A stretch of 47,155 nucleotides of DNA from an uncultured Mycoplasma sp. (GTDB taxonomy: Bacteria > Bacillota_I > Bacilli_A > RF39 > UBA660): positions 1 to 47,155 of the forward strand of contig CAMNSE010000010.1 in NCBI GenBank assembly GCA_946554525.1, written 5' to 3'. Each line of letters begins with the position of its first letter. The stretch's first letter is position 1. Positions 1 to 47,155 of this stretch are shown one piece after another. A program made the position numbers and the translations under genes. The notes beneath the pieces were generated by a model. The model saw only the letters and a program-made list of their open reading frames with translations. It was not told the origin of the DNA and did not search any database.

Positions 1-413
1 CGTTTTGAAAATTGAGGAGCACGACGAGCTTTTTTAAGACCGTATTTTTTACGTTCTTTAACTCTTGGATCTCTTGTTACAAAACCATTTGTTTTTAAGA
101 TCTTACGATAAGAATCTTCTCTTGTTTGATCAGTGTTACTGTCAAATGCAAGAAGTGCGCGAGCGATTCCTAAACGAACAGCTCCAGCTTGACCAGAATA
201 TCCGCCACCTTTTACAGTAACTTCGATATCAAAACGATTCTCATTATTAGTAACTGCTAGTGGTTGTTTTAAATCCATAATTAAGATTTTATTAGGAAAA
301 TATTCATTAACGTCTATCCCATTAATTGTAATATTTCCAGTTCCGCTCATAATTCTAACAGACGCAGAACTTCTTTTACGACGACCTGTTGCGGTCCAAA
401 CTTGCTTAGCCAT
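1..413 (-). CDS. rpsI: 30S ribosomal protein S9, 3' end cut by the window edge
   Basis: This is the small-subunit protein S9, whose basic C-terminal tail reaches the ribosomal P site. The reverse strand reads MAKQVWTATGRRKRSSASVR, followed by the family motifs GGGYSGQAGA and RKKYGLKKARRAPQFSKR. The last arginine codon is cut at base 1, so only about one base and the stop codon are missing. The ATG at 411-413 is preceded by AGGAGG (reverse of 421-427). It follows rplM by about 12 bases, the universal rplM-rpsI pair, and is presumably co-transcribed from the promoter upstream of rplM. Confidence 0.97.
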   Translation of the reverse strand, partial: MAKQVWTATGRRKRSSASVRIMSGTGNITINGIDVNEYFPNKILIMDLKQPLAVTNNENRFDIEVTVKGGGYSGQAGAVRLGIARALLAFDSNTDQTREDSYRKILKTNGFVTRDPRVKERKKYGLKKARRAPQFSK

Positions 414-425
414 TAATTATTCCTC

Positions 426-857
426 CTAATCAACTTTTAAAGCTTCAGGCTTTTGTGCTTCATGTTTATGGTCACCATCAGCATAAACAAATAATTTCTT
501 ACCCATTTTTCTTCCTAATGGTCCATGTGGAAGCATTCCTTTGATAGCTCTTTCTAACATTTCTTCTGGATATTTCTCAATCATAGTTTTTGCATTTCTC
601 TCTCTTAATCCTCCTGGAAAACCTGAGTGATTGTAATACATCTTATCATTTAACTTGTTTCCAGTTAATTTAATTTTTGACGCATTAATTACAATTACAT
701 AGTCTCCACAGTCTACATGAGGAGTATAAGTAGGTTTATGCTTACCTCTTAAAACGGTTGCAGCTTTAGTAGCTAATCTTCCTAAAGTTTGTCCTTCAGC
801 ATCGATTACATACCATCTGCGTTCAATGTTTTCTTTTGTTTGCATGAATGTCTTCAT
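426..857 (-). CDS. rplM: 50S ribosomal protein L13
   Basis: L13 is an early-assembly protein of the large subunit that binds 23S rRNA. The 143-residue product has the usual length and family blocks: [18 protein letters not shown] near residues 14-31, the GDYVIVINA segment near 51, and [17 protein letters not shown] near 109-125. The ATG is preceded by a short AAAGGA-type site. It is the first gene of a two-gene operon with rpsI and has its own promoter and about 75 bases of leader. truA, usually joined to this operon, is upstream but separated by that promoter region. Confidence 0.98.
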
Positions 858-932
858 ATTTTTTTCCTTTCATTAGTCATCTTTGCTTCTGCTTTCCCAG
901 GGCATGGCAATTCCGACAAATAAAATGTACCA
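858..932 (-). promoter_or_regulatory. 5' leader of rplM, possible L13 autoregulatory leader
   Basis: This is the untranslated stretch between the predicted transcription start (about 932) and the rplM ATG. Its middle (about 880-920) is much richer in G and C than its surroundings and contains self-complementary bits such as TTGCCATGCCCTGGGAAAGC. Firmicutes often carry an L13 leader RNA at this place through which L13 represses its own operon. I could not fold it or compare it with the family model, so the assignment rests on position and composition. Confidence 0.45.
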
Positions 933-938
933 TTTAAA

Positions 939-967
939 ATTATATGTAATATTTATGCATTTGTCAA
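939..967 (-). promoter_or_regulatory. SigA-type promoter for rplM-rpsI
   Basis: On the reverse strand TTGACA (962-967) is followed after 17 bases by TATAAT (939-944). Both hexamers match the housekeeping consensus exactly. It lies in the truA-rplM gap and would start transcription near 932, about 75 bases before the rplM start codon. Confidence 0.85.
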
Positions 968-1011
968 ATAGAAAATGCATTTTCTTCTATTTTTTTACAA
1001 ATTTTTAACAA

Positions 1012-1734
1012 TTAGTACTCTATCTTCTCTAAATATAGGCCTTTTGGAGGGGCACATAGAAATTCTTTTTTAATTTCGGGATGATCTAGGGCATATTTTA
1101 ATTCCTCTATACTTGCTTTTTTTCTTGCCACATCTAACATAGCCCCAACTAGGTTTCTAACCATATATCTATAAAAGCTTTTGCCAATAAATTTTATTTC
1201 TAAAATATCTTTCTTCTTCTTGAATTTTATATTATAGATTATACACTCGTAATTAGTTCTAGTGCCCGCAACAAAATTTTCAAAATTGTGTGCTCCTAAA
1301 AATACTTTGCGACATTTCTTCATCTTTTTAATATCAATTTTATAATCCGGATAAAACATATAGTCTTCATATAAAGGATTAAACTCCCCTAAATTTATTT
1401 TATATAGATAAGTTTTTCTTTTGACATTAAATCTGGCATGAAAATTATCATCTACTATACATACATCTTTAATATAAATATATGGTTTTACTAAACTATT
1501 TAATGCTTCTTTTAAATGAGCCGCATCAATTTTAATATTTAAATCAAAAGATGCTTTTTGATCTAGTGCGTGTACTCCTTTATCAGTCCTTCCTGCACCT
1601 TTTATTTCAACCGGAGCTTTATTTATTTTAGTTAAAGCCCCTTCTATACTTTTTTGGACGGTATTCTCATTATTTAATCTTTGAAAACCATAAAATTTTG
1701 AGCCATCATACTTTATACTTATTAAATATCTCAT
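1012..1734 (-). CDS. truA: tRNA pseudouridine synthase A
   Basis: TruA converts uridines 38-40 in the anticodon arm of tRNAs to pseudouridine. The 240-residue protein has the catalytic motif GRTDKGVHA with the nucleophile Asp51, the N-terminal YDGSKFYGFQ block, and the ARF(N) and YMVRNLVGAML blocks of the family. Its start codon overlaps the stop codon of the upstream EcfA-like ORF (TAATG), so translation is probably coupled. In Firmicutes truA normally follows ecfA1-ecfA2-ecfT and precedes rplM-rpsI. That order is kept here except that ecfT is missing. Confidence 0.97.
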   Translation of the reverse strand: MRYLISIKYDGSKFYGFQRLNNENTVQKSIEGALTKINKAPVEIKGAGRTDKGVHALDQKASFDLNIKIDAAHLKEALNSLVKPYIYIKDVCIVDDNFHARFNVKRKTYLYKINLGEFNPLYEDYMFYPDYKIDIKKMKKCRKVFLGAHNFENFVAGTRTNYECIIYNIKFKKKKDILEIKFIGKSFYRYMVRNLVGAMLDVARKKASIEELKYALDHPEIKKEFLCAPPKGLYLEKIEY

Positions 1735-2354
1735 TATTCTTGCTCCTTAATTCTATAAATAGCTTTTAATAAATCTTTTACATCCATATAATCTTCTAAT
1801 TTAATTCCTTTTTCTCTTATTAAATTAATTATCTTATTAATCTCTGGAATATTATAATAGTTTGATAAATCAAAAAATTCGTTTTTTTCATATTTTCTGG
1901 ATATGTGGTTATCCTCTACTAAAATTATGGATGATGCTATATCTTGTAAAAATAATATATCATTCGTATAAATTAAAAATGTTTTGTGAATATCTTCTGC
2001 TAGCTTCTTAAAAAGTCTTTTAAAATTCTTTTTCTCGAAATCATTTAGCCCCTTTTCAAAAAAATCTAAAATTATATTTTCTTTATTTTCTATCAAAGCT
2101 TTTGCAAGATTTACTTTTTTTATTTCTACTTCTGATAACTCATTTGATTCTTTATTTAAATATTTTTCTGTTAACATTACCATTTTTAGGGACGCTACAT
2201 CTTTTGGGCTATTTAAATAATCTTTTACAGTTCCTAAAAATTTATAATCTGTTACTAAATATGATGTACTGGTATTCGTTGTTAAAATTGTCTCTCCTAT
2301 AACACCATAAATACGGCCTTTTTCAAGACTATCTAAAATTCTTGCTACTTCCAT
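1734..2354 (-). CDS. Degenerate EcfA2-like ABC ATPase homologue lacking catalytic motifs
   Basis: This 206-residue protein sits where ecfA2 (ATPase of the energy-coupling-factor vitamin transporter) is normally found. It still shows the ABC outline: GVIGET where the Walker A loop should be, LSEVEIKKVNLAKALIENK in place of the LSGGQ helix, IILDFFEKGLND in place of the Walker B and D-loop, LIYTND for the H-loop and PEINKIINLIREKGIKL like the EcfA C-terminus. No GxxGxGK(S/T) is present, the catalytic Glu is Phe, the H-loop His is Asn and the signature glycines are gone. ATP hydrolysis is not expected. It overlaps its neighbours on both sides and has no internal stops. It could be decaying, or kept as a non-catalytic protein. 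Confidence 0.7.
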   Translation of the reverse strand: MEVARILDSLEKGRIYGVIGETILTTNTSTSYLVTDYKFLGTVKDYLNSPKDVASLKMVMLTEKYLNKESNELSEVEIKKVNLAKALIENKENIILDFFEKGLNDFEKKNFKRLFKKLAEDIHKTFLIYTNDILFLQDIASSIILVEDNHISRKYEKNEFFDLSNYYNIPEINKIINLIREKGIKLEDYMDVKDLLKAIYRIKEQE

Positions 2355-2947
2355 AAATCTTTCACCAACTCTTCATTTGAATAATAAATATTATTTATAA
2401 CGCCATAGTATTTTAATCCTTTTGATAATTCAACTATAGTAGGAAGTTTGAATCCTAATCTAGTTAGTATTTTTTCTTCTAGTAAAACACTTTCGCTTTT
2501 TCCTTCCATAACTATCTTTCCATCATGAACAACTATTATATTTTGAAGAAACAATGTCTCTTCTATTTCGCTTGTATAATTTATAATTCTTTTTTCTTTT
2601 TCCTTTAAATAATTTATTACTTTATGCTTAAATCCATCATCTAAATATGTTAAAACATTAAAAAATATTATAGTATCCTTTGGACTTTTTATATTACTTA
2701 AAATATTAATTTTAATTTTTTCACTTTTAGAATAGTTATTTTTTTCTAATAAATATTCACAGTTAAATTCCTTTAATAATTCTAAAGAAATATCTTCTAA
2801 CTTATTAGTATTATTCTTATCTATTACAATATATCCACGATTAATAAACTCTATTTCATCTTGATGATAATTAAACTCGGATGTAAATAATACTGTAGTA
2901 CTATTATTTTTAAATGTCTTACCATTTACTTTTATTTCTTGATACAT
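2345..2947 (-). CDS. Degenerate EcfA1-like ABC ATPase homologue lacking catalytic motifs
   Basis: This 200-residue protein occupies the ecfA1 position and overlaps the next ORF by 10 bases. Its C-terminal half keeps the EcfA1 pattern: NIIVVHDGKIVMEGKSESVL, then LTRLGFKLPTIVELSKGL, as in genuine EcfA proteins. The ATPase elements are lost: no Walker A, YSKSE where LSGGQ should be, IIFFNVLTYLDD in place of LDEATSMLDP, and Ser in place of the H-loop His. The ATG is preceded by AGGTGATTTAC. Intact frames in both paralogues despite loss of every catalytic residue argue against a recent knockout. Function is unknown. Confidence 0.7.
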   Translation of the reverse strand: MYQEIKVNGKTFKNNSTTVLFTSEFNYHQDEIEFINRGYIVIDKNNTNKLEDISLELLKEFNCEYLLEKNNYSKSEKIKINILSNIKSPKDTIIFFNVLTYLDDGFKHKVINYLKEKEKRIINYTSEIEETLFLQNIIVVHDGKIVMEGKSESVLLEEKILTRLGFKLPTIVELSKGLKYYGVINNIYYSNEELVKDLWK

Positions 2948-2972
2948 AGTAAATCACCTAACTATATAATAT

Positions 2973-3001
2973 CAAAAAAATATTCCTTTTAAAAGGAATA
3001 T
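2973..3001 (-). terminator. 22-bp perfect palindrome with T-run, terminator-like
   Basis: ATATTCCTTTT is followed directly by its exact reverse complement (2980-3001). On the reverse strand a run of seven or eight T follows, as in an intrinsic terminator. It lies about 30 bases before the EcfA1-like start, downstream of the rpmE terminator. It may be a second terminator or an operator. Confidence 0.5.
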
Positions 3002-3051
3002 CTTTGTTTTATTAAAAGTATATCAAACTTTCCTAAATTGAAATTTAAAAT

Positions 3052-3090
3052 AAAAAAATGTTAATAAGATCCATCTTACTAACATTTTTA
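3052..3090 (-). terminator. Intrinsic terminator of rpmE
   Basis: On the reverse strand, a few bases past the rpmE stop, AATGTTAGTAAGAT pairs with ATCTTATTAACATT across a two-base loop and is followed by a run of T. Confidence 0.8.
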
Positions 3091-3096
3091 TTTTCA

Positions 3097-3309
3097 TTAT
3101 TTTTCTTCAGTGTTTAAACCATATTTACGGTTAAATTTTTCAATAGTACCAGTTTTCTTAACTTTTCCTTGAGCTCCTGTATAGAATGGATGACATTCAC
3201 TACAAACTTCAACTTGGATATCTCCCTTAGTTGACATAGTTTTAAATTTTGCTCCACATTCACAAGTAACTGTTGCTTCTTTCATTTCTGGATGAATTCC
3301 TTTTTTCAT
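3097..3309 (-). CDS. rpmE: 50S ribosomal protein L31, zinc-binding form
   Basis: L31 is a small protein of the large subunit that bridges to the small subunit. The 70-residue sequence starts [20 protein letters not shown] and contains [10 protein letters not shown]. The four cysteines (two in CEC, two in CSEC) mark the zinc-binding (C+) type. The start follows GGGAGGGATAAAAT. It is a single-gene unit with its own promoter and terminator. Zn-binding L31 is replaced by a Zn-free paralogue during zinc starvation in some Bacilli, but no Zur box was recognised here. Confidence 0.97.
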
Positions 3310-3366
3310 ATTTTATCCCTCCCGCCATATCAAATTTTTTGACATAGTAATTGATTTGTCTTAAGT

Positions 3367-3394
3367 ATTATATCACACTTTTGCTTGTTTTCAA
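3367..3394 (-). promoter_or_regulatory. SigA-type promoter for rpmE
   Basis: On the reverse strand TTGAAA (3389-3394) and TATAAT (3367-3372) are separated by 16 bases, about 60 bases before the rpmE start. Confidence 0.7.
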
Positions 3395-3410
3395 CAAAAA
3401 TATTTAAACT

Positions 3411-3869
3411 TTATTTTTTTAAACTAATATTAGCTTCATTCTCTAAGTATCTTTCGGCTTTATCTGTTAATTGTAGTGCACTGGAATCTAATTCATTTCC
3501 AAATATGAAATATCCTGCCGTCATTAAGTAAGATATATAATTCGGAATATTTATCCCGGGATTTGGAACAGCCTCTAATGTACCAGCCACTATTTCATCT
3601 ATAGTCCCTGGAAAACATTTTATTTGCGTTAAAAATTCATGTTTAAATTTCTTTTTATAAGCATCTGCTTCTATTACTGCTTCTTTTCTTGCTTCTTTTA
3701 TTAAATAATCTATATATTTTATTTTGCTCTCTAACTCTTTAAATTGCTGCATGTAATCTCTTATATTTCCAATTCTACCAATTTCAAACTCATTCTGAAT
3801 TTGGATTGCAACACTTTTTCCTATAAGCATTAAACTAGCTCTTTTTTCCTGCAATACTTTTAAGTCCAT
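3411..3869 (-). CDS. Unknown 152-residue soluble protein
   Basis: I do not recognise this family. The frame is open from 3884, but the GGAGGG ribosome-binding site lies inside the first five codons, so translation should start at the ATG at 3867-3869 (MDLKVLQEKRASLML). The first 90 residues are charged and helical, likely a short coiled coil (KELESKIKYIDYLIKEARKE). The second half has a Pro/Gly-rich stretch, PNPGINIPNYISYLMTAGYF. There is no signal peptide or membrane segment. It is a single gene between rpmE and the SGNH-like gene, all on the same strand. Confidence 0.75.
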   Translation of the reverse strand: MDLKVLQEKRASLMLIGKSVAIQIQNEFEIGRIGNIRDYMQQFKELESKIKYIDYLIKEARKEAVIEADAYKKKFKHEFLTQIKCFPGTIDEIVAGTLEAVPNPGINIPNYISYLMTAGYFIFGNELDSSALQLTDKAERYLENEANISLKK

Positions 3870-3927
3870 TAAAAATCCCTCCATAAGTAAGGATTATTTT
3901 AACATGATTAAAGTTAAATGTAAACAT

Positions 3928-4605
3928 TTATATTTGTATTAGTTTTTTTAATTCTTGGTATATTTTTTCGTGGCCTAAATAATTTATATAATAACTTTCT
4001 TTATTTAAATAAAACCTTTTATCTTTTAGTATGTCATTAATGTCTAAAAATAAAAAACCATTTGTTAAGCTAATGTCTCTTATAATGGCATTCATTTTAG
4101 CAATTGTAAGAGGATCTTTGTCTTGATATTCATATAATCCTAATACTATTACTTTGTAGTTATTTAATAATTTAATCATACTTAAAAGCTCTTCTAAATC
4201 TTCTTTAAATTCATCTCTTACTTTTTTAGTGATTTTTACACTTGCTAACTCATCCATTCCTATAGCAACTGTTAAGATATCTGCTTCATTTATAGCATGC
4301 TGTATTTCTACCTGATTATCTTGAAAAGTTAGCGATTTATTTTCTTTAATATCTGAAATTAGTTCTTTTACTGTTATCCCATTTTTAGCAAATTCATAAT
4401 AATTCTTTAATTTATGAAAATTTTTTAAATCTTCTTTTAAGTAATCATTAAAGCTCATTCCTTCTATTTCATAAGGGGTCATTCCCATAGAAAGCCCATC
4501 GCCAATTGTTACCAAAGTTAATTCATCGCTTTTTGTATAAAAATATATTATAACTGAAAATATTGCGCCAATAAGTGCAATTAGAATGAGTTTCTTTTTC
4601 ATCAT
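3928..4605 (-). CDS. Membrane-anchored SGNH/GDSL-hydrolase-like protein with altered active site
   Basis: An N-terminal hydrophobic segment (about residues 4-22) suggests a signal anchor with the rest outside the cell. The domain follows the SGNH order: block I as LVTIGDGLSMG (about 31-41), block III as VAIGMDEL (about 115-122), and a C-terminal YINYLGHEKIYQEL like block V. In active enzymes block I is GDS(L/I) with a catalytic Ser and block V has DxxH. Here the Ser position is Gly and the canonical DxxH is not visible, so it may be inactive or belong to a divergent subfamily. It lies downstream of murA behind a terminator-like hairpin. Confidence 0.65.
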   Translation of the reverse strand: MMKKKLILIALIGAIFSVIIYFYTKSDELTLVTIGDGLSMGMTPYEIEGMSFNDYLKEDLKNFHKLKNYYEFAKNGITVKELISDIKENKSLTFQDNQVEIQHAINEADILTVAIGMDELASVKITKKVRDEFKEDLEELLSMIKLLNNYKVIVLGLYEYQDKDPLTIAKMNAIIRDISLTNGFLFLDINDILKDKRFYLNKESYYINYLGHEKIYQELKKLIQI

Positions 4606-4614
4606 TCACCTCAT

Positions 4615-4643
4615 AAAAAAATATAGTACAATATACTATATTT
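4615..4643 (-). terminator. Intrinsic terminator of murA
   Basis: The reverse strand reads AAATATAGTA, a five-base loop, then TACTATATTT and further T, overlapping the end of murA. The stem is made of A-T pairs with two G-C pairs, so read-through into the SGNH-like gene is possible. Confidence 0.6.
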
Positions 4644-5889
4644 CAATTATCTTAATTTTAGCACCTACATTAGTAAGCTTCTCATCAATACTTTCATATC
4701 CTCTTAAAATATGTTCGACATCATTAATTTTCGTTATTCCACGTGCTGTTAGGCCCGCTAATACCATTGCCGCTCCACCTCGCAAATCCGTTGCTGTAAC
4801 TTCAGTCCCATTTAACTTAGTTGGACCATCTATAATTGCACTTGAACCATTAACATTAATGTTTGCACCCATTTTATTTAGATATGGAACATGCCCCATT
4901 CTATTTTCCCAAATTGTTTCTTCAAACAAAGATGTTCCACAAGCTTGAGTTAGTAAAACACTCATCGGTTGACCTATATCTGTTGGAAAACCAGGAAATA
5001 CCAAAGTTTTAATATTAATTGGTTTTAAATTATCCACTGCACTAATTGTTATACTATCTCTATCTATTTTAAATGATGCGCCCATTTCACTGAGTTTATT
5101 AGTTAAAGCTTCTAAATGCTTAGGAACAATGTTTTTTATAGTCAAATTATCGCCACATAAAGCTCCTAGAATAATATATGTTCCTGCTTCAATTCTATCA
5201 GGTATTACGGATATTTCTCCTCCATGTAATTTTTCAACACCAATAATTGTAATTTCATCAGTTCCATACCCTGTTATATTGGCTCCCATATTAACTAAAT
5301 ACTCAGCAATATTAGAAATCTCTGCTTCTTTAGCCGCATTATGAATAATAGTTTTTCCTTCTGCTAAAACGCTAGCTAACATAATGTTAATAGTTGCTCC
5401 GACACTAGCAAAGCTTAAATATATATCAGTACCTACTAGCTTGTCTGCTTTTAATATATATTTATTGCCTACCATTTCTACTGTTGCTCCTAATGCCTTA
5501 AATCCATCAATGTGGAAATCTATTGGCCTAGAACCAATATTACATCCACCGGGAATATACATTTCTACATATTTTTCTTTTCCAAGTAAGGCACCCATAA
5601 AATAATATGATGCTCGTAGTCTACTAGAATGAACCTCGTCAATTAAAGCATTTTTTAAGTTTGTTGTATCTATTACTAATTCGTCATCATTTACATCAGT
5701 TTTACAATTTAAAACATTTAAAATATCTAACAACGCATCTCTATCAGATATATTTGGTACATGTTTAATAGTAGAGATGCCATCAGCTAAAATACTAGCT
5801 GGAATAAGCGCCACTGCGCTATTTTTTGCTCCCCCAATTTCAATTGTTCCTGAAAGTTTATTTCCACCTTCAATTATCATTTGCTTCAT
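4636..5889 (-). CDS. murA: UDP-N-acetylglucosamine 1-carboxyvinyltransferase
   Basis: MurA transfers enolpyruvate from PEP to UDP-GlcNAc, the first committed step of peptidoglycan synthesis. The 417-residue protein has the family length and Lys22-Asn23 in GGAKNSAV. The loop cysteine that binds PEP and is attacked by fosfomycin is Cys116 in PGGCNIGSRP. Bacilli often have two paralogues (murA and murZ); the window does not tell which this is. It has a good SigA promoter and an AAGGGTGTG ribosome-binding site. Confidence 0.96.
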   Translation of the reverse strand: MKQMIIEGGNKLSGTIEIGGAKNSAVALIPASILADGISTIKHVPNISDRDALLDILNVLNCKTDVNDDELVIDTTNLKNALIDEVHSSRLRASYYFMGALLGKEKYVEMYIPGGCNIGSRPIDFHIDGFKALGATVEMVGNKYILKADKLVGTDIYLSFASVGATINIMLASVLAEGKTIIHNAAKEAEISNIAEYLVNMGANITGYGTDEITIIGVEKLHGGEISVIPDRIEAGTYIILGALCGDNLTIKNIVPKHLEALTNKLSEMGASFKIDRDSITISAVDNLKPINIKTLVFPGFPTDIGQPMSVLLTQACGTSLFEETIWENRMGHVPYLNKMGANINVNGSSAIIDGPTKLNGTEVTATDLRGGAAMVLAGLTARGITKINDVEHILRGYESIDEKLTNVGAKIKIIEI

Positions 5890-5995
5890 CTTAACACACC
5901 CTTACTTCACCTATTTTTTAAGTTAGGCTCTTATACTGTAATTTACTCGATTTTTATTAATTTGGTGCATAGTTATTTAATAAATATCTAATTAT

Positions 5996-6024
5996 ACTAT
6001 ACTGAAATCTTGTCACTTTGTCAA
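5996..6024 (-). promoter_or_regulatory. SigA-type promoter for murA
   Basis: On the reverse strand TTGACA (6019-6024) and TATAGT (5996-6001) are 17 bases apart. The remaining leader to the murA ATG is about 100 bases and shows no structure I can name. Confidence 0.75.
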
Positions 6025-6056
6025 ATTGTTTTTGAAAATAATTAAAAAGAAAAGAA

Positions 6057-6707
6057 TTATTCCAAAACTCTTTTCCTCTGTTCTTCTTTCACAATGCTTG
6101 TATTTGATATGCTTTTAGGCTCCATTTCTATAATATTAAGTAATGATAAAGCCACTTCAACATCTCTAAGTATTTCATCACTTGGATTATATCCTCTTTC
6201 CCTTAATACTTTAACTGCATCTGAAAATCTTTCGTGTGGCAATACATATCTTTCAATGTAAGTTAGGCCTGCAAATATTTCACTGCCCATTTCTTTTCTA
6301 AAAATTCCTTCTAAAATTTGAATTGCTTTTAATACTTTCATAATACTGTGTTCATTTAAATAATAAGATAATAATCCTTTTAGTTGTTCCTCATAAGTAT
6401 TATAATGCATTTCTCTTTTTTTATTGTATTCTTCATAAAATTTTGCAATATCTTCTTTTTTAGTATCTAATCTATTTAATAAGATTTGAAATCCTGGAGA
6501 ATATGGTCCTCTAAAGTTCCATGAATAACTATAAGTATCTTTTCCCAGTAATACTGTTAATAAAAAATCTAAGTTCTGCATTTCTACATGCCTAACTAAT
6601 AATTCAGGTCCTTCTTTATATTTTCTTTCATCCGCAACATCATATTGATGATTAAAAAATTCTAAATATGTTGCTAATGCCAAACCTTCTAAAAATGATA
6701 TGTTCAT
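6057..6707 (-). CDS. Unknown 216-residue soluble protein
   Basis: Not recognised with confidence. It is a mostly helical, charged protein with no signal or membrane segment. A motif near residues 63-80 (SWNFRGPYSPGFQILLNRLD) recalls the GPYS motif of YwgA-like and some DUF4065-like proteins, but this is a short resemblance only. The start ATG is preceded by GGAGGGTT. It is a single leftward gene, divergent from spoIIR across a 112-base gap, ending upstream of murA. Confidence 0.7.
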   Translation of the reverse strand: MNISFLEGLALATYLEFFNHQYDVADERKYKEGPELLVRHVEMQNLDFLLTVLLGKDTYSYSWNFRGPYSPGFQILLNRLDTKKEDIAKFYEEYNKKREMHYNTYEEQLKGLLSYYLNEHSIMKVLKAIQILEGIFRKEMGSEIFAGLTYIERYVLPHERFSDAVKVLRERGYNPSDEILRDVEVALSLLNIIEMEPKSISNTSIVKEEQRKRVLE

Positions 6708-6819
6708 CTAAACCCTCCATATAAGTTTATTATATCATAAATCATAGATTTTTAAAATATTAACTATTTTAATGAATATTTTCTATATTTTTGTTCTTAA
6801 TTATGATAGGTGATGAGTT

Positions 6820-7323
6820 TTGAAAAAATTAATTATTGGATTATTTTTAGTAACTATTTTCTTTATTTTCACAAATAAGGAAGATGAAATTTTAATTCCT
6901 AGTAATGCGATAAGATTTAGAGTAGTTGCAAATAGTAATACCTTAAAAGATCAAACTGAAAAAAAGAATATTAAAAAAAGTGTAGAAAAAAAGGTATATG
7001 ATCTAATTAATACTGCTTCAAACACAGATGAAGTAAGATATATATTAAAAAATAATTTGCAAGAAATTGATAATATTGTAAGTAGCTATGAGGTCCCATA
7101 TAATATAAATTATGGTTATAATTATTTTCCTAGTAAGTCTTATAAAGGAGTTTTATATGGTGCTGGAAACTATGAATCTTTAGTAATTACTCTGGGAAAT
7201 GGACTCGGAAATAACTTTTGGTGTGTACTGTTTCCTCCATTATGTACAATAGATGAAAGCACAGAAGATTTAAGTAATGTAGAATATAAATCTTATGTTA
7301 AAGAATTAATAGATAAGTTCTAA
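6820..7323 (+). CDS. spoIIR: Stage II sporulation protein R
   Basis: SpoIIR is secreted from the forespore and triggers the membrane protease SpoIIGA to process pro-sigmaE in the mother cell. The 167-residue product has an N-terminal membrane/signal segment (about 3-19), then IRFRVVANSNTLKDQ and the family hallmark LGNGLGNNFWCVLFPPLC (about 125-142). The start is TTG at 6820, six bases after AGGTGA. As in Bacillus subtilis, where spoIIR and mntP (ywlD) are close neighbours, mntP follows here. I saw no clear sigmaF promoter. Confidence 0.94.
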   Translation: MKKLIIGLFLVTIFFIFTNKEDEILIPSNAIRFRVVANSNTLKDQTEKKNIKKSVEKKVYDLINTASNTDEVRYILKNNLQEIDNIVSSYEVPYNINYGYNYFPSKSYKGVLYGAGNYESLVITLGNGLGNNFWCVLFPPLCTIDESTEDLSNVEYKSYVKELIDKF

Positions 7324-7368
7324 GTAAGGCATGTTGTAAATAAAATATTCGTAGGAGGTTGCTTTACT

Positions 7369-7902
7369 TTGAAAGAAATATTTAGCCTTATTACTATTGG
7401 CATTGCCTTATCTATGGACACTTTTTCATTATCTTTAAGTGTTGGGACTTTAAATGCTTCTAAGAAAAAAGCGCTTCAACTTTCCTTAATAGTTGGAATT
7501 ATGCATTTTATTATGCCTTTTTTAGGAATGCTAATAGGCGATCAACTAATTCAAATATTTGAATTGAAATGCGATCTGGTTTTTGGAATAATTCTTATAT
7601 TTATTGCTATTCAAATGATTATTGATGTTTTCAAAAATGAAGAAGAAAAATTCAAACTAACATTACTCGGAATGTTTATTTTTGCTTTTGGCGTTAGTAT
7701 TGATAGTTTTTCGCTTGGTATTGGAATAAAAGCAATCACTGAAAATATGTACCTAGCAATGAGTATATTTTGTATTTGTAGTTTTTTATTTACTTATGTA
7801 GGAATTAAAATTGGAAGTTTTGCTAGCGAATTAATTGGTAAATATGCAAGTATATTAGGTGCTATTATTTTAGTAATTATCGGATTAACTCATTTATTAT
7901 AA
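7369..7902 (+). CDS. mntP: MntP-type manganese efflux pump
   Basis: MntP exports Mn(II) across the cytoplasmic membrane. The 177-residue protein has about six membrane helices in two repeats, each with the acidic signature: ALSMDTFSLSLSVG near residue 14-27 and GVSIDSFSLGIG near 109-120. The start is TTG at 7369 behind AGGAGG, the second TTG start in a row. It lies 45 bases after spoIIR on the same strand and may share its transcript. In other bacteria mntP is controlled by MntR or a yybP-ykoY riboswitch; none is seen here. Confidence 0.92.
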   Translation: MKEIFSLITIGIALSMDTFSLSLSVGTLNASKKKALQLSLIVGIMHFIMPFLGMLIGDQLIQIFELKCDLVFGIILIFIAIQMIIDVFKNEEEKFKLTLLGMFIFAFGVSIDSFSLGIGIKAITENMYLAMSIFCICSFLFTYVGIKIGSFASELIGKYASILGAIILVIIGLTHLL

Positions 7903-7926
7903 AATGACTAAAAAATTGATATCTAC

Positions 7927-7959
7927 TCAAAATCCGCTTTTTGAAATGAAGCGTTTTGA
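7927..7959. terminator. Bidirectional terminator between convergent genes
   Basis: TCAAAA..CGCTT is mirrored by AAGCG.TTTTGA around a nine-base loop. It sits between mntP (rightward) and the coiled-coil gene (leftward), so it probably ends both transcripts. Confidence 0.6.
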
Positions 7960-7963
7960 TTCA

Positions 7964-9736
7964 CTATTTAATTATAATGGCCAAAACTATTCCAACAATT
8001 ATAGTAAGCGGGACTATTAGCAATGATAGATTTATATATCCTCTAGAATAAGTTCCTTTGACATTTTCATCTTTTTGAATATTAGAAAATTTTATAAGTT
8101 TATCAATTTGTTGATAAGCTTGAGCAATGGTATCTTCTTTACTTACTATTTGTTTTTCTTCTAGTTTTCTCCATGTTAGTATATCTGTAATCGCATAGTT
8201 TAGCCCGTCTTCTGTCATATAGAAATCTATTACACTGTCTTTACTAGTAAAAGGGCGAGTAAAGCTCGACAATGTTTCAAAAAAAGCTTTAGCTATTTTA
8301 TGATTTTGAAACTCAAATAGTTCTTTAATAGGCATATTTTTAAGGGATTCCATAGAAATTCTTTCACTTTTATTTGACTTTGTATTTGTATAATTTATAT
8401 ACGCATCATAAACCCTTTTAATACCCGAAATATCCATTAAGCTATTATCTTTAATTACTTTGTATATGTTTTCATCAGTATCAAACGTAAAGTTACCATC
8501 TGGTAAGGCTTTTATACCAAAATTAACAATAGCATGGATAAATTCTTCTGGAATATGTTGCTCTTGACTAATATTTGAAACAATAGTAGCATCCTTTAAT
8601 TGTACATGGGAAAAGTTTCCTCTTAAATAGACATCTAATAAGTTAGCAAGATCTTCTACACTTAAACAAATGTTAGCTTTGCAATTAAAAGTATTATCTT
8701 TTATATATTGCATTACAATTTCTCTATTATCCAATGCGGTTTCTAAGCGCATTTCGTCAGATAAAAAATGATTTTGATCATTTGCATTAATATTAAAAAT
8801 TGGATACCCTAAAAGATTAAGTGTTCTCTTTAAACAAACGCTTGGATCTCCTTCATATAATACTGTTTGACTACTGTTTTGAACTTCTAAAGGGAGCTCA
8901 GATAAGCAGTCCTTCCTAACCAAATAAATTGGCTGCTTTAAGTCTACTGATCCCCAAGTATAACTATCAGAAGGATTTAATAGTAAAAATTGATCAATGT
9001 GGTATGATAATGGTTCAATAACCATAAATTTCTTGGCATCCCAGTTTCCGCCTCCTATGCCCAAGCCTTCATTCGTTTTTACTCGATTATTTAGTATAAA
9101 GTGAACTGTATGTCTATGTGATACCCCTTTACATTGTTTTCTTACACCGTCATATTCTTTTGTAATTATACCGTATTTATCGCCATCATAGTTGGTCATA
9201 ATTTTTTCTTTATGTGGGAAAAAATCTGTACAATGTACTAAAGCAATGTCTTCATATTGGTGTTGTTCTAACATTGCATTACCATCTTTTTCTATTGTTG
9301 GAAATTCATTTACTTCTGCACTAGAGTCGGTAATCATTAATTTCCCTTCAAATATCGCTTCATAGGAAAATGGATTAACAGAACTTAATTCTTTATTTAT
9401 GAAATTCAACTTATTTAACAATTGATCACGTTCATTTTGTAGAGATTGTCTCCTTTCTTTTCTTTTATCAAGAGATGCTGTTAATCCTTTTATTTGATTT
9501 TCTATAGACTTCCTTTTAGTTTTTGTTTGTTTTCTATTTAAAACCTGTTTTATTAGAGACAATTTTGCTTTTAATTCGTTTTCTAATGCCTCTTTTTGAC
9601 TATTTTCAACCGTTATAAGCTGATCAATAGAAACAATCTCATTATTTATCTTAGCTAATTGTTGCTCTAAAGAGTTTTTTTCTTCTAAAATCTTTATCGC
9701 TTTTATATGAGCATTAACATCTATAGTATGTCTCAT
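7964..9736 (-). CDS. Unknown 590-residue protein, N-terminal coiled coil and C-terminal membrane anchor
   Basis: I do not recognise the family. Residues about 10-115 form a long charged coiled coil (repeated EEK, KINNE, KRKERRQSLQNERDQLLNKL). A central globular part of about 400 residues includes the unusual segment GVSRHRHTVHF-like H-rich region (CKGVSHRHTVHF), GIGGGNWDAKKFM and ICLSVEDLANLLDVYLRGN. A single hydrophobic helix (LSLLIVPLTIIVGIVLAIIIK) ends the protein, as in tail-anchored proteins with the body in the cytoplasm. The frame opens at a GTG at 9745, but AGGTGA overlaps that codon, so the ATG at 9736 is the likely start. Confidence 0.75.
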   Translation of the reverse strand: MRHTIDVNAHIKAIKILEEKNSLEQQLAKINNEIVSIDQLITVENSQKEALENELKAKLSLIKQVLNRKQTKTKRKSIENQIKGLTASLDKRKERRQSLQNERDQLLNKLNFINKELSSVNPFSYEAIFEGKLMITDSSAEVNEFPTIEKDGNAMLEQHQYEDIALVHCTDFFPHKEKIMTNYDGDKYGIITKEYDGVRKQCKGVSHRHTVHFILNNRVKTNEGLGIGGGNWDAKKFMVIEPLSYHIDQFLLLNPSDSYTWGSVDLKQPIYLVRKDCLSELPLEVQNSSQTVLYEGDPSVCLKRTLNLLGYPIFNINANDQNHFLSDEMRLETALDNREIVMQYIKDNTFNCKANICLSVEDLANLLDVYLRGNFSHVQLKDATIVSNISQEQHIPEEFIHAIVNFGIKALPDGNFTFDTDENIYKVIKDNSLMDISGIKRVYDAYINYTNTKSNKSERISMESLKNMPIKELFEFQNHKIAKAFFETLSSFTRPFTSKDSVIDFYMTEDGLNYAITDILTWRKLEEKQIVSKEDTIAQAYQQIDKLIKFSNIQKDENVKGTYSRGYINLSLLIVPLTIIVGIVLAIIIK

Positions 9737-9854
9737 ATCAGTCACCTATCTTTAAAATTATCTTATCAAATTAGCATCTTATTTTCAACTTATATTTAAC
9801 ATTTTAAAACTTTTAAGACAAATTAACCACAGAAAATAATTCTAATGTAGAAAT

Positions 9855-9885
9855 TAAAAAACGTCACAAACTGTGGCGTTTTTAT
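9855..9885 (-). terminator. Intrinsic terminator of metG
   Basis: On the reverse strand AAAAACGCCAC and GTGACGTTTTT form a stem around a short loop, followed by T. The stem begins within the metG stop codon. Confidence 0.85.
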
Positions 9886-11411
9886 TTTAGTTCTATTCTA
9901 TTAAATAATATTTTTGGAGTATTTAACTTTAAATTTTGTTCTAATCCACCAAATGCATTAATTGTATCATAACCCGTTTCTTTAGTATTTAATTGATTAA
10001 ATATTTCAGTTGCTGTTGTAGGTATAAACGGTGTTAGTAATACTGTACAAATTCTGATAGATTCTAATAGATTATAAAGAACTGTTCTTAAACGGTCTTT
10101 TTTTGCTTCATCTTTTGCAAGAATCCATGGCGTTGTCTCATCAATATATTTATTACATTTGCTTAAAACATCCATTATACTTTCTAATGCCTCATTTACT
10201 TTTAGTTCATTCATTTTTTCTTCTACAACGCCTTTTAATGATAACGCACTATCGATTAAACTTTTATCTATTTCTTCTTCTACTTTTGGATTTGTTACAA
10301 TTCCTTCAAAGTATTTATTACTCATGCTAATTGTACGATTAACTAGATTACCCAAATTATTTGCTAAGTCTGTATTTGTTCTATTTATTAAGAACTCTTC
10401 TGAGAATACCCCATCTGCTCCAAAAGGAACTTCTCTTAAAGCATAATATCTAACCGCATCTACGCCATAAGCTTCAATATACTCTCTTGGATCTTTATAA
10501 TTGCCTAAGCTTTTAGAAATTTTTCCGCCGTTTATAATTAGCCATCCGTGGCCAAATACTTGTTTTGGTAAGTCTAAATTTAATGCCATTAACATACAAG
10601 GCCAAATTATTGTGTGAAATCTTACTATTTCTTTTCCAACCAAATGTAAATCTGCTGGCCAATACTTTTTAAATAATTCATTATTTTCATCTGGATAGCC
10701 TAAAGACGTAATATAATTTGATAATGCATCTATCCATACATAAACAACATGTTTTGAATCAAAATCTACAGGTACACCCCATTTAAAACTTGTACGTGAT
10801 ACACATAAATCTTCAAGACCTGGTTTAATAAAATTGTTTAACATTTCATTTTTACGTGATATTGGCAAGATAAAATCGGGATGAGATTCATAAAATTCTA
10901 CTAATTTATCTTGATACTTTGATAGTTTAAAAAAGTATGCTTCCTCACTAACCTCTTTAACTTCTCTTCCACAATCTGGGCACTTACCATCTACAAGTTG
11001 GCTTTCTGTCCAGAATGACTCACATGGCACACAATAAAGACCTTTATACTCTCCTTTATAGATATCACCTTGTTCATATAATTTTTTGAATATTTTTTGA
11101 ACTGCTAATTCATGATCTTTATCAGTAGTACGAATAAAATAATCATAAGATATTCCTAAAGACGCCCATAAGTCTTTGGCATCTGCAATGATTTTGTCAA
11201 CATATTCTTTTGGTGTTACGCCTGCCTCTTTTGCTTTCTTTTCTATTTTTTCTCCATGTTCATCCGTTCCGGTTTGAAAAAACACATCATATCCTGTTAA
11301 TCTTTTATACCTTGCTATGGCATCAGCAATAATTGTTGTATAGCAATGTCCGATATGAAAATTAGCACTTGGATAGTAAATAGGTGTTGTAATATAATAT
11401 TTTTTATTCAT
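9882..11411 (-). CDS. metG: Methionyl-tRNA synthetase, short form
   Basis: It charges tRNA-Met, including the initiator. HIGH is at residues 19-22 and the KMSKS loop is KISKS near 298-302. A knuckle with four cysteines (CVPC and CPDC, about 127-147) binds zinc. At 509 residues it lacks the C-terminal tRNA-binding domain present in the about 660-residue Bacillus enzyme. It is the second gene of a T-box-controlled operon, 18 bases after the HAD hydrolase. Confidence 0.97.
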   Translation of the reverse strand: MNKKYYITTPIYYPSANFHIGHCYTTIIADAIARYKRLTGYDVFFQTGTDEHGEKIEKKAKEAGVTPKEYVDKIIADAKDLWASLGISYDYFIRTTDKDHELAVQKIFKKLYEQGDIYKGEYKGLYCVPCESFWTESQLVDGKCPDCGREVKEVSEEAYFFKLSKYQDKLVEFYESHPDFILPISRKNEMLNNFIKPGLEDLCVSRTSFKWGVPVDFDSKHVVYVWIDALSNYITSLGYPDENNELFKKYWPADLHLVGKEIVRFHTIIWPCMLMALNLDLPKQVFGHGWLIINGGKISKSLGNYKDPREYIEAYGVDAVRYYALREVPFGADGVFSEEFLINRTNTDLANNLGNLVNRTISMSNKYFEGIVTNPKVEEEIDKSLIDSALSLKGVVEEKMNELKVNEALESIMDVLSKCNKYIDETTPWILAKDEAKKDRLRTVLYNLLESIRICTVLLTPFIPTTATEIFNQLNTKETGYDTINAFGGLEQNLKLNTPKILFNRIELK

Positions 11412-11429
11412 TTTATTTTCCTTCTTTCT

Positions 11430-12056
11430 TTATAATATTTGTCTTAATTCACTTAATTTTCCAACTTTGGGAACATCAATATCTGTGTCTTTTCGGTCAT
11501 AGAAAATAGCATTTAACCCAGCTTCAATAGCACCTTGGTAATCTGTTTTATAAGTATCCCCAATCATGATACATTCTTGTGGATTATAAGCACCACAAGC
11601 TCTCAAATAACTTTTTCTATCTGGCTTCATAAACTCTTCTCCACCATATATTTCTTCAAAATACTCTCTTATTCCAGCAGTTTTTAAGCGCTTTGCTTGG
11701 GAGTCAGTAAAACCGTTAGTTAATACTACTAAACTATATTTCTCTCTTAAATATTCTAAAGTTTCTTTTAAGTCCAAATCTACTTGCATAGCCATATCCC
11801 CTAAATATTCCATCCATTTCTTAATAAATTCTATAGGAACTTCAATGCCTAATTGTTTTTTTATATGTTCTTGAAAGTTTTTAAAAGTATAATTTACGTA
11901 AAAAGATTCATAAGTAGCATAAGCGTCATCCATTTTTTCGTAAGGTATAGCGATAGCAAATTCTTCAACCGCTTTTTTTACAGCTTCTAAATAATCATTA
12001 CTCCACGGAATTAATGTATTATCTAAATCAAATATTATACGTTTAATATTTTCCAT
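11430..12056 (-). CDS. HAD-superfamily hydrolase (subfamily IA)
   Basis: A predicted phosphatase of the haloacid dehalogenase fold. Motif I is IIFDLDNTLI (Asp nucleophile and Asp+2), motif II is VVLTNGFT, Lys lies in KPDRKSY, and motif IV is CIMIGDTYKTDYQGA. The sequence resembles the YjjG-type noncanonical nucleotidases, but substrate cannot be read from it. The frame extends to 12089, yet GGAGGCAAAGT directly precedes the ATG at 12056, giving 208 residues, and the extra codons fall in the T-box terminator. Its place between T-box and metG suggests co-regulation with methionine charging. Confidence 0.88.
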   Translation of the reverse strand: MENIKRIIFDLDNTLIPWSNDYLEAVKKAVEEFAIAIPYEKMDDAYATYESFYVNYTFKNFQEHIKKQLGIEVPIEFIKKWMEYLGDMAMQVDLDLKETLEYLREKYSLVVLTNGFTDSQAKRLKTAGIREYFEEIYGGEEFMKPDRKSYLRACGAYNPQECIMIGDTYKTDYQGAIEAGLNAIFYDRKDTDIDVPKVGKLSELRQIL

Positions 12057-12080
12057 ACTTTGCCTCCTTTTTAAACAAAT

Positions 12081-12280
12081 AAAAATCATAAACTAAGGAC
12101 GCAAAAGGCTTGCGCGGTACCACCTTAATTCATGATTTTTCATGCACTTATTTATTCGTTAACGAGAATAATTCGTTTAAACTCCAGAGCCATCTTCCAT
12201 ATTACTCTTTATTCGTTTCCATCAGCCACGAACTTTCTATAAAAAATATAATATGTACTCTTTCCTTCAACGTTTAAGAT
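12081..12280 (-). promoter_or_regulatory. T-box riboswitch, methionine specifier
   Basis: The reverse strand contains the antiterminator T-box AAGGTGGTACCGCG (about 12112-12125), followed by a terminator: a long stem whose arms include AAATCATGAATTAAGG and CCTTAGTTTATGATTT, ending in a T-run. The upstream stem I has GAAAGAGTA and the GAAGATGGCTCTGGAG segment, where ATG (12191-12193) is the apparent specifier codon. Uncharged tRNA-Met would stabilise the antiterminator and turn on the HAD-metG operon. The leader is about 200 nt. Confidence 0.93.
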
Positions 12281-12286
12281 GTACCT

Positions 12287-12316
12287 ATTATATTATAATA
12301 ATACGCTAAATGTCAA
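12287..12316 (-). promoter_or_regulatory. SigA-type promoter of the T-box operon
   Basis: On the reverse strand TTGACA (12311-12316) is followed after 18 bases by TATAAT (12287-12292). The -35 box lies inside the last codons of spoVT. Confidence 0.8.
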
Positions 12317-12821
12317 GTTTTCTTGCAAATATATTTGCAGCTAGTTTTCCAATGTTAGCTTCATCTGTTATTTTATTTTCATTATATAAAATTACTAGGC
12401 CAATACTATCATTTAAAGATATTATTGGAATAAAAACAAAGTTGCCATTTACTTCTATATCCTCTAATTTTAGATTTTGTTCTTCCTTTATAATTATCTC
12501 TCTTTCTTCTATTATTTTTAAAAGATCTTCATTTAATTTTTTACTTTCAATTTCTTTGTCAAAGCCAGATGAAGCAATTATCTTTTCTCTATCTGTTATC
12601 ATAATCCTAAAGTTAAATATATTATTAATTAATTCACACAATGAACTTGCAAGTTCATTATTAGAAGACATACGATTATATTTTTTTAAAATAATTGTCT
12701 CAGCTTCTGTAAATATTTCAACATTTTCGCCATCTCTAATTCCTAAGTTTCTACGGATTTCTTTTGGTATTACTATACGACCTAATTCATCAATCCTTCT
12801 TATTACTCCTGTGGATTTCAA
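12306..12821 (-). CDS. spoVT: Stage V sporulation protein T, AbrB-type regulator
   Basis: SpoVT is a tetrameric forespore transcription factor that adjusts sigmaG-dependent genes. The N-terminal swapped-hairpin DNA-binding domain reads KSTGVIRRIDELGRIVIPKE and continues through RRNLGIRDGENVEIF. The C-terminal part (about 55-171) is the GAF-like domain, ending IANLAANIFARKL-like as in the family. I chose the TTG at 12819-12821 because it gives the conserved family start (M-KSTG) with GGAG upstream. An in-frame ATG at 12878 would add 19 residues without a good ribosome-binding site. Gene order pth-mfd-spoVT matches Bacillus subtilis. Confidence 0.9.
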   Translation of the reverse strand: MKSTGVIRRIDELGRIVIPKEIRRNLGIRDGENVEIFTEAETIILKKYNRMSSNNELASSLCELINNIFNFRIMITDREKIIASSGFDKEIESKKLNEDLLKIIEEREIIIKEEQNLKLEDIEVNGNFVFIPIISLNDSIGLVILYNENKITDEANIGKLAANIFARKLDI

Positions 12822-12973
12822 AGTATTGCCAACTCCATTTCTAATATTAATATTGGCACTATATCGCTTTTTATGCATGAAAAAAGATAGATATTTGCTT
12901 ACCTACCTATATTTTCATTTTATGAATAAAGTACTTAAGTATTATAAAATATTCTCTTTTTAATTTAATTATA

Positions 12974-15900
12974 TTAAGTGTTAATATACGACTTTATTAA
13001 GTTTAATAAAGGTACAAACGTATATAGGAAGTGCTTATCTGTACTTTTTAAAATTAGTGAAATTATAATTCTTTTATTTTGATATTTGAACTTTAAATTC
13101 GGGTTAATATTATAACTTTCTAAAAATAATTTATCAGCTTTTATTTCATTTGATATTTCTGAAGGCAATTCTATCTCTATTAATCTTTGGGTTTGTGTTA
13201 CTCTTGTAATATTTAGAGATGCAGCAAGTTTCTCAAACCATTCTTCATACATATAAATAATCATAGTCTCATCTAATGGGCCAAATCTATCTTCTAACTC
13301 TTCTTTAATTCTTTCTAAGCTTTCTTTAGAATCTATTTCATTAATCTTAGCATGAATTTCAATTTTAATTTCATCATCAGTAGTGTATTTATCGCTAATG
13401 TGGGTACTTACGTTTATTAGAGCTTTATCACTTTTTTCTTCATAAACTGTCTCACCTTTTAAACGCTTCATCTCTTCCTCAATCATTTGCATATATAGAT
13501 TGATACCTACTGAGTCTACAAACCCAGCTTGCTCACTACCCAAAATATCCCCGGCGCCACGAATAGATAAATCACGCATAGCTATGCGGTATCCACTTCC
13601 AAGCTCTGTGAATTCTTTTATAGCTTCCAGTCTTTTCATAGCCACTTCATTCAATATTTTATTTTTATCGTATAATAAATATGCATATGCAATTCTATTT
13701 GAACGGCCAACTCTTCCTCTAATTTGGTAAAGTTGAGATAGTCCAAAATGATCCGCATTATATATAATTAATGTATTAGCATTTGGAATATCAATTCCTG
13801 TTTCAATGATAGTCGTACATACTAAAATATCATATTTATAGTCAATAAAATCTTGCATGATATTCTCAAGCTCTGTTTTGGTCATTCTGCCATGAGCACA
13901 TATAATTCTTGCTTCGGGAACAAGCCTATGAATGCTATTCATTACATTTTCTAAATGATCAATATTATTATACAAAACAAATACTTGGCCTTGTCTTGAT
14001 AATTCTTTATAAATAGCATCTTTTACTATTAGTTCTTGTTCTTCTAACACATATGTCTGGATTGGATATCTGTTTACAGGAGCTGTATCAATTACTGATA
14101 AATCTCTCAGCCCTGACATGGCCATTTTAAGCGTTCTTGGAATTGGAGTTGCTGATAAAGTAAGAACATTTACATCGTTTTTATATTTTTTGATTTTTTC
14201 TTTATGGGTTACTCCAAAACGTTGTTCCTCATCAACTATTAGTAAACCTAGTTTTTTAAATTTAACATCATCGCTTAAAAGTCTATGCGTTCCAAATACG
14301 ATATCTATTTTTCCTTTTTCCAAATCTGTTAAAATTCTTTTGGTATCTTTTACACTTGTAAAACGATTTAATAGTGCAATTTCTACCGGATAATCTTTAA
14401 AGCGCTCTAATGCTGAAGTATATTGTTGTTTAGATAAAATAGTAGTTGGACATAAATAAAACACTTGTTTATTATTTAATACAGCTTTAAACATAGCTCG
14501 GAATGCAACTTCTGTTTTACCAAAGCCAACATCACCACAAAGAAGTCGGTCCATTGGAACTGCATCTTTTAAATCACTATCAATTTCTTTAATTGCTTTT
14601 TCTTGATCTTTGGTGGGAGTATATGAAAAACTATTTGCAAAATCATTCTCCATATCATAAGTTATATAACTATCTGATTTTAATGCTTTTCTTTCAGCAT
14701 ATAATTTTAATAACTCTTCAGATATATCTTTAATTTTCTTTTGTACCGCTCTTTTGGTTTTAGCCCAAGAAGTAGAGTTTAATTTATTAATCTTAGGTTT
14801 TAATCCATCTTTGCTTGCATACTTTAAAATTGTGTTTATCTTCTCAACAGGGACATATACTTTATCGTTTCCATCATATAAAATTTCAATATAATCTTTT
14901 TCAAGCCCATTTCCAGATAATGTTTTTATTCCATTATAAATTCCAATTCCATGCGCCATGTGAACAACATAATCACCCAAATTAAGAGAATTTAAGTCTT
15001 TAACTTTTCTACCAATTTTGTAACTATTTTTATATTTAATTTCTTCAGTATGAGTTTTTTCAATATCATTTTCACATATTACGACATATTTATCAAATAT
15101 AAATCCATTAGTTAGCTTTTCATGAATAGTAGTAAAAGGCACTGATACTTTTTCTTTAATGATTTTTTCTTGTTTTTCTTTTGATAAAGAAAATATTATT
15201 TTATATCCTTTTTTATACCACATTTCTGTTTTATCATGAAGCAATTCAAAATTAGAATTGAAATTTTCAATTGCTTTGCATTTTAAATCTAAAATATTAT
15301 TTGTATTTAACTTACTATCTATGAAATTTAAATATACTGTTTCTTTAGGATTAATATCATTTAGCGAAAACATAAACTTTGTATCTTTATCTAATTTTTT
15401 TTCTATTCGATATTCGAACATTTCTTCTTCTAGCTTTTTATAACTTGCTTCAATTTGAGAATTGTCGACGAAGACTACGACTGGTTCATTCATATAATCA
15501 AATAAAGATGATTTATTTTCAGTAGCTATTTCACCATTTGGAATTAATGTTATTTCTTTTATTTCTTTAATGCTCTTTTGTGTTTCTTCATCAAAGTATC
15601 TAATTGACTCTATCTCTGAACCAAAAAATTCAATGCGTATAGGATGTTCACTTAATGTTATAAAAATATCGATTACAAATCCTCTTACAGCATACTCGCC
15701 AGTTGATGTTACTAATGTATCCCTCGTATAATCTAATTCTTCTAAAAGGCTCACTAGTTTATCTCGATTGATATTCATTCCTTTTTCTAGTTTAATATTT
15801 AATTTATCACTAACTTTAGAATCCGTTAAAAATCGCAAATAACCCATTAAATTAGTAACAACGATTCCAGTGTTTTCTTTTAAAGATTCTAATGTTTCAA

Positions 15901-16162
15901 TACGTGTTGTTTTTAATTCCGGGGAAATAGCTAACGCTTGACTCGTTAGAAAATCATCCATTGGAAATAGATAAGTTTTATCATTACTCTTCTTTAATAG
16001 ATTAAAAAATTTATTTGCTTCAAATAAAGTGCTTGTTAAAATAATAATATTTTTCTTTTTATTTTCTAGTAATTTTCTCACGTAAATTTGAGCTAACTCA
16101 GTTGTTAGCCCGGTAATTGTTAACCCATTATCATATTTAAAATAATTATCTAGAAAATTCAT
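12974..16162 (-). CDS. mfd: Transcription-repair coupling factor
   Basis: Mfd removes RNA polymerase stalled at DNA damage and recruits UvrA. The 1062-residue protein has the UvrB-like N-terminal modules (1-~220), the RNA-polymerase-interacting domain (around 375-450, GDYVVHMAHGIGIY), and a RecG-like translocase with Walker A GDVGFGKT near 541-548, the DEEQ box, LSATPIPRT, and RIAYAYLLY. The C-terminal TRCF domain follows. It is about 115 residues shorter than the Bacillus protein. The small gene fin/yabK, found between pth and mfd in Bacillus, is absent from the 89-base gap. Confidence 0.97.
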   Translation of the reverse strand: MNFLDNYFKYDNGLTITGLTTELAQIYVRKLLENKKKNIIILTSTLFEANKFFNLLKKSNDKTYLFPMDDFLTSQALAISPELKTTRIETLESLKENTGIVVTNLMGYLRFLTDSKVSDKLNIKLEKGMNINRDKLVSLLEELDYTRDTLVTSTGEYAVRGFVIDIFITLSEHPIRIEFFGSEIESIRYFDEETQKSIKEIKEITLIPNGEIATENKSSLFDYMNEPVVVFVDNSQIEASYKKLEEEMFEYRIEKKLDKDTKFMFSLNDINPKETVYLNFIDSKLNTNNILDLKCKAIENFNSNFELLHDKTEMWYKKGYKIIFSLSKEKQEKIIKEKVSVPFTTIHEKLTNGFIFDKYVVICENDIEKTHTEEIKYKNSYKIGRKVKDLNSLNLGDYVVHMAHGIGIYNGIKTLSGNGLEKDYIEILYDGNDKVYVPVEKINTILKYASKDGLKPKINKLNSTSWAKTKRAVQKKIKDISEELLKLYAERKALKSDSYITYDMENDFANSFSYTPTKDQEKAIKEIDSDLKDAVPMDRLLCGDVGFGKTEVAFRAMFKAVLNNKQVFYLCPTTILSKQQYTSALERFKDYPVEIALLNRFTSVKDTKRILTDLEKGKIDIVFGTHRLLSDDVKFKKLGLLIVDEEQRFGVTHKEKIKKYKNDVNVLTLSATPIPRTLKMAMSGLRDLSVIDTAPVNRYPIQTYVLEEQELIVKDAIYKELSRQGQVFVLYNNIDHLENVMNSIHRLVPEARIICAHGRMTKTELENIMQDFIDYKYDILVCTTIIETGIDIPNANTLIIYNADHFGLSQLYQIRGRVGRSNRIAYAYLLYDKNKILNEVAMKRLEAIKEFTELGSGYRIAMRDLSIRGAGDILGSEQAGFVDSVGINLYMQMIEEEMKRLKGETVYEEKSDKALINVSTHISDKYTTDDEIKIEIHAKINEIDSKESLERIKEELEDRFGPLDETMIIYMYEEWFEKLAASLNITRVTQTQRLIEIELPSEISNEIKADKLFLESYNINPNLKFKYQNKRIIISLILKSTDKHFLYTFVPLLNLIKSYINT

Positions 16163-16251
16163 AAAAATCTCCTTTATTATATCTTAATAATCACTATTTA
16201 ATATTTCTTAAAATACAACTTGTTTTTTATTATATATCTCTTGCCACCTAT

Positions 16252-16809
16252 TTATTCAATAGTTCTATTGTTATCATTCATAACTTTCTCTATTGAATAA
16301 GCTATAAAGTCATTAATTATCTTATTAAACCTAGGATGCATTTCTTCTAAAACAGATAAATCTTCTTTGCTAAATCTTCCTAAAACGTAATCTTTTGTAT
16401 CTATTTCTTTGTTGTTTGATACACCAATTTTTAGTCTTGCAAAAGCATCACTATGCAAAACATTTATAATTGACTTAATGCCATTATGTCCACCACTACT
16501 GCTGTTTATTTTTACACGATATTTGCCTAATGGTAAATCTAAGTCATCTTGAATAACTAAAATATCTTCAAATTCTACTTTATAAAAGCTAACAAACTCT
16601 TTTACAGCATTACCAGACAAATTCATATAAGTTTGTGGTTTAATAAATATGACTTTCTCACCATTTATATTTTCTTCATAATACTCTGCATTAAATTTCT
16701 TTTGATAATTTACATTTCCTAAATAATTATCAAGCACCATAAAACCTATATTATGTCTCGTATTTGTATACTCTTTTCCTGGATTACCTAGTCCAATAAT
16801 TAACTTCAT
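16252..16809 (-). CDS. pth: Peptidyl-tRNA hydrolase
   Basis: Pth cleaves peptidyl-tRNA released by stalled ribosomes. The 185-residue sequence begins MKLIIGLGNPGKEYTNTRHN with Asn9/His19 of the active site, has FIKPQTYMNLSG, and DDLDLPLGKYRVK followed by SGGHNGIKSI, all family signatures. In Bacillus it is called spoVC because certain alleles block sporulation. It lies upstream of mfd and downstream of a Noc-type palindrome. Confidence 0.97.
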   Translation of the reverse strand: MKLIIGLGNPGKEYTNTRHNIGFMVLDNYLGNVNYQKKFNAEYYEENINGEKVIFIKPQTYMNLSGNAVKEFVSFYKVEFEDILVIQDDLDLPLGKYRVKINSSSGGHNGIKSIINVLHSDAFARLKIGVSNNKEIDTKDYVLGRFSKEDLSVLEEMHPRFNKIINDFIAYSIEKVMNDNNRTIE

Positions 16810-16834
16810 TTATGATTCGTCCTTTCTAGTAATT

Positions 16835-16848
16835 ATTTCCTGGGAAAT
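16835..16848. promoter_or_regulatory. Noc-binding-site-like palindrome, one mismatch
   Basis: ATTTCCTGGGAAAT differs from the published Noc-binding consensus ATTTCCCGGGAAAT at one base. The flanks extend the dyad (TAATTATTTCC against GGGAAATAATTA). It lies in the 41-base gap between trmN6 and pth. A perfect copy is at 20933. Confidence 0.6.
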
Positions 16849-16850
16849 AA

Positions 16851-17564
16851 TTATTTGATATTTTTAAATATATTTTGATATGTTTTTATATTTCTGCTTA
16901 CAACTTTACTTTGGACTTTCATTCCAATATTAGCATTTTTCACACATTTAACTAAAATCATTTTAGCATAATCATCTTCTTTTGAATATATAAATGATAT
17001 TTCTTTTACTGTCAAACGCTTTTCATTGCATAATGTTATAAATTCTTCTAAGCGCTCTGGTCTATGCACAAAATAAAATTTACCATTATCTTTTAATAGT
17101 TTACTTACTATTTCAATTATCTCACTGAATGTAATAGTGAGTTCATGTCTTGCAATAGCTTTTTCTGGTGATTCATTAATTAATGATGTGTCACTAACCT
17201 TAAAAAATGGTGGGTTGCAAGTAATAATGTCAAAAAAATTAGATTCCAGTACACTAACAGACTCTTTAACATTCATATTTAGCATTTTTATTTTATCATC
17301 TAAACCATTATACTTGATACTTTTTAACGCTAAATCATAAATATCTTTTTGTATTTCTATTCCTGTTATTTCAATATCATATCGACTAGCTAAAATTAAA
17401 GGAAGCGGGGCATTGCCACTACATAAGTCTAATAATTTTCTATCACTTTTCTTAATATCTACATATTCACTTAATAAAAGTGTATCTAATGAGAATTTAA
17501 ATTTACTATCATCCTGATAAATTTTAGGACCATAATCATATAAATCATTTAGAACAATTCCCAT
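16851..17564 (-). CDS. tRNA1(Val) adenine-37 N6-methyltransferase family protein (YabB)
   Basis: A class I SAM-dependent methyltransferase with LLDLCSGNAPLPLILA (SAM loop, about 43-58) and the N6-adenine catalytic motif NPPF (about 117-120). It matches the TrmN6/YabB family, which methylates A37 of a valine tRNA in Escherichia coli. The exact substrate here is inferred. Its start overlaps the stop of ricT by one base. The order holB-ricT-trmN6 is kept from Bacillus, without yabA or rsmI. Confidence 0.88.
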   Translation of the reverse strand: MGIVLNDLYDYGPKIYQDDSKFKFSLDTLLLSEYVDIKKSDRKLLDLCSGNAPLPLILASRYDIEITGIEIQKDIYDLALKSIKYNGLDDKIKMLNMNVKESVSVLESNFFDIITCNPPFFKVSDTSLINESPEKAIARHELTITFSEIIEIVSKLLKDNGKFYFVHRPERLEEFITLCNEKRLTVKEISFIYSKEDDYAKMILVKCVKNANIGMKVQSKVVSRNIKTYQNIFKNIK

Positions 17565-18346
17565 TATTTATCTCCAAGGCTAACTTCAATTCTTTCATTA
17601 TCTACTAATACTTTATAGCTTCTTTTTAAAGTATCAATACTTACTACAGGTCCTTTACCTTCTTTTATAGTTACAATTTGTCCGATCTCTGGCATTCCCT
17701 CCATACATCTTTGATATTCTTCATCTTCATATGTTAAACAACACAAAAGTCTTCCACAAAGCCCATTAATTTTACTTGGATTTAATGCTATTCCTTGATT
17801 TTTAGCCATATTCATAGATACTGAGTCTATGTGAGTTAAAAAAGTTGCACAGCAAAGAGCTTTTCCACATACACCTACTCCACCAATTTCTCTTGCTTTA
17901 TCACGGGCTCCAATTTGCCTTAATTCAATTCTTGTGCGATATATTGAGGCTAGCTTTTTTGCTAATTCTCTAAAATCTATTCGCTCATCTGCTAAGAAAT
18001 TAAAAATTAATTGCTTTCTGTCGAATGTAAAACTTGCACTAATAATATTCATATCTAGATTCAATTCTTTAACAATATCACGGCAATCTCTTAAAGCAAT
18101 ATCTGAATCTTTTAAATTTTTTAAATACTGTTCATAATCAGCTTTCGTAGATATTCTAATAATATCCTTTAAATCCTCTATATTTGTTTTATTATTTTCA
18201 ATTTTGCTTACAACTTTTCCAAATTGTAACCCTTTTTCGGTTTCAGTTATTACCGTTACATTAATTGGACAAGAGAATGTGCTTTTAAAATGATATATTT
18301 TACCATTATCTTTAAAGTTTACACCATATATAAAATATTTATCCAT
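17564..18346 (-). CDS. ricT: PSP1-domain protein RicT (YaaT)
   Basis: RicT is part of the RicA-RicF-RicT complex, which in Bacillus binds iron-sulphur clusters and RNase Y, affecting mRNA processing, competence, biofilm formation and Spo0A activation. The 260-residue protein has the PSP1 domain, with the cysteine pairs GVCGKALCCATF (about 155-166) and LCGRLLCCLTYEDEEYQ (about 192-208). It overlaps holB by 8 bases. Given the sporulation genes and comK nearby, a developmental role is plausible. Confidence 0.93.
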   Translation of the reverse strand: MDKYFIYGVNFKDNGKIYHFKSTFSCPINVTVITETEKGLQFGKVVSKIENNKTNIEDLKDIIRISTKADYEQYLKNLKDSDIALRDCRDIVKELNLDMNIISASFTFDRKQLIFNFLADERIDFRELAKKLASIYRTRIELRQIGARDKAREIGGVGVCGKALCCATFLTHIDSVSMNMAKNQGIALNPSKINGLCGRLLCCLTYEDEEYQRCMEGMPEIGQIVTIKEGKGPVVSIDTLKRSYKVLVDNERIEVSLGDK

Positions 18347-19202
18347 TTTGACCTCGCATTTCTAAAACAAATTTATCTAATATAAGTTCTATACCTACAT
18401 TATAACTCATTTCTTGCAAGATTTTAGAAATAATTTGCATTTTTTTATTAATTTCTTTAAAGTTTTCATTTATATTGTATATACTTGAAATAGAATCGTC
18501 ATAATTTTGACCAATAATTTTTAGTAAATTTTGATGATATATTTCTAATATAAATTTTAAAAGTTTTATTACTTGCTCTCTTTCAGGCAAAACTGATAAT
18601 ATTTCTTTTTTATGATTAATTAATTCTTTTGTATCTATTAGTTCTAAATATTTTTTAATAATGCTTGTATATGTATTGTAATCTTCTGAATTTATATTTA
18701 TATTTTCTAAAATGCCGTCATTTTCATAATTCATTACATATGTTTGACATCTACTTTTTATAGTATCTATCAATACATCTTTATTCGTAGTTATAAAGAA
18801 GCCTAATATTCCATCTGTTGGTTCTTCTACAAATTTAAGCATAGCATTAGCACTGCTTCCATTTAATTTTTCACATTCTTTAATTATATATATATTAAAT
18901 TTACTATATACGGGAACTGAACTAAAATTTACCTTTAGGTCTTCTATTTGTGGCTTTTTTATACTTGCACCATCAGGTTCAATAATAATCAAACTAGGTA
19001 AGTTTCCTTTATTTATTAAGTTACATAAATTACAATTTGTACAGTCTTTATTATATTTGTTAGGACAATTAATAGCTTTTATTAATTCCTTTAAATCATT
19101 GATAGCATATTCTATATTATTTGTTTCAATTAAATAAGCGTGAGCTAATTTATTCTCACGGTATTTTTTATAAATATCTTCTATTGTTCTATTAATAAAC
19201 AT
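18339..19202 (-). CDS. holB: DNA polymerase III delta-prime subunit
   Basis: A clamp-loader subunit that works with DnaX and HolA to load the sliding clamp. The 287-residue sequence has an AAA+ fold with a zinc knuckle (CPNKYNKDCTNCNLC, about 46-60), no functional Walker A, and the conserved segment GSSANAMLKFVEEPTDG (about 112-128) followed by TIKSRCQTY. This is as expected for delta-prime, which does not bind ATP productively. It overlaps ricT and lies 20 bases downstream of bofA. Confidence 0.93.
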   Translation of the reverse strand: MFINRTIEDIYKKYRENKLAHAYLIETNNIEYAINDLKELIKAINCPNKYNKDCTNCNLCNLINKGNLPSLIIIEPDGASIKKPQIEDLKVNFSSVPVYSKFNIYIIKECEKLNGSSANAMLKFVEEPTDGILGFFITTNKDVLIDTIKSRCQTYVMNYENDGILENININSEDYNTYTSIIKKYLELIDTKELINHKKEILSVLPEREQVIKLLKFILEIYHQNLLKIIGQNYDDSISSIYNINENFKEINKKMQIISKILQEMSYNVGIELILDKFVLEMRGQNG

Positions 19203-19221
19203 ACTGCATCACCTACTATGA

Positions 19222-19407
19222 TTAAATTATAAAATACGTTGCAACTAGTCCTAATATTCCTGGCGTTCCTAAAATTGAAACTAACAATATTGTTATAATA
19301 TTAATTGGTATAAAAATATTTATTCCTGATAAAATCAAATTTAAACCATATAACATTATAAATGCTAAACATATCTTTTTTACTGCCTTTATTATTTTTT
19401 TTGCCAT
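19222..19407 (-). CDS. bofA: Pro-sigmaK processing inhibitor BofA
   Basis: BofA is a membrane protein that holds the SpoIVFB protease inactive until the forespore signals. The 61-residue protein has two hydrophobic segments and the conserved family end PINIITILLVSILGTPGILG, then a terminal FII. It is shorter than the about 87-residue Bacillus protein at the N-terminus. Position between recR and holB matches Bacillus (recR-yaaL-bofA). Starts at GTG 19416 and ATG 19407 are both possible. I prefer ATG, but neither has a strong ribosome-binding site, and the ATG lies in a hairpin arm. Confidence 0.85.
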   Translation of the reverse strand: MAKKIIKAVKKICLAFIMLYGLNLILSGINIFIPINIITILLVSILGTPGILGLVATYFII

Positions 19408-19441
19408 ATTTATCACACTTAAACATATGATAGATATGGCA
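19402..19441. repeat. 14-bp inverted repeat covering the bofA start
   Basis: TGCCATATTTATCA (19402-19415) and TGATAGATATGGCA (19428-19441) are complementary except one pair that is G-U on the plus-strand RNA and a mismatch on the minus strand. The bofA initiation codon lies in one arm. In the plus direction a T-rich stretch follows, so it could also be a rightward terminator, but no rightward gene precedes it. Confidence 0.6.
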
Positions 19442-19444
19442 TTT

Positions 19445-20047
19445 TTATTCTGATATTTTTTTTCTATCTTCTAATGCTTTTTCTAAAGTCGCATTATCTA
19501 AGTAATCTATTTCTGCACCTATTGGAATTCCATATGACAATCGTGAAATTGTTGTATCTGTTCCCTCTAGTAATCTTTTTATATATAAAATAGTTGCTTC
19601 TCCTTCTACAGTTGGTTTTAAGGCTAAAATAAGTTCAGGTTTTTCTAGCTCTTTTACACGACTTATTAGATTTGACAAATTAATATCTTCAGGCCCAATA
19701 TCATCAATTGGAGAAATTAATCCATTTAATACGTGGTAGGTACCGTTAAATTTTCCAGCTTTTTCAAATGAGAAAATACTTTTATAATCTTCGATTACAC
19801 ATATTAAATTATGATTTCTATTAATATCACTACAAATGCTACATACTTCATCATCGGTAATGTGCCCACATATGGAGCATCTATTTAAATTATTCTTAGC
19901 ATCTTTAATGCAAGCACTAAATTCTTCCACTTCTTCGGGGCTGAATTCTAAAGTTGCAATAGCAAGGCGCTCGGCACTCTTTTCTCCGATGCCAGGAAGT
20001 TTTGTAAAACTACTAATTAGGCGTTCTAAATCTTTTGGATAGTGCAT
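19445..20047 (-). CDS. recR: Recombination mediator RecR
   Basis: RecR acts with RecF and RecO to load RecA on gapped DNA. The 200-residue protein has the helix-hairpin-helix KLPGIGEKSAERLA (16-29), the four-cysteine zinc finger at Cys57, 60, 69 and 72, and the Toprim domain with CVIEDYKSIFSFEK and VEGEATILYIKRLL (about 128-142). The start overlaps the ybaB stop by one base. The ybaB-recR pair follows dnaX, as in most bacteria. Confidence 0.97.
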   Translation of the reverse strand: MHYPKDLERLISSFTKLPGIGEKSAERLAIATLEFSPEEVEEFSACIKDAKNNLNRCSICGHITDDEVCSICSDINRNHNLICVIEDYKSIFSFEKAGKFNGTYHVLNGLISPIDDIGPEDINLSNLISRVKELEKPELILALKPTVEGEATILYIKRLLEGTDTTISRLSYGIPIGAEIDYLDNATLEKALEDRKKISE

Positions 20048-20343
20048 TAGAATAAACCACCTAATGAAGCGTAACTTCCCATTTTTTCTTCTATTTCTTT
20101 ATCAACTGCTTCTGTTGCCATTTTCATAGCAATCTTAATCATATCTTCTAATGCTTCTTTGTCATCTTCTTCGATACTTCCTGGAAATTTTATTTTAATA
20201 TCTTGTAGTTCTTTTTTACCATTAACTTTCACAACTGCCCACTCAGATTCACCAGTGAATACTGCATTATCAATTTCTTCTTTCTTTTTTGTAATATCCC
20301 TTTGCATTTTTTGAGCTTGGGCCATTAAATTTTGCATATTCAT
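20047..20343 (-). CDS. YbaB/EbfC nucleoid-associated protein
   Basis: This 98-residue dimeric DNA-binding protein has the family pattern: an N-terminal helix MNMQNLMAQAQKMQRDITKK, a central sheet with VKVNGKKELQDIKI, and a C-terminal helix. Members coat DNA and affect nucleoid shape, and one occurs almost universally between dnaX and recR. Coupled to recR by a one-base overlap and 17 bases after dnaX. Confidence 0.95.
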   Translation of the reverse strand: MNMQNLMAQAQKMQRDITKKKEEIDNAVFTGESEWAVVKVNGKKELQDIKIKFPGSIEEDDKEALEDMIKIAMKMATEAVDKEIEEKMGSYASLGGLF

Positions 20344-20359
20344 ATTAATTCCTTCTTTC

Positions 20360-21958
20360 TTATTCTATTTCTATTTTTTCTTTATCAAATATATTAAAAG
20401 CTGTTTTTTCTAAATCATTCGTATCAGTATCTATATTTTCTATTTTACTTGGATTTTGCTCTTCTATATATTTATATTCTACTTTATTTTTTATATTTGC
20501 AATATATTTTGCTTTTTCTTCTAACCATGTAGTTCTTGATACTGCTACAAACTTATAATTTGTATTATTTTCTTTATTAAATTTTTCTTCTATTTGCTTT
20601 ATTTGAAAGTTTATTAAGTCTACTGAGCCTTCAAGATTGTGCTCGATTATTCCTATTTTATCACTTGCTGCTACAATTTTAGTATCAATCAACAAATTTA
20701 GCATTTTTTTGTCACTTATGTTATTCACAAATTCTTTCCAATTTAATTCAATTTGTTGTAAATAATCTTTCTTAGCATTTACAAAGCAATTATTAATACG
20801 TATAGCACTTAAATTATCATCTGATTTAATAGTTGAATTATTCTTTTCTTGATCGCTTTCTGTGGATTTTTCATTATTTGCTAATAATCCCTCTTTTTCT
20901 TCAGTCATTTTAGTTCCTGATGACTCAAAATTATTTCCCGGGAAATAATTTAACAACGTAATTTCAATTAATAGATATGGTTCTACATTTAAATTAATAT
21001 AATTTGAAATTCCTGCTAAATCATAAGCTAAAGATTTTAAGTTTGCATAGCTCAGCCCTTCATAAAGTTGGTGAGTCTTCGCTTTAATTGCTTCTTCTTC
21101 TATTTTTTCTAATAATTTTTTTATTAATAATTTATAATCTATTGCAAGCTTTTTATACTTTTTCATACAGTCAACAAACTTATTAACATCATTTTTTACA
21201 ATAAGCTCAAACAAATCACTAATCTGCTTTTTTGAAATTGATCCAAAATGAGACTCAACATCCTGTAATGTAATGTTGTCTTTATTACTTGATAATTGGT
21301 CTAAAATGCTTAATGCATCTCGCATTCCACCATCACTAATATACGCTATTTCTTCAATAGCTTCTTCATCCACTTTAATCTTTTCTGAATCGATAACATA
21401 TTTTAACCTTTTTATAATATCATCTAAACTTATCTTATGAAAATCAAATCGCTGACATCTCGATAATATAGTTATTGGCACTGCTTCTATATTCGTCGTT
21501 GCTAATATAAACACTACATGTTTAGGAGGCTCTTCTAATGTTAAGAGCAAAGCATTAAATGCACTTGTACTAAGCATATGAACTTCATCTATAATATAAA
21601 CTTTATATTTTGAATAAGCTGGAGCTAACTTTATATTATTTATTATCTCTCTTATTTCTTCTACGCCATTATTAGATGCTGCATCTATTTCAATAATATC
21701 TGCATTTTCTTTAAAATGTTTACAGCTATCGCATTCATTGCAGGGTCCATTTTCTGCTGGATTTAAACAGTTAATTGCTTTAGCAAATACTTTGGCCGTA
21801 CTGGTTTTTCCTGTTCCTCTAGGTCCAGAAAATATATATGCATGAGATATTTTATTCTTCAAAATGGCATTTTTTAATATTGAAACCATATAATCTTGCC
21901 CAACAATGTTTGAAAAATCATCTGGTCTATATTTACGATATAATACTTTGTAATCCAT
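20360..21958 (-). CDS. dnaX: DNA polymerase III gamma/tau subunit
   Basis: The ATP-driven part of the clamp loader. The 532-residue protein has Walker A GPRGTGKT at 45-52, a zinc module with Cys64, 73, 76 and 79, IIDEVHMLS for Walker B, and TTNIEAVPITILSRCQRF with the sensor arginine finger. The C-terminal third is low-complexity and charged, as in tau. I did not see a clear slippery heptamer for a gamma product. A perfect Noc-type palindrome falls in the coding region at 20933-20946, encoding part of the linker NYFPGNNF. Confidence 0.96.
   Translation of the reverse strand: MDYKVLYRKYRPDDFSNIVGQDYMVSILKNAILKNKISHAYIFSGPRGTGKTSTAKVFAKAINCLNPAENGPCNECDSCKHFKENADIIEIDAASNNGVEEIREIINNIKLAPAYSKYKVYIIDEVHMLSTSAFNALLLTLEEPPKHVVFILATTNIEAVPITILSRCQRFDFHKISLDDIIKRLKYVIDSEKIKVDEEAIEEIAYISDGGMRDALSILDQLSSNKDNITLQDVESHFGSISKKQISDLFELIVKNDVNKFVDCMKKYKKLAIDYKLLIKKLLEKIEEEAIKAKTHQLYEGLSYANLKSLAYDLAGISNYINLNVEPYLLIEITLLNYFPGNNFESSGTKMTEEKEGLLANNEKSTESDQEKNNSTIKSDDNLSAIRINNCFVNAKKDYLQQIELNWKEFVNNISDKKMLNLLIDTKIVAASDKIGIIEHNLEGSVDLINFQIKQIEEKFNKENNTNYKFVAVSRTTWLEEKAKYIANIKNKVEYKYIEEQNPSKIENIDTDTNDLEKTAFNIFDKEKIEIE
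20933..20946. promoter_or_regulatory. Perfect Noc-binding site inside dnaX
   Basis: ATTTCCCGGGAAAT matches the Bacillus subtilis Noc-binding consensus exactly, and the dyad extends perfectly to 24 bases (20928-20951). Noc spreads from such sites and prevents division over the nucleoid. Location inside a coding region is common for these sites. Confidence 0.8.
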
Positions 21959-21991
21959 TTTAAACCACCCATAAAAATTATATCATATATA

Positions 21992-22417
21992 CTACTTTTT
22001 GTCTCTCTTGTTTTTAAAAAAGTTCTTTAAAATTTGTTTATATACTTTTTCGTACATTTGTATGTTCTGTTTAATCATAACGGTTTTGTTATATTCATGT
22101 TTTTCAGGTAATTTATCCAATAAATAGTACACTTTCTTGATTCTAGATTGTGTTATTGCTCCTTCGCACATACTACAGGGTTTTAGTGTTACGTATAATT
22201 CACAATCATCTAATATCCATTTGTGAAATTTCCGACATGCTTTTTGTATTGCAAGTATCTCGGCATGATATATCACATTTTTTTTCGTTTCTCTTTTATT
22301 ATACGCTTTTGCAATTACTCTACCATCTTTTACTATTATTGCACTTACTGGAACCTCATTTTTTTTGGCTGCTTTTTCTGAAAGCTTTATAAGTAACTTA
22401 AAATATCTTTCTTCCAT
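21992..22417 (-). CDS. tadA: tRNA-specific adenosine deaminase
   Basis: TadA deaminates A34 to inosine in tRNA-Arg(ACG). The 141-residue protein has the zinc-binding cytidine-deaminase motifs HAE (51-53, Glu53 as proton shuttle) and PCSMC (80-84, with Cys81 and Cys84). The ATG follows GGAGTGATAATA. It lies between the SRP RNA gene and dnaX, the Bacillus order (tadA-scr-dnaX) with the RNA gene on the other side. Confidence 0.93.
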   Translation of the reverse strand: MEERYFKLLIKLSEKAAKKNEVPVSAIIVKDGRVIAKAYNKRETKKNVIYHAEILAIQKACRKFHKWILDDCELYVTLKPCSMCEGAITQSRIKKVYYLLDKLPEKHEYNKTVMIKQNIQMYEKVYKQILKNFFKNKRDKK

Positions 22418-22433
22418 TTATTATCACTCCAAC

Positions 22434-22511
22434 AAAAAAGTGCACACAAATAGGGATTGATGTGGCTGCTATCTTCCGATTCTGACCAAGTTACAATGTA
22501 TTTGTTGCACA
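22434..22511 (-). ncRNA. ffs: Signal recognition particle RNA, short (4.5S-like) form
   Basis: The reverse strand contains the conserved helix 8 of SRP RNA: GGTCAGAATCGGAAGATAGC, then AGCC, with the GGAA tetraloop flanked by the internal loops that bind Ffh. The ends pair (GTGCAACAAATA with TATTTGTGTGCAC) and are followed by six T, serving as the terminator. The RNA is about 77 nt and has no Alu domain, unlike the about 270-nt Bacillus scRNA. Confidence 0.93.
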
Positions 22512-22516
22512 TAACT

Positions 22517-22545
22517 AATTTATCATATTTTTCTAGATATTGCAA
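22517..22545 (-). promoter_or_regulatory. Promoter of the SRP RNA gene
   Basis: On the reverse strand TTGCAA (22540-22545) and TAAATT (22517-22522) are 17 bases apart, a few bases before the RNA start. Confidence 0.65.
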
Positions 22546-22550
22546 GTGTA

Positions 22551-22566
22551 TGTTTCACGTGAAACA
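22551..22566. promoter_or_regulatory. parS site 1
   Basis: TGTTTCACGTGAAACA is a perfect 16-bp palindrome matching the ParB/Spo0J binding consensus TGTTNCACGTGAAACA. It is the first of three copies in 168 bases between the SRP RNA and gyrA genes. Confidence 0.93.
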
Positions 22567-22600
22567 TAATTTGTGTAAACTTATGCTTTTTTGCTTTCAA

Positions 22601-22616
22601 TGTTTCACGTGAAACA
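22601..22616. promoter_or_regulatory. parS site 2
   Basis: A second exact TGTTTCACGTGAAACA; the dyad extends to 20 bases with flanking AA and TT. Its start is 50 bases from that of site 1, close to five helical turns. Confidence 0.93.
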
Positions 22617-22702
22617 TTGTTGATAATTATAAATATAATATTAAAATACAAATTAAAGTGATTATAAAATTACTAAATCCATTATTATGTTAAAACTCAA
22701 AA

Positions 22703-22718
22703 GGTTTCACGTGAAACT
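22703..22718. promoter_or_regulatory. parS site 3 (outer bases differ)
   Basis: GGTTTCACGTGAAACT keeps the 14-bp palindromic core GTTTCACGTGAAAC but differs from consensus at both end positions. The rest of the 22512-22839 gap is AT-rich with a TTATCTACA (22771-22779) that is one base off a DnaA box; I see no gene in it. Confidence 0.8.
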
Positions 22719-22828
22719 TTTTTACTAATGTTTTTTACTACAAATAATTCAATTAGTTTAAAAAAATTTTTTATCTACAATTAATAATTAAATATATAAA
22801 TTAATACATTGCTTTAAGAAACAATAAG

Positions 22829-22852
22829 AAAAATACTGCTTATTCAGCAGTA
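22829..22852 (-). terminator. Terminator of gyrA, formed by its last codons
   Basis: On the reverse strand TACTGC and GCAGTA form a stem around the loop TGAATAA, which contains the gyrA stop codon; T follows. The stem is short (6 bp) but GC-containing. Confidence 0.7.
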
Positions 22853-25287
22853 CCTTCTTCTTGATATTCATCAAAACTTTCTTCTTGTTTATCTACAAGG
22901 GAAATTGTAGTTACAAATTGGTTATCTTTTAAATGAATTAGTCTTACACCTTGTGTTACGCGACCTAAAGTGTTGATTTGTTCTAGAGTCATTCTCATTG
23001 TAACTCCGCTATTTGTCATAATTACTAACTCTTTAGTTTCTTCTACAACTTTAACAGCTGCAATATTACCATTTTTTTCTGTAATGTTTAAAGCTTTTAC
23101 TCCTTTGCTTCCTCGTGAAGTCTCTCTAAATTCGCTTACCAGTGTCTTTTTTCCATAACCTTTTACAGTTACTAACAATATTTTATCTTCCTCTGTTACG
23201 ACTTCTGCACAGACACAATTTCCGCCATCTAAATTAATACCCTTAACTCCGCTCGCAGTTCTTCCCATCGGTCTAAGTTTTTCTTCTTTAAACTTAACCA
23301 TACGTCCAGCTTCACTTCCAAGTAAGATATAATTATCACCGTATGTCTTTTTAACAGAAATTAATTCATCATTATCTCTTAAATTAATACTTATCTTTCC
23401 AGACGTACGTATGTTTTCAAATTCATTAATTGATGTTTTCTTAATTATACCTTGTTTCGTTACAAATAATAGATATTTTGCGGCATCTTCTTTAGATACA
23501 CTAATCATAGATCTTATACTTTCATCTTTTTCAAGAGGTAATAAATTAATAATTGGAAGTCCTTTTGATTGACGATTAAATTCTGGTATTTCATATCCTT
23601 TTAAACGATATACTTTTCCTTTATTTGTAAAGAATAACAAGTAATCGTGACTTGATAAGTTAATCATTTGCTCTACAAAGTCTTCTTCATTTGTAGACAT
23701 TCCTTTAACTCCCATTCCTCCTCGTCTTTGAGCTTTAAATGTATCGGAAGTTGTACGTTTAATATATCCTTTATTTGTTAGTGCAATAAGCACATTTTCT
23801 TCTGGAATTAGTGATTCATCTTCTATATATTCTATTGCGGTCATATCAATAGTTGTTTTTCTTGCATCACCATACTTTTCTTTAATTTCAGTTAATTCTT
23901 CTTTGATTATGCCTAATACTTTTTCTTCAGAGGCTAATATACTTCTTAATTCATCAATTAATTTTAATAATTCATTTAGTTCTGATTCAACTTTATCTCT
24001 TTCTAATCCAGTTAATCTTCTTAATTTCATTTCTAAAATTGCTTCAGCTTGAAGATCTGATAAACCAAAGTCATTCATTAATCCTGCTTTTGCTTCTTCA
24101 TCTGAATTAGAGCCGCGTATTAATTTAATAATCGCATCAATATGGTCAAGAGCTATTTTTAAACCTTCTAAAATATGTACTCTTTTTTCTGCTTTATCTA
24201 AATCAAATTGAGTTCTTCTTATAATTACTTCTTTTTGATGATCAATATATTTTGCGATAATATCTTTTAAACCTAAAGTCTTAGGTACACCATGATCTAA
24301 CATTAAGAAAATAATTCCATATGATGTTTGAAATGATGTATGTTTGTATAATTTGTTTAAAATTACTTGAGCATTTGCATCTTTTTTTAGTGTCATCGTA
24401 ATTTTTACACCATTTTTTAAATCAACATGGTAATCCGTAATTCCTTCTAGAACCTTGTTGTGAACTAATTCTGCAACTTTATTTTTAAGTTCTAAGGTAT
24501 TAACACCATATGGAACCTCATCAACTATGATATATTCACGGCCGTTTTTCTCTTCAATATGGGCACGTGAACGAATAGTAATTGATCCTCTTCCGGTTTC
24601 ATATGCTTTTCTAATCCCACTATTACCTAGAATAATAGCTCCAGTTGGAAAATCTGGTCCTTTAATATATTTCATTAATCCATCTAAGTCAATGTCTGGA
24701 TTATCAATATAAGCAATGCATCCATCAATTACTTCACCTAAGTTATGAGGTGGAATATTTGTTGCCATACCTACTGCTATTCCCATTGTTCCATTTACTA
24801 ATATATTTGGAAATCTTGAAGGTAAAACTTCTGGTTCTTTTGTAGTTTCATCATAGTTTGGTGTAAAGTTTACGGTATTTTTATTTATGTCTCGTAATAA
24901 TTCCATTGAAATTTTTGCTAATTTAGCTTCTGTGTAACGATAAGCGGCAGCACCATAACCTTCAATGTTACCAAAATTTCCATGTCCATCTACTAGCATA
25001 TAACGATAGTTGAAATCTTGAGCCATACGAACCATTGCTTCATAAATACTTGAATCTCCATGAGGGTGATACTTACCCATAACATCTCCTACAATTGTAG
25101 CACTCTTACGATGTTGTTTATCTGGAGTTAGTCCATTTTGTAGCATATCATATAAAATACGTCTGTGAACAGGTTTTAGCCCATCTCTAAGATCTGGTAA
25201 TGCACGAGATACAATTACACTCATAGAGTACTCTAAAAATGAATCTCTTACTTCTTGTACTATATTATTTTTATCTAATCTATCCAT
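22840..25287 (-). CDS. gyrA: DNA gyrase subunit A
   Basis: The DNA-cleaving subunit of gyrase. The 815-residue protein has the active-site Tyr in [10 protein letters not shown] (about residue 118), the quinolone pocket [14 protein letters not shown] with Ser79 and Glu83 (wild-type-like for Firmicutes), and the six-bladed C-terminal wrapping domain. The gyrase-specific GyrA box is QRRGGMG (about 520-530), which separates it from ParC. It ends in an acidic tail. The start lies 12 bases after the gyrB stop, forming a gyrB-gyrA operon. Confidence 0.98.
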
Positions 25288-25299
25288 CTGTAAAACCTC

Positions 25300-28306
<3,007 letters not shown>

Positions 28307-28381
28307 TTTTTAGCCTCTCATTCGCTTAAATTTAAAAATAGGGTTATTTACTGTACTCCTATACCTAATTTATTATATCAC

Positions 28382-28410
28382 AAAAAAACATCATTTTAAA
28401 GGTGTTTTTA
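28382..28410 (-). terminator. Terminator of comK
   Basis: On the reverse strand AAAAACACC pairs with GATGTTTTT around an eight-base loop, followed by T. It begins at the comK stop codon. Confidence 0.7.
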
Positions 28411-28848
28411 ATTATTTCTACCCCTTAAAATAGATTCTAATCTTGTTGCACGAATAATTTGACGATCAAATTTATTAAAACTGCAGTTTAAGGTTAATTT
28501 TTTACCATTTTTAAATTCAACTAATGTTTTATTATTATTAATTTCTTTATAATTTAGTAAATTATGTAACATAATCCAAGAACAATCTTTATTTCTAATA
28601 GAATGAGTTGGAACTAATATTAAACTATTTATTTCATTAATTATTATTGGTGGCTTATAACTTGATCCTAAAAGATATGAGGCTCCTTTTTGTCTACCAA
28701 CTAAATTAGAACCATTTGAACAACAATTTCTATCTATTAATTCTAAAACAGTTTCCTTATAATTAAAATTATGATTACCTTCATATACTTTAACTCTATT
28801 TTTATCTGGTAAAATTGCAAGTGTTTTTTTATTAATTTTATATGACAT
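28408..28848 (-). CDS. comK: ComK-family competence transcription factor
   Basis: ComK activates DNA-uptake and recombination genes by binding AT boxes. The 146-residue product matches the family along its length: YKINKKTLAILP at the start, RNCCSNGSNLVGRQKGASYLL (about 39-59), YKPPIIINE (about 64-72), LVPTHSIRNKDCSWI (about 78-92), and a final block with FDRQIIRATRLESIL. It lacks about 40 C-terminal residues present in Bacillus ComK (192 residues), the part linked to MecA/ClpCP turnover and oligomerisation. It has its own promoter and terminator inside the dnaN-recF interval. Confidence 0.88.
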   Translation of the reverse strand: MSYKINKKTLAILPDKNRVKVYEGNHNFNYKETVLELIDRNCCSNGSNLVGRQKGASYLLGSSYKPPIIINEINSLILVPTHSIRNKDCSWIMLHNLLNYKEINNNKTLVEFKNGKKLTLNCSFNKFDRQIIRATRLESILRGRNN

Positions 28849-28883
28849 AATATCCCTCTTTCATGAATAAATGTCTATGTTAT

Positions 28884-28911
28884 ATCATAAAAGAGAGTCG
28901 AATTTTGTCAA
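28884..28911 (-). promoter_or_regulatory. SigA-type promoter of comK
   Basis: On the reverse strand TTGACA (28906-28911) and TATGAT (28884-28889) are 16 bases apart, about 35 bases before the comK ATG and directly after the dnaN terminator. I looked for paired ComK AT boxes (AAAA-N5-TTTT) and could not define them in this AT-rich DNA. Confidence 0.65.
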
Positions 28912-28915
28912 ATCG

Positions 28916-28953
28916 TGAAAAAAACCTATTTTTTTTAATTAATAGGTTTTTAT
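28916..28953 (-). terminator. Terminator of dnaN
   Basis: On the reverse strand AAAACCTATT pairs with AATAGGTTTT around a ten-base loop and is followed by T. The dnaN stop codon lies in the start of the hairpin. Confidence 0.8.
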
Positions 28954-30057
28954 TGGTAATATTAATTGAATTAATGATTCATCTGTTAATGATTTTAAAA
29001 TTATTGGTTTTACATCACTATTTAATAATAACAATATTTCTTCTTCTCCTAAAGTTTTTATTGCTTCTAACATATATTTTGATGAGAAAGATATTTCTAA
29101 ATGTTCTTTATTGTTAGTTTCTACAATTAATTGTTCTTCAACTTTACCAATTTCTGAAGAAAAAGAGTTAATAGTCATTTTTGTATTATCTAAACTCATT
29201 TTAACAATATTTTTATCTTTTCCTTGAGTTAATAATGCTGCACGATCTATGGCATCATTAAATTCTTTTTTATTTATTTTTATAATGTATGCAAATTCAC
29301 TTGGAATTAAATTTGTAATATTTGGATAACTTCCACTAAGAAGATTCGTTTGGAAAGTAATATTTTTATAAACAAATAATACTTTATTATTAAATAAGTG
29401 CATTTCTATATATGCATCATCAGTAATGATTGCGCCAAGCTCAATAATATTTTTTCCTGGAATAACAATTTCTGTATCTTTTTCTATTTCATTTGGAAGC
29501 TTTATATTTTTTTTCGCTAAACGATATGAGTCAGTTGCAACAGTTTCTAATAAATCTTTTGTAAATTTAAAATTAACTCCAGTTAAAATTGGCCTTAACT
29601 CTTGATTTGATATAGCAAAAACTGTTTGATTAATAATTGTTTTAAATATATCTCCTTTAATTATCATAGGATCTTTATTGTATTCTAATTTTACATCTGG
29701 ATAGTCATTAATATCTAAACAATTTAAATTATATTGATTGTTATAAGTGTATATCTTAACTTTACATCCATCAATTACTTCAAAGTTAATTAAATTACTT
29801 GGCATTTTTCTTACTATATCTAAAATATATTTACTTTGAATAATTATTCCTCCAAGATTTCCTACTTCTTTAATTTCTTTGGATTCAATAAATACTTTAA
29901 TAGTAAGTTCTGAATCACTTGCTGTTAAGTATAATCCTTCTTTTGTTAGTTCAAACTTAATTCCATTTAATACTGGAATTACATTTTTTGTACTAATTGC
30001 TCTTATACAATTATTTAGTCCTTCTAATATAACGCTTTTTTCAATTGTGAATTTCAT
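28939..30057 (-). CDS. dnaN: DNA polymerase III beta subunit (sliding clamp)
   Basis: The ring-shaped clamp that tethers polymerases to DNA. The 372-residue protein shows the three-domain beta-clamp pattern: MKFTIEKSVILEGLNNCIRA, then TVKVFIE-like strands, PILTGVNFKF at the second domain and the typical ending SLIQLILPIKTY. Start follows GAAGGAATATT. Its position after dnaA is the classical dnaA-dnaN pair. Confidence 0.97.
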   Translation of the reverse strand: MKFTIEKSVILEGLNNCIRAISTKNVIPVLNGIKFELTKEGLYLTASDSELTIKVFIESKEIKEVGNLGGIIIQSKYILDIVRKMPSNLINFEVIDGCKVKIYTYNNQYNLNCLDINDYPDVKLEYNKDPMIIKGDIFKTIINQTVFAISNQELRPILTGVNFKFTKDLLETVATDSYRLAKKNIKLPNEIEKDTEIVIPGKNIIELGAIITDDAYIEMHLFNNKVLFVYKNITFQTNLLSGSYPNITNLIPSEFAYIIKINKKEFNDAIDRAALLTQGKDKNIVKMSLDNTKMTINSFSSEIGKVEEQLIVETNNKEHLEISFSSKYMLEAIKTLGEEEILLLLNSDVKPIILKSLTDESLIQLILPIKTY

Positions 30058-30158
30058 AATATTCCTTCTTTCTTTTTAAAATTATTATTTATTATAATAG
30101 TGTTAATAATGTTTATAACTCCTTTTTTTCTTTTAAATACGAGGATTTCTTTCATTTT

Positions 30159-30190
30159 AATTGTTAGTAAGTAATTATTTACTCACAATT
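30159..30190. repeat. Inverted repeat between dnaA and dnaN
   Basis: AATTGTTAGTAA and TTTACTCACAATT form a 12-bp dyad with one mismatch. No T-run follows on the strand of transcription, so it is not a standard terminator. A TTATCTACA (30201-30209, one base off a DnaA box) follows at the dnaA stop. Confidence 0.5.
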
Positions 30191-30204
30191 ATTTTAAAAC
30201 TTAT

Positions 30205-31551
30205 CTACAATTTTGATTTTATTTCTTTAATCGTTGCTTCTAATTCTTTATTGGTTAGTAATTCTTTTTCCATCTTATCACAAGCAAATATTACAGTTGA
30301 ATGATCTCTTCCTCCAAATTCTAATCCTATTCTTGGGAAAGTCTCATCGGTTTCAATTCGACATAAGTACATAGCAAGTTGTCTTGGATGAGCTACTTTA
30401 TTGCTTCTTTTCTTTCCTTTTAAATCTTCAATAGTTATGTTATAATGATCGGCAACTACTTTTTGAATCTTAGTGATATTGTTGTTAGAATAAATATTTT
30501 TATTAACAAAATCTTTTAAAGCTTCACAAGTAAATTCTAAATCAATGGTATTTGGTACAATCATAGCTGTATAAGCCATTAATCTATTGATAGCCCCTTC
30601 TAAAAAACGAATATCATTTTGACAAGCATTAGCAATATATTCAATACTTTCTTCTTTTATAAGTCCTGCAATGCTTGTATTTTCTATTTTTTTTCTTATA
30701 ATTCGACATCGCAAATCAAAATCTGGTGGATAAATATCTACTGGCAAACCCCACATAAATCTTGATCTAAGTCGTTCCTCTAAAATTTTTAAGTCATCAG
30801 GTGATCTATCACTACTAATTATAATTTGTTTATTTGATTGATGTAAGTAATTAAAAGTATTAAAAAATTCTTGCTGTGTTTTTTCTGCCCCTACTAAATA
30901 TTGAATATCATCAATAATTAAAACATCTACATTCCGATATTTATTTTTAAATTCTGTTGCATATTCAATAGTGTTTTTACTATTATCAGGATTAGCAATA
31001 TTCGTATATTCAGTCATAAATTCATCACATGTACAGTATAGTACTTTTCTATTTGAATTTGCTGTAATATAATTTCCTATTGCATGCATTAAATGAGTTT
31101 TTCCTAGTCCACTTTTTCCATAAATAAATAATGGATTATGAATTCTTCCAGGTGCTTCTGCAACAGCCATAGCCGCAACTTTAGCAAGTCTATTAGTATC
31201 TCCAACTACGAAATTATCAAAATTTAGATTAGGATTTAAATTAGTTTCAAAATTAGTGTTAGTAAGTTGACCGTTATCACCAGTAATTTCAGGTATAACT
31301 CCAGCTTCGTCTTCTAAAATAAAGTTAATATCATAATTTATATTTGTAATATTATACAAAGTTTTTTCAATCAGTGAATAGTAGTTGTCTCCAAGCATCT
31401 TTTTATGAATGTCCATTGGAACTTGAAAAACAACTTTTTCATTATTTAGAGTAATAATTTTTAAATCATTAAACCAAGCATGGAATGAGGCCGGATTAAT
31501 TTCTTTATAAATATTATCTAAAAATTCTTTTAATAATGCTTCCTTCGACAA
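30205..31551 (-). CDS. dnaA: Chromosomal replication initiator DnaA
   Basis: DnaA binds DnaA boxes and opens the origin. About 448 residues: domain I (1-~75, with FHAWFNDLKI), a short linker, the AAA+ domain with NFVVGDTNRLA, Walker A GKSGLGKTHL (about 143-152) and Walker B VLIIDDIQYL, and the DNA-binding domain with the box-recognition signature VAHPRQLAMYLCR and GGRDHSTVIFA. The TTG at 31549-31551 is preferred because GGGGTGAGG lies just upstream. A GTG at 31560 would add three residues. Confidence 0.96.
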   Translation of the reverse strand: MSKEALLKEFLDNIYKEINPASFHAWFNDLKIITLNNEKVVFQVPMDIHKKMLGDNYYSLIEKTLYNITNINYDINFILEDEAGVIPEITGDNGQLTNTNFETNLNPNLNFDNFVVGDTNRLAKVAAMAVAEAPGRIHNPLFIYGKSGLGKTHLMHAIGNYITANSNRKVLYCTCDEFMTEYTNIANPDNSKNTIEYATEFKNKYRNVDVLIIDDIQYLVGAEKTQQEFFNTFNYLHQSNKQIIISSDRSPDDLKILEERLRSRFMWGLPVDIYPPDFDLRCRIIRKKIENTSIAGLIKEESIEYIANACQNDIRFLEGAINRLMAYTAMIVPNTIDLEFTCEALKDFVNKNIYSNNNITKIQKVVADHYNITIEDLKGKKRSNKVAHPRQLAMYLCRIETDETFPRIGLEFGGRDHSTVIFACDKMEKELLTNKELEATIKEIKSKL

Positions 31552-31560
31552 ATACCTCAC

Positions 31561-32012
31561 CCCGCAATTGTACGTTTAACAATTTAATTGTAGCGCATTT
31601 TTATGTGAAAATAAAGTAGAAATTTGTAATTTTTTTCTATCCACAAGTTATTCACAACTTTTGTCATATATAATACCTTAAAAAAATAGATTTATCAACA
31701 TTACTAACAACTTTTTTAAAAAAAAGTTTTCAATTAACAAAATAATATTTTAAATTTTAAAGTTAATAATGTTAATAACTATTTAAAAATCTATCAAATT
31801 TCTTATAAAATCTACAATTTTTGACATGCGTGGAATTGTGGATAAGTGCATTTTTACTAACATTGTAATTTAAATGTTGTGTTGATAATTATTTTTATTT
31901 AAATTATAGTTTTTTTATAATGTTAATAAAAAGTTAATGAAGTATATTTAAATTGGTATTTAAAATTTTATTTATATAATAAGGATAGATTTAATAATAT
32001 GATTTAAAAATC
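31561..32012. other. oriC region with DnaA boxes
   Basis: An AT-rich gap of about 510 bases between divergent dnaA and rpmH with no gene. DnaA-box-like 9-mers (consensus TTATNCACA): CTATCCACA 31637-31645, TTATTCACA 31648-31656, TTATCAACA 31692-31700, TTATCCACA on the minus strand at 31837-31845 (perfect), and TTATCAACA on the minus strand at 31880-31888. The first two are in tandem 11 bases apart. The stretch 31890-32010 is almost purely A and T and could be the unwinding element, although in Bacillus unwinding occurs between dnaA and dnaN. Confidence 0.85.
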
Positions 32013-32041
32013 TTGACATTATTTAAGAGAAAGTTTATAAT
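32013..32041 (+). promoter_or_regulatory. Consensus SigA promoter of rpmH
   Basis: TTGACA (32013-32018), 17-base spacer, TATAAT (32036-32041): both hexamers perfect. It is the first rightward promoter after oriC and should be among the strongest here. Confidence 0.9.
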
Positions 32042-32072
32042 AAAAACACTTGTATCAAGGAGGTGGATACCG

Positions 32073-32195
32073 ATGAAGAGAACTTATCAACCAAATAATC
32101 GTAAAAAAGCAAAAAAACATGGTTTTTTTGCAAGAAAAGAAACTAATATTTTAAAAAACAGACGTAAAAAAGGTCGTAAAGTATTATCAAGATAG
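32073..32195 (+). CDS. rpmH: 50S ribosomal protein L34
   Basis: A small, very basic protein of the large subunit. [20 protein letters not shown] and the end [11 protein letters not shown] are diagnostic. The product is 40 residues, about four fewer than the usual 44; the missing residues fall in the loop after HGF. The ATG at 32073 follows AAGGAGGTGGATACCG. An upstream in-frame start at 32013 lies in the promoter and is not used. It precedes rnpA, as in nearly all bacteria. Confidence 0.96.
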
Positions 32196-32222
32196 CCACT
32201 GATTTTTTAGTGGTATTTTTTT
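32194..32222 (+). terminator. Terminator/attenuator between rpmH and rnpA
   Basis: CCACT and AGTGG form a short stem around a T-rich loop, followed by seven T. Partial termination would give more rpmH than rnpA mRNA, as the products are needed in very different amounts. Confidence 0.75.
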
Positions 32223-32248
32223 ATCTATTAAAACGAAGGTGAAAATAT

Positions 32249-32581
32249 ATGAAGAAATACGAAACAGTAAAACAAAGTACTGAATTTAATGATATAATTA
32301 AAAATGGAAAGTATTTGAAAAATGAACATTTTGTTATATATTATGTTGATAGTAATGAAGAATTTCCTAAGTTTGGTTTAGCTGTTAGTAAAAAATGTGG
32401 GAATGCGGTTGTTAGGAATAAAATAAAAAGACAACTTAGAGATCTTATTAGTCGACATAAAAAACTGTTTTCAAATACTAAAAATTATATTATAATGGTT
32501 AGAAGGGGAATAAATGAAATTTCTTTTAAAATAATGGAAGAATCATTCATATTATTACTCACGAAAGGAAAAATAAAATGA
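32249..32581 (+). CDS. rnpA: Ribonuclease P protein component
   Basis: The basic protein cofactor that helps RNase P RNA bind precursor tRNAs. The 110-residue protein has FGLAVSKKCGNAVVRNKIKR (about 42-61), which contains the RNR signature, then RQLRD. It overlaps yidC by 4 bases and lies after rpmH. Confidence 0.96.
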   Translation: MKKYETVKQSTEFNDIIKNGKYLKNEHFVIYYVDSNEEFPKFGLAVSKKCGNAVVRNKIKRQLRDLISRHKKLFSNTKNYIIMVRRGINEISFKIMEESFILLLTKGKIK

Positions 32582-33573
32582 AAAAAATTAAAATTGTTTT
32601 TTTAATTCTTGCAATATTTTCTTTGACCGGCTGTGGAAAAAGTAATTACATAATGCAAGATAAGAAACCTGTAGAATATGAAAAAACAGGACAAATATTA
32701 CAAAAAGATATTTTATGTAAGCCAGAGGATAAAGAATTAGATGACCTTTATACAAAATATAAAGATCAAACAAAAATAAATTATGATGAAATGCCAACTT
32801 GTAGTGAATTTAAATTATCTAGTAATAAATCATCTGGAATTTGGGAAGGTATTTTTGTAAAGCCATTAGCATTTCTTATTTTAAAGCTTGGATATTTAAT
32901 TAACAGTTTTGGTCTTGCAGTTATTTTGGTAGGCTTAGCAATTAGACTAATTTTAATGCCTATATCACGTAAGACAATGAAGCAATCAAGTAATATGCAA
33001 AAAGCTCAGCCAGAGCTAGCTAAAATTGAAAAGAAATATGCTAATAAAAATGATAATGAATCTATGATAGCTAAATCTCAAGAGATGATGATGGTGTATA
33101 AAAAATATAGCATTAGTCCTTTTGGCAGTTGCTTACTTGCATTTATTCAACTTCCGCTTTTCTTTGCATTTTTACAAGCAATTAATCGTATCCCAGCAAT
33201 ATTTGAAGATACATTCTTAGGATTAACTCTTGGAAAAACTCCTATTGTAGGACTTTTAGAATATCATGAATGGTCATATATCATTATAATTCTATTAACA
33301 ATATTAACTACATATTTATCATTTAGACATTCTATGAATAATACTCCAGGAGCTAATGATGAAATGGCTAAACAAATGTCATTTATGTTTAAGTTTATGG
33401 TCGTAATGATTAGTGTTGCATCGCTATATTTATCAACAGCTTTAGCACTTTATTGGATTGCTACAAATGGATTTGTTGTTATTCAAAATTTTGTGTTTAA
33501 AAAGTTAGATGAAAGAGATAGTAAAAAAAATACAGTTATTAAACCATCTATTAGTAAGAAGAAAGGAAAGTAG
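32578..33573 (+). CDS. yidC: YidC/Oxa1/SpoIIIJ membrane protein insertase
   Basis: Inserts membrane proteins with or without SecYEG. The 331-residue protein begins with a lipoprotein signal (FSLTGCG, Cys at about 19). The first membrane segment (about 92-115) precedes RLILMPISRKTMKQS with the conserved Arg of the hydrophilic groove. Three to four more hydrophobic segments follow, including FAFLQAINRIPAIF and the end segment LALYWIATNGFVVIQ. In Bacillus the SpoIIIJ paralogue is needed for sporulation. Confidence 0.96.
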   Translation: MKKIKIVFLILAIFSLTGCGKSNYIMQDKKPVEYEKTGQILQKDILCKPEDKELDDLYTKYKDQTKINYDEMPTCSEFKLSSNKSSGIWEGIFVKPLAFLILKLGYLINSFGLAVILVGLAIRLILMPISRKTMKQSSNMQKAQPELAKIEKKYANKNDNESMIAKSQEMMMVYKKYSISPFGSCLLAFIQLPLFFAFLQAINRIPAIFEDTFLGLTLGKTPIVGLLEYHEWSYIIIILLTILTTYLSFRHSMNNTPGANDEMAKQMSFMFKFMVVMISVASLYLSTALALYWIATNGFVVIQNFVFKKLDERDSKKNTVIKPSISKKKGK

Positions 33574-33575
33574 TT

Positions 33576-34184
33576 ATGAACGTAGTAAAAGAAGTTGCAA
33601 AAACAAAAGAAGAAGCGCTTAATCGAGTACTTGCAAAATTAAATGCAAATGTTGATGAAGTAGTGTATTCTTATGAGGAAATAAAAGGGGGATTATTTAA
33701 AGGAACTAATTATGAATGTAGTGGTTTCTTAAAATTAGATTTAGTAGATGCTGCAGCGGAGTTTTTAAAAGGCATTATCACAAATATGGGTATTGAAGCT
33801 TCTATTGAAGTAAGTACAAAAGAAAATACAACGACTTTAAAAGTTTATTCATCTAATAATCCTTTAATTATAGGAAAAAATGGTGCAAATTTAGAAGCTC
33901 TAACAACCATTGTTAGACAATATATTAAAAATATTACTTCTAATGGTCCAAGAATTGTTTTAGATGTTGAGGATTATAAAGAAAGACAAATAAAAAAATT
34001 AGAGAGACTTGCTAAAAATCTAGCACGAGACGTATTAAGAACTAAAACTGATGTTGAAATGGAGAACATGAATTCTTATGAAAGAAGAATTGTTCATAAT
34101 ATTTTAACGGATTTTAAAGGTATTACTACAGAAAGTGTAGGGGAAGAACCTAATCGTCATGTAGTAATAAAATATAATAAGTAA
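33576..34184 (+). CDS. khpB: RNA-binding protein KhpB (Jag/EloR)
   Basis: A cytoplasmic RNA-binding protein linked to cell elongation. The 202-residue protein has the Jag-N domain (1-~50), a KH-II domain with IGKNGANLEALTTIVRQY (about 104-121) and an R3H domain with MNSYERRIVHNIL (about 166-178). It begins 3 bases after yidC, completing the rpmH-rnpA-yidC-khpB cluster. The usual followers mnmE, mnmG and rsmG are absent. Confidence 0.95.
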   Translation: MNVVKEVAKTKEEALNRVLAKLNANVDEVVYSYEEIKGGLFKGTNYECSGFLKLDLVDAAAEFLKGIITNMGIEASIEVSTKENTTTLKVYSSNNPLIIGKNGANLEALTTIVRQYIKNITSNGPRIVLDVEDYKERQIKKLERLAKNLARDVLRTKTDVEMENMNSYERRIVHNILTDFKGITTESVGEEPNRHVVIKYNK

Positions 34185-34186
34185 GA

Positions 34187-34226
34187 AAAAATAACAGAAG
34201 AAATTCTGTTTTTCTTTTGTTATTTA
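34187..34226 (+). terminator. Terminator of the rpmH-khpB operon
   Basis: ACAGAA and TTCTGT pair around GAAA, followed by TTTTC; an outer AAATAACA / TGTTATTT can extend it. It follows the khpB stop. Confidence 0.75.
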
Positions 34227-34255
34227 TTGATAAAATATTTTAAATTTGATATGAT
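34227..34255 (+). promoter_or_regulatory. SigA-type promoter of the VanY-like gene
   Basis: TTGATA (34227-34232) and TATGAT (34250-34255) are 17 bases apart, about 30 bases before the start codon. Confidence 0.65.
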
Positions 34256-34286
34256 GGTAGCGTAATAATAAAAGGTGGGATTTTCT

Positions 34287-35498
34287 TTGAAAAAAAGAAC
34301 TTTAAATAAAAAATTAATATCCTTATTTATTTTTCTTTTAGTTATTATAGTTATTGCTGTATTATTAGTAATTATTCTAACTAAAAAAGAATCTGGAAAT
34401 AATTTAATAGAAAAAGAAATTCAAGTTGAAGTTAATAGTGAAGTTGATTTATTATCTTATCTTGATGATGTAAAAAAAGAAGATATTATAAGTGGAGAAA
34501 TATTTGTTGATACAAAAAAATTAGGTGAACAAACAATTAAGCTAACTGATAAAGACCATGAATATATATTTAATGTCAGAGTTTTAGATACAACTAAGCC
34601 TGAAATATCCTTTAAAAAAGAGATAACTACGAAAGTAGGGGCAAAGATTGATTTACTTAAAGGCGTTACTGTTAAAGATAATTCAAATGAAGAATTAACT
34701 GCTACAGTAGTAGGTGATTATGATTTTAATAAAGAGGGTACTTATAGTTTGAAGTATGTTGCAAAAGATAGTAGTGATAATATAGCTGAAGAAGAATTTA
34801 CTTTAAAAGTAGAAAAAACAGAAACTCATATTCCTGTAAGAAATGGTAATTATGATCCTATAGAAGTTCCAAATGGCGAAAAAGAACTTATTGGTACAAC
34901 CAAAAAAGATTTTGAAATATACAAGATTAATGGTTCAATTTATATTGAAGGAATATTAATTGCAAATAAAACTTATGCTTTAGCGGATAATTATGTTCCA
35001 AGTAATACTTATACATCAAGTGTTGGAATAACTGGACTTTGTAATACTTGTATTAATAATCAAGCATATGCAGCATGGTTAGACATGAAAAATGATGCGG
35101 CACTATTAGGATATAGTTTATGGATCCAAAGTGGATATAGACCACAAAGTATGCAAGTAAAACTATATAATGGATATGTAGCTCGTGATGGTCAAGCAGC
35201 CGCAGATACTTATTCTTCTCGACCAGGACACTCTGAACACCAAACAGGATTAAGCTTTGATTTAAATACTGTTTCAGATTCTTTTATTTATACTAAAGAA
35301 GGTAAGTGGGTAAATGATAATTGTTATAAATATGGATATATAATTAGATTTCCAAATGGAAAAGAAAATGAAACAGGATATCAATATGAACCTTGGCATA
35401 TCAGATATGTTGGTAAAGAATTAGCAACTAAGCTATATAATAATGGAAATTGGATATCTTTAGAAGATTATTTTGGAATTCCAAGTGTTTATGAATAA
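34287..35498 (+). CDS. Membrane-anchored VanY-family D-Ala-D-Ala carboxypeptidase
   Basis: A zinc peptidase that trims the stem peptide of peptidoglycan outside the cell. A signal anchor (about 10-32) is followed by an Ig-like region (about 60-180, DUF5011-type repeats with DTTKPEISF and VKDNS). The catalytic VanY domain (about 250-395) carries SGYRP, SRPGHSEHQTGLSFDLNT (His and Asp ligands) and EPWHIRYVG (catalytic Glu-x-x-His). The TTG at 34287 follows AAAGGTGGGA; a GTG at 34275 lies in that site. It is not part of a vancomycin-resistance cluster. Confidence 0.92.
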   Translation: MKKRTLNKKLISLFIFLLVIIVIAVLLVIILTKKESGNNLIEKEIQVEVNSEVDLLSYLDDVKKEDIISGEIFVDTKKLGEQTIKLTDKDHEYIFNVRVLDTTKPEISFKKEITTKVGAKIDLLKGVTVKDNSNEELTATVVGDYDFNKEGTYSLKYVAKDSSDNIAEEEFTLKVEKTETHIPVRNGNYDPIEVPNGEKELIGTTKKDFEIYKINGSIYIEGILIANKTYALADNYVPSNTYTSSVGITGLCNTCINNQAYAAWLDMKNDAALLGYSLWIQSGYRPQSMQVKLYNGYVARDGQAAADTYSSRPGHSEHQTGLSFDLNTVSDSFIYTKEGKWVNDNCYKYGYIIRFPNGKENETGYQYEPWHIRYVGKELATKLYNNGNWISLEDYFGIPSVYE

Positions 35499-35548
35499 TT
35501 ACTTACATTGGCTATTATTAAATTATTTAAAGATTAGGAGCTTTATTT

Positions 35549-36100
35549 ATGAATGAAAATGGAAACTATGATGCTACTTTAATGCCATTATCTAAAGATT
35601 TAGAATTAAGATTAGTTCAAGAAAAAATAATTAATGGCGATTCTTTAACTTTAAAAGAAAAACTTATTGCAGGTCGTGATCATCCAATTAAAAATGTAGA
35701 TGGGTATAATCTTCGCTCTGATTGTGTTTATAGAGCAATTAGTGTAGAAATGTATAATAAATATTTAGAATGGGGCTATATTTATGGTGCAGGAGCAGAA
35801 GATGAGTATATTGAATACATAGAGAATGGTCAAATTTTTAATAATAATAGAGGAGTTGACTGGTATCTTGGTGGTGTATGTTTAAAATATGGTAGTGTAA
35901 TAATTGAATGCCCAGCAAACTGTGAGTTTTTTACTCCTGCATATGATTATGGATGTCATCTATCCGCCGACCCAACTGTAAGGCATATGAAATCATCGGG
36001 ATATAAGAACCCAGTTCCTATAAGTATGGTAAAATTAATAAAACACCCACAAAAATTTATAGATAAAAATGAATTAAATGAAACAAATAAATCTAGATAA
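35549..36100 (+). CDS. Unknown 183-residue protein
   Basis: I do not recognise it. It is soluble with no signal peptide and has several aromatic/Gly motifs: NLRSDCVYRAISVEMYNKY (about 54-72), then VDWYLGGVCLKYGSVIIECP, six cysteines, and a final PVPISMVKLIKHPQ. The alternation R..VYRAIS...Y...G and later GSVIIECPA recalls the layout of ADP-ribosyltransferase-like folds, but no catalytic motif can be confirmed. It lies 50 bases after the VanY-type gene and may be co-transcribed. The gap to the amidase gene holds only a small hairpin at about 36114-36131. Confidence 0.7.
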   Translation: MNENGNYDATLMPLSKDLELRLVQEKIINGDSLTLKEKLIAGRDHPIKNVDGYNLRSDCVYRAISVEMYNKYLEWGYIYGAGAEDEYIEYIENGQIFNNNRGVDWYLGGVCLKYGSVIIECPANCEFFTPAYDYGCHLSADPTVRHMKSSGYKNPVPISMVKLIKHPQKFIDKNELNETNKSR

Positions 36101-36234
36101 AAATAATACTTAACAAACAAAAAATTGTTTGATTATAAATTGATCTTAATTACTTTTTTACTTATTTATATGACTAGATTTAAATAATTATAACCAATAG
36201 GAAGATTATACATATACTACCATAGGTGATTAAC

Positions 36235-36516
36235 ATGGAAGAAAGAGCAACTAAAAAGGTTGTTATTGATCCAGGACATGGAGGGGCTGATCCTGGAACT
36301 AGCGCAAATGGAATTGTTGAAAAAGATTACACATTAATGATTAGTAAGTATATGTCTGATCGTTTAAATGATTTAGGAATAGAAAATGCCTTAACTAGAA
36401 CTGATGATGTGAGCTTAGATTCTACTAATAGACCAAAGAAAGCACAAAGCTTATACGGAAGTGGTAATGATGTAATAATGGTATCTAATCACATAAATGC
36501 CGGAGGGGGCGATGGT
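36235..36516 (+). pseudogene. N-acetylmuramoyl-L-alanine amidase, 5' part, split by the integrative element
   Basis: An Amidase_3-type zinc enzyme that cuts the bond between muramic acid and the stem peptide. The remaining 94 codons hold VVIDPGHGGADPGTS (first His ligand), GIVEKDYTL (Glu ligand) and VSNHINAGGGDG (second His). The frame then enters element DNA and stops at 36540. The catalytic Glu region is lost unless the element leaves. The chromosomal frame resumes at 47114 with AEIIYALRN, exactly the family's continuation. The start is ATG 36235 behind AGGTGA. No signal peptide is seen. Confidence 0.88.
36514..36516 (+). other. attL: left junction of the element
   Basis: Amidase coding sequence ends at GATGGT (36511-36516) and unrelated sequence CATTGTGTAAC follows. 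GGT is shared with the right junction at 47111-47113. A very short shared core is expected for large serine recombinases, which exchange at a 2-bp core (GG or GT here). The exact crossover within these bases is not determined. Confidence 0.75.
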
Positions 36517-36580
36517 CATTGTGTAACAAAGTATGTATAACGATTAAAGCCAAATAAATAATAAAGAATGGAGAAATGTT

Positions 36581-36931
36581 ATGAATATTAGCTACACTAG
36601 AAAAGGTGATTATTTATTACCTAATTTAAATTAAAAGATGAAAAACAATTTAAATATAGGAAAATATGGGTTATTAAGACTAGAATATATTAAAAAACAT
36701 AAGTTAGGATTATATTTTGATTTACTTATGAATGATACTTTAAATGAATATCTTCATGATATAGATACTATTGTTATAGAGAAAGTACAAATGTTAATTA
36801 ATGAACTTGCTGAAAAAGAAAATATAAATGAAGAATTAAAACAAAATAATCAGATGCTTTGGGTAAGTAAAATAAATAATATTAAAAATACTGCAGAAGA
36901 AATAATTCTAAAGGAGTATATCTATGTGTGA
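36581..36931 (+). pseudogene. tnpV: TnpV-family transposon protein with an in-frame stop
   Basis: TnpV is a small protein of unknown role in Tn4451-like elements. The frame opens at ATG 36581 behind GGAG with MNISYTRKGDYLLPNLN, typical of TnpV, then TAA at 36632-36634, then the same frame continues with NIGKYGLLRLEYIKKHKLGL and ends with a typical AEEIILKEYIY. Between the stop and NIGKYG a neighbouring frame reads KLKDEKQF, like the family linker, so two compensating one-base changes may explain the stop. Reinitiation at ATG 36638 would make a 97-residue product. Confidence 0.75.
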
Positions 36932-37223
36932 TATTACAGATGAAGAATTTGAAATAATATATTTACCTGTATGTATTAATTATAACAACTATCTAAAAGA
37001 ATTTGTTATACCAGATGTAGTAGCTTTTTATATTGCAGATAGTTTTTATAAGAGAGCATTATCTAAAGCACCACTTTATAACCATATTAATTCAGCAATA
37101 GATGTATTTAATGTAAGATGTGATATAGATAAACTTATACCATCTATAAAGAAGATATTAAGAATAAAATATAATTTAAAAATAGTAAATAATAATCCAA
37201 TGATATTAAAAAAATTTTATTAA
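36924..37223 (+). CDS. Unknown 99-residue element protein
   Basis: Not recognised. It overlaps the end of tnpV by 8 bases and starts with ATG after AAAGGAGTATATCT, so it is translationally coupled. No signal or membrane segment. The sequence is rich in Ile, Asn and Tyr, with FVIPDVVAFYIADSFYKRAL near the middle. A strong terminator follows. It probably belongs with tnpV to the element's maintenance genes. Confidence 0.65.
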   Translation: MCDITDEEFEIIYLPVCINYNNYLKEFVIPDVVAFYIADSFYKRALSKAPLYNHINSAIDVFNVRCDIDKLIPSIKKILRIKYNLKIVNNNPMILKKFY

Positions 37224-37229
37224 AAAGAG

Positions 37230-37261
37230 AACTCTATCAAATCAAATTGATAGAGTTTTTT
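37230..37261 (+). terminator. Intrinsic terminator after the 99-residue ORF
   Basis: AACTCTATCAA pairs with TTGATAGAGTT around a six-base loop and is followed by T. It separates the tnpV part from the operon that follows. Confidence 0.88.
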
Positions 37262-37280
37262 AAGTGCAACTAATTATTTT

Positions 37281-37358
37281 GGGAGTGAATCTATTGTCTA
37301 GCCAGCACTAAATTTGTACTCCCGCACGAAATTCTTTTATGGGATTACTCCCAATCCC
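37281..37358. repeat. Cluster of GGGAGT/ACTCCC and GGGATT/AATCCC inverted repeats
   Basis: GGGAGT (37281-37286) faces ACTCCC (37318-37323), and ACTCCC recurs at 37347-37352 inside GGGATT..AATCCC (37341-37358). The segment lies between a terminator and the promoter of the nuclease-methyltransferase gene. It may be a controller binding region or an RNA structure. Confidence 0.45.
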
Positions 37359-37412
37359 TATTTAAAATTTTATTAGTATTTTAATGGTAAAGTAAAAAAA
37401 TGTCGAAATATG

Positions 37413-37421
37413 TGGTATAAT
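37413..37421 (+). promoter_or_regulatory. Extended -10 promoter of the defence-like operon
   Basis: TGGTATAAT (37413-37421) is an extended -10 (TGn plus TATAAT) without a good -35, 25 bases before the ATG at 37447, which follows GGAGG. Confidence 0.6.
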
Positions 37422-37446
37422 GTTTATATAAATTGGAGGTACTTTT

Positions 37447-39924
37447 ATGGAAAAAATAATTGACTTTATTTCTGGATTAGAAGTTAATGCAACACCAGAA
37501 GAAATAAATGCTGTTCAACCTTATTCAAAAATTTTAGTAGAAGATTATGGGTATCCAAAAGATATGATTCAAACTCATCCACAGTATAGAGTTAAATCAT
37601 CTCCATCAGATAAAAGGGGTTATCCAATTGATATTGCTGTTTTTGAATACGATAACCATAATAATAAAAGACTAAAAATAGTTGTTGAAAATAAAAAATC
37701 CACGAGAAAAGACGGTCAGGATCAATTAGAAGATTACTTAAAATTTTGTGAAGCTAGAATAGGAATTTGGTATAACGGTATAGAAAGCCTATATATTGAA
37801 AAAATTGAAGAATCCGGTAATATACATTTTAGAGAAATACCAGCTATTCCAAAATATAATCAAAAACGTGAAGAAATTGGATTGTATAAAAGAAAAGACT
37901 TAAAAAGCACTCATAATTTAAAAGATATTTTTTCAGAGTTGAGAGGTTATATTGCTGGAAATAGTGTTGGAGTTAATAGAGATGAGGCAATAGCTAAAGA
38001 GATGATTCATCTAATTTTATGTAAAATATATGATGAAAGGTTTACTAAAATGGATGATATGGTGACATTTAGGGCATCAGAATGTGATAGCGATCAAGAA
38101 ATAAGAGAAAGAATTGATACTTTATTTTTAAGAGTAAAAACAAAATATAAGGACGTACTAGATGAATCAGATTCTATTGATTTTGATGGTCACACTCTTC
38201 GTTATGTAATAGGTAAAATTCAAAATTATTGTCTGATAGATACTGATAGGGATATAATAGCGGATGCTTTTGAAGTCTTTATAGGTGGCTCACTAAAAGG
38301 AGAACAAGGACAATTTTTTACTCCTAAAAATGTTGTTAAAACTTTAGTTGCTGCTGTTAACCCTACTTTAGATGATATAATAATTGATCCTAGTTGTGGA
38401 AGTGGAAGTTTCTTAGTTGAGGCTTTGAAAGAATTATGGTTAGATATTGATGAAATGGGTAATACATATGGCTGGTCAGAAAGTGCAATTGTTGAAGAAA
38501 AGAAAACAGTTGGTATTAAGAATATACGAGGAATAGAAAAAGATAGTTTTCTAACTAAATTAGGAAAGTCATATATGGCAATTTTAGGTGACGGAAAAGG
38601 TGGCATTTTTTGTGAGGACAGTTTGGAAAATCCTGACAATTGGAAAGAATTTACTCAACAAAATGTTAAACTTGGAACTTTTTCTGTTTCATTTAGTAAT
38701 CCGCCATTTGGAAAAGATATAAAAGTAACTGGGAAGCAAAAACTATCTCAATATGAGCTTGCTAAAAAAATTGATTCAAAAGGCAAAGAAAAATTGTTAG
38801 ATGAAGGAAATGTCTCAACTTTATTTTTAGAAAGAAATTTACAACTATTAAAAGATGGTGGTAGAGTAGGTATAATTTTACCTGAAACATATTTTCATGC
38901 CCCTAATCAAAAAAATGTCAGAGAATTTATTTTCAAACATAATATACAATGGATTATAGATTTACCACACAATACATTTAGGCCTCATAACAATGCAAAA
39001 TGTATTGCGATAGTCATTCAAAAAAATATGCCTCAACAAAAAGAAATTAATATGGCAGTTGCAGAGTATATAGGCCACGATCATAATGGTAAACCTCTGT
39101 ATAGGTATGATGATAAAAGAAAAATTTATACAAATAAAATATTAGATGATACTAAAGAAATAATTAGAGAAATTAAGCTTAAAAATTCTGGAGCAATATT
39201 TGATCAAAAATATACATTTCAAGTGGACTCATCTTTAATAAAAAATTCAGGAATACTTGTTCCAAGATATTATTGGAATTCAAAAAAAGTTGAGATTCAA
39301 GAAAAAGCAAAAGAAGAGAATATAGATTTAATATCTTTACAACAATTAATTGATGAAGGTGTCATTGAATATTTTGATGGAAATGGCTCTCCATCATCTG
39401 AATTTAAAGGCACTGGAGATATTCCATATATTAGGGTTAAAGATATTGTTAATTGGCAAATATATAAGGATCCAACAGCATTAATTCCTGAATCAGAGTT
39501 TAATAGATTATATAAGCCTGCAAAACAATTGAAAGAAAAAGATATTTTATATGTCAGAAGAGGAAGTTATAGAATTGGAAGCGTAGCAATGGTTTCTCCT
39601 TATGATTTGAAAGTAATATTAACTAGGGAAATATTGGTTTTAAGAATTAAAGATTATAAAAATAAATATGGGATAACTCCTGAATATTTGATGTATGCAT
39701 TGTCGCATAGACTATCATATGAACAATCAAATAATAAAATATTTATTGATACGACTTTACCAAATATAGCCGATAGATGGAAAGAAATTGAGATTCCTAT
39801 TTATAAAGATAAAGAAAAATATGAAGTAATAAAATCAAAAGTTTCTAAAGTTGTTGAAAACCAATGGAATTCTCTAAAAAATATTTCGATTATGAAAGAA
39901 AAATATGATATTTATAATACATAG
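37447..39924 (+). CDS. Single-chain restriction-modification protein (nuclease, N6-adenine methyltransferase, target recognition)
   Basis: The 825-residue protein fuses three parts. The N-terminus (about 1-140) resembles the HsdR N-terminal nuclease fold with Asp62 in GYPIDIAVF and Glu81-x-Lys83 in VVENKK, a PD-(D/E)xK pattern. The middle (about 150-600) is an HsdM-like methyltransferase with EQGQFFTP, DPSCGSGSF (about 314-322) and NPPFG (about 418-422). The end (about 630-825) is a type I S-like target domain (GTGDIPYIRVKDI, ILYVRRGSYRIG). There is no helicase. This is the layout of type IIG/IIL enzymes, which modify one strand and cut at a distance. It is the first gene of a three-gene operon. 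Confidence 0.85.
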   Translation: MEKIIDFISGLEVNATPEEINAVQPYSKILVEDYGYPKDMIQTHPQYRVKSSPSDKRGYPIDIAVFEYDNHNNKRLKIVVENKKSTRKDGQDQLEDYLKFCEARIGIWYNGIESLYIEKIEESGNIHFREIPAIPKYNQKREEIGLYKRKDLKSTHNLKDIFSELRGYIAGNSVGVNRDEAIAKEMIHLILCKIYDERFTKMDDMVTFRASECDSDQEIRERIDTLFLRVKTKYKDVLDESDSIDFDGHTLRYVIGKIQNYCLIDTDRDIIADAFEVFIGGSLKGEQGQFFTPKNVVKTLVAAVNPTLDDIIIDPSCGSGSFLVEALKELWLDIDEMGNTYGWSESAIVEEKKTVGIKNIRGIEKDSFLTKLGKSYMAILGDGKGGIFCEDSLENPDNWKEFTQQNVKLGTFSVSFSNPPFGKDIKVTGKQKLSQYELAKKIDSKGKEKLLDEGNVSTLFLERNLQLLKDGGRVGIILPETYFHAPNQKNVREFIFKHNIQWIIDLPHNTFRPHNNAKCIAIVIQKNMPQQKEINMAVAEYIGHDHNGKPLYRYDDKRKIYTNKILDDTKEIIREIKLKNSGAIFDQKYTFQVDSSLIKNSGILVPRYYWNSKKVEIQEKAKEENIDLISLQQLIDEGVIEYFDGNGSPSSEFKGTGDIPYIRVKDIVNWQIYKDPTALIPESEFNRLYKPAKQLKEKDILYVRRGSYRIGSVAMVSPYDLKVILTREILVLRIKDYKNKYGITPEYLMYALSHRLSYEQSNNKIFIDTTLPNIADRWKEIEIPIYKDKEKYEVIKSKVSKVVENQWNSLKNISIMKEKYDIYNT

Positions 39925-39934
39925 AATGAGCGCT

Positions 39935-39981
39935 AGTACAGGCTTAAATATATATTTAAGTTTTTGTCTTGTGCTTTTTTG
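39935..39981 (+). terminator. Probable terminator in the nuclease gene - PHP gene gap
   Basis: AGTACAGG and CTTGTGCT flank an all-A/T palindrome (CTTAAATATATATTTAAG, 39943-39960), and six T follow. If used, it only lowers expression of the next two genes, since no other clear promoter is visible in the 75-base gap. Confidence 0.45.
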
Positions 39982-39999
39982 TAGTAGGAGGTATAAGCT

Positions 40000-42384
40000 A
40001 TGTGTAATAAAATAGTAGATAAGTCATTGAAAATAGATTTACATATTCATTCATGTTACTCTAAACATAAAGATGGTAGCAAAGTTTCTAATAATACGTT
40101 ATCAAATATAGATATTTTAATAAAAAAATTAAACGAAAATAATGTAAATATGTGTGCAGTAACGGATCATGATTATTTTGATTATAATTTATATTCAAAA
40201 TTAAAAGAATCAGAGAATACTGGTTCTATTCAAAAAGTATTACCAGGAATTGAAGCTTCTGTTTTATTGAGTGGTGACGATGATTCTAAAGTGATACATA
40301 TAATAACTATATTTGATGATTCAAATAATGAAAAACTTAAAGATATTAATTCATATTTAGTAGATGATAATGGTAATCCTAAATATGATGCAATTGGGAA
40401 AGATGCTTATAAGGAAGAAACGTATTTAGACATTTTAAGAAATATTGGTTTAAGTGTTATTTTGATTGCACATCAAAAAAATTCTCCATTAAGTAATGGT
40501 GATTTAAAAGAAAACGATGTATCAACACTTGGAAAAAGGACATTTGATGAATTAGTGTTTGCTGATTATTTTGACTCATTTGAATTTAGAAATAAGAAGA
40601 ATCAAGTATTTAATAATATATATATGAATCATATGAAACAGTTATCGTTAACAAGTGATGTTAAATTTATAACTTCAAGTGATTGCCATGATTGGAATAT
40701 ATATCCAAAGATTGATAAAAATGACAATATAGATGATTATCCATATACATTCTTAAAATGTTTACCAACATTTAAAGGACTTGTAATGGCAATAACTGAT
40801 TATAGAAGAATAAGCTTAAACAATAGTTTTTTTAGCCAATCTTCAAGATATTTAAAAGAAATAAGGTATACAATAAATGGGTGTGAAAAGACTATTGAAT
40901 TGTCAAAAGGAATTAATGTTATAATTGGAGATAATTCTGTTGGCAAATCACTGTTAGTTCATGCTATAACAGATTGGAAGAAGATTAATTCAACTTTGAA
41001 AGACAAATATCAAAAATATTTAAGTAGTAATAAGATGAACATTAAAACTATAATTGATGAAAGCAATATATTTGGCTTTGATAAGCAGGGCGAAATTCGT
41101 GATAATTTTACTAACGGAAAATTAAAAGCAAAAACATTTTTATCAAAGTATTTTCCTCCAGAACCTAATATTAAACTATTACGTGCTGAATTAGATAATA
41201 GTTATGCAAAATATTTTAATTCAATTGATTCAAAAATAGAATATGAAAAGAAAAAATGTGAATTAAAGTCTTTTATGATAAATATAGAAGACAATATCGA
41301 TAATTTAACGTTTGATAATGTAATAAAGAAATTAGACTTAAATAGATATAAATCCATTATAGATTTATTTGACGGGTTAATTACTAGTTATAACAATCTT
41401 ATTGCATTAGATGAGTTGCTAAAAGATGATAAGGAAAAGTTATTAGTATATAAAAAAGAAATGATGGAATTATCAAAAAAATATAATAAATTGAAAAATA
41501 GAGATGTTTTTGAAAATTCTATTATTGATGTAATAACAAATAAAATTAATCTGCTTGATAACGAATTAACAAATATTAAATCTGATAGTGATAAAAAAAC
41601 TGGTATATATACTAATAATATATCACAACTTAAAAATACAATTGTAGATCTAGTAAAATTAGAAAAAACTTCAATAGAATGCAAACCAGATATTAAATCT
41701 AAAAAAGTTCCTGTTTCAGTAGAAAATGTTGGTAAATATAGATTTATAACCAAAACAAAAGTGGAAAATATTACTAATAGTTATTTTTATAGCATTCTTG
41801 AAAAATGTTTTGTTAGAGGTAAATTAATTGCATATTCTGATATAAATGCTGAATTATTAGAAGAAAAAATAAAGGACTATGATGATAGTGAAGGACCAGT
41901 TGAATTTCTAAAAAAACGTGTTAAAGATTTATTGGATGTTGATTTTAAATGTAAAAATGTAATTAATTTAAAAAGTGATAAGGATGTATATACAGAATTA
42001 TCTAATGGATTTGATTCGAGAATATATTTTGATTTATTATCTAATCAAAAGTCGTTTGATGGCATCTATATAATTGATCAGCCAGAAGATGATGTATCAC
42101 AAAATTCAATTAAGGAATATTTATTAGATAATTTTAAGTTAATGGGGAAAAATAGGCAGTTAATAATTATCACTCATAATCCCCAGTTTATTGTTAATTT
42201 GGATGTTGATAATGTTATTGCTATTCAAAAAAATGAAATTGGGTTGGATATTCATTATGGCGCTTTAGAGTATGAAGATGATCAATATAATATAATTGAT
42301 ATAATTGCAAATAGCATTGATGGCGGAATTGATACGATTAATAAGAGGTGGAAAAGATATGACAAAACAAATAAAAATGATTAA
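40000..42384 (+). CDS. PHP-domain/SMC-like ATPase fusion
   Basis: The 794-residue protein starts with a PHP-type metallo-phosphoesterase domain (about 10-270): DLHIHS with His15 and His17, TDHD (55-58), ILIAHQKN and SSDCHDW metal ligands. An ABC/SMC-like ATPase follows: Walker A GDNSVGKS (310-317), a coiled-coil insert (about 390-540), and Walker B YIIDQPEDD (690-698) with IIITHNPQFIV as the H-loop. This matches proteins often annotated as TrlF-type AAA-like ATPases, recalled from memory. Partner of the upstream RM-like gene in a probable anti-phage operon; a nucleic-acid-directed phosphoesterase is the likely activity. Confidence 0.85.
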   Translation: MCNKIVDKSLKIDLHIHSCYSKHKDGSKVSNNTLSNIDILIKKLNENNVNMCAVTDHDYFDYNLYSKLKESENTGSIQKVLPGIEASVLLSGDDDSKVIHIITIFDDSNNEKLKDINSYLVDDNGNPKYDAIGKDAYKEETYLDILRNIGLSVILIAHQKNSPLSNGDLKENDVSTLGKRTFDELVFADYFDSFEFRNKKNQVFNNIYMNHMKQLSLTSDVKFITSSDCHDWNIYPKIDKNDNIDDYPYTFLKCLPTFKGLVMAITDYRRISLNNSFFSQSSRYLKEIRYTINGCEKTIELSKGINVIIGDNSVGKSLLVHAITDWKKINSTLKDKYQKYLSSNKMNIKTIIDESNIFGFDKQGEIRDNFTNGKLKAKTFLSKYFPPEPNIKLLRAELDNSYAKYFNSIDSKIEYEKKKCELKSFMINIEDNIDNLTFDNVIKKLDLNRYKSIIDLFDGLITSYNNLIALDELLKDDKEKLLVYKKEMMELSKKYNKLKNRDVFENSIIDVITNKINLLDNELTNIKSDSDKKTGIYTNNISQLKNTIVDLVKLEKTSIECKPDIKSKKVPVSVENVGKYRFITKTKVENITNSYFYSILEKCFVRGKLIAYSDINAELLEEKIKDYDDSEGPVEFLKKRVKDLLDVDFKCKNVINLKSDKDVYTELSNGFDSRIYFDLLSNQKSFDGIYIIDQPEDDVSQNSIKEYLLDNFKLMGKNRQLIIITHNPQFIVNLDVDNVIAIQKNEIGLDIHYGALEYEDDQYNIIDIIANSIDGGIDTINKRWKRYDKTNKND

Positions 42385-42673
42385 TAAAGAAAATTTGATA
42401 GTAATTGAAGATTCAGAGAATAACGAATTATTTCAGATAAACTTGGATAATATGATATTTGATTCACAAAAATTTTATGAAAGTTTTTTCAAAGGATTAT
42501 CTGAAAAAGTAGAATATAATCTTTCTAATAATATAGATGAGAAAACATCAAAAGATTATAAAAAAAATTTAAGGATTTACGAAAATATAAATAAATTGTT
42601 TTCAGATATACAAAAAGATGTAAATACTTTATTTGACGAGAAAGATGAAAATGAAATACAAGAAAAAGAATAG
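42359..42673 (+). CDS. Unknown 104-residue protein of the defence-like operon
   Basis: Not recognised. The ATG at 42359 follows GAGGTGG and overlaps the end of the PHP-ATPase gene by 26 bases, so the two are translated together. The frame is open from 42305, but that start has no ribosome-binding site. The protein is acidic and helical with a short sheet at the start (NLIVIEDSENNELFQINLDN) and a coiled-coil-like end. It may be a small regulatory or adaptor subunit. Confidence 0.7.
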   Translation: MTKQIKMINKENLIVIEDSENNELFQINLDNMIFDSQKFYESFFKGLSEKVEYNLSNNIDEKTSKDYKKNLRIYENINKLFSDIQKDVNTLFDEKDENEIQEKE

Positions 42674-42696
42674 TTTTTGTCGAATTATGTCGAACG

Positions 42697-42760
42697 ATTA
42701 CTTATTGATATATAAGTAATAGGTGTTATAATTATTTTAGTCACTAGGGAATGTGACTAA
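42697..42760. repeat. Two adjacent inverted repeats downstream of the operon
   Basis: ATTACTTAT (42697-42705) faces ATAAGTAAT (42712-42720). TTAGTCAC (42737-42744) faces GTGACTAA (42753-42760). Neither is followed by a T-run. They may be binding sites for an element regulator. Confidence 0.5.
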
Positions 42761-42776
42761 TACATATAAACATATA

Positions 42777-42930
42777 GTGTCATTTAATATAGACACAATT
42801 AAAATAGGGAAATAACCTTATAAATTAAAGTTCAAATATAAGAACTGAATACATATTTATTCCAACAAGCAAGATTGGATATTATTCCCTTGTTTTGTTA
42901 TGGACTAATATGTTCAGTTCTTTTTATGTG
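42777..42930 (+). promoter_or_regulatory. Structured leader RNA or attenuator before the HTH gene
   Basis: AAGAACTGAA (about 42838-42848) pairs with TTCAGTTCTT (about 42914-42923), and T follows, giving a terminator-like long hairpin. Inside it CAACAAG (about 42864) can pair with CTTGTT (about 42892). The 5' AGGGAAATAA near 42808 resembles the complement of ATTATTCCCT inside the hairpin, suggesting two alternative folds. No Rfam family is recognised. Confidence 0.5.
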
Positions 42931-42964
42931 TTCCTAAAAAGACTGGTAAAGGAAGGAGGATAAC

Positions 42965-43538
42965 ATGGAACTACTAAACTTGATAATCTTATATTGGAAA
43001 GATAATGAAAAAAGATATAGAACCATTTATAAGTTTAGTATTACCAGAATCAGTATTAGGAGATAATAGATTAACTTACTTTGAAAGATTATTGTTAATT
43101 GAACTAGTCTCACTATGTAAGAAAAATGGATATTGTTGGCCTACTAACAGATAATTTATGAATAAGTTTGAATGTACTAAAACAACAGTATCAAAAAGTA
43201 TAAGTAGTTTATCAAAATATGGATATATAGATATTGAAATAAATAATAGTGAAAAGAATAATTCAAAAAGAATAATTAGATTAACAGAGGTGTTAAAGAA
43301 AAGAATAATAAGTATTCAAGAAAATATTAATACCAGTATTCAAAATAATTTTAACCATGATAATAAATATAATAAAAATAAAAAAGATATATTAGATAAA
43401 ATTTATTACGTTGATGAAAATTGTGTAGAGTATTGGCATGGTATTCCTATTGAACCTAGTGTTGCAACTAAAGAAGAACAAGAAAAAATGGAGAATTTAT
43501 TGAAAGAGTTTAAAGAAAAGGAGAAAGATATATTATGA
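42965..43538 (+). pseudogene. Broken helix-turn-helix (replication-initiator-like) gene
   Basis: Translation from ATG 42965, right after AGGAGGATAAC, gives MELLNLIILYWKDNEK and then a run of six A near 43007-43012. Removing one A leads into DIEPFISLVLPESVLGDNRL and a HTH region (LTYFERLLLIELVSL, NGYCWPTNR). A TAA at 43152-43154 takes the place of a Tyr usual in this HTH (TNRYF), and the frame goes on as FMNKFECTKTTVSKSISSLS to 43538. So the gene has one frameshift and one nonsense codon. The intact 3' part alone (43158-43538) would be a 126-residue product. Confidence 0.65.
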
Positions 43539-43571
43539 ATAGCTCACTCATAAAATTAAATGAGGTGGCTT

Positions 43572-43664
43572 ATGTTTAAGATAATAGAAACTTTCAAAGA
43601 TGATTCTCCTAATTTTACAGATTTGGTAACTAAATTTATAAATAGTGTGATAAATAGTGATTGA
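43572..43664 (+). CDS. 30-residue small protein upstream of the recombinase
   Basis: ATG at 43572 follows GAGGTGGCTT and the frame ends at TGA 43662-43664: it begins MFKIIETFKDDSPNFTDLVT. The good ribosome-binding site supports translation. Small proteins upstream of large serine recombinases sometimes act as directionality factors; that role is speculative here. Confidence 0.5.
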   Translation: MFKIIETFKDDSPNFTDLVTKFINSVINSD

Positions 43665-43689
43665 CAGAATGCTCATAATTAAATTTATG

Positions 43690-43698
43690 TGTTATAAT
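43690..43698 (+). promoter_or_regulatory. Extended -10 promoter of the recombinase
   Basis: TGTTATAAT (43690-43698) precedes the TTG start at 43743 by about 45 bases. A TTGACA at 43661 is too far upstream (26 bases) to be its -35. Confidence 0.5.
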
Positions 43699-43742
43699 TT
43701 AATTGGCTTTAGTTGTTATACAAAAGAGAAAGGAGAGTAAAC

Positions 43743-45326
43743 TTGTATAACACTTTAAGAGAGATGCCAGAATACTATAAAGCAGGAATTTATATAAGAT
43801 TATCTGAAGCTGATGAGGGCAAATCTTACGAGTCTGAAAGTGAGAGTGTCCTTAATCAAAGAAATATACTAAAGAATTTTGTAAAAGAAAAAGGTTTTAT
43901 TTTTGTAGATGAATACGTAGATGATGGCTATTCAGGTACTACTTTTGATAGACCGGGGTTTCAAAGACTTATAGAAGATATTAAAGCCAAAAAAATTAAT
44001 CTTGTTGTAGTAAAAGATTTATCAAGATTAGGTAGAGATCATATTTTAACGGGTTATTATGTTGAAACTTTCTTTCCTGAAAATGGAATAAGATTTATTT
44101 CTATGTTAGAAGGTTATGATAACGCTATTAATCAAGCAAGTAATGATTCAGCAACATGGTTATTTGCTTGTAATGATTATTATAGTAAACAAAACTCAAT
44201 TAAAATACGCAATGTTCTAAATGATAAACGAAGAAATGGTAAATTTATAGGTAGCATGCCTAGCTTCGGATATTTAAGAGATCCAGAAGATAAAGGACAC
44301 TTAATACCAGATCCAGAATATGCGCCTATTGTTAAAAAGATATTTGACATGGCTTATAATGGAGTAGGACTAACTGATATAACTACTTATTTAAATGATA
44401 ATAATATAAAAACACCAAGTAGTTTAAAGAGAAAAAATCCTAACTCAAATGCCAAATATAATCCTATGTGGACAATTTCTTCTGTTAAAAAGATATTAAA
44501 AAATCAAATGTATGTGGGTGATATGGTTCAAAGTACACAGACTAAAGTATCTTATAAATCCAAAAAGAAAAAAGCATTACCAAAAAGTAATTGGGATATA
44601 GTTAAAAATACCCATGAACCATTAATAGATAGATTTATATTTGAAAGTGTGCAAAACAATGTTAAAAGAACTATTAAATCTAATGTTACTAATAGAGAAA
44701 AAAGACTATTTGAAAATTTATTATATTGTAAAGAGTGTGGTAACACTTTAACAGTATCTTATAGAAAAAACCATGATTATTGGACTATTAATTGTAATAG
44801 ATATTCTAGAGATCCTAGAAGAAGAATGTGTGAACCTCATTTCAGTCCGTATGATAAATTAGAAGAATCATTACTTGAAGTTATTAGAAATACTTGTAAA
44901 AAGTATTTGAAAACTTTAGATGTATCTGAAATATCAAAAAAAGTTAATAATACAAACAATAAAGATGATGTTAATAATCAAATTAGTGATTTAAGAAAAC
45001 AAGAAAAAGATTTTATTAGTAAATTAGATATGTTATATCAAGATAAATTTAATGGAATAGTATCTGAAGAAATGTATTTAAGAATTTCTAGAGAAACTGA
45101 AAATTCTCTTGTTAGAACAAGAGAAAAAATTGAAAGCTTACAAAATATTAAAGAAAACAATAAAGTTAATAAATCAGAATTAAAAGAATATGAAAATAAA
45201 ATAAGAGAATTAATCGATATTGAGAATCCCTCAAGAGAACTTTTACAGGCTTTAATAGACAAAGTTATTATAGATAAAGATAGAAATGTAGAAATTGTCT
45301 ATAAATTTAGTATATTAAATAATTAG
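43743..45326 (+). CDS. Large serine recombinase (integrase of the element)
   Basis: A TnpX/TndX-type site-specific recombinase of 527 residues. The N-terminal resolvase domain has the nucleophile Ser21 in YIRLSEADEG, YVDDGYSGTTFDRPGFQRL and VVKDLSRLGRDH. The recombinase domain (about 165-300) follows, then a zinc ribbon with CKECGN and C..C ligands (about 330-370), and a C-terminal coiled coil (about 400-500). The TTG at 43743 follows AAAGGAGAGTAAAC; a TTG at 43713 lies upstream without such a site. It faces the right end, where two cargo genes separate it from attR. Confidence 0.95.
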   Translation: MYNTLREMPEYYKAGIYIRLSEADEGKSYESESESVLNQRNILKNFVKEKGFIFVDEYVDDGYSGTTFDRPGFQRLIEDIKAKKINLVVVKDLSRLGRDHILTGYYVETFFPENGIRFISMLEGYDNAINQASNDSATWLFACNDYYSKQNSIKIRNVLNDKRRNGKFIGSMPSFGYLRDPEDKGHLIPDPEYAPIVKKIFDMAYNGVGLTDITTYLNDNNIKTPSSLKRKNPNSNAKYNPMWTISSVKKILKNQMYVGDMVQSTQTKVSYKSKKKKALPKSNWDIVKNTHEPLIDRFIFESVQNNVKRTIKSNVTNREKRLFENLLYCKECGNTLTVSYRKNHDYWTINCNRYSRDPRRRMCEPHFSPYDKLEESLLEVIRNTCKKYLKTLDVSEISKKVNNTNNKDDVNNQISDLRKQEKDFISKLDMLYQDKFNGIVSEEMYLRISRETENSLVRTREKIESLQNIKENNKVNKSELKEYENKIRELIDIENPSRELLQALIDKVIIDKDRNVEIVYKFSILNN

Positions 45327-45327
45327 A

Positions 45328-45352
45328 ACTTCTACCCAAGTTTGGGAGAAGT
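45328..45352 (+). repeat. Hairpin after the recombinase gene
   Basis: ACTTCT and CCCAA pair with TTGGG and AGAAGT around a short loop (45328-45352), two bases after the stop. It lacks a T-run, so it is either an atypical terminator or an RNA-stabilising hairpin. Confidence 0.5.
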
Positions 45353-45400
45353 GTTACATAAAAAGATAAACTACTTATATGATTACATTTGAGGTGAAAA

Positions 45401-46015
45401 ATGAGAGCGGAAACAAGGACAATAGTAAATAGTTATTATAATGATGTTGATAAGAAAATTTTTGAAAGACTTGCCGACATAATCAAAAAAGATTATCAGA
45501 ATAAAGAAACGCAAAGAGAAATTTGGGAGTATGATCAAAAGTTAGGAGGATTAGGGGGTTATGCTACACCTTTAGATCCAACTGTAAACCCATTTAACTC
45601 TTGGGGAGACTATAGAAATGTATTTAGAAGTCTTCAATATGCTAGAAGTGATATGTTTTATTGTACAAGACCAAGACATATTATAATTGATACTGCCTTA
45701 CATATTGAAACGTTAGTAAAACTTGTAGCTTCTAATAATAAAATTATGAAATTTATTTATAATCATAGAGAATTAGGAAAAAATATATCTCAATTATACA
45801 AAGAAAGTATAATTGATGATGGGTTGTATGAAAGATTAGATTATTTGAGACGAATATTAAATTATGCAAAGCATGATACTGATCCTAATAGAGATAATAC
45901 TTTTGACTATGAAGATGCAATAATCTTTTATTTTGAATGTAGATATGTTGGTAATGGGCTGTTAAAATTATTAAAACATGATACGTTTGGAAAAACTTAT
46001 GAGATTAAGGAATAA
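45401..46015 (+). CDS. Unknown 204-residue protein, HEPN-like
   Basis: I do not recognise a named family. It is helical and soluble. Near the C-terminus it has RRILNYAKHD (Arg151-x6-His158), which fits the R-x4-6-H signature of HEPN ribonucleases, followed by a last helix. A central patch of aromatic residues (WGDYRNVFRSLQYARSD, about 68-84) is notable. ATG follows GAGGTGAAAA. It forms a pair with the DUF4238-like gene (23 bases apart) next to the right end of the element, a usual place for cargo. HEPN assignment is tentative. Confidence 0.7.
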   Translation: MRAETRTIVNSYYNDVDKKIFERLADIIKKDYQNKETQREIWEYDQKLGGLGGYATPLDPTVNPFNSWGDYRNVFRSLQYARSDMFYCTRPRHIIIDTALHIETLVKLVASNNKIMKFIYNHRELGKNISQLYKESIIDDGLYERLDYLRRILNYAKHDTDPNRDNTFDYEDAIIFYFECRYVGNGLLKLLKHDTFGKTYEIKE

Positions 46016-46038
46016 CTTTATGATTTGGAGGAACTATT

Positions 46039-47067
46039 TTGAGCAAAAATTTAAGTAGAAATAATCATTATTTATCACAGATGTATCTTGAAGCATGGAA
46101 AAATAAAAACAATAAAGTTGAAGTATATGAATTATTAGTTCCACACATTAAGGTTCCATTGTGGCAGTCGAAATCAATAAAAAGCGTTGGAAGTTTAGAT
46201 AGTATCTTTGTCCGTATAAAAAATGGTATTGAAATTGATGATATTGAAAGATGGTTTAATGTAAAATATGAAATACCAGTTAAAGAAGCTTTAGAACATG
46301 CTATAAATGATGAAAGAATGGCATCTGATGAATGGCATTATTTAATTGATTTTCTTGCATGTCATATAGTTCGTTCTCCTGCTTATATAGTTAAAATATT
46401 GGATTTAGCTAAAAAAAGTTGTGTTCCAATTTTTCAAGAAAAATGTGAAGAAATTTCTAACATTAAGGAACAAGAAATTTTAAAGACAATTAATAAATAT
46501 AAAGAAAATGAGAATAATGAGCTTTTTCCACTTAAAATAACGGATACTGGAGATATAGATGAAGATAAAGCTATCTTAAAAGTTGAAACGATATTAGGCA
46601 AACAATTTTATTTGTGGATTATGAAACATATGTTGGAAAATACAGTAAAAATATTACATACACACAAATGGGGGATCATTACTGTAGATGAAAAGGTAAC
46701 TTTACCAACAAGTGATGATCCAGTTATTTGTCTTAATTATAATAATGAAAATGATTATGATTTTGGTGGAGGCTGGGGAAGAAAAAATTGCAATATTTTA
46801 TTTCCAATATCACCTAATAAAATTTTATATACTCAGGTTGGAGTAAAGGTTAAACCTAGATACCAGATTGATTTAAAAATGAGTTTAATTTTGAAAAAAT
46901 TAATAATTGAACATTCATATAGAAAAATAATTTCAAATTTTAAAGATCCTGAAATAGAAAAAATTAAACCTAGATATGTTAATTTAGAGGAATTTAAAAG
47001 AGAAAAGGAAATGTGGGAGAATTTTCAAAAAGATTATTTAGAAAAAGAATCAGAATATATAAAATAA
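46039..47067 (+). CDS. DUF4238-family protein
   Basis: The 342-residue protein has the DUF4238 pattern: NNHYLSQMYLEAWKNKNNKV at residues 7-26 (as HHYxPxFYL in the family), a helical middle with HYLIDFLACHIVRSPAYI, then TLPTSDDPVICLNY (about 226-239) and ILFPISPNKILYT (about 260-272). The family's activity is unknown; members are often found in mobile elements and defence-rich areas. The TTG at 46039 follows GGAGG. It ends 44 bases before the element's right junction. Confidence 0.8.
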   Translation: MSKNLSRNNHYLSQMYLEAWKNKNNKVEVYELLVPHIKVPLWQSKSIKSVGSLDSIFVRIKNGIEIDDIERWFNVKYEIPVKEALEHAINDERMASDEWHYLIDFLACHIVRSPAYIVKILDLAKKSCVPIFQEKCEEISNIKEQEILKTINKYKENENNELFPLKITDTGDIDEDKAILKVETILGKQFYLWIMKHMLENTVKILHTHKWGIITVDEKVTLPTSDDPVICLNYNNENDYDFGGGWGRKNCNILFPISPNKILYTQVGVKVKPRYQIDLKMSLILKKLIIEHSYRKIISNFKDPEIEKIKPRYVNLEEFKREKEMWENFQKDYLEKESEYIK

Positions 47068-47110
47068 AAAATAGCAAAATGACACACATTGACTATCGCC
47101 AGGAGGAGAC

Positions 47111-47113
47111 GGT
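47111..47113 (+). other. attR: right junction of the element
   Basis: GGT here matches the GGT at 36514-36516. The bases before it (CCAGGAGGAGAC) resemble the amidase GGAGGGGGCGAT, which suggests that attP partly mimics the target. The bases after it continue the amidase frame. Confidence 0.75.
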
Positions 47114-47155
47114 GCTGAAATAATTTACGCGCTTCGCAATAGCGATAAATTATCT
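47114..47155 (+). pseudogene. N-acetylmuramoyl-L-alanine amidase, 3' part (cut by the window edge)
   Basis: The 14 codons read AEIIYALRNSDKLS with no start nearby, continuing the amidase whose 5' part ends at 36516. The family has GGGDGAE(V/I)IYALRN here, so joining the flanks gives a perfect match. The catalytic Glu lies further downstream. Confidence 0.88.

Follow-up and report, generated by a model that had tools for sequence, protein, structure and literature searches.

An EcfA1-EcfA2 pair that lacks ATP sites and EcfT is retained under purifying selection in uncultured Bacilli

ATP sites are the defining feature of ABC ATPases. In the genome of an uncultured Mycoplasma sp. (RF39), we identified a pair of ECF ATPase homologues, here A1 and A2, that has lost all these sites as well as its membrane partner, EcfT, and is still kept by purifying selection. 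The pair is probably a former ECF motor recruited to act as a heterodimer without EcfT and without ATP hydrolysis; it would be held together through its C-terminal helices and would serve as an ATP-independent cytosolic scaffold.

An EcfA locus without ecfT and without ATP-site motifs

The window, that is, the whole stretch of DNA analysed, spans 47,155 nucleotides (contig CAMNSE010000010.1, assembly GCA_946554525.1). On its minus strand, A1 (pseudo-EcfA1; positions 2345-2947, 200 aa), a degenerate ABC ATPase with an EcfA1-type C-terminal domain, is followed by A2 (pseudo-EcfA2; 1734-2354, 206 aa) and, directly 3' of A2, where ecfT would intervene, by truA (1012-1734; Pfam PseudoU_synth_1, E = 9.6e-31). 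Next come the ancestral downstream neighbour rplM (426-857; Pfam Ribosomal_L13, E = 2.3e-49) and, on the same strand, rpsI, inside which the window begins. Except for the missing ecfT, the genes are arranged as in the ECF locus of Bacilli, as stated in a preliminary description of this DNA, according to which the ancestral order ecfA1-ecfA2-ecfT-truA-rplM-rpsI is kept apart from ecfT. Both frames are intact and overlap each other (10 nt, 2345-2354, minus strand) and truA (1 nt), again as described. Within the A1/A2 overlap, the Trp-Lys-stop end of A1 encodes the Met-Glu start of A2, and sense codons overlap by these 7 nt in 28/28 loci of the genus and in 140 of the 147 loci compared overall. 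In relatives, an A1 end Trp-Lys/Asn-stop pairs with an A2 start Met-Glu-Val/Ile/Leu (LWK with MEV or MEI; LWN with MEL). Elsewhere in the window, a 157-aa ORF (3411-3884) has no Pfam match over the cut-off.

The genus of the window's genome comprises 36 genomes and is named from one locus labelled Candidatus Caccenecus avistercoris; we take Ca. Caccenecus to belong to the order RF39. The A1-A2 pair, with truA directly downstream and no internal stop, is present in 28 of the 29 assessable genomes; the other seven had either no truA match (six) or a truA cut at a contig edge (one). Among the assessable genomes, only G013 has truA and lacks the pair (locus L123, 3640-4978); the gene ahead of truA there presumably resembles that for hibernation-promoting factor. 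The end branch of G013, 0.25, is the longest among the 13 genus rows of one tree.

The ranking of NCBIfam matches, profile alignments and model matches identify A1 and A2 as EcfA1 and EcfA2 by descent, with the ABC fold retained. The top NCBIfam matches are ECF_ATPase_1 for A1 (TIGR04520; E = 1.7e-13, 50.7 bits) and ECF_ATPase_2 for A2 (TIGR04521; E = 7e-12, 45 bits), both far under the curated cut-offs of 315 and 330 bits, respectively; Pfam ABC_tran matches A2 with only 15.3 bits and A1 not at all. In hhalign comparisons of profiles of the 28 genus members with profiles of 11 EcfA1 or EcfA2 proteins of EcfT-bearing relatives, A1 and A2 aligned with intact EcfA1 and EcfA2 at 99.8% probability each. 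Among PDB sequences, the top match of the A1 profile is EcfA1, and that of the A2 profile is RNase L inhibitor, with EcfA2 lower in the list. The AlphaFold2 models of A1 (pLDDT 91) and A2 (pLDDT 85, with only about 62-69 in the C-terminal part) have EcfA1 (8bms_A) and EcfA2 (8bms_B), respectively, as their top Foldseek matches, and the corresponding VIA comparisons yield Z 18.0 and rmsd 3.0 over 198 residues for A1 and Z 16.8 and rmsd 2.1 over 163 residues for A2. A fold unlike that of ABC proteins would have counted against the preliminary description; the models match EcfA1 and EcfA2 instead.

Among the 28 genus members with the pair, Walker A (GxxxxGK[S/T]) occurs in neither protein (0/28 for each). 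In A1, the region of the former Walker B, catalytic Glu and D-loop (2636-2674, minus strand) now reads TIIFFNVLTYLDD; the Walker B Asp is replaced by F, L, M, C or V in 28/28 members and the catalytic Glu by Asn (27) or Asp (1). The former H-loop of A1 (2561-2584, minus strand) is now INYTSEIE, with Asn123-Tyr124 invariant and the His replaced in 27/28 and present in one. In A2, the former P-loop (2292-2309, minus strand) reads YGVIGE, and YGLMGN in most relatives; at the former Walker B and catalytic Glu (2040-2078, minus strand; now NIILDFFEKGLND), Tyr (25) or Phe (3) stands in place of Glu, and the H-loop His codon (1962-1964, minus strand) now encodes Asn131, an Asn in all 28. Of the signature, the genus retains remnants, approximately LS..E.KK in A2 and LT..D.LK in A1, without the LSGGQ core. 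The preliminary claim that the pair is stripped of all ATPase motifs thus stands for Walker A, the catalytic Glu, the H-loop His and the LSGGQ core; 'all' is slightly too strong, given that the A2 Walker B Asp survives in 19/28 members and that a remnant of the signature helix is left. The substitutes at the dead sites are themselves fixed, A2 Asn131 in 28/28 and A1 Asn97 in 27/28 members; because several replacement residues are almost invariant, these sites are not drifting freely.

Repeated loss of EcfT across the family

As the preliminary description proposed for the locus, ecfT is gone, and its loss extends to the whole genome of the window (G000), which shows no match with Pfam CbiQ (PF02361) or with a profile built from EcfTs of the family itself. 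This second profile includes the diverged EcfTs of G037, G043 and G049, which Pfam misses and which were located by synteny. By both profiles, EcfT was not found in 34 of the 36 genus genomes. Of the three S component families searched (PF12822, BioY and PF07155), none was detected in G000; the 34 genomes without EcfT also lack PF12822 and PF07155, and BioY is missing from all 36. Thus, in these profile searches, neither the EcfT nor the S components of a group II ECF transporter, nor any other functional ECF module, were found in the window's genome. Each of the two remaining genus members, G011 and G013, has a three-gene S-A-T ECF cassette at a separate site, with a single intact-looking ATPase (L116:3076-4940 in G011, which also has the pseudo pair; L115:2072-3961 in G013, which has lost it). 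We considered these cassettes as the owners of the pair and rejected this assignment, each having an intact-looking ATPase of its own and being located elsewhere. In loci L092, L098 and L104, strongly diverged or shortened EcfT genes (250, 194 and 216 aa), missed by Pfam CbiQ, lie between A2 and truA.

In a sample of 243 genomes of the family, the EcfT profile matches 95 and the EcfA1 C-terminal profile 206; the A2 profile, which also picks up other ABC proteins (243/243), was not used for counts. The EcfA1 C-terminal domain is present in 91 of the 95 EcfT-positive and 115 of the 148 EcfT-negative genomes, and so is missing from 33/148 EcfT-less compared to 4/95 EcfT-bearing ones. The pair is therefore dispensable in some lineages, as also indicated by G013. 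We classed 147 loci for EcfT by the gap between A2 and truA: 31 have room for EcfT, 2 a remnant and 111 none, and 3 (G040, G249 and G107, with no truA in reach) were counted as unknown. Set aside from this count were L176 and L188 (EcfA1 identical to those of G252 and G119), G133 (in which no EcfA2 turned up) and three outgroups of the class (G066, G067 and G089); 79 of the 115 genomes that have the EcfA1 domain but no EcfT supplied loci. Among the EcfT-bearing loci, Walker A is present in both subunits in 24, in EcfA1 only in 6 and in neither in 1; among the 111 EcfT-less loci, which are not independent of kinship and over-represent the genus (28) and its sister clade, it is present in both in 5, in EcfA1 only in 47, in EcfA2 only in 2 and in neither in 57. 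The catalytic Glu is left in 9/111 (EcfA1) and 15/111 (EcfA2) of the EcfT-less loci.

EcfT was lost repeatedly while the pair was retained. On a truA tree of 142 rows (without G040, G249 and G107 and without G311 and G100, whose TruA is shorter than 200 aa), EcfT presence changes state 13 times by a quick method, on a topology that is poorly resolved, with many weak forks. Seven sister contrasts with and without EcfT have SH-aLRT of at least 80, namely, G275/G060, G057/G258, G037/G174, G110/G171, G288/G165, G038/(G164, G195) and G280/(G177, G294), and one clade of 80 rows (SH-aLRT 100) is entirely without EcfT. The rows are pair-bearing loci only, and the frequency of pair loss is not readable from this tree. 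These more than 100 related loci form a natural series from motor to pseudo-enzyme, with the stages represented in living lineages.

Linkage to truA and selection on the pair

A2 abuts truA in all 28 genus loci, with a gap of -23 to +4 nt, and the pair adjoins truA in three upstream settings. These are the genus, where we take the upstream setting to be the murA/GDSL side; loci L101, L109 and L113, where the genes upstream of A1 presumably resemble yabP, yabQ and divIC, with yabG further up, even though the genomes of these lineages are reduced; and the sister clade (L172-L189), where the upstream genes are, by our assignment, homologues of yvcK and whiA and sometimes an NrdG-like activase. 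In L129 and L131, extra ORFs intervene between truA and rplM. This arrangement would fit a TruA-associated factor: pair and enzyme would be translated from a single coupled message, and the pair would bind either TruA or the tRNAs that are its substrates. A contact between an ECF part and a tRNA enzyme has a precedent, to be treated as a lead, in the GatC-ECF contact predicted in Mycoplasma, which concerns an S-like domain and an EcfT-containing module (PMC13047044). However, the ecfA-ecfT-truA linkage is ancestral in Bacilli, start-stop overlap alone can keep it, and truA persists without the pair in G013. In mean-field DCA of 142 loci (Meff 129; the same five loci left out as from the tree), covariation of A1 and A2 with TruA appears no better than the phylogenetic background, and the A1-A2 scores are similar to those of A1-TruA and A2-TruA. 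We consider a TruA-associated role unlikely. The top A1-A2 pair in this analysis mirrors the gene overlap; the high-scoring pairs Thr170-Ile175 and Glu192-Leu178, located in both C-terminal domains, are candidate contacts, with TruA pairs scoring alike.

Linkage could also be all that is preserved. Under slow decay, the pair would have no protein function and would be kept only because its deletion would disturb translation of truA, and the tight start-stop overlaps, the disappearance of the EcfA1 domain from many EcfT-less genomes and the evolution of A1 and A2 at a faster rate than TruA all fit this explanation. The selection estimates speak against it. By NG86, omega (A1/A2/truA) is 0.11/0.17/0.11 for G028-G030, 0.14/0.17/0.18 for G004-G020, 0.19/0.15/0.08 for G008-G010 and 0.31/0.19/0.14 for G008-G021, so that these closest genus pairs span 0.11-0.31 for A1 and A2 compared to 0.08-0.18 for truA. 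When the comparison is widened to all genus pairs with truA dS < 0.9 (33 pairs), a range in which dS is partly saturated, the medians are 0.42/0.38/0.24; the sister clade, with ten pairs compared, gives omega values of 0.09-0.28 (A1) and 0.05-0.28 (A2). A1 and A2 are thus more relaxed than truA, yet far from neutral. About 6.8% (6-7%) of the single changes in the two genes would produce a stop, which, in a rough sum of nearest-neighbour divergence multiplied by the stop share, amounts to hundreds of stops expected under neutrality in the 28 loci; none is observed. The preliminary description, which took intact frames as a sign of selection for a non-ATPase role and named neutral dN/dS or stops in close relatives as signs of simple decay, is supported on both counts. 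Its suggestion of translation coupling as the role fares less well: alone, coupling does not explain amino-acid conservation and would require neither that nor some 400 codons. Given also the residues fixed at the former catalytic positions, simple decay is disfavoured, and we rate it as quite improbable.

Even less credible, to the point of being very improbable, is that the pair still is a transporter motor used by a very diverged EcfT and an S component elsewhere in the genome: family EcfTs may diverge beyond detection by Pfam, as those of G037, G043 and G049 did, but the profile that includes these finds none in 34/36 genus genomes, S components of PF12822 and PF07155 are missing from the same genomes and BioY from all 36, and, with P-loops absent from both subunits, ATP-driven transport is not expected.

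Proposed role of the pair and comparison with known systems

The reading we favour, an EcfT-free heterodimeric scaffold, is consistent with the distribution of conservation along the proteins. The C-terminal domain (2348-2500, minus strand) is the best conserved part of A1, with a mean pairwise identity in the genus of 0.68 versus 0.51 in the N-terminal part. Between genera, A1 C-terminal identity is 0.43 in nine EcfT-less compared to 0.42 in nine EcfT-bearing genera, whereas that of the N-terminal part is 0.26 compared to 0.42; unlike that of A1, the C-terminal identity of A2 drops after EcfT loss, from 0.46 to 0.33, a point against this reading. Within the genus, and likewise within the sister clade, whose A1 has 157-161 aa and A2 181-186 aa, every part of both proteins is again well conserved. 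We propose a retained heterodimer because the A1 C-terminal domain stays conserved and because dimerisation of group II A subunits is aided by their short C-terminal helices (PMC6828968).

Under this scenario, a group II ECF vitamin importer would have lost its membrane subunit, EcfT, leaving its two ATPases, of which the EcfA2 P-loop and the catalytic Glu residues would then have been the first parts to go. The intermediate EcfA1 could then bind but hardly hydrolyse ATP, its single ATP site possibly acting as structural glue. In the genus and the sister clade, the EcfA1 P-loop would have been lost too, and new residues fixed at the dead sites. EcfA1 and EcfA2 would stay heterodimeric through the C-terminal helices and what remains of the nucleotide-binding domains, and the dimer may serve in the cytosol as a scaffold that binds some other partner in place of EcfT, TruA being a candidate by linkage. 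The repurposed dimer that the preliminary description suggested is a plausible role for the pair. A second, EcfT- and ATP-independent function of EcfA1-EcfA2 dimers that is older than EcfT loss in the family is a tentative possibility; it would explain how the pair outlasted several independent EcfT losses while transport was abandoned. If so, the same dimer would moonlight in Bacilli that still have the ECF transporter, Bacillus subtilis among them. That a vitamin importer was lost deserves attention because RF39 Bacilli have highly reduced genomes in which several vitamin pathways are missing (PMC6784871). The series of loci suggests that, in reduced gut Bacilli in which this route of vitamin import has been abandoned, ECF ATPase dimers may have a hidden second role.

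In our literature search, conducted largely outside subscription journals, we found no description of EcfA pairs devoid of ATP sites; we regard the pair as a probable exapted pseudo-ATPase ECF motor. Like group II EcfA1 and EcfA2 (TIGR04520 and TIGR04521; PDB 8bms, 5d3m and 4hlu), to which it is homologous in sequence, the window pair has the EcfA1-specific C-terminal domain, the gene order before truA and, along almost the entire chain, the ABC NBD fold. Unlike these, it has no Walker A, catalytic Glu, H-loop His or intact signature, is 70-80 residues shorter and comes with no EcfT and no S component found. Heterodimeric ABC transporters with a degenerate nucleotide-binding site retain one consensus site as well as the membrane domains. 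The family intermediates resemble these transporters in the asymmetric loss of catalytic residues in one subunit, whereas the window pair has lost both sites along with the membrane subunit. Finally, the double Glu-to-Gln mutant of an ECF module provides a non-hydrolysing EcfA-EcfA' pair (PMC10368641; PDB 8bms). It parallels the intermediate that keeps the EcfA1 P-loop without the Glu and differs in being engineered and in having both P-loops and EcfT.

What the first reader, a model, noticed from the sequence alone, without database searches (positions are those of the whole stretch)
37447..42673. Three-gene putative defence operon: single-chain nuclease-methyltransferase-specificity protein, PHP/SMC-like ATPase and small partner
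Gene 1 combines a PD-(D/E)xK nuclease, an N6-adenine methyltransferase and one target-recognition domain without a helicase. Gene 2 joins a PHP metallo-phosphoesterase to an SMC-like ATPase. Gene 3 (104 residues, unknown) overlaps gene 2 by 26 bases. I know each type of part, but not this combination as a named system. The ATPase could add a second line of attack if the restriction step fails.
Basis: partly seen in the sequence, partly recalled or inferred. Interest (0 to 1): 0.82.

Follow-up and report, generated by a model that had tools for sequence, protein, structure and literature searches.

The report
PHP nuclease-ATPase with obligate small partner
Two overlapping genes that always travel together, a large predicted DNA- or RNA-cutting ATP-driven protein and a small partner, look like a previously unnamed bacterial anti-virus module sitting next to an unrelated restriction enzyme on a mobile element; in relatives the partner carries parts borrowed from the DNA-damage response, hinting at how the system senses trouble.

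Summary
The three genes and their domains are real, but they are not one three-gene system. Gene 1 (37447-39924) is a single-chain restriction-modification-specificity enzyme whose full-length relatives stand alone on plasmids. Genes 2 and 3 form the true unit. Gene 2 (40000-42384) has a PHP metal site invariant in 70 homologues, fused to a Rad50/SMC/AriA-like ATPase. It falls below the curated cut-offs for TrlF, Ppl and Spaf_1101. A gene-3 homologue overlaps or abuts the 3' end of gene 2 in 77 of 77 loci across Bacillota, Actinomycetota and beyond; gene 1 directly precedes gene 2 only in this window. Gene 3 is under purifying selection (dN/dS 0.05-0.24) and matches no known family or fold. 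In one clade gene 3 is fused to a LexA/UmuD-type S24 autoprotease with intact Ala-Gly, Ser and Lys. In two other clades it ends in an SSB-like tip (DEDIPF, ELPF) resembling the host's own SSB. Best reading: a PHP-nuclease ATPase defence module whose small partner couples it to replication or DNA-damage state. The module is cargo of a serine-recombinase element inserted in an amidase gene near oriC; sister species carry other cargo there. Defence function and mechanism are untested.

The parts
37447..39924 (+). Gene 1: single-chain restriction-modification-specificity enzyme (HSDR_N_2 nuclease, N6-adenine MTase, one HsdS-like TRD); separate from the gene 2-3 module
   Evidence: Pfam/NCBIfam/PADLOC; PDB relative RM.BsaXI; stand-alone plasmid homologues
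37516..37851 (+). Gene 1 HSDR_N_2 nuclease domain, D62 / E81-N-K83
38245..39096 (+). Gene 1 N6-adenine methyltransferase domain (DPSCGSG at 314, NPPFG at 418)
39304..39816 (+). Gene 1 HsdS-like target-recognition region (approximate bounds)
   Evidence: NCBIfam HsdS model matches residues 681-777 weakly; relatives align to ~788
39928..39976 (+). Terminator-like hairpin followed by T6 between gene 1 and gene 2
   Evidence: fold, z -2.9
40000..42384 (+). Gene 2: PHP metallo-phosphoesterase fused to an SMC/Rad50/AriA-like ABC ATPase
   Evidence: 70-member alignment A3, AF2 model, fold matches
40021..40788 (+). Gene 2 PHP domain (residues 8-263); D13/H15/H17 in all 68 homologues that reach it, D56/H57, E85, D228/H230 invariant
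40927..40950 (+). Gene 2 Walker A GDNSVGKS (K316 invariant in 70/70)
41173..41670 (+). Gene 2 helical/coiled-coil insertion of the ATPase head (residues 392-557)
   Evidence: AF2 secondary structure
42070..42093 (+). Gene 2 Walker B IIDQPEDD; Gln694 replaces the usual catalytic Glu in 70/70
42359..42673 (+). Gene 3: 104-aa obligate partner, beta-beta-beta-alpha-beta-alpha fold; overlaps gene 2 by 26 bases, ribosome-binding site lies in the KRW codons of gene 2
   Evidence: 77/77 co-occurrence, dN/dS, AF2 pLDDT 86.5, no PDB match
36517..47101 (.). Mobile element inserted in a LysM-amidase gene; carries TnpV, gene 1, genes 2-3, serine recombinase (43713-45326), DUF4145 and DUF4238 genes
   Evidence: amidase halves at 36253-36516 and 47102-47155; same site in sister species

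Best explanation
Genes 2 and 3 are a stand-alone two-gene defence module carried by a mobile element; gene 1 is an independent restriction-modification enzyme on the same element. Gene 2 is the effector: a PHP metal-dependent nuclease/phosphoesterase fused to a Rad50/SMC-like ABC ATPase that probably works as an ATP-binding clamp or switch. This works like E. coli Ppl, a PHP single-strand DNA 3'-5' exonuclease held off by NTPs. Gene 3 is made with gene 2 by translational coupling, probably binds it, and holds or targets it according to the state of replication or DNA repair. Shown by sequence: intact PHP site, intact Walker A, invariant Walker-B Gln, obligate gene 2-3 pairing, purifying selection on gene 3, S24-autoprotease and SSB-like-tail variants of gene 3. 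Inferred: nuclease activity, physical gene 2-gene 3 binding, the sensing role, and defence against phage.
For: 77/77 pairing, including 12 loci not used to build the gene-3 profile. PHP and ATPase fold and conserved residues. Foldseek hits include AriA of the PARIS defence system. Neighbours are rich in restriction genes (10 ResIII, 8 Eco57I, 6 HSDR_N, 5 N6_Mtase, 4 C5-MTase among 104 upstream ORFs) versus none of these at 2 or more members among 104 ORFs from elsewhere in some of the same genomes. Patchy, horizontal distribution: absent from the 35 other genomes of the genus, 13 of 392 in the phylum. Mobile-element cargo. S24 fusion: Pfam E 4e-24 to 8e-18 in the four tested, Ala-Gly/Ser/Lys kept in 8/8, one clade with full support. 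SSB-like tails: 6 gene-3 homologues, against 2 of roughly 980 other ORFs ending in PF, matching host SSB endings. Ppl mechanism from PMC12904381.
Against: No phage, toxicity or enzymatic data. The window's own gene 3 has neither the S24 domain nor the SSB-like tail, so the sensing idea is extrapolated from relatives. The SSB-tail variant covers only two sub-clades. PHP domains can also be phosphatases or polymerase proof-reading domains. Some family members lost H158 (57/70 keep it). The neighbourhood control is a modest sample and its table hides single-member families.
Confidence: 0.55

Rival explanations
1. One reading: one three-gene system in which the PHP-ATPase is a back-up that fires when the gene 1 restriction step fails, like PrrC or RloC beside type I enzymes.
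For: Same strand, 75-bp gap between genes 1 and 2; restriction genes are common near gene 2 elsewhere, so a loose functional link to restriction in general is possible.
Against: Gene 1 directly precedes gene 2 only here; gene 1 homologues stand alone; terminator-like hairpin between the genes; the neighbouring restriction genes are of many unrelated types.
Confidence: 0.08
2. A selfish stabilisation or toxin-antitoxin pair of mobile elements: gene 2 is a toxin, gene 3 its antitoxin, and phage defence is secondary or absent.
For: Mobile-element location, obligate overlapping small partner, patchy distribution.
Against: Strong association with restriction genes and relation to the anti-phage protein Ppl favour defence; gene 3 lies downstream of the putative toxin; no toxicity data.
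Confidence: 0.2
3. A DNA-repair or replication-quality module (RecN/Rad50-like) without an immune role; S24 and SSB-tail links reflect a repair function.
For: Rad50/RecN/SMC head similarity; S24 and SSB-like tails in relatives.
Against: Rare and patchy, absent from nearly all close relatives, cargo of a mobile element, clustered with restriction genes.
Confidence: 0.12

Closest known systems
Ppl (E. coli single-gene anti-phage PHP-ATPase; NCBIfam NF042955)
   Same: PHP domain joined to an SMC-like NTPase; C-terminal ~100 residues align; PHP ssDNA exonuclease gated by nucleotides (PMC12904381)
   Different: Only 37 bits against a 1000-bit cut-off; Ppl is described as single-gene, whereas this family has an obligate gene 3
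TrlF family AAA-like ATPase (NCBIfam NF045780; Photorhabdus trl locus, PMC7554251)
   Same: PHP plus ATPase, the same DQPEDD Walker B and a similar GG-rich C-terminus; best curated match, 129 bits
   Different: Far below the 350-bit cut-off; the two TrlF proteins read have Asn-Tyr where this family has invariant Asp56-His57; four TrlF loci checked have no gene 3; TrlF branches outside the family
Spaf_1101 family AAA-like ATPase (NF045781)
   Same: Aligns over most of the length (35-84 bits in 11 members)
   Different: Far below the 475-bit cut-off
PARIS AriA-AriB
   Same: AriA is among the best fold matches to the ATPase head
   Different: PARIS keeps its Toprim nuclease AriB on a separate protein; here the PHP domain is fused to the ATPase, and the partner is a small protein without a recognised nuclease domain
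PDC-M49 (PADLOC candidate)
   Same: Candidate with partial similarity in PHP and ATPase parts (25-59 bits)
   Different: Partial matches only; gene 3 homologues have no PADLOC hit beyond chance
Type IIG/IIB enzymes such as RM.BsaXI (for gene 1)
   Same: Nuclease-methyltransferase architecture, best solved relative, E 7e-27
   Different: BsaXI uses a separate S subunit (own knowledge); gene 1 has one TRD fused in the same chain
MADS MAD2 methyltransferase (for gene 1)
   Same: Nearly the whole MAD2 model aligns (310 bits)
   Different: Below the 720-bit cut-off; no other MADS genes seen beside it in the scanned neighbours; extra TRD at the C-terminus

Membership tests
TrlF family (NF045780) | Score above the curated 350-bit cut-off | tested here: not met
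   129 bits for gene 2; 125-200 bits for ten other members
Ppl (NF042955) | Score above the curated 1000-bit cut-off | tested here: not met
   37 bits; up to 61 in other members
Ppl (NF042955) | Single-gene system | tested here: not met
   Gene 3 accompanies gene 2 in 77/77 loci; that gene 3 is needed for function was not tested
Ppl-like PHP nuclease-ATPase (mechanism) | Intact PHP metal site and Walker A on one chain | tested here: met
   D13/H15/H17 in 68/68 that reach it, D56/H57/E85/D228/H230/K316 in 70/70
Ppl-like PHP nuclease-ATPase (mechanism) | 3'-5' ssDNA exonuclease activity inhibited by NTPs | not testable with these tools
   Needs purified protein
Spaf_1101 family (NF045781) | Score above the curated 475-bit cut-off | tested here: not met
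   36 bits for gene 2; up to 84 in other members
MADS (gene 1 as MAD2) | MAD2 score above the curated 720-bit cut-off and the other mad genes nearby | tested here: not met
   310 bits; no other mad gene among the ten window proteins scanned beyond weak generic ATPase/MTase matches
Type IIG-like R-M-S enzyme (gene 1) | Nuclease, methyltransferase and TRD in one chain, no helicase | tested here: met
   the TRD part rests on a weak HsdS match
Type IIG-like R-M-S enzyme (gene 1) | Methylates and cuts a specific motif | not testable with these tools
   Needs long-read methylation data or enzyme assay
LexA/UmuD-type S24 autoprotease (relatives' gene 3) | Ala-Gly cleavage site and Ser/Lys dyad at LexA-like spacing | tested here: met
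   8/8 fused proteins keep AG, S and K, about 32-33 and 36 residues apart; cleavage itself not tested; window gene 3 lacks the domain

The most novel reading that the evidence does not exclude
A new class of PHP-nuclease ATPase immune module gated by replication or DNA-damage state through an exchangeable small partner: in some lineages the partner is a LexA/UmuD-type self-cleaving protein that would respond to RecA filaments, in others it copies the tip of the host single-strand DNA-binding protein to reach, or compete at, the replication and repair machinery.
Probability: 0.33. Interest if true: 0.82.

Novelty: new variant of a known kind. Interest (0 to 1): 0.66.

Why it matters
PHP-ATPase proteins such as Ppl, and perhaps TrlF, are an emerging effector type, and what tells them a phage is present is only starting to be worked out. 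An obligate partner that comes in S24-autoprotease and SSB-tail versions offers natural experiments on that question: mutate the Ser/Lys or the last residues and ask whether the system still fires. It also corrects the record for this locus: the restriction enzyme is a neighbour, not part of the module.

Tried and rejected
Three-gene operon: rejected on synteny. MADS membership of gene 1: below cut-off. TrlF, Ppl and Spaf_1101 membership of gene 2: below cut-offs. Phage collection (relative L041) and plasmid collection (relatives L088, L100): no match; the window gene 2 matched plasmid TrlF genes only over about 20%. Viral contigs: nothing with the single protein, one locus with the alignment, nothing for gene 1. 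Gene 3 against PDB folds: nothing convincing (Foldseek best E 0.15, VIA Z at most 4.3), so no function is claimed from its fold. Literature: 'PHP-SMC' and 'PDC-M49' returned no papers, and three comparative-genomics papers do not mention a PHP domain; the library is open access only. Promoter scan: no more sites than in shuffled sequence, so not used.

Full report
What is there. The three reading frames are at the stated coordinates. Gene 1 is an HSDR_N_2 nuclease domain, an N6-adenine methyltransferase and an HsdS-like C-terminus in one chain with no helicase; catalytic-looking residues D62, E81 and K83 and the motifs DPSCGSG and NPPFG are present. Its best solved relative is the type IIB enzyme RM.BsaXI. 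Gene 2 joins a PHP domain to an SMC/Rad50-like ATPase: Pfam is weak, but an AlphaFold2 model from 70 homologues (pLDDT 87.8) matches PHP enzymes over residues 8-263 (tm0559 Z 13.1, RNase AM 12.6, DNA polymerase III alpha PHP 12.8) and SMC, UvrA and other ABC heads over 283-790; Foldseek also lists AriA of PARIS, RecN and Rad50. Gene 3 is a 104-residue protein without a family match, predicted beta-beta-beta-alpha-beta-alpha (pLDDT 86.5), without a convincing PDB match.

The true unit. A scan of 84,980 bacterial and archaeal genomes plus the phylum search gave 81 other non-redundant loci with gene 2 homologues (22-45% identical to the window where full length), in Bacillota, Actinomycetota, mollicutes, and single records labelled Elusimicrobiales and Alphaproteobacteria. 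In 77 of 77 loci (window included) where the 3' end of gene 2 is present, a gene-3 homologue overlaps or closely follows it. Twelve of these were not in the gene-3 profile (L024, L042, L050, L058, L068, L076, L084, L089, L091, L094, L098, L101); L024 is weak (12 bits). Gene 3 is under purifying selection (dN/dS 0.05-0.24 in eleven pairs; four pairs saturated). Gene 1 directly precedes gene 2 only in the window; one locus (L041) has a related methyltransferase about 4 kb upstream. Gene 1 homologues on Aerococcus and Ligilactobacillus plasmids (95% of the query, 42-44% identity) have no annotated gene 2 or 3 next to them. A hairpin followed by T6 separates gene 1 from gene 2.

What gene 2 conserves. 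The PHP residues D13, H15 and H17 (all 68 sequences that reach them) and D56, H57, E85, D228 and H230 (70/70), and Walker A K316 (70/70), are invariant; H158 is kept in 57/70. The Walker B is IIDQPEDD with Gln in place of the usual catalytic Glu in 70/70, shared with TrlF. By inference, such an ATPase may hydrolyse slowly and act as an ATP-bound clamp or sensor. Two TrlF proteins read here have Asn-Tyr in place of the Asp56-His57 pair, so the PHP site here looks more complete than theirs. The family is below the curated cut-offs for TrlF, Ppl and Spaf_1101 in all 11 members tested, and four TrlF loci lack gene 3. A split version (PHP and ATPase as separate genes, then a 104-residue gene) may exist in L171.

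Variants of gene 3. In one clade (seven loci in the tree, full support) plus L084, gene 3 is fused in frame to a Peptidase_S24 domain (Pfam E 4e-24 to 8e-18 in four tested) with the Ala-Gly cleavage site, Ser and Lys kept in 8/8; the spacing (about 32-33 and 36 residues) is close to that of LexA and UmuD (established knowledge). In two other sub-clades gene 3 ends like the C-terminal tip of SSB: DEDIPF (L077), EEDIPF (L082), DDAIPF (L078), DEELPF (L088), SECPF (L087, L100). The hosts' own SSBs end YDEDIPF (L077, L082), FDQDIPF (L078), DDGELPF (L088), NNDIPF (L087) and DDEVPF (L100). Among about 1,047 ORFs in these loci only eight end in PF and six are gene 3 homologues; shared ancestry means these are about two independent cases, not six. 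The window's gene 3 has neither feature.

Context. The window lies at oriC: the sequence at 30205-31560 (minus) reads as DnaA and 33576-34184 as Jag (my reading of the proteins). The module lies in an element of about 10.6 kb (36.52-47.10 kb) that splits a LysM-amidase gene: its first 94 codons end at 36516 and its continuation starts at 47102. Sister species carry a related element at the same amidase: G002 with a 74%-identical serine recombinase, and G005 with TnpV 85% and the next ORF 94% identical. The G005 cargo appears to be a restriction enzyme and specificity subunit (my reading of the proteins). The element also carries a DUF4238 gene that PADLOC links to a defence system (E 1e-8). 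Across other genomes, genes just upstream of gene 2 are rich in restriction genes compared with a control set (versus 87, 88).

Mechanism, with status. Shown by sequence: intact PHP and ATPase sites, obligate pairing, overlap, selection on gene 3, S24 and SSB-tail variants, mobile and restriction-rich context. Established by others: Ppl, a PHP-NTPase, is an ssDNA 3'-5' exonuclease held off by NTPs and triggered by nucleotide depletion plus 3'-OH ends (PMC12904381). Inferred: gene 2 is a nuclease of similar kind, and gene 3 binds it and couples it to replication stress or DNA damage, through RecA-triggered self-cleavage in the S24 clade and through SSB partners or competition with SSB in the tail clades. 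What gene 3 senses in the window's own lineage is unknown. I hold the two-gene defence-module reading at 0.55 and the damage-gated reading at 0.33.

Noticed in passing
36517-47101; also L159 and L161: Serine-recombinase element inserted in a LysM-amidase gene next to oriC, with different cargo at the same site in sister species (G005 appears to carry a restriction enzyme plus specificity subunit): a cargo-swapping hotspot.
   Followed up: partly
46039-47067 and 45401-46015: DUF4238 gene matching PADLOC DUF4238-Pers (E 1e-8) and a DUF4145/LeoC-like gene on the same element: more probable defence cargo.
   Followed up: no
L068, minus strand, near 5.7-6.6 kb of the locus: A 272-aa protein near a gene 2 locus (by my reading resembling abortive-infection C-terminal proteins) also ends in an SSB-like tip (PAYDDDIPF), so SSB-tail borrowing may be wider among defence genes of Coriobacteria.
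   Followed up: no
L171:1492-4211 (G330): Apparent split form: PHP gene (230 aa), ATPase gene (561 aa), then a 104-aa gene, read with table 4.
   Followed up: no
42338-42359: The conserved KRW codons at the end of gene 2 also supply the ribosome-binding site of gene 3 (AAGAGGTGG).
   Followed up: no
L041:3021-5006: An N6 methyltransferase related to gene 1 lies about 4 kb upstream of an S24-type gene 2-3 pair, with three other ORFs between.
   Followed up: no
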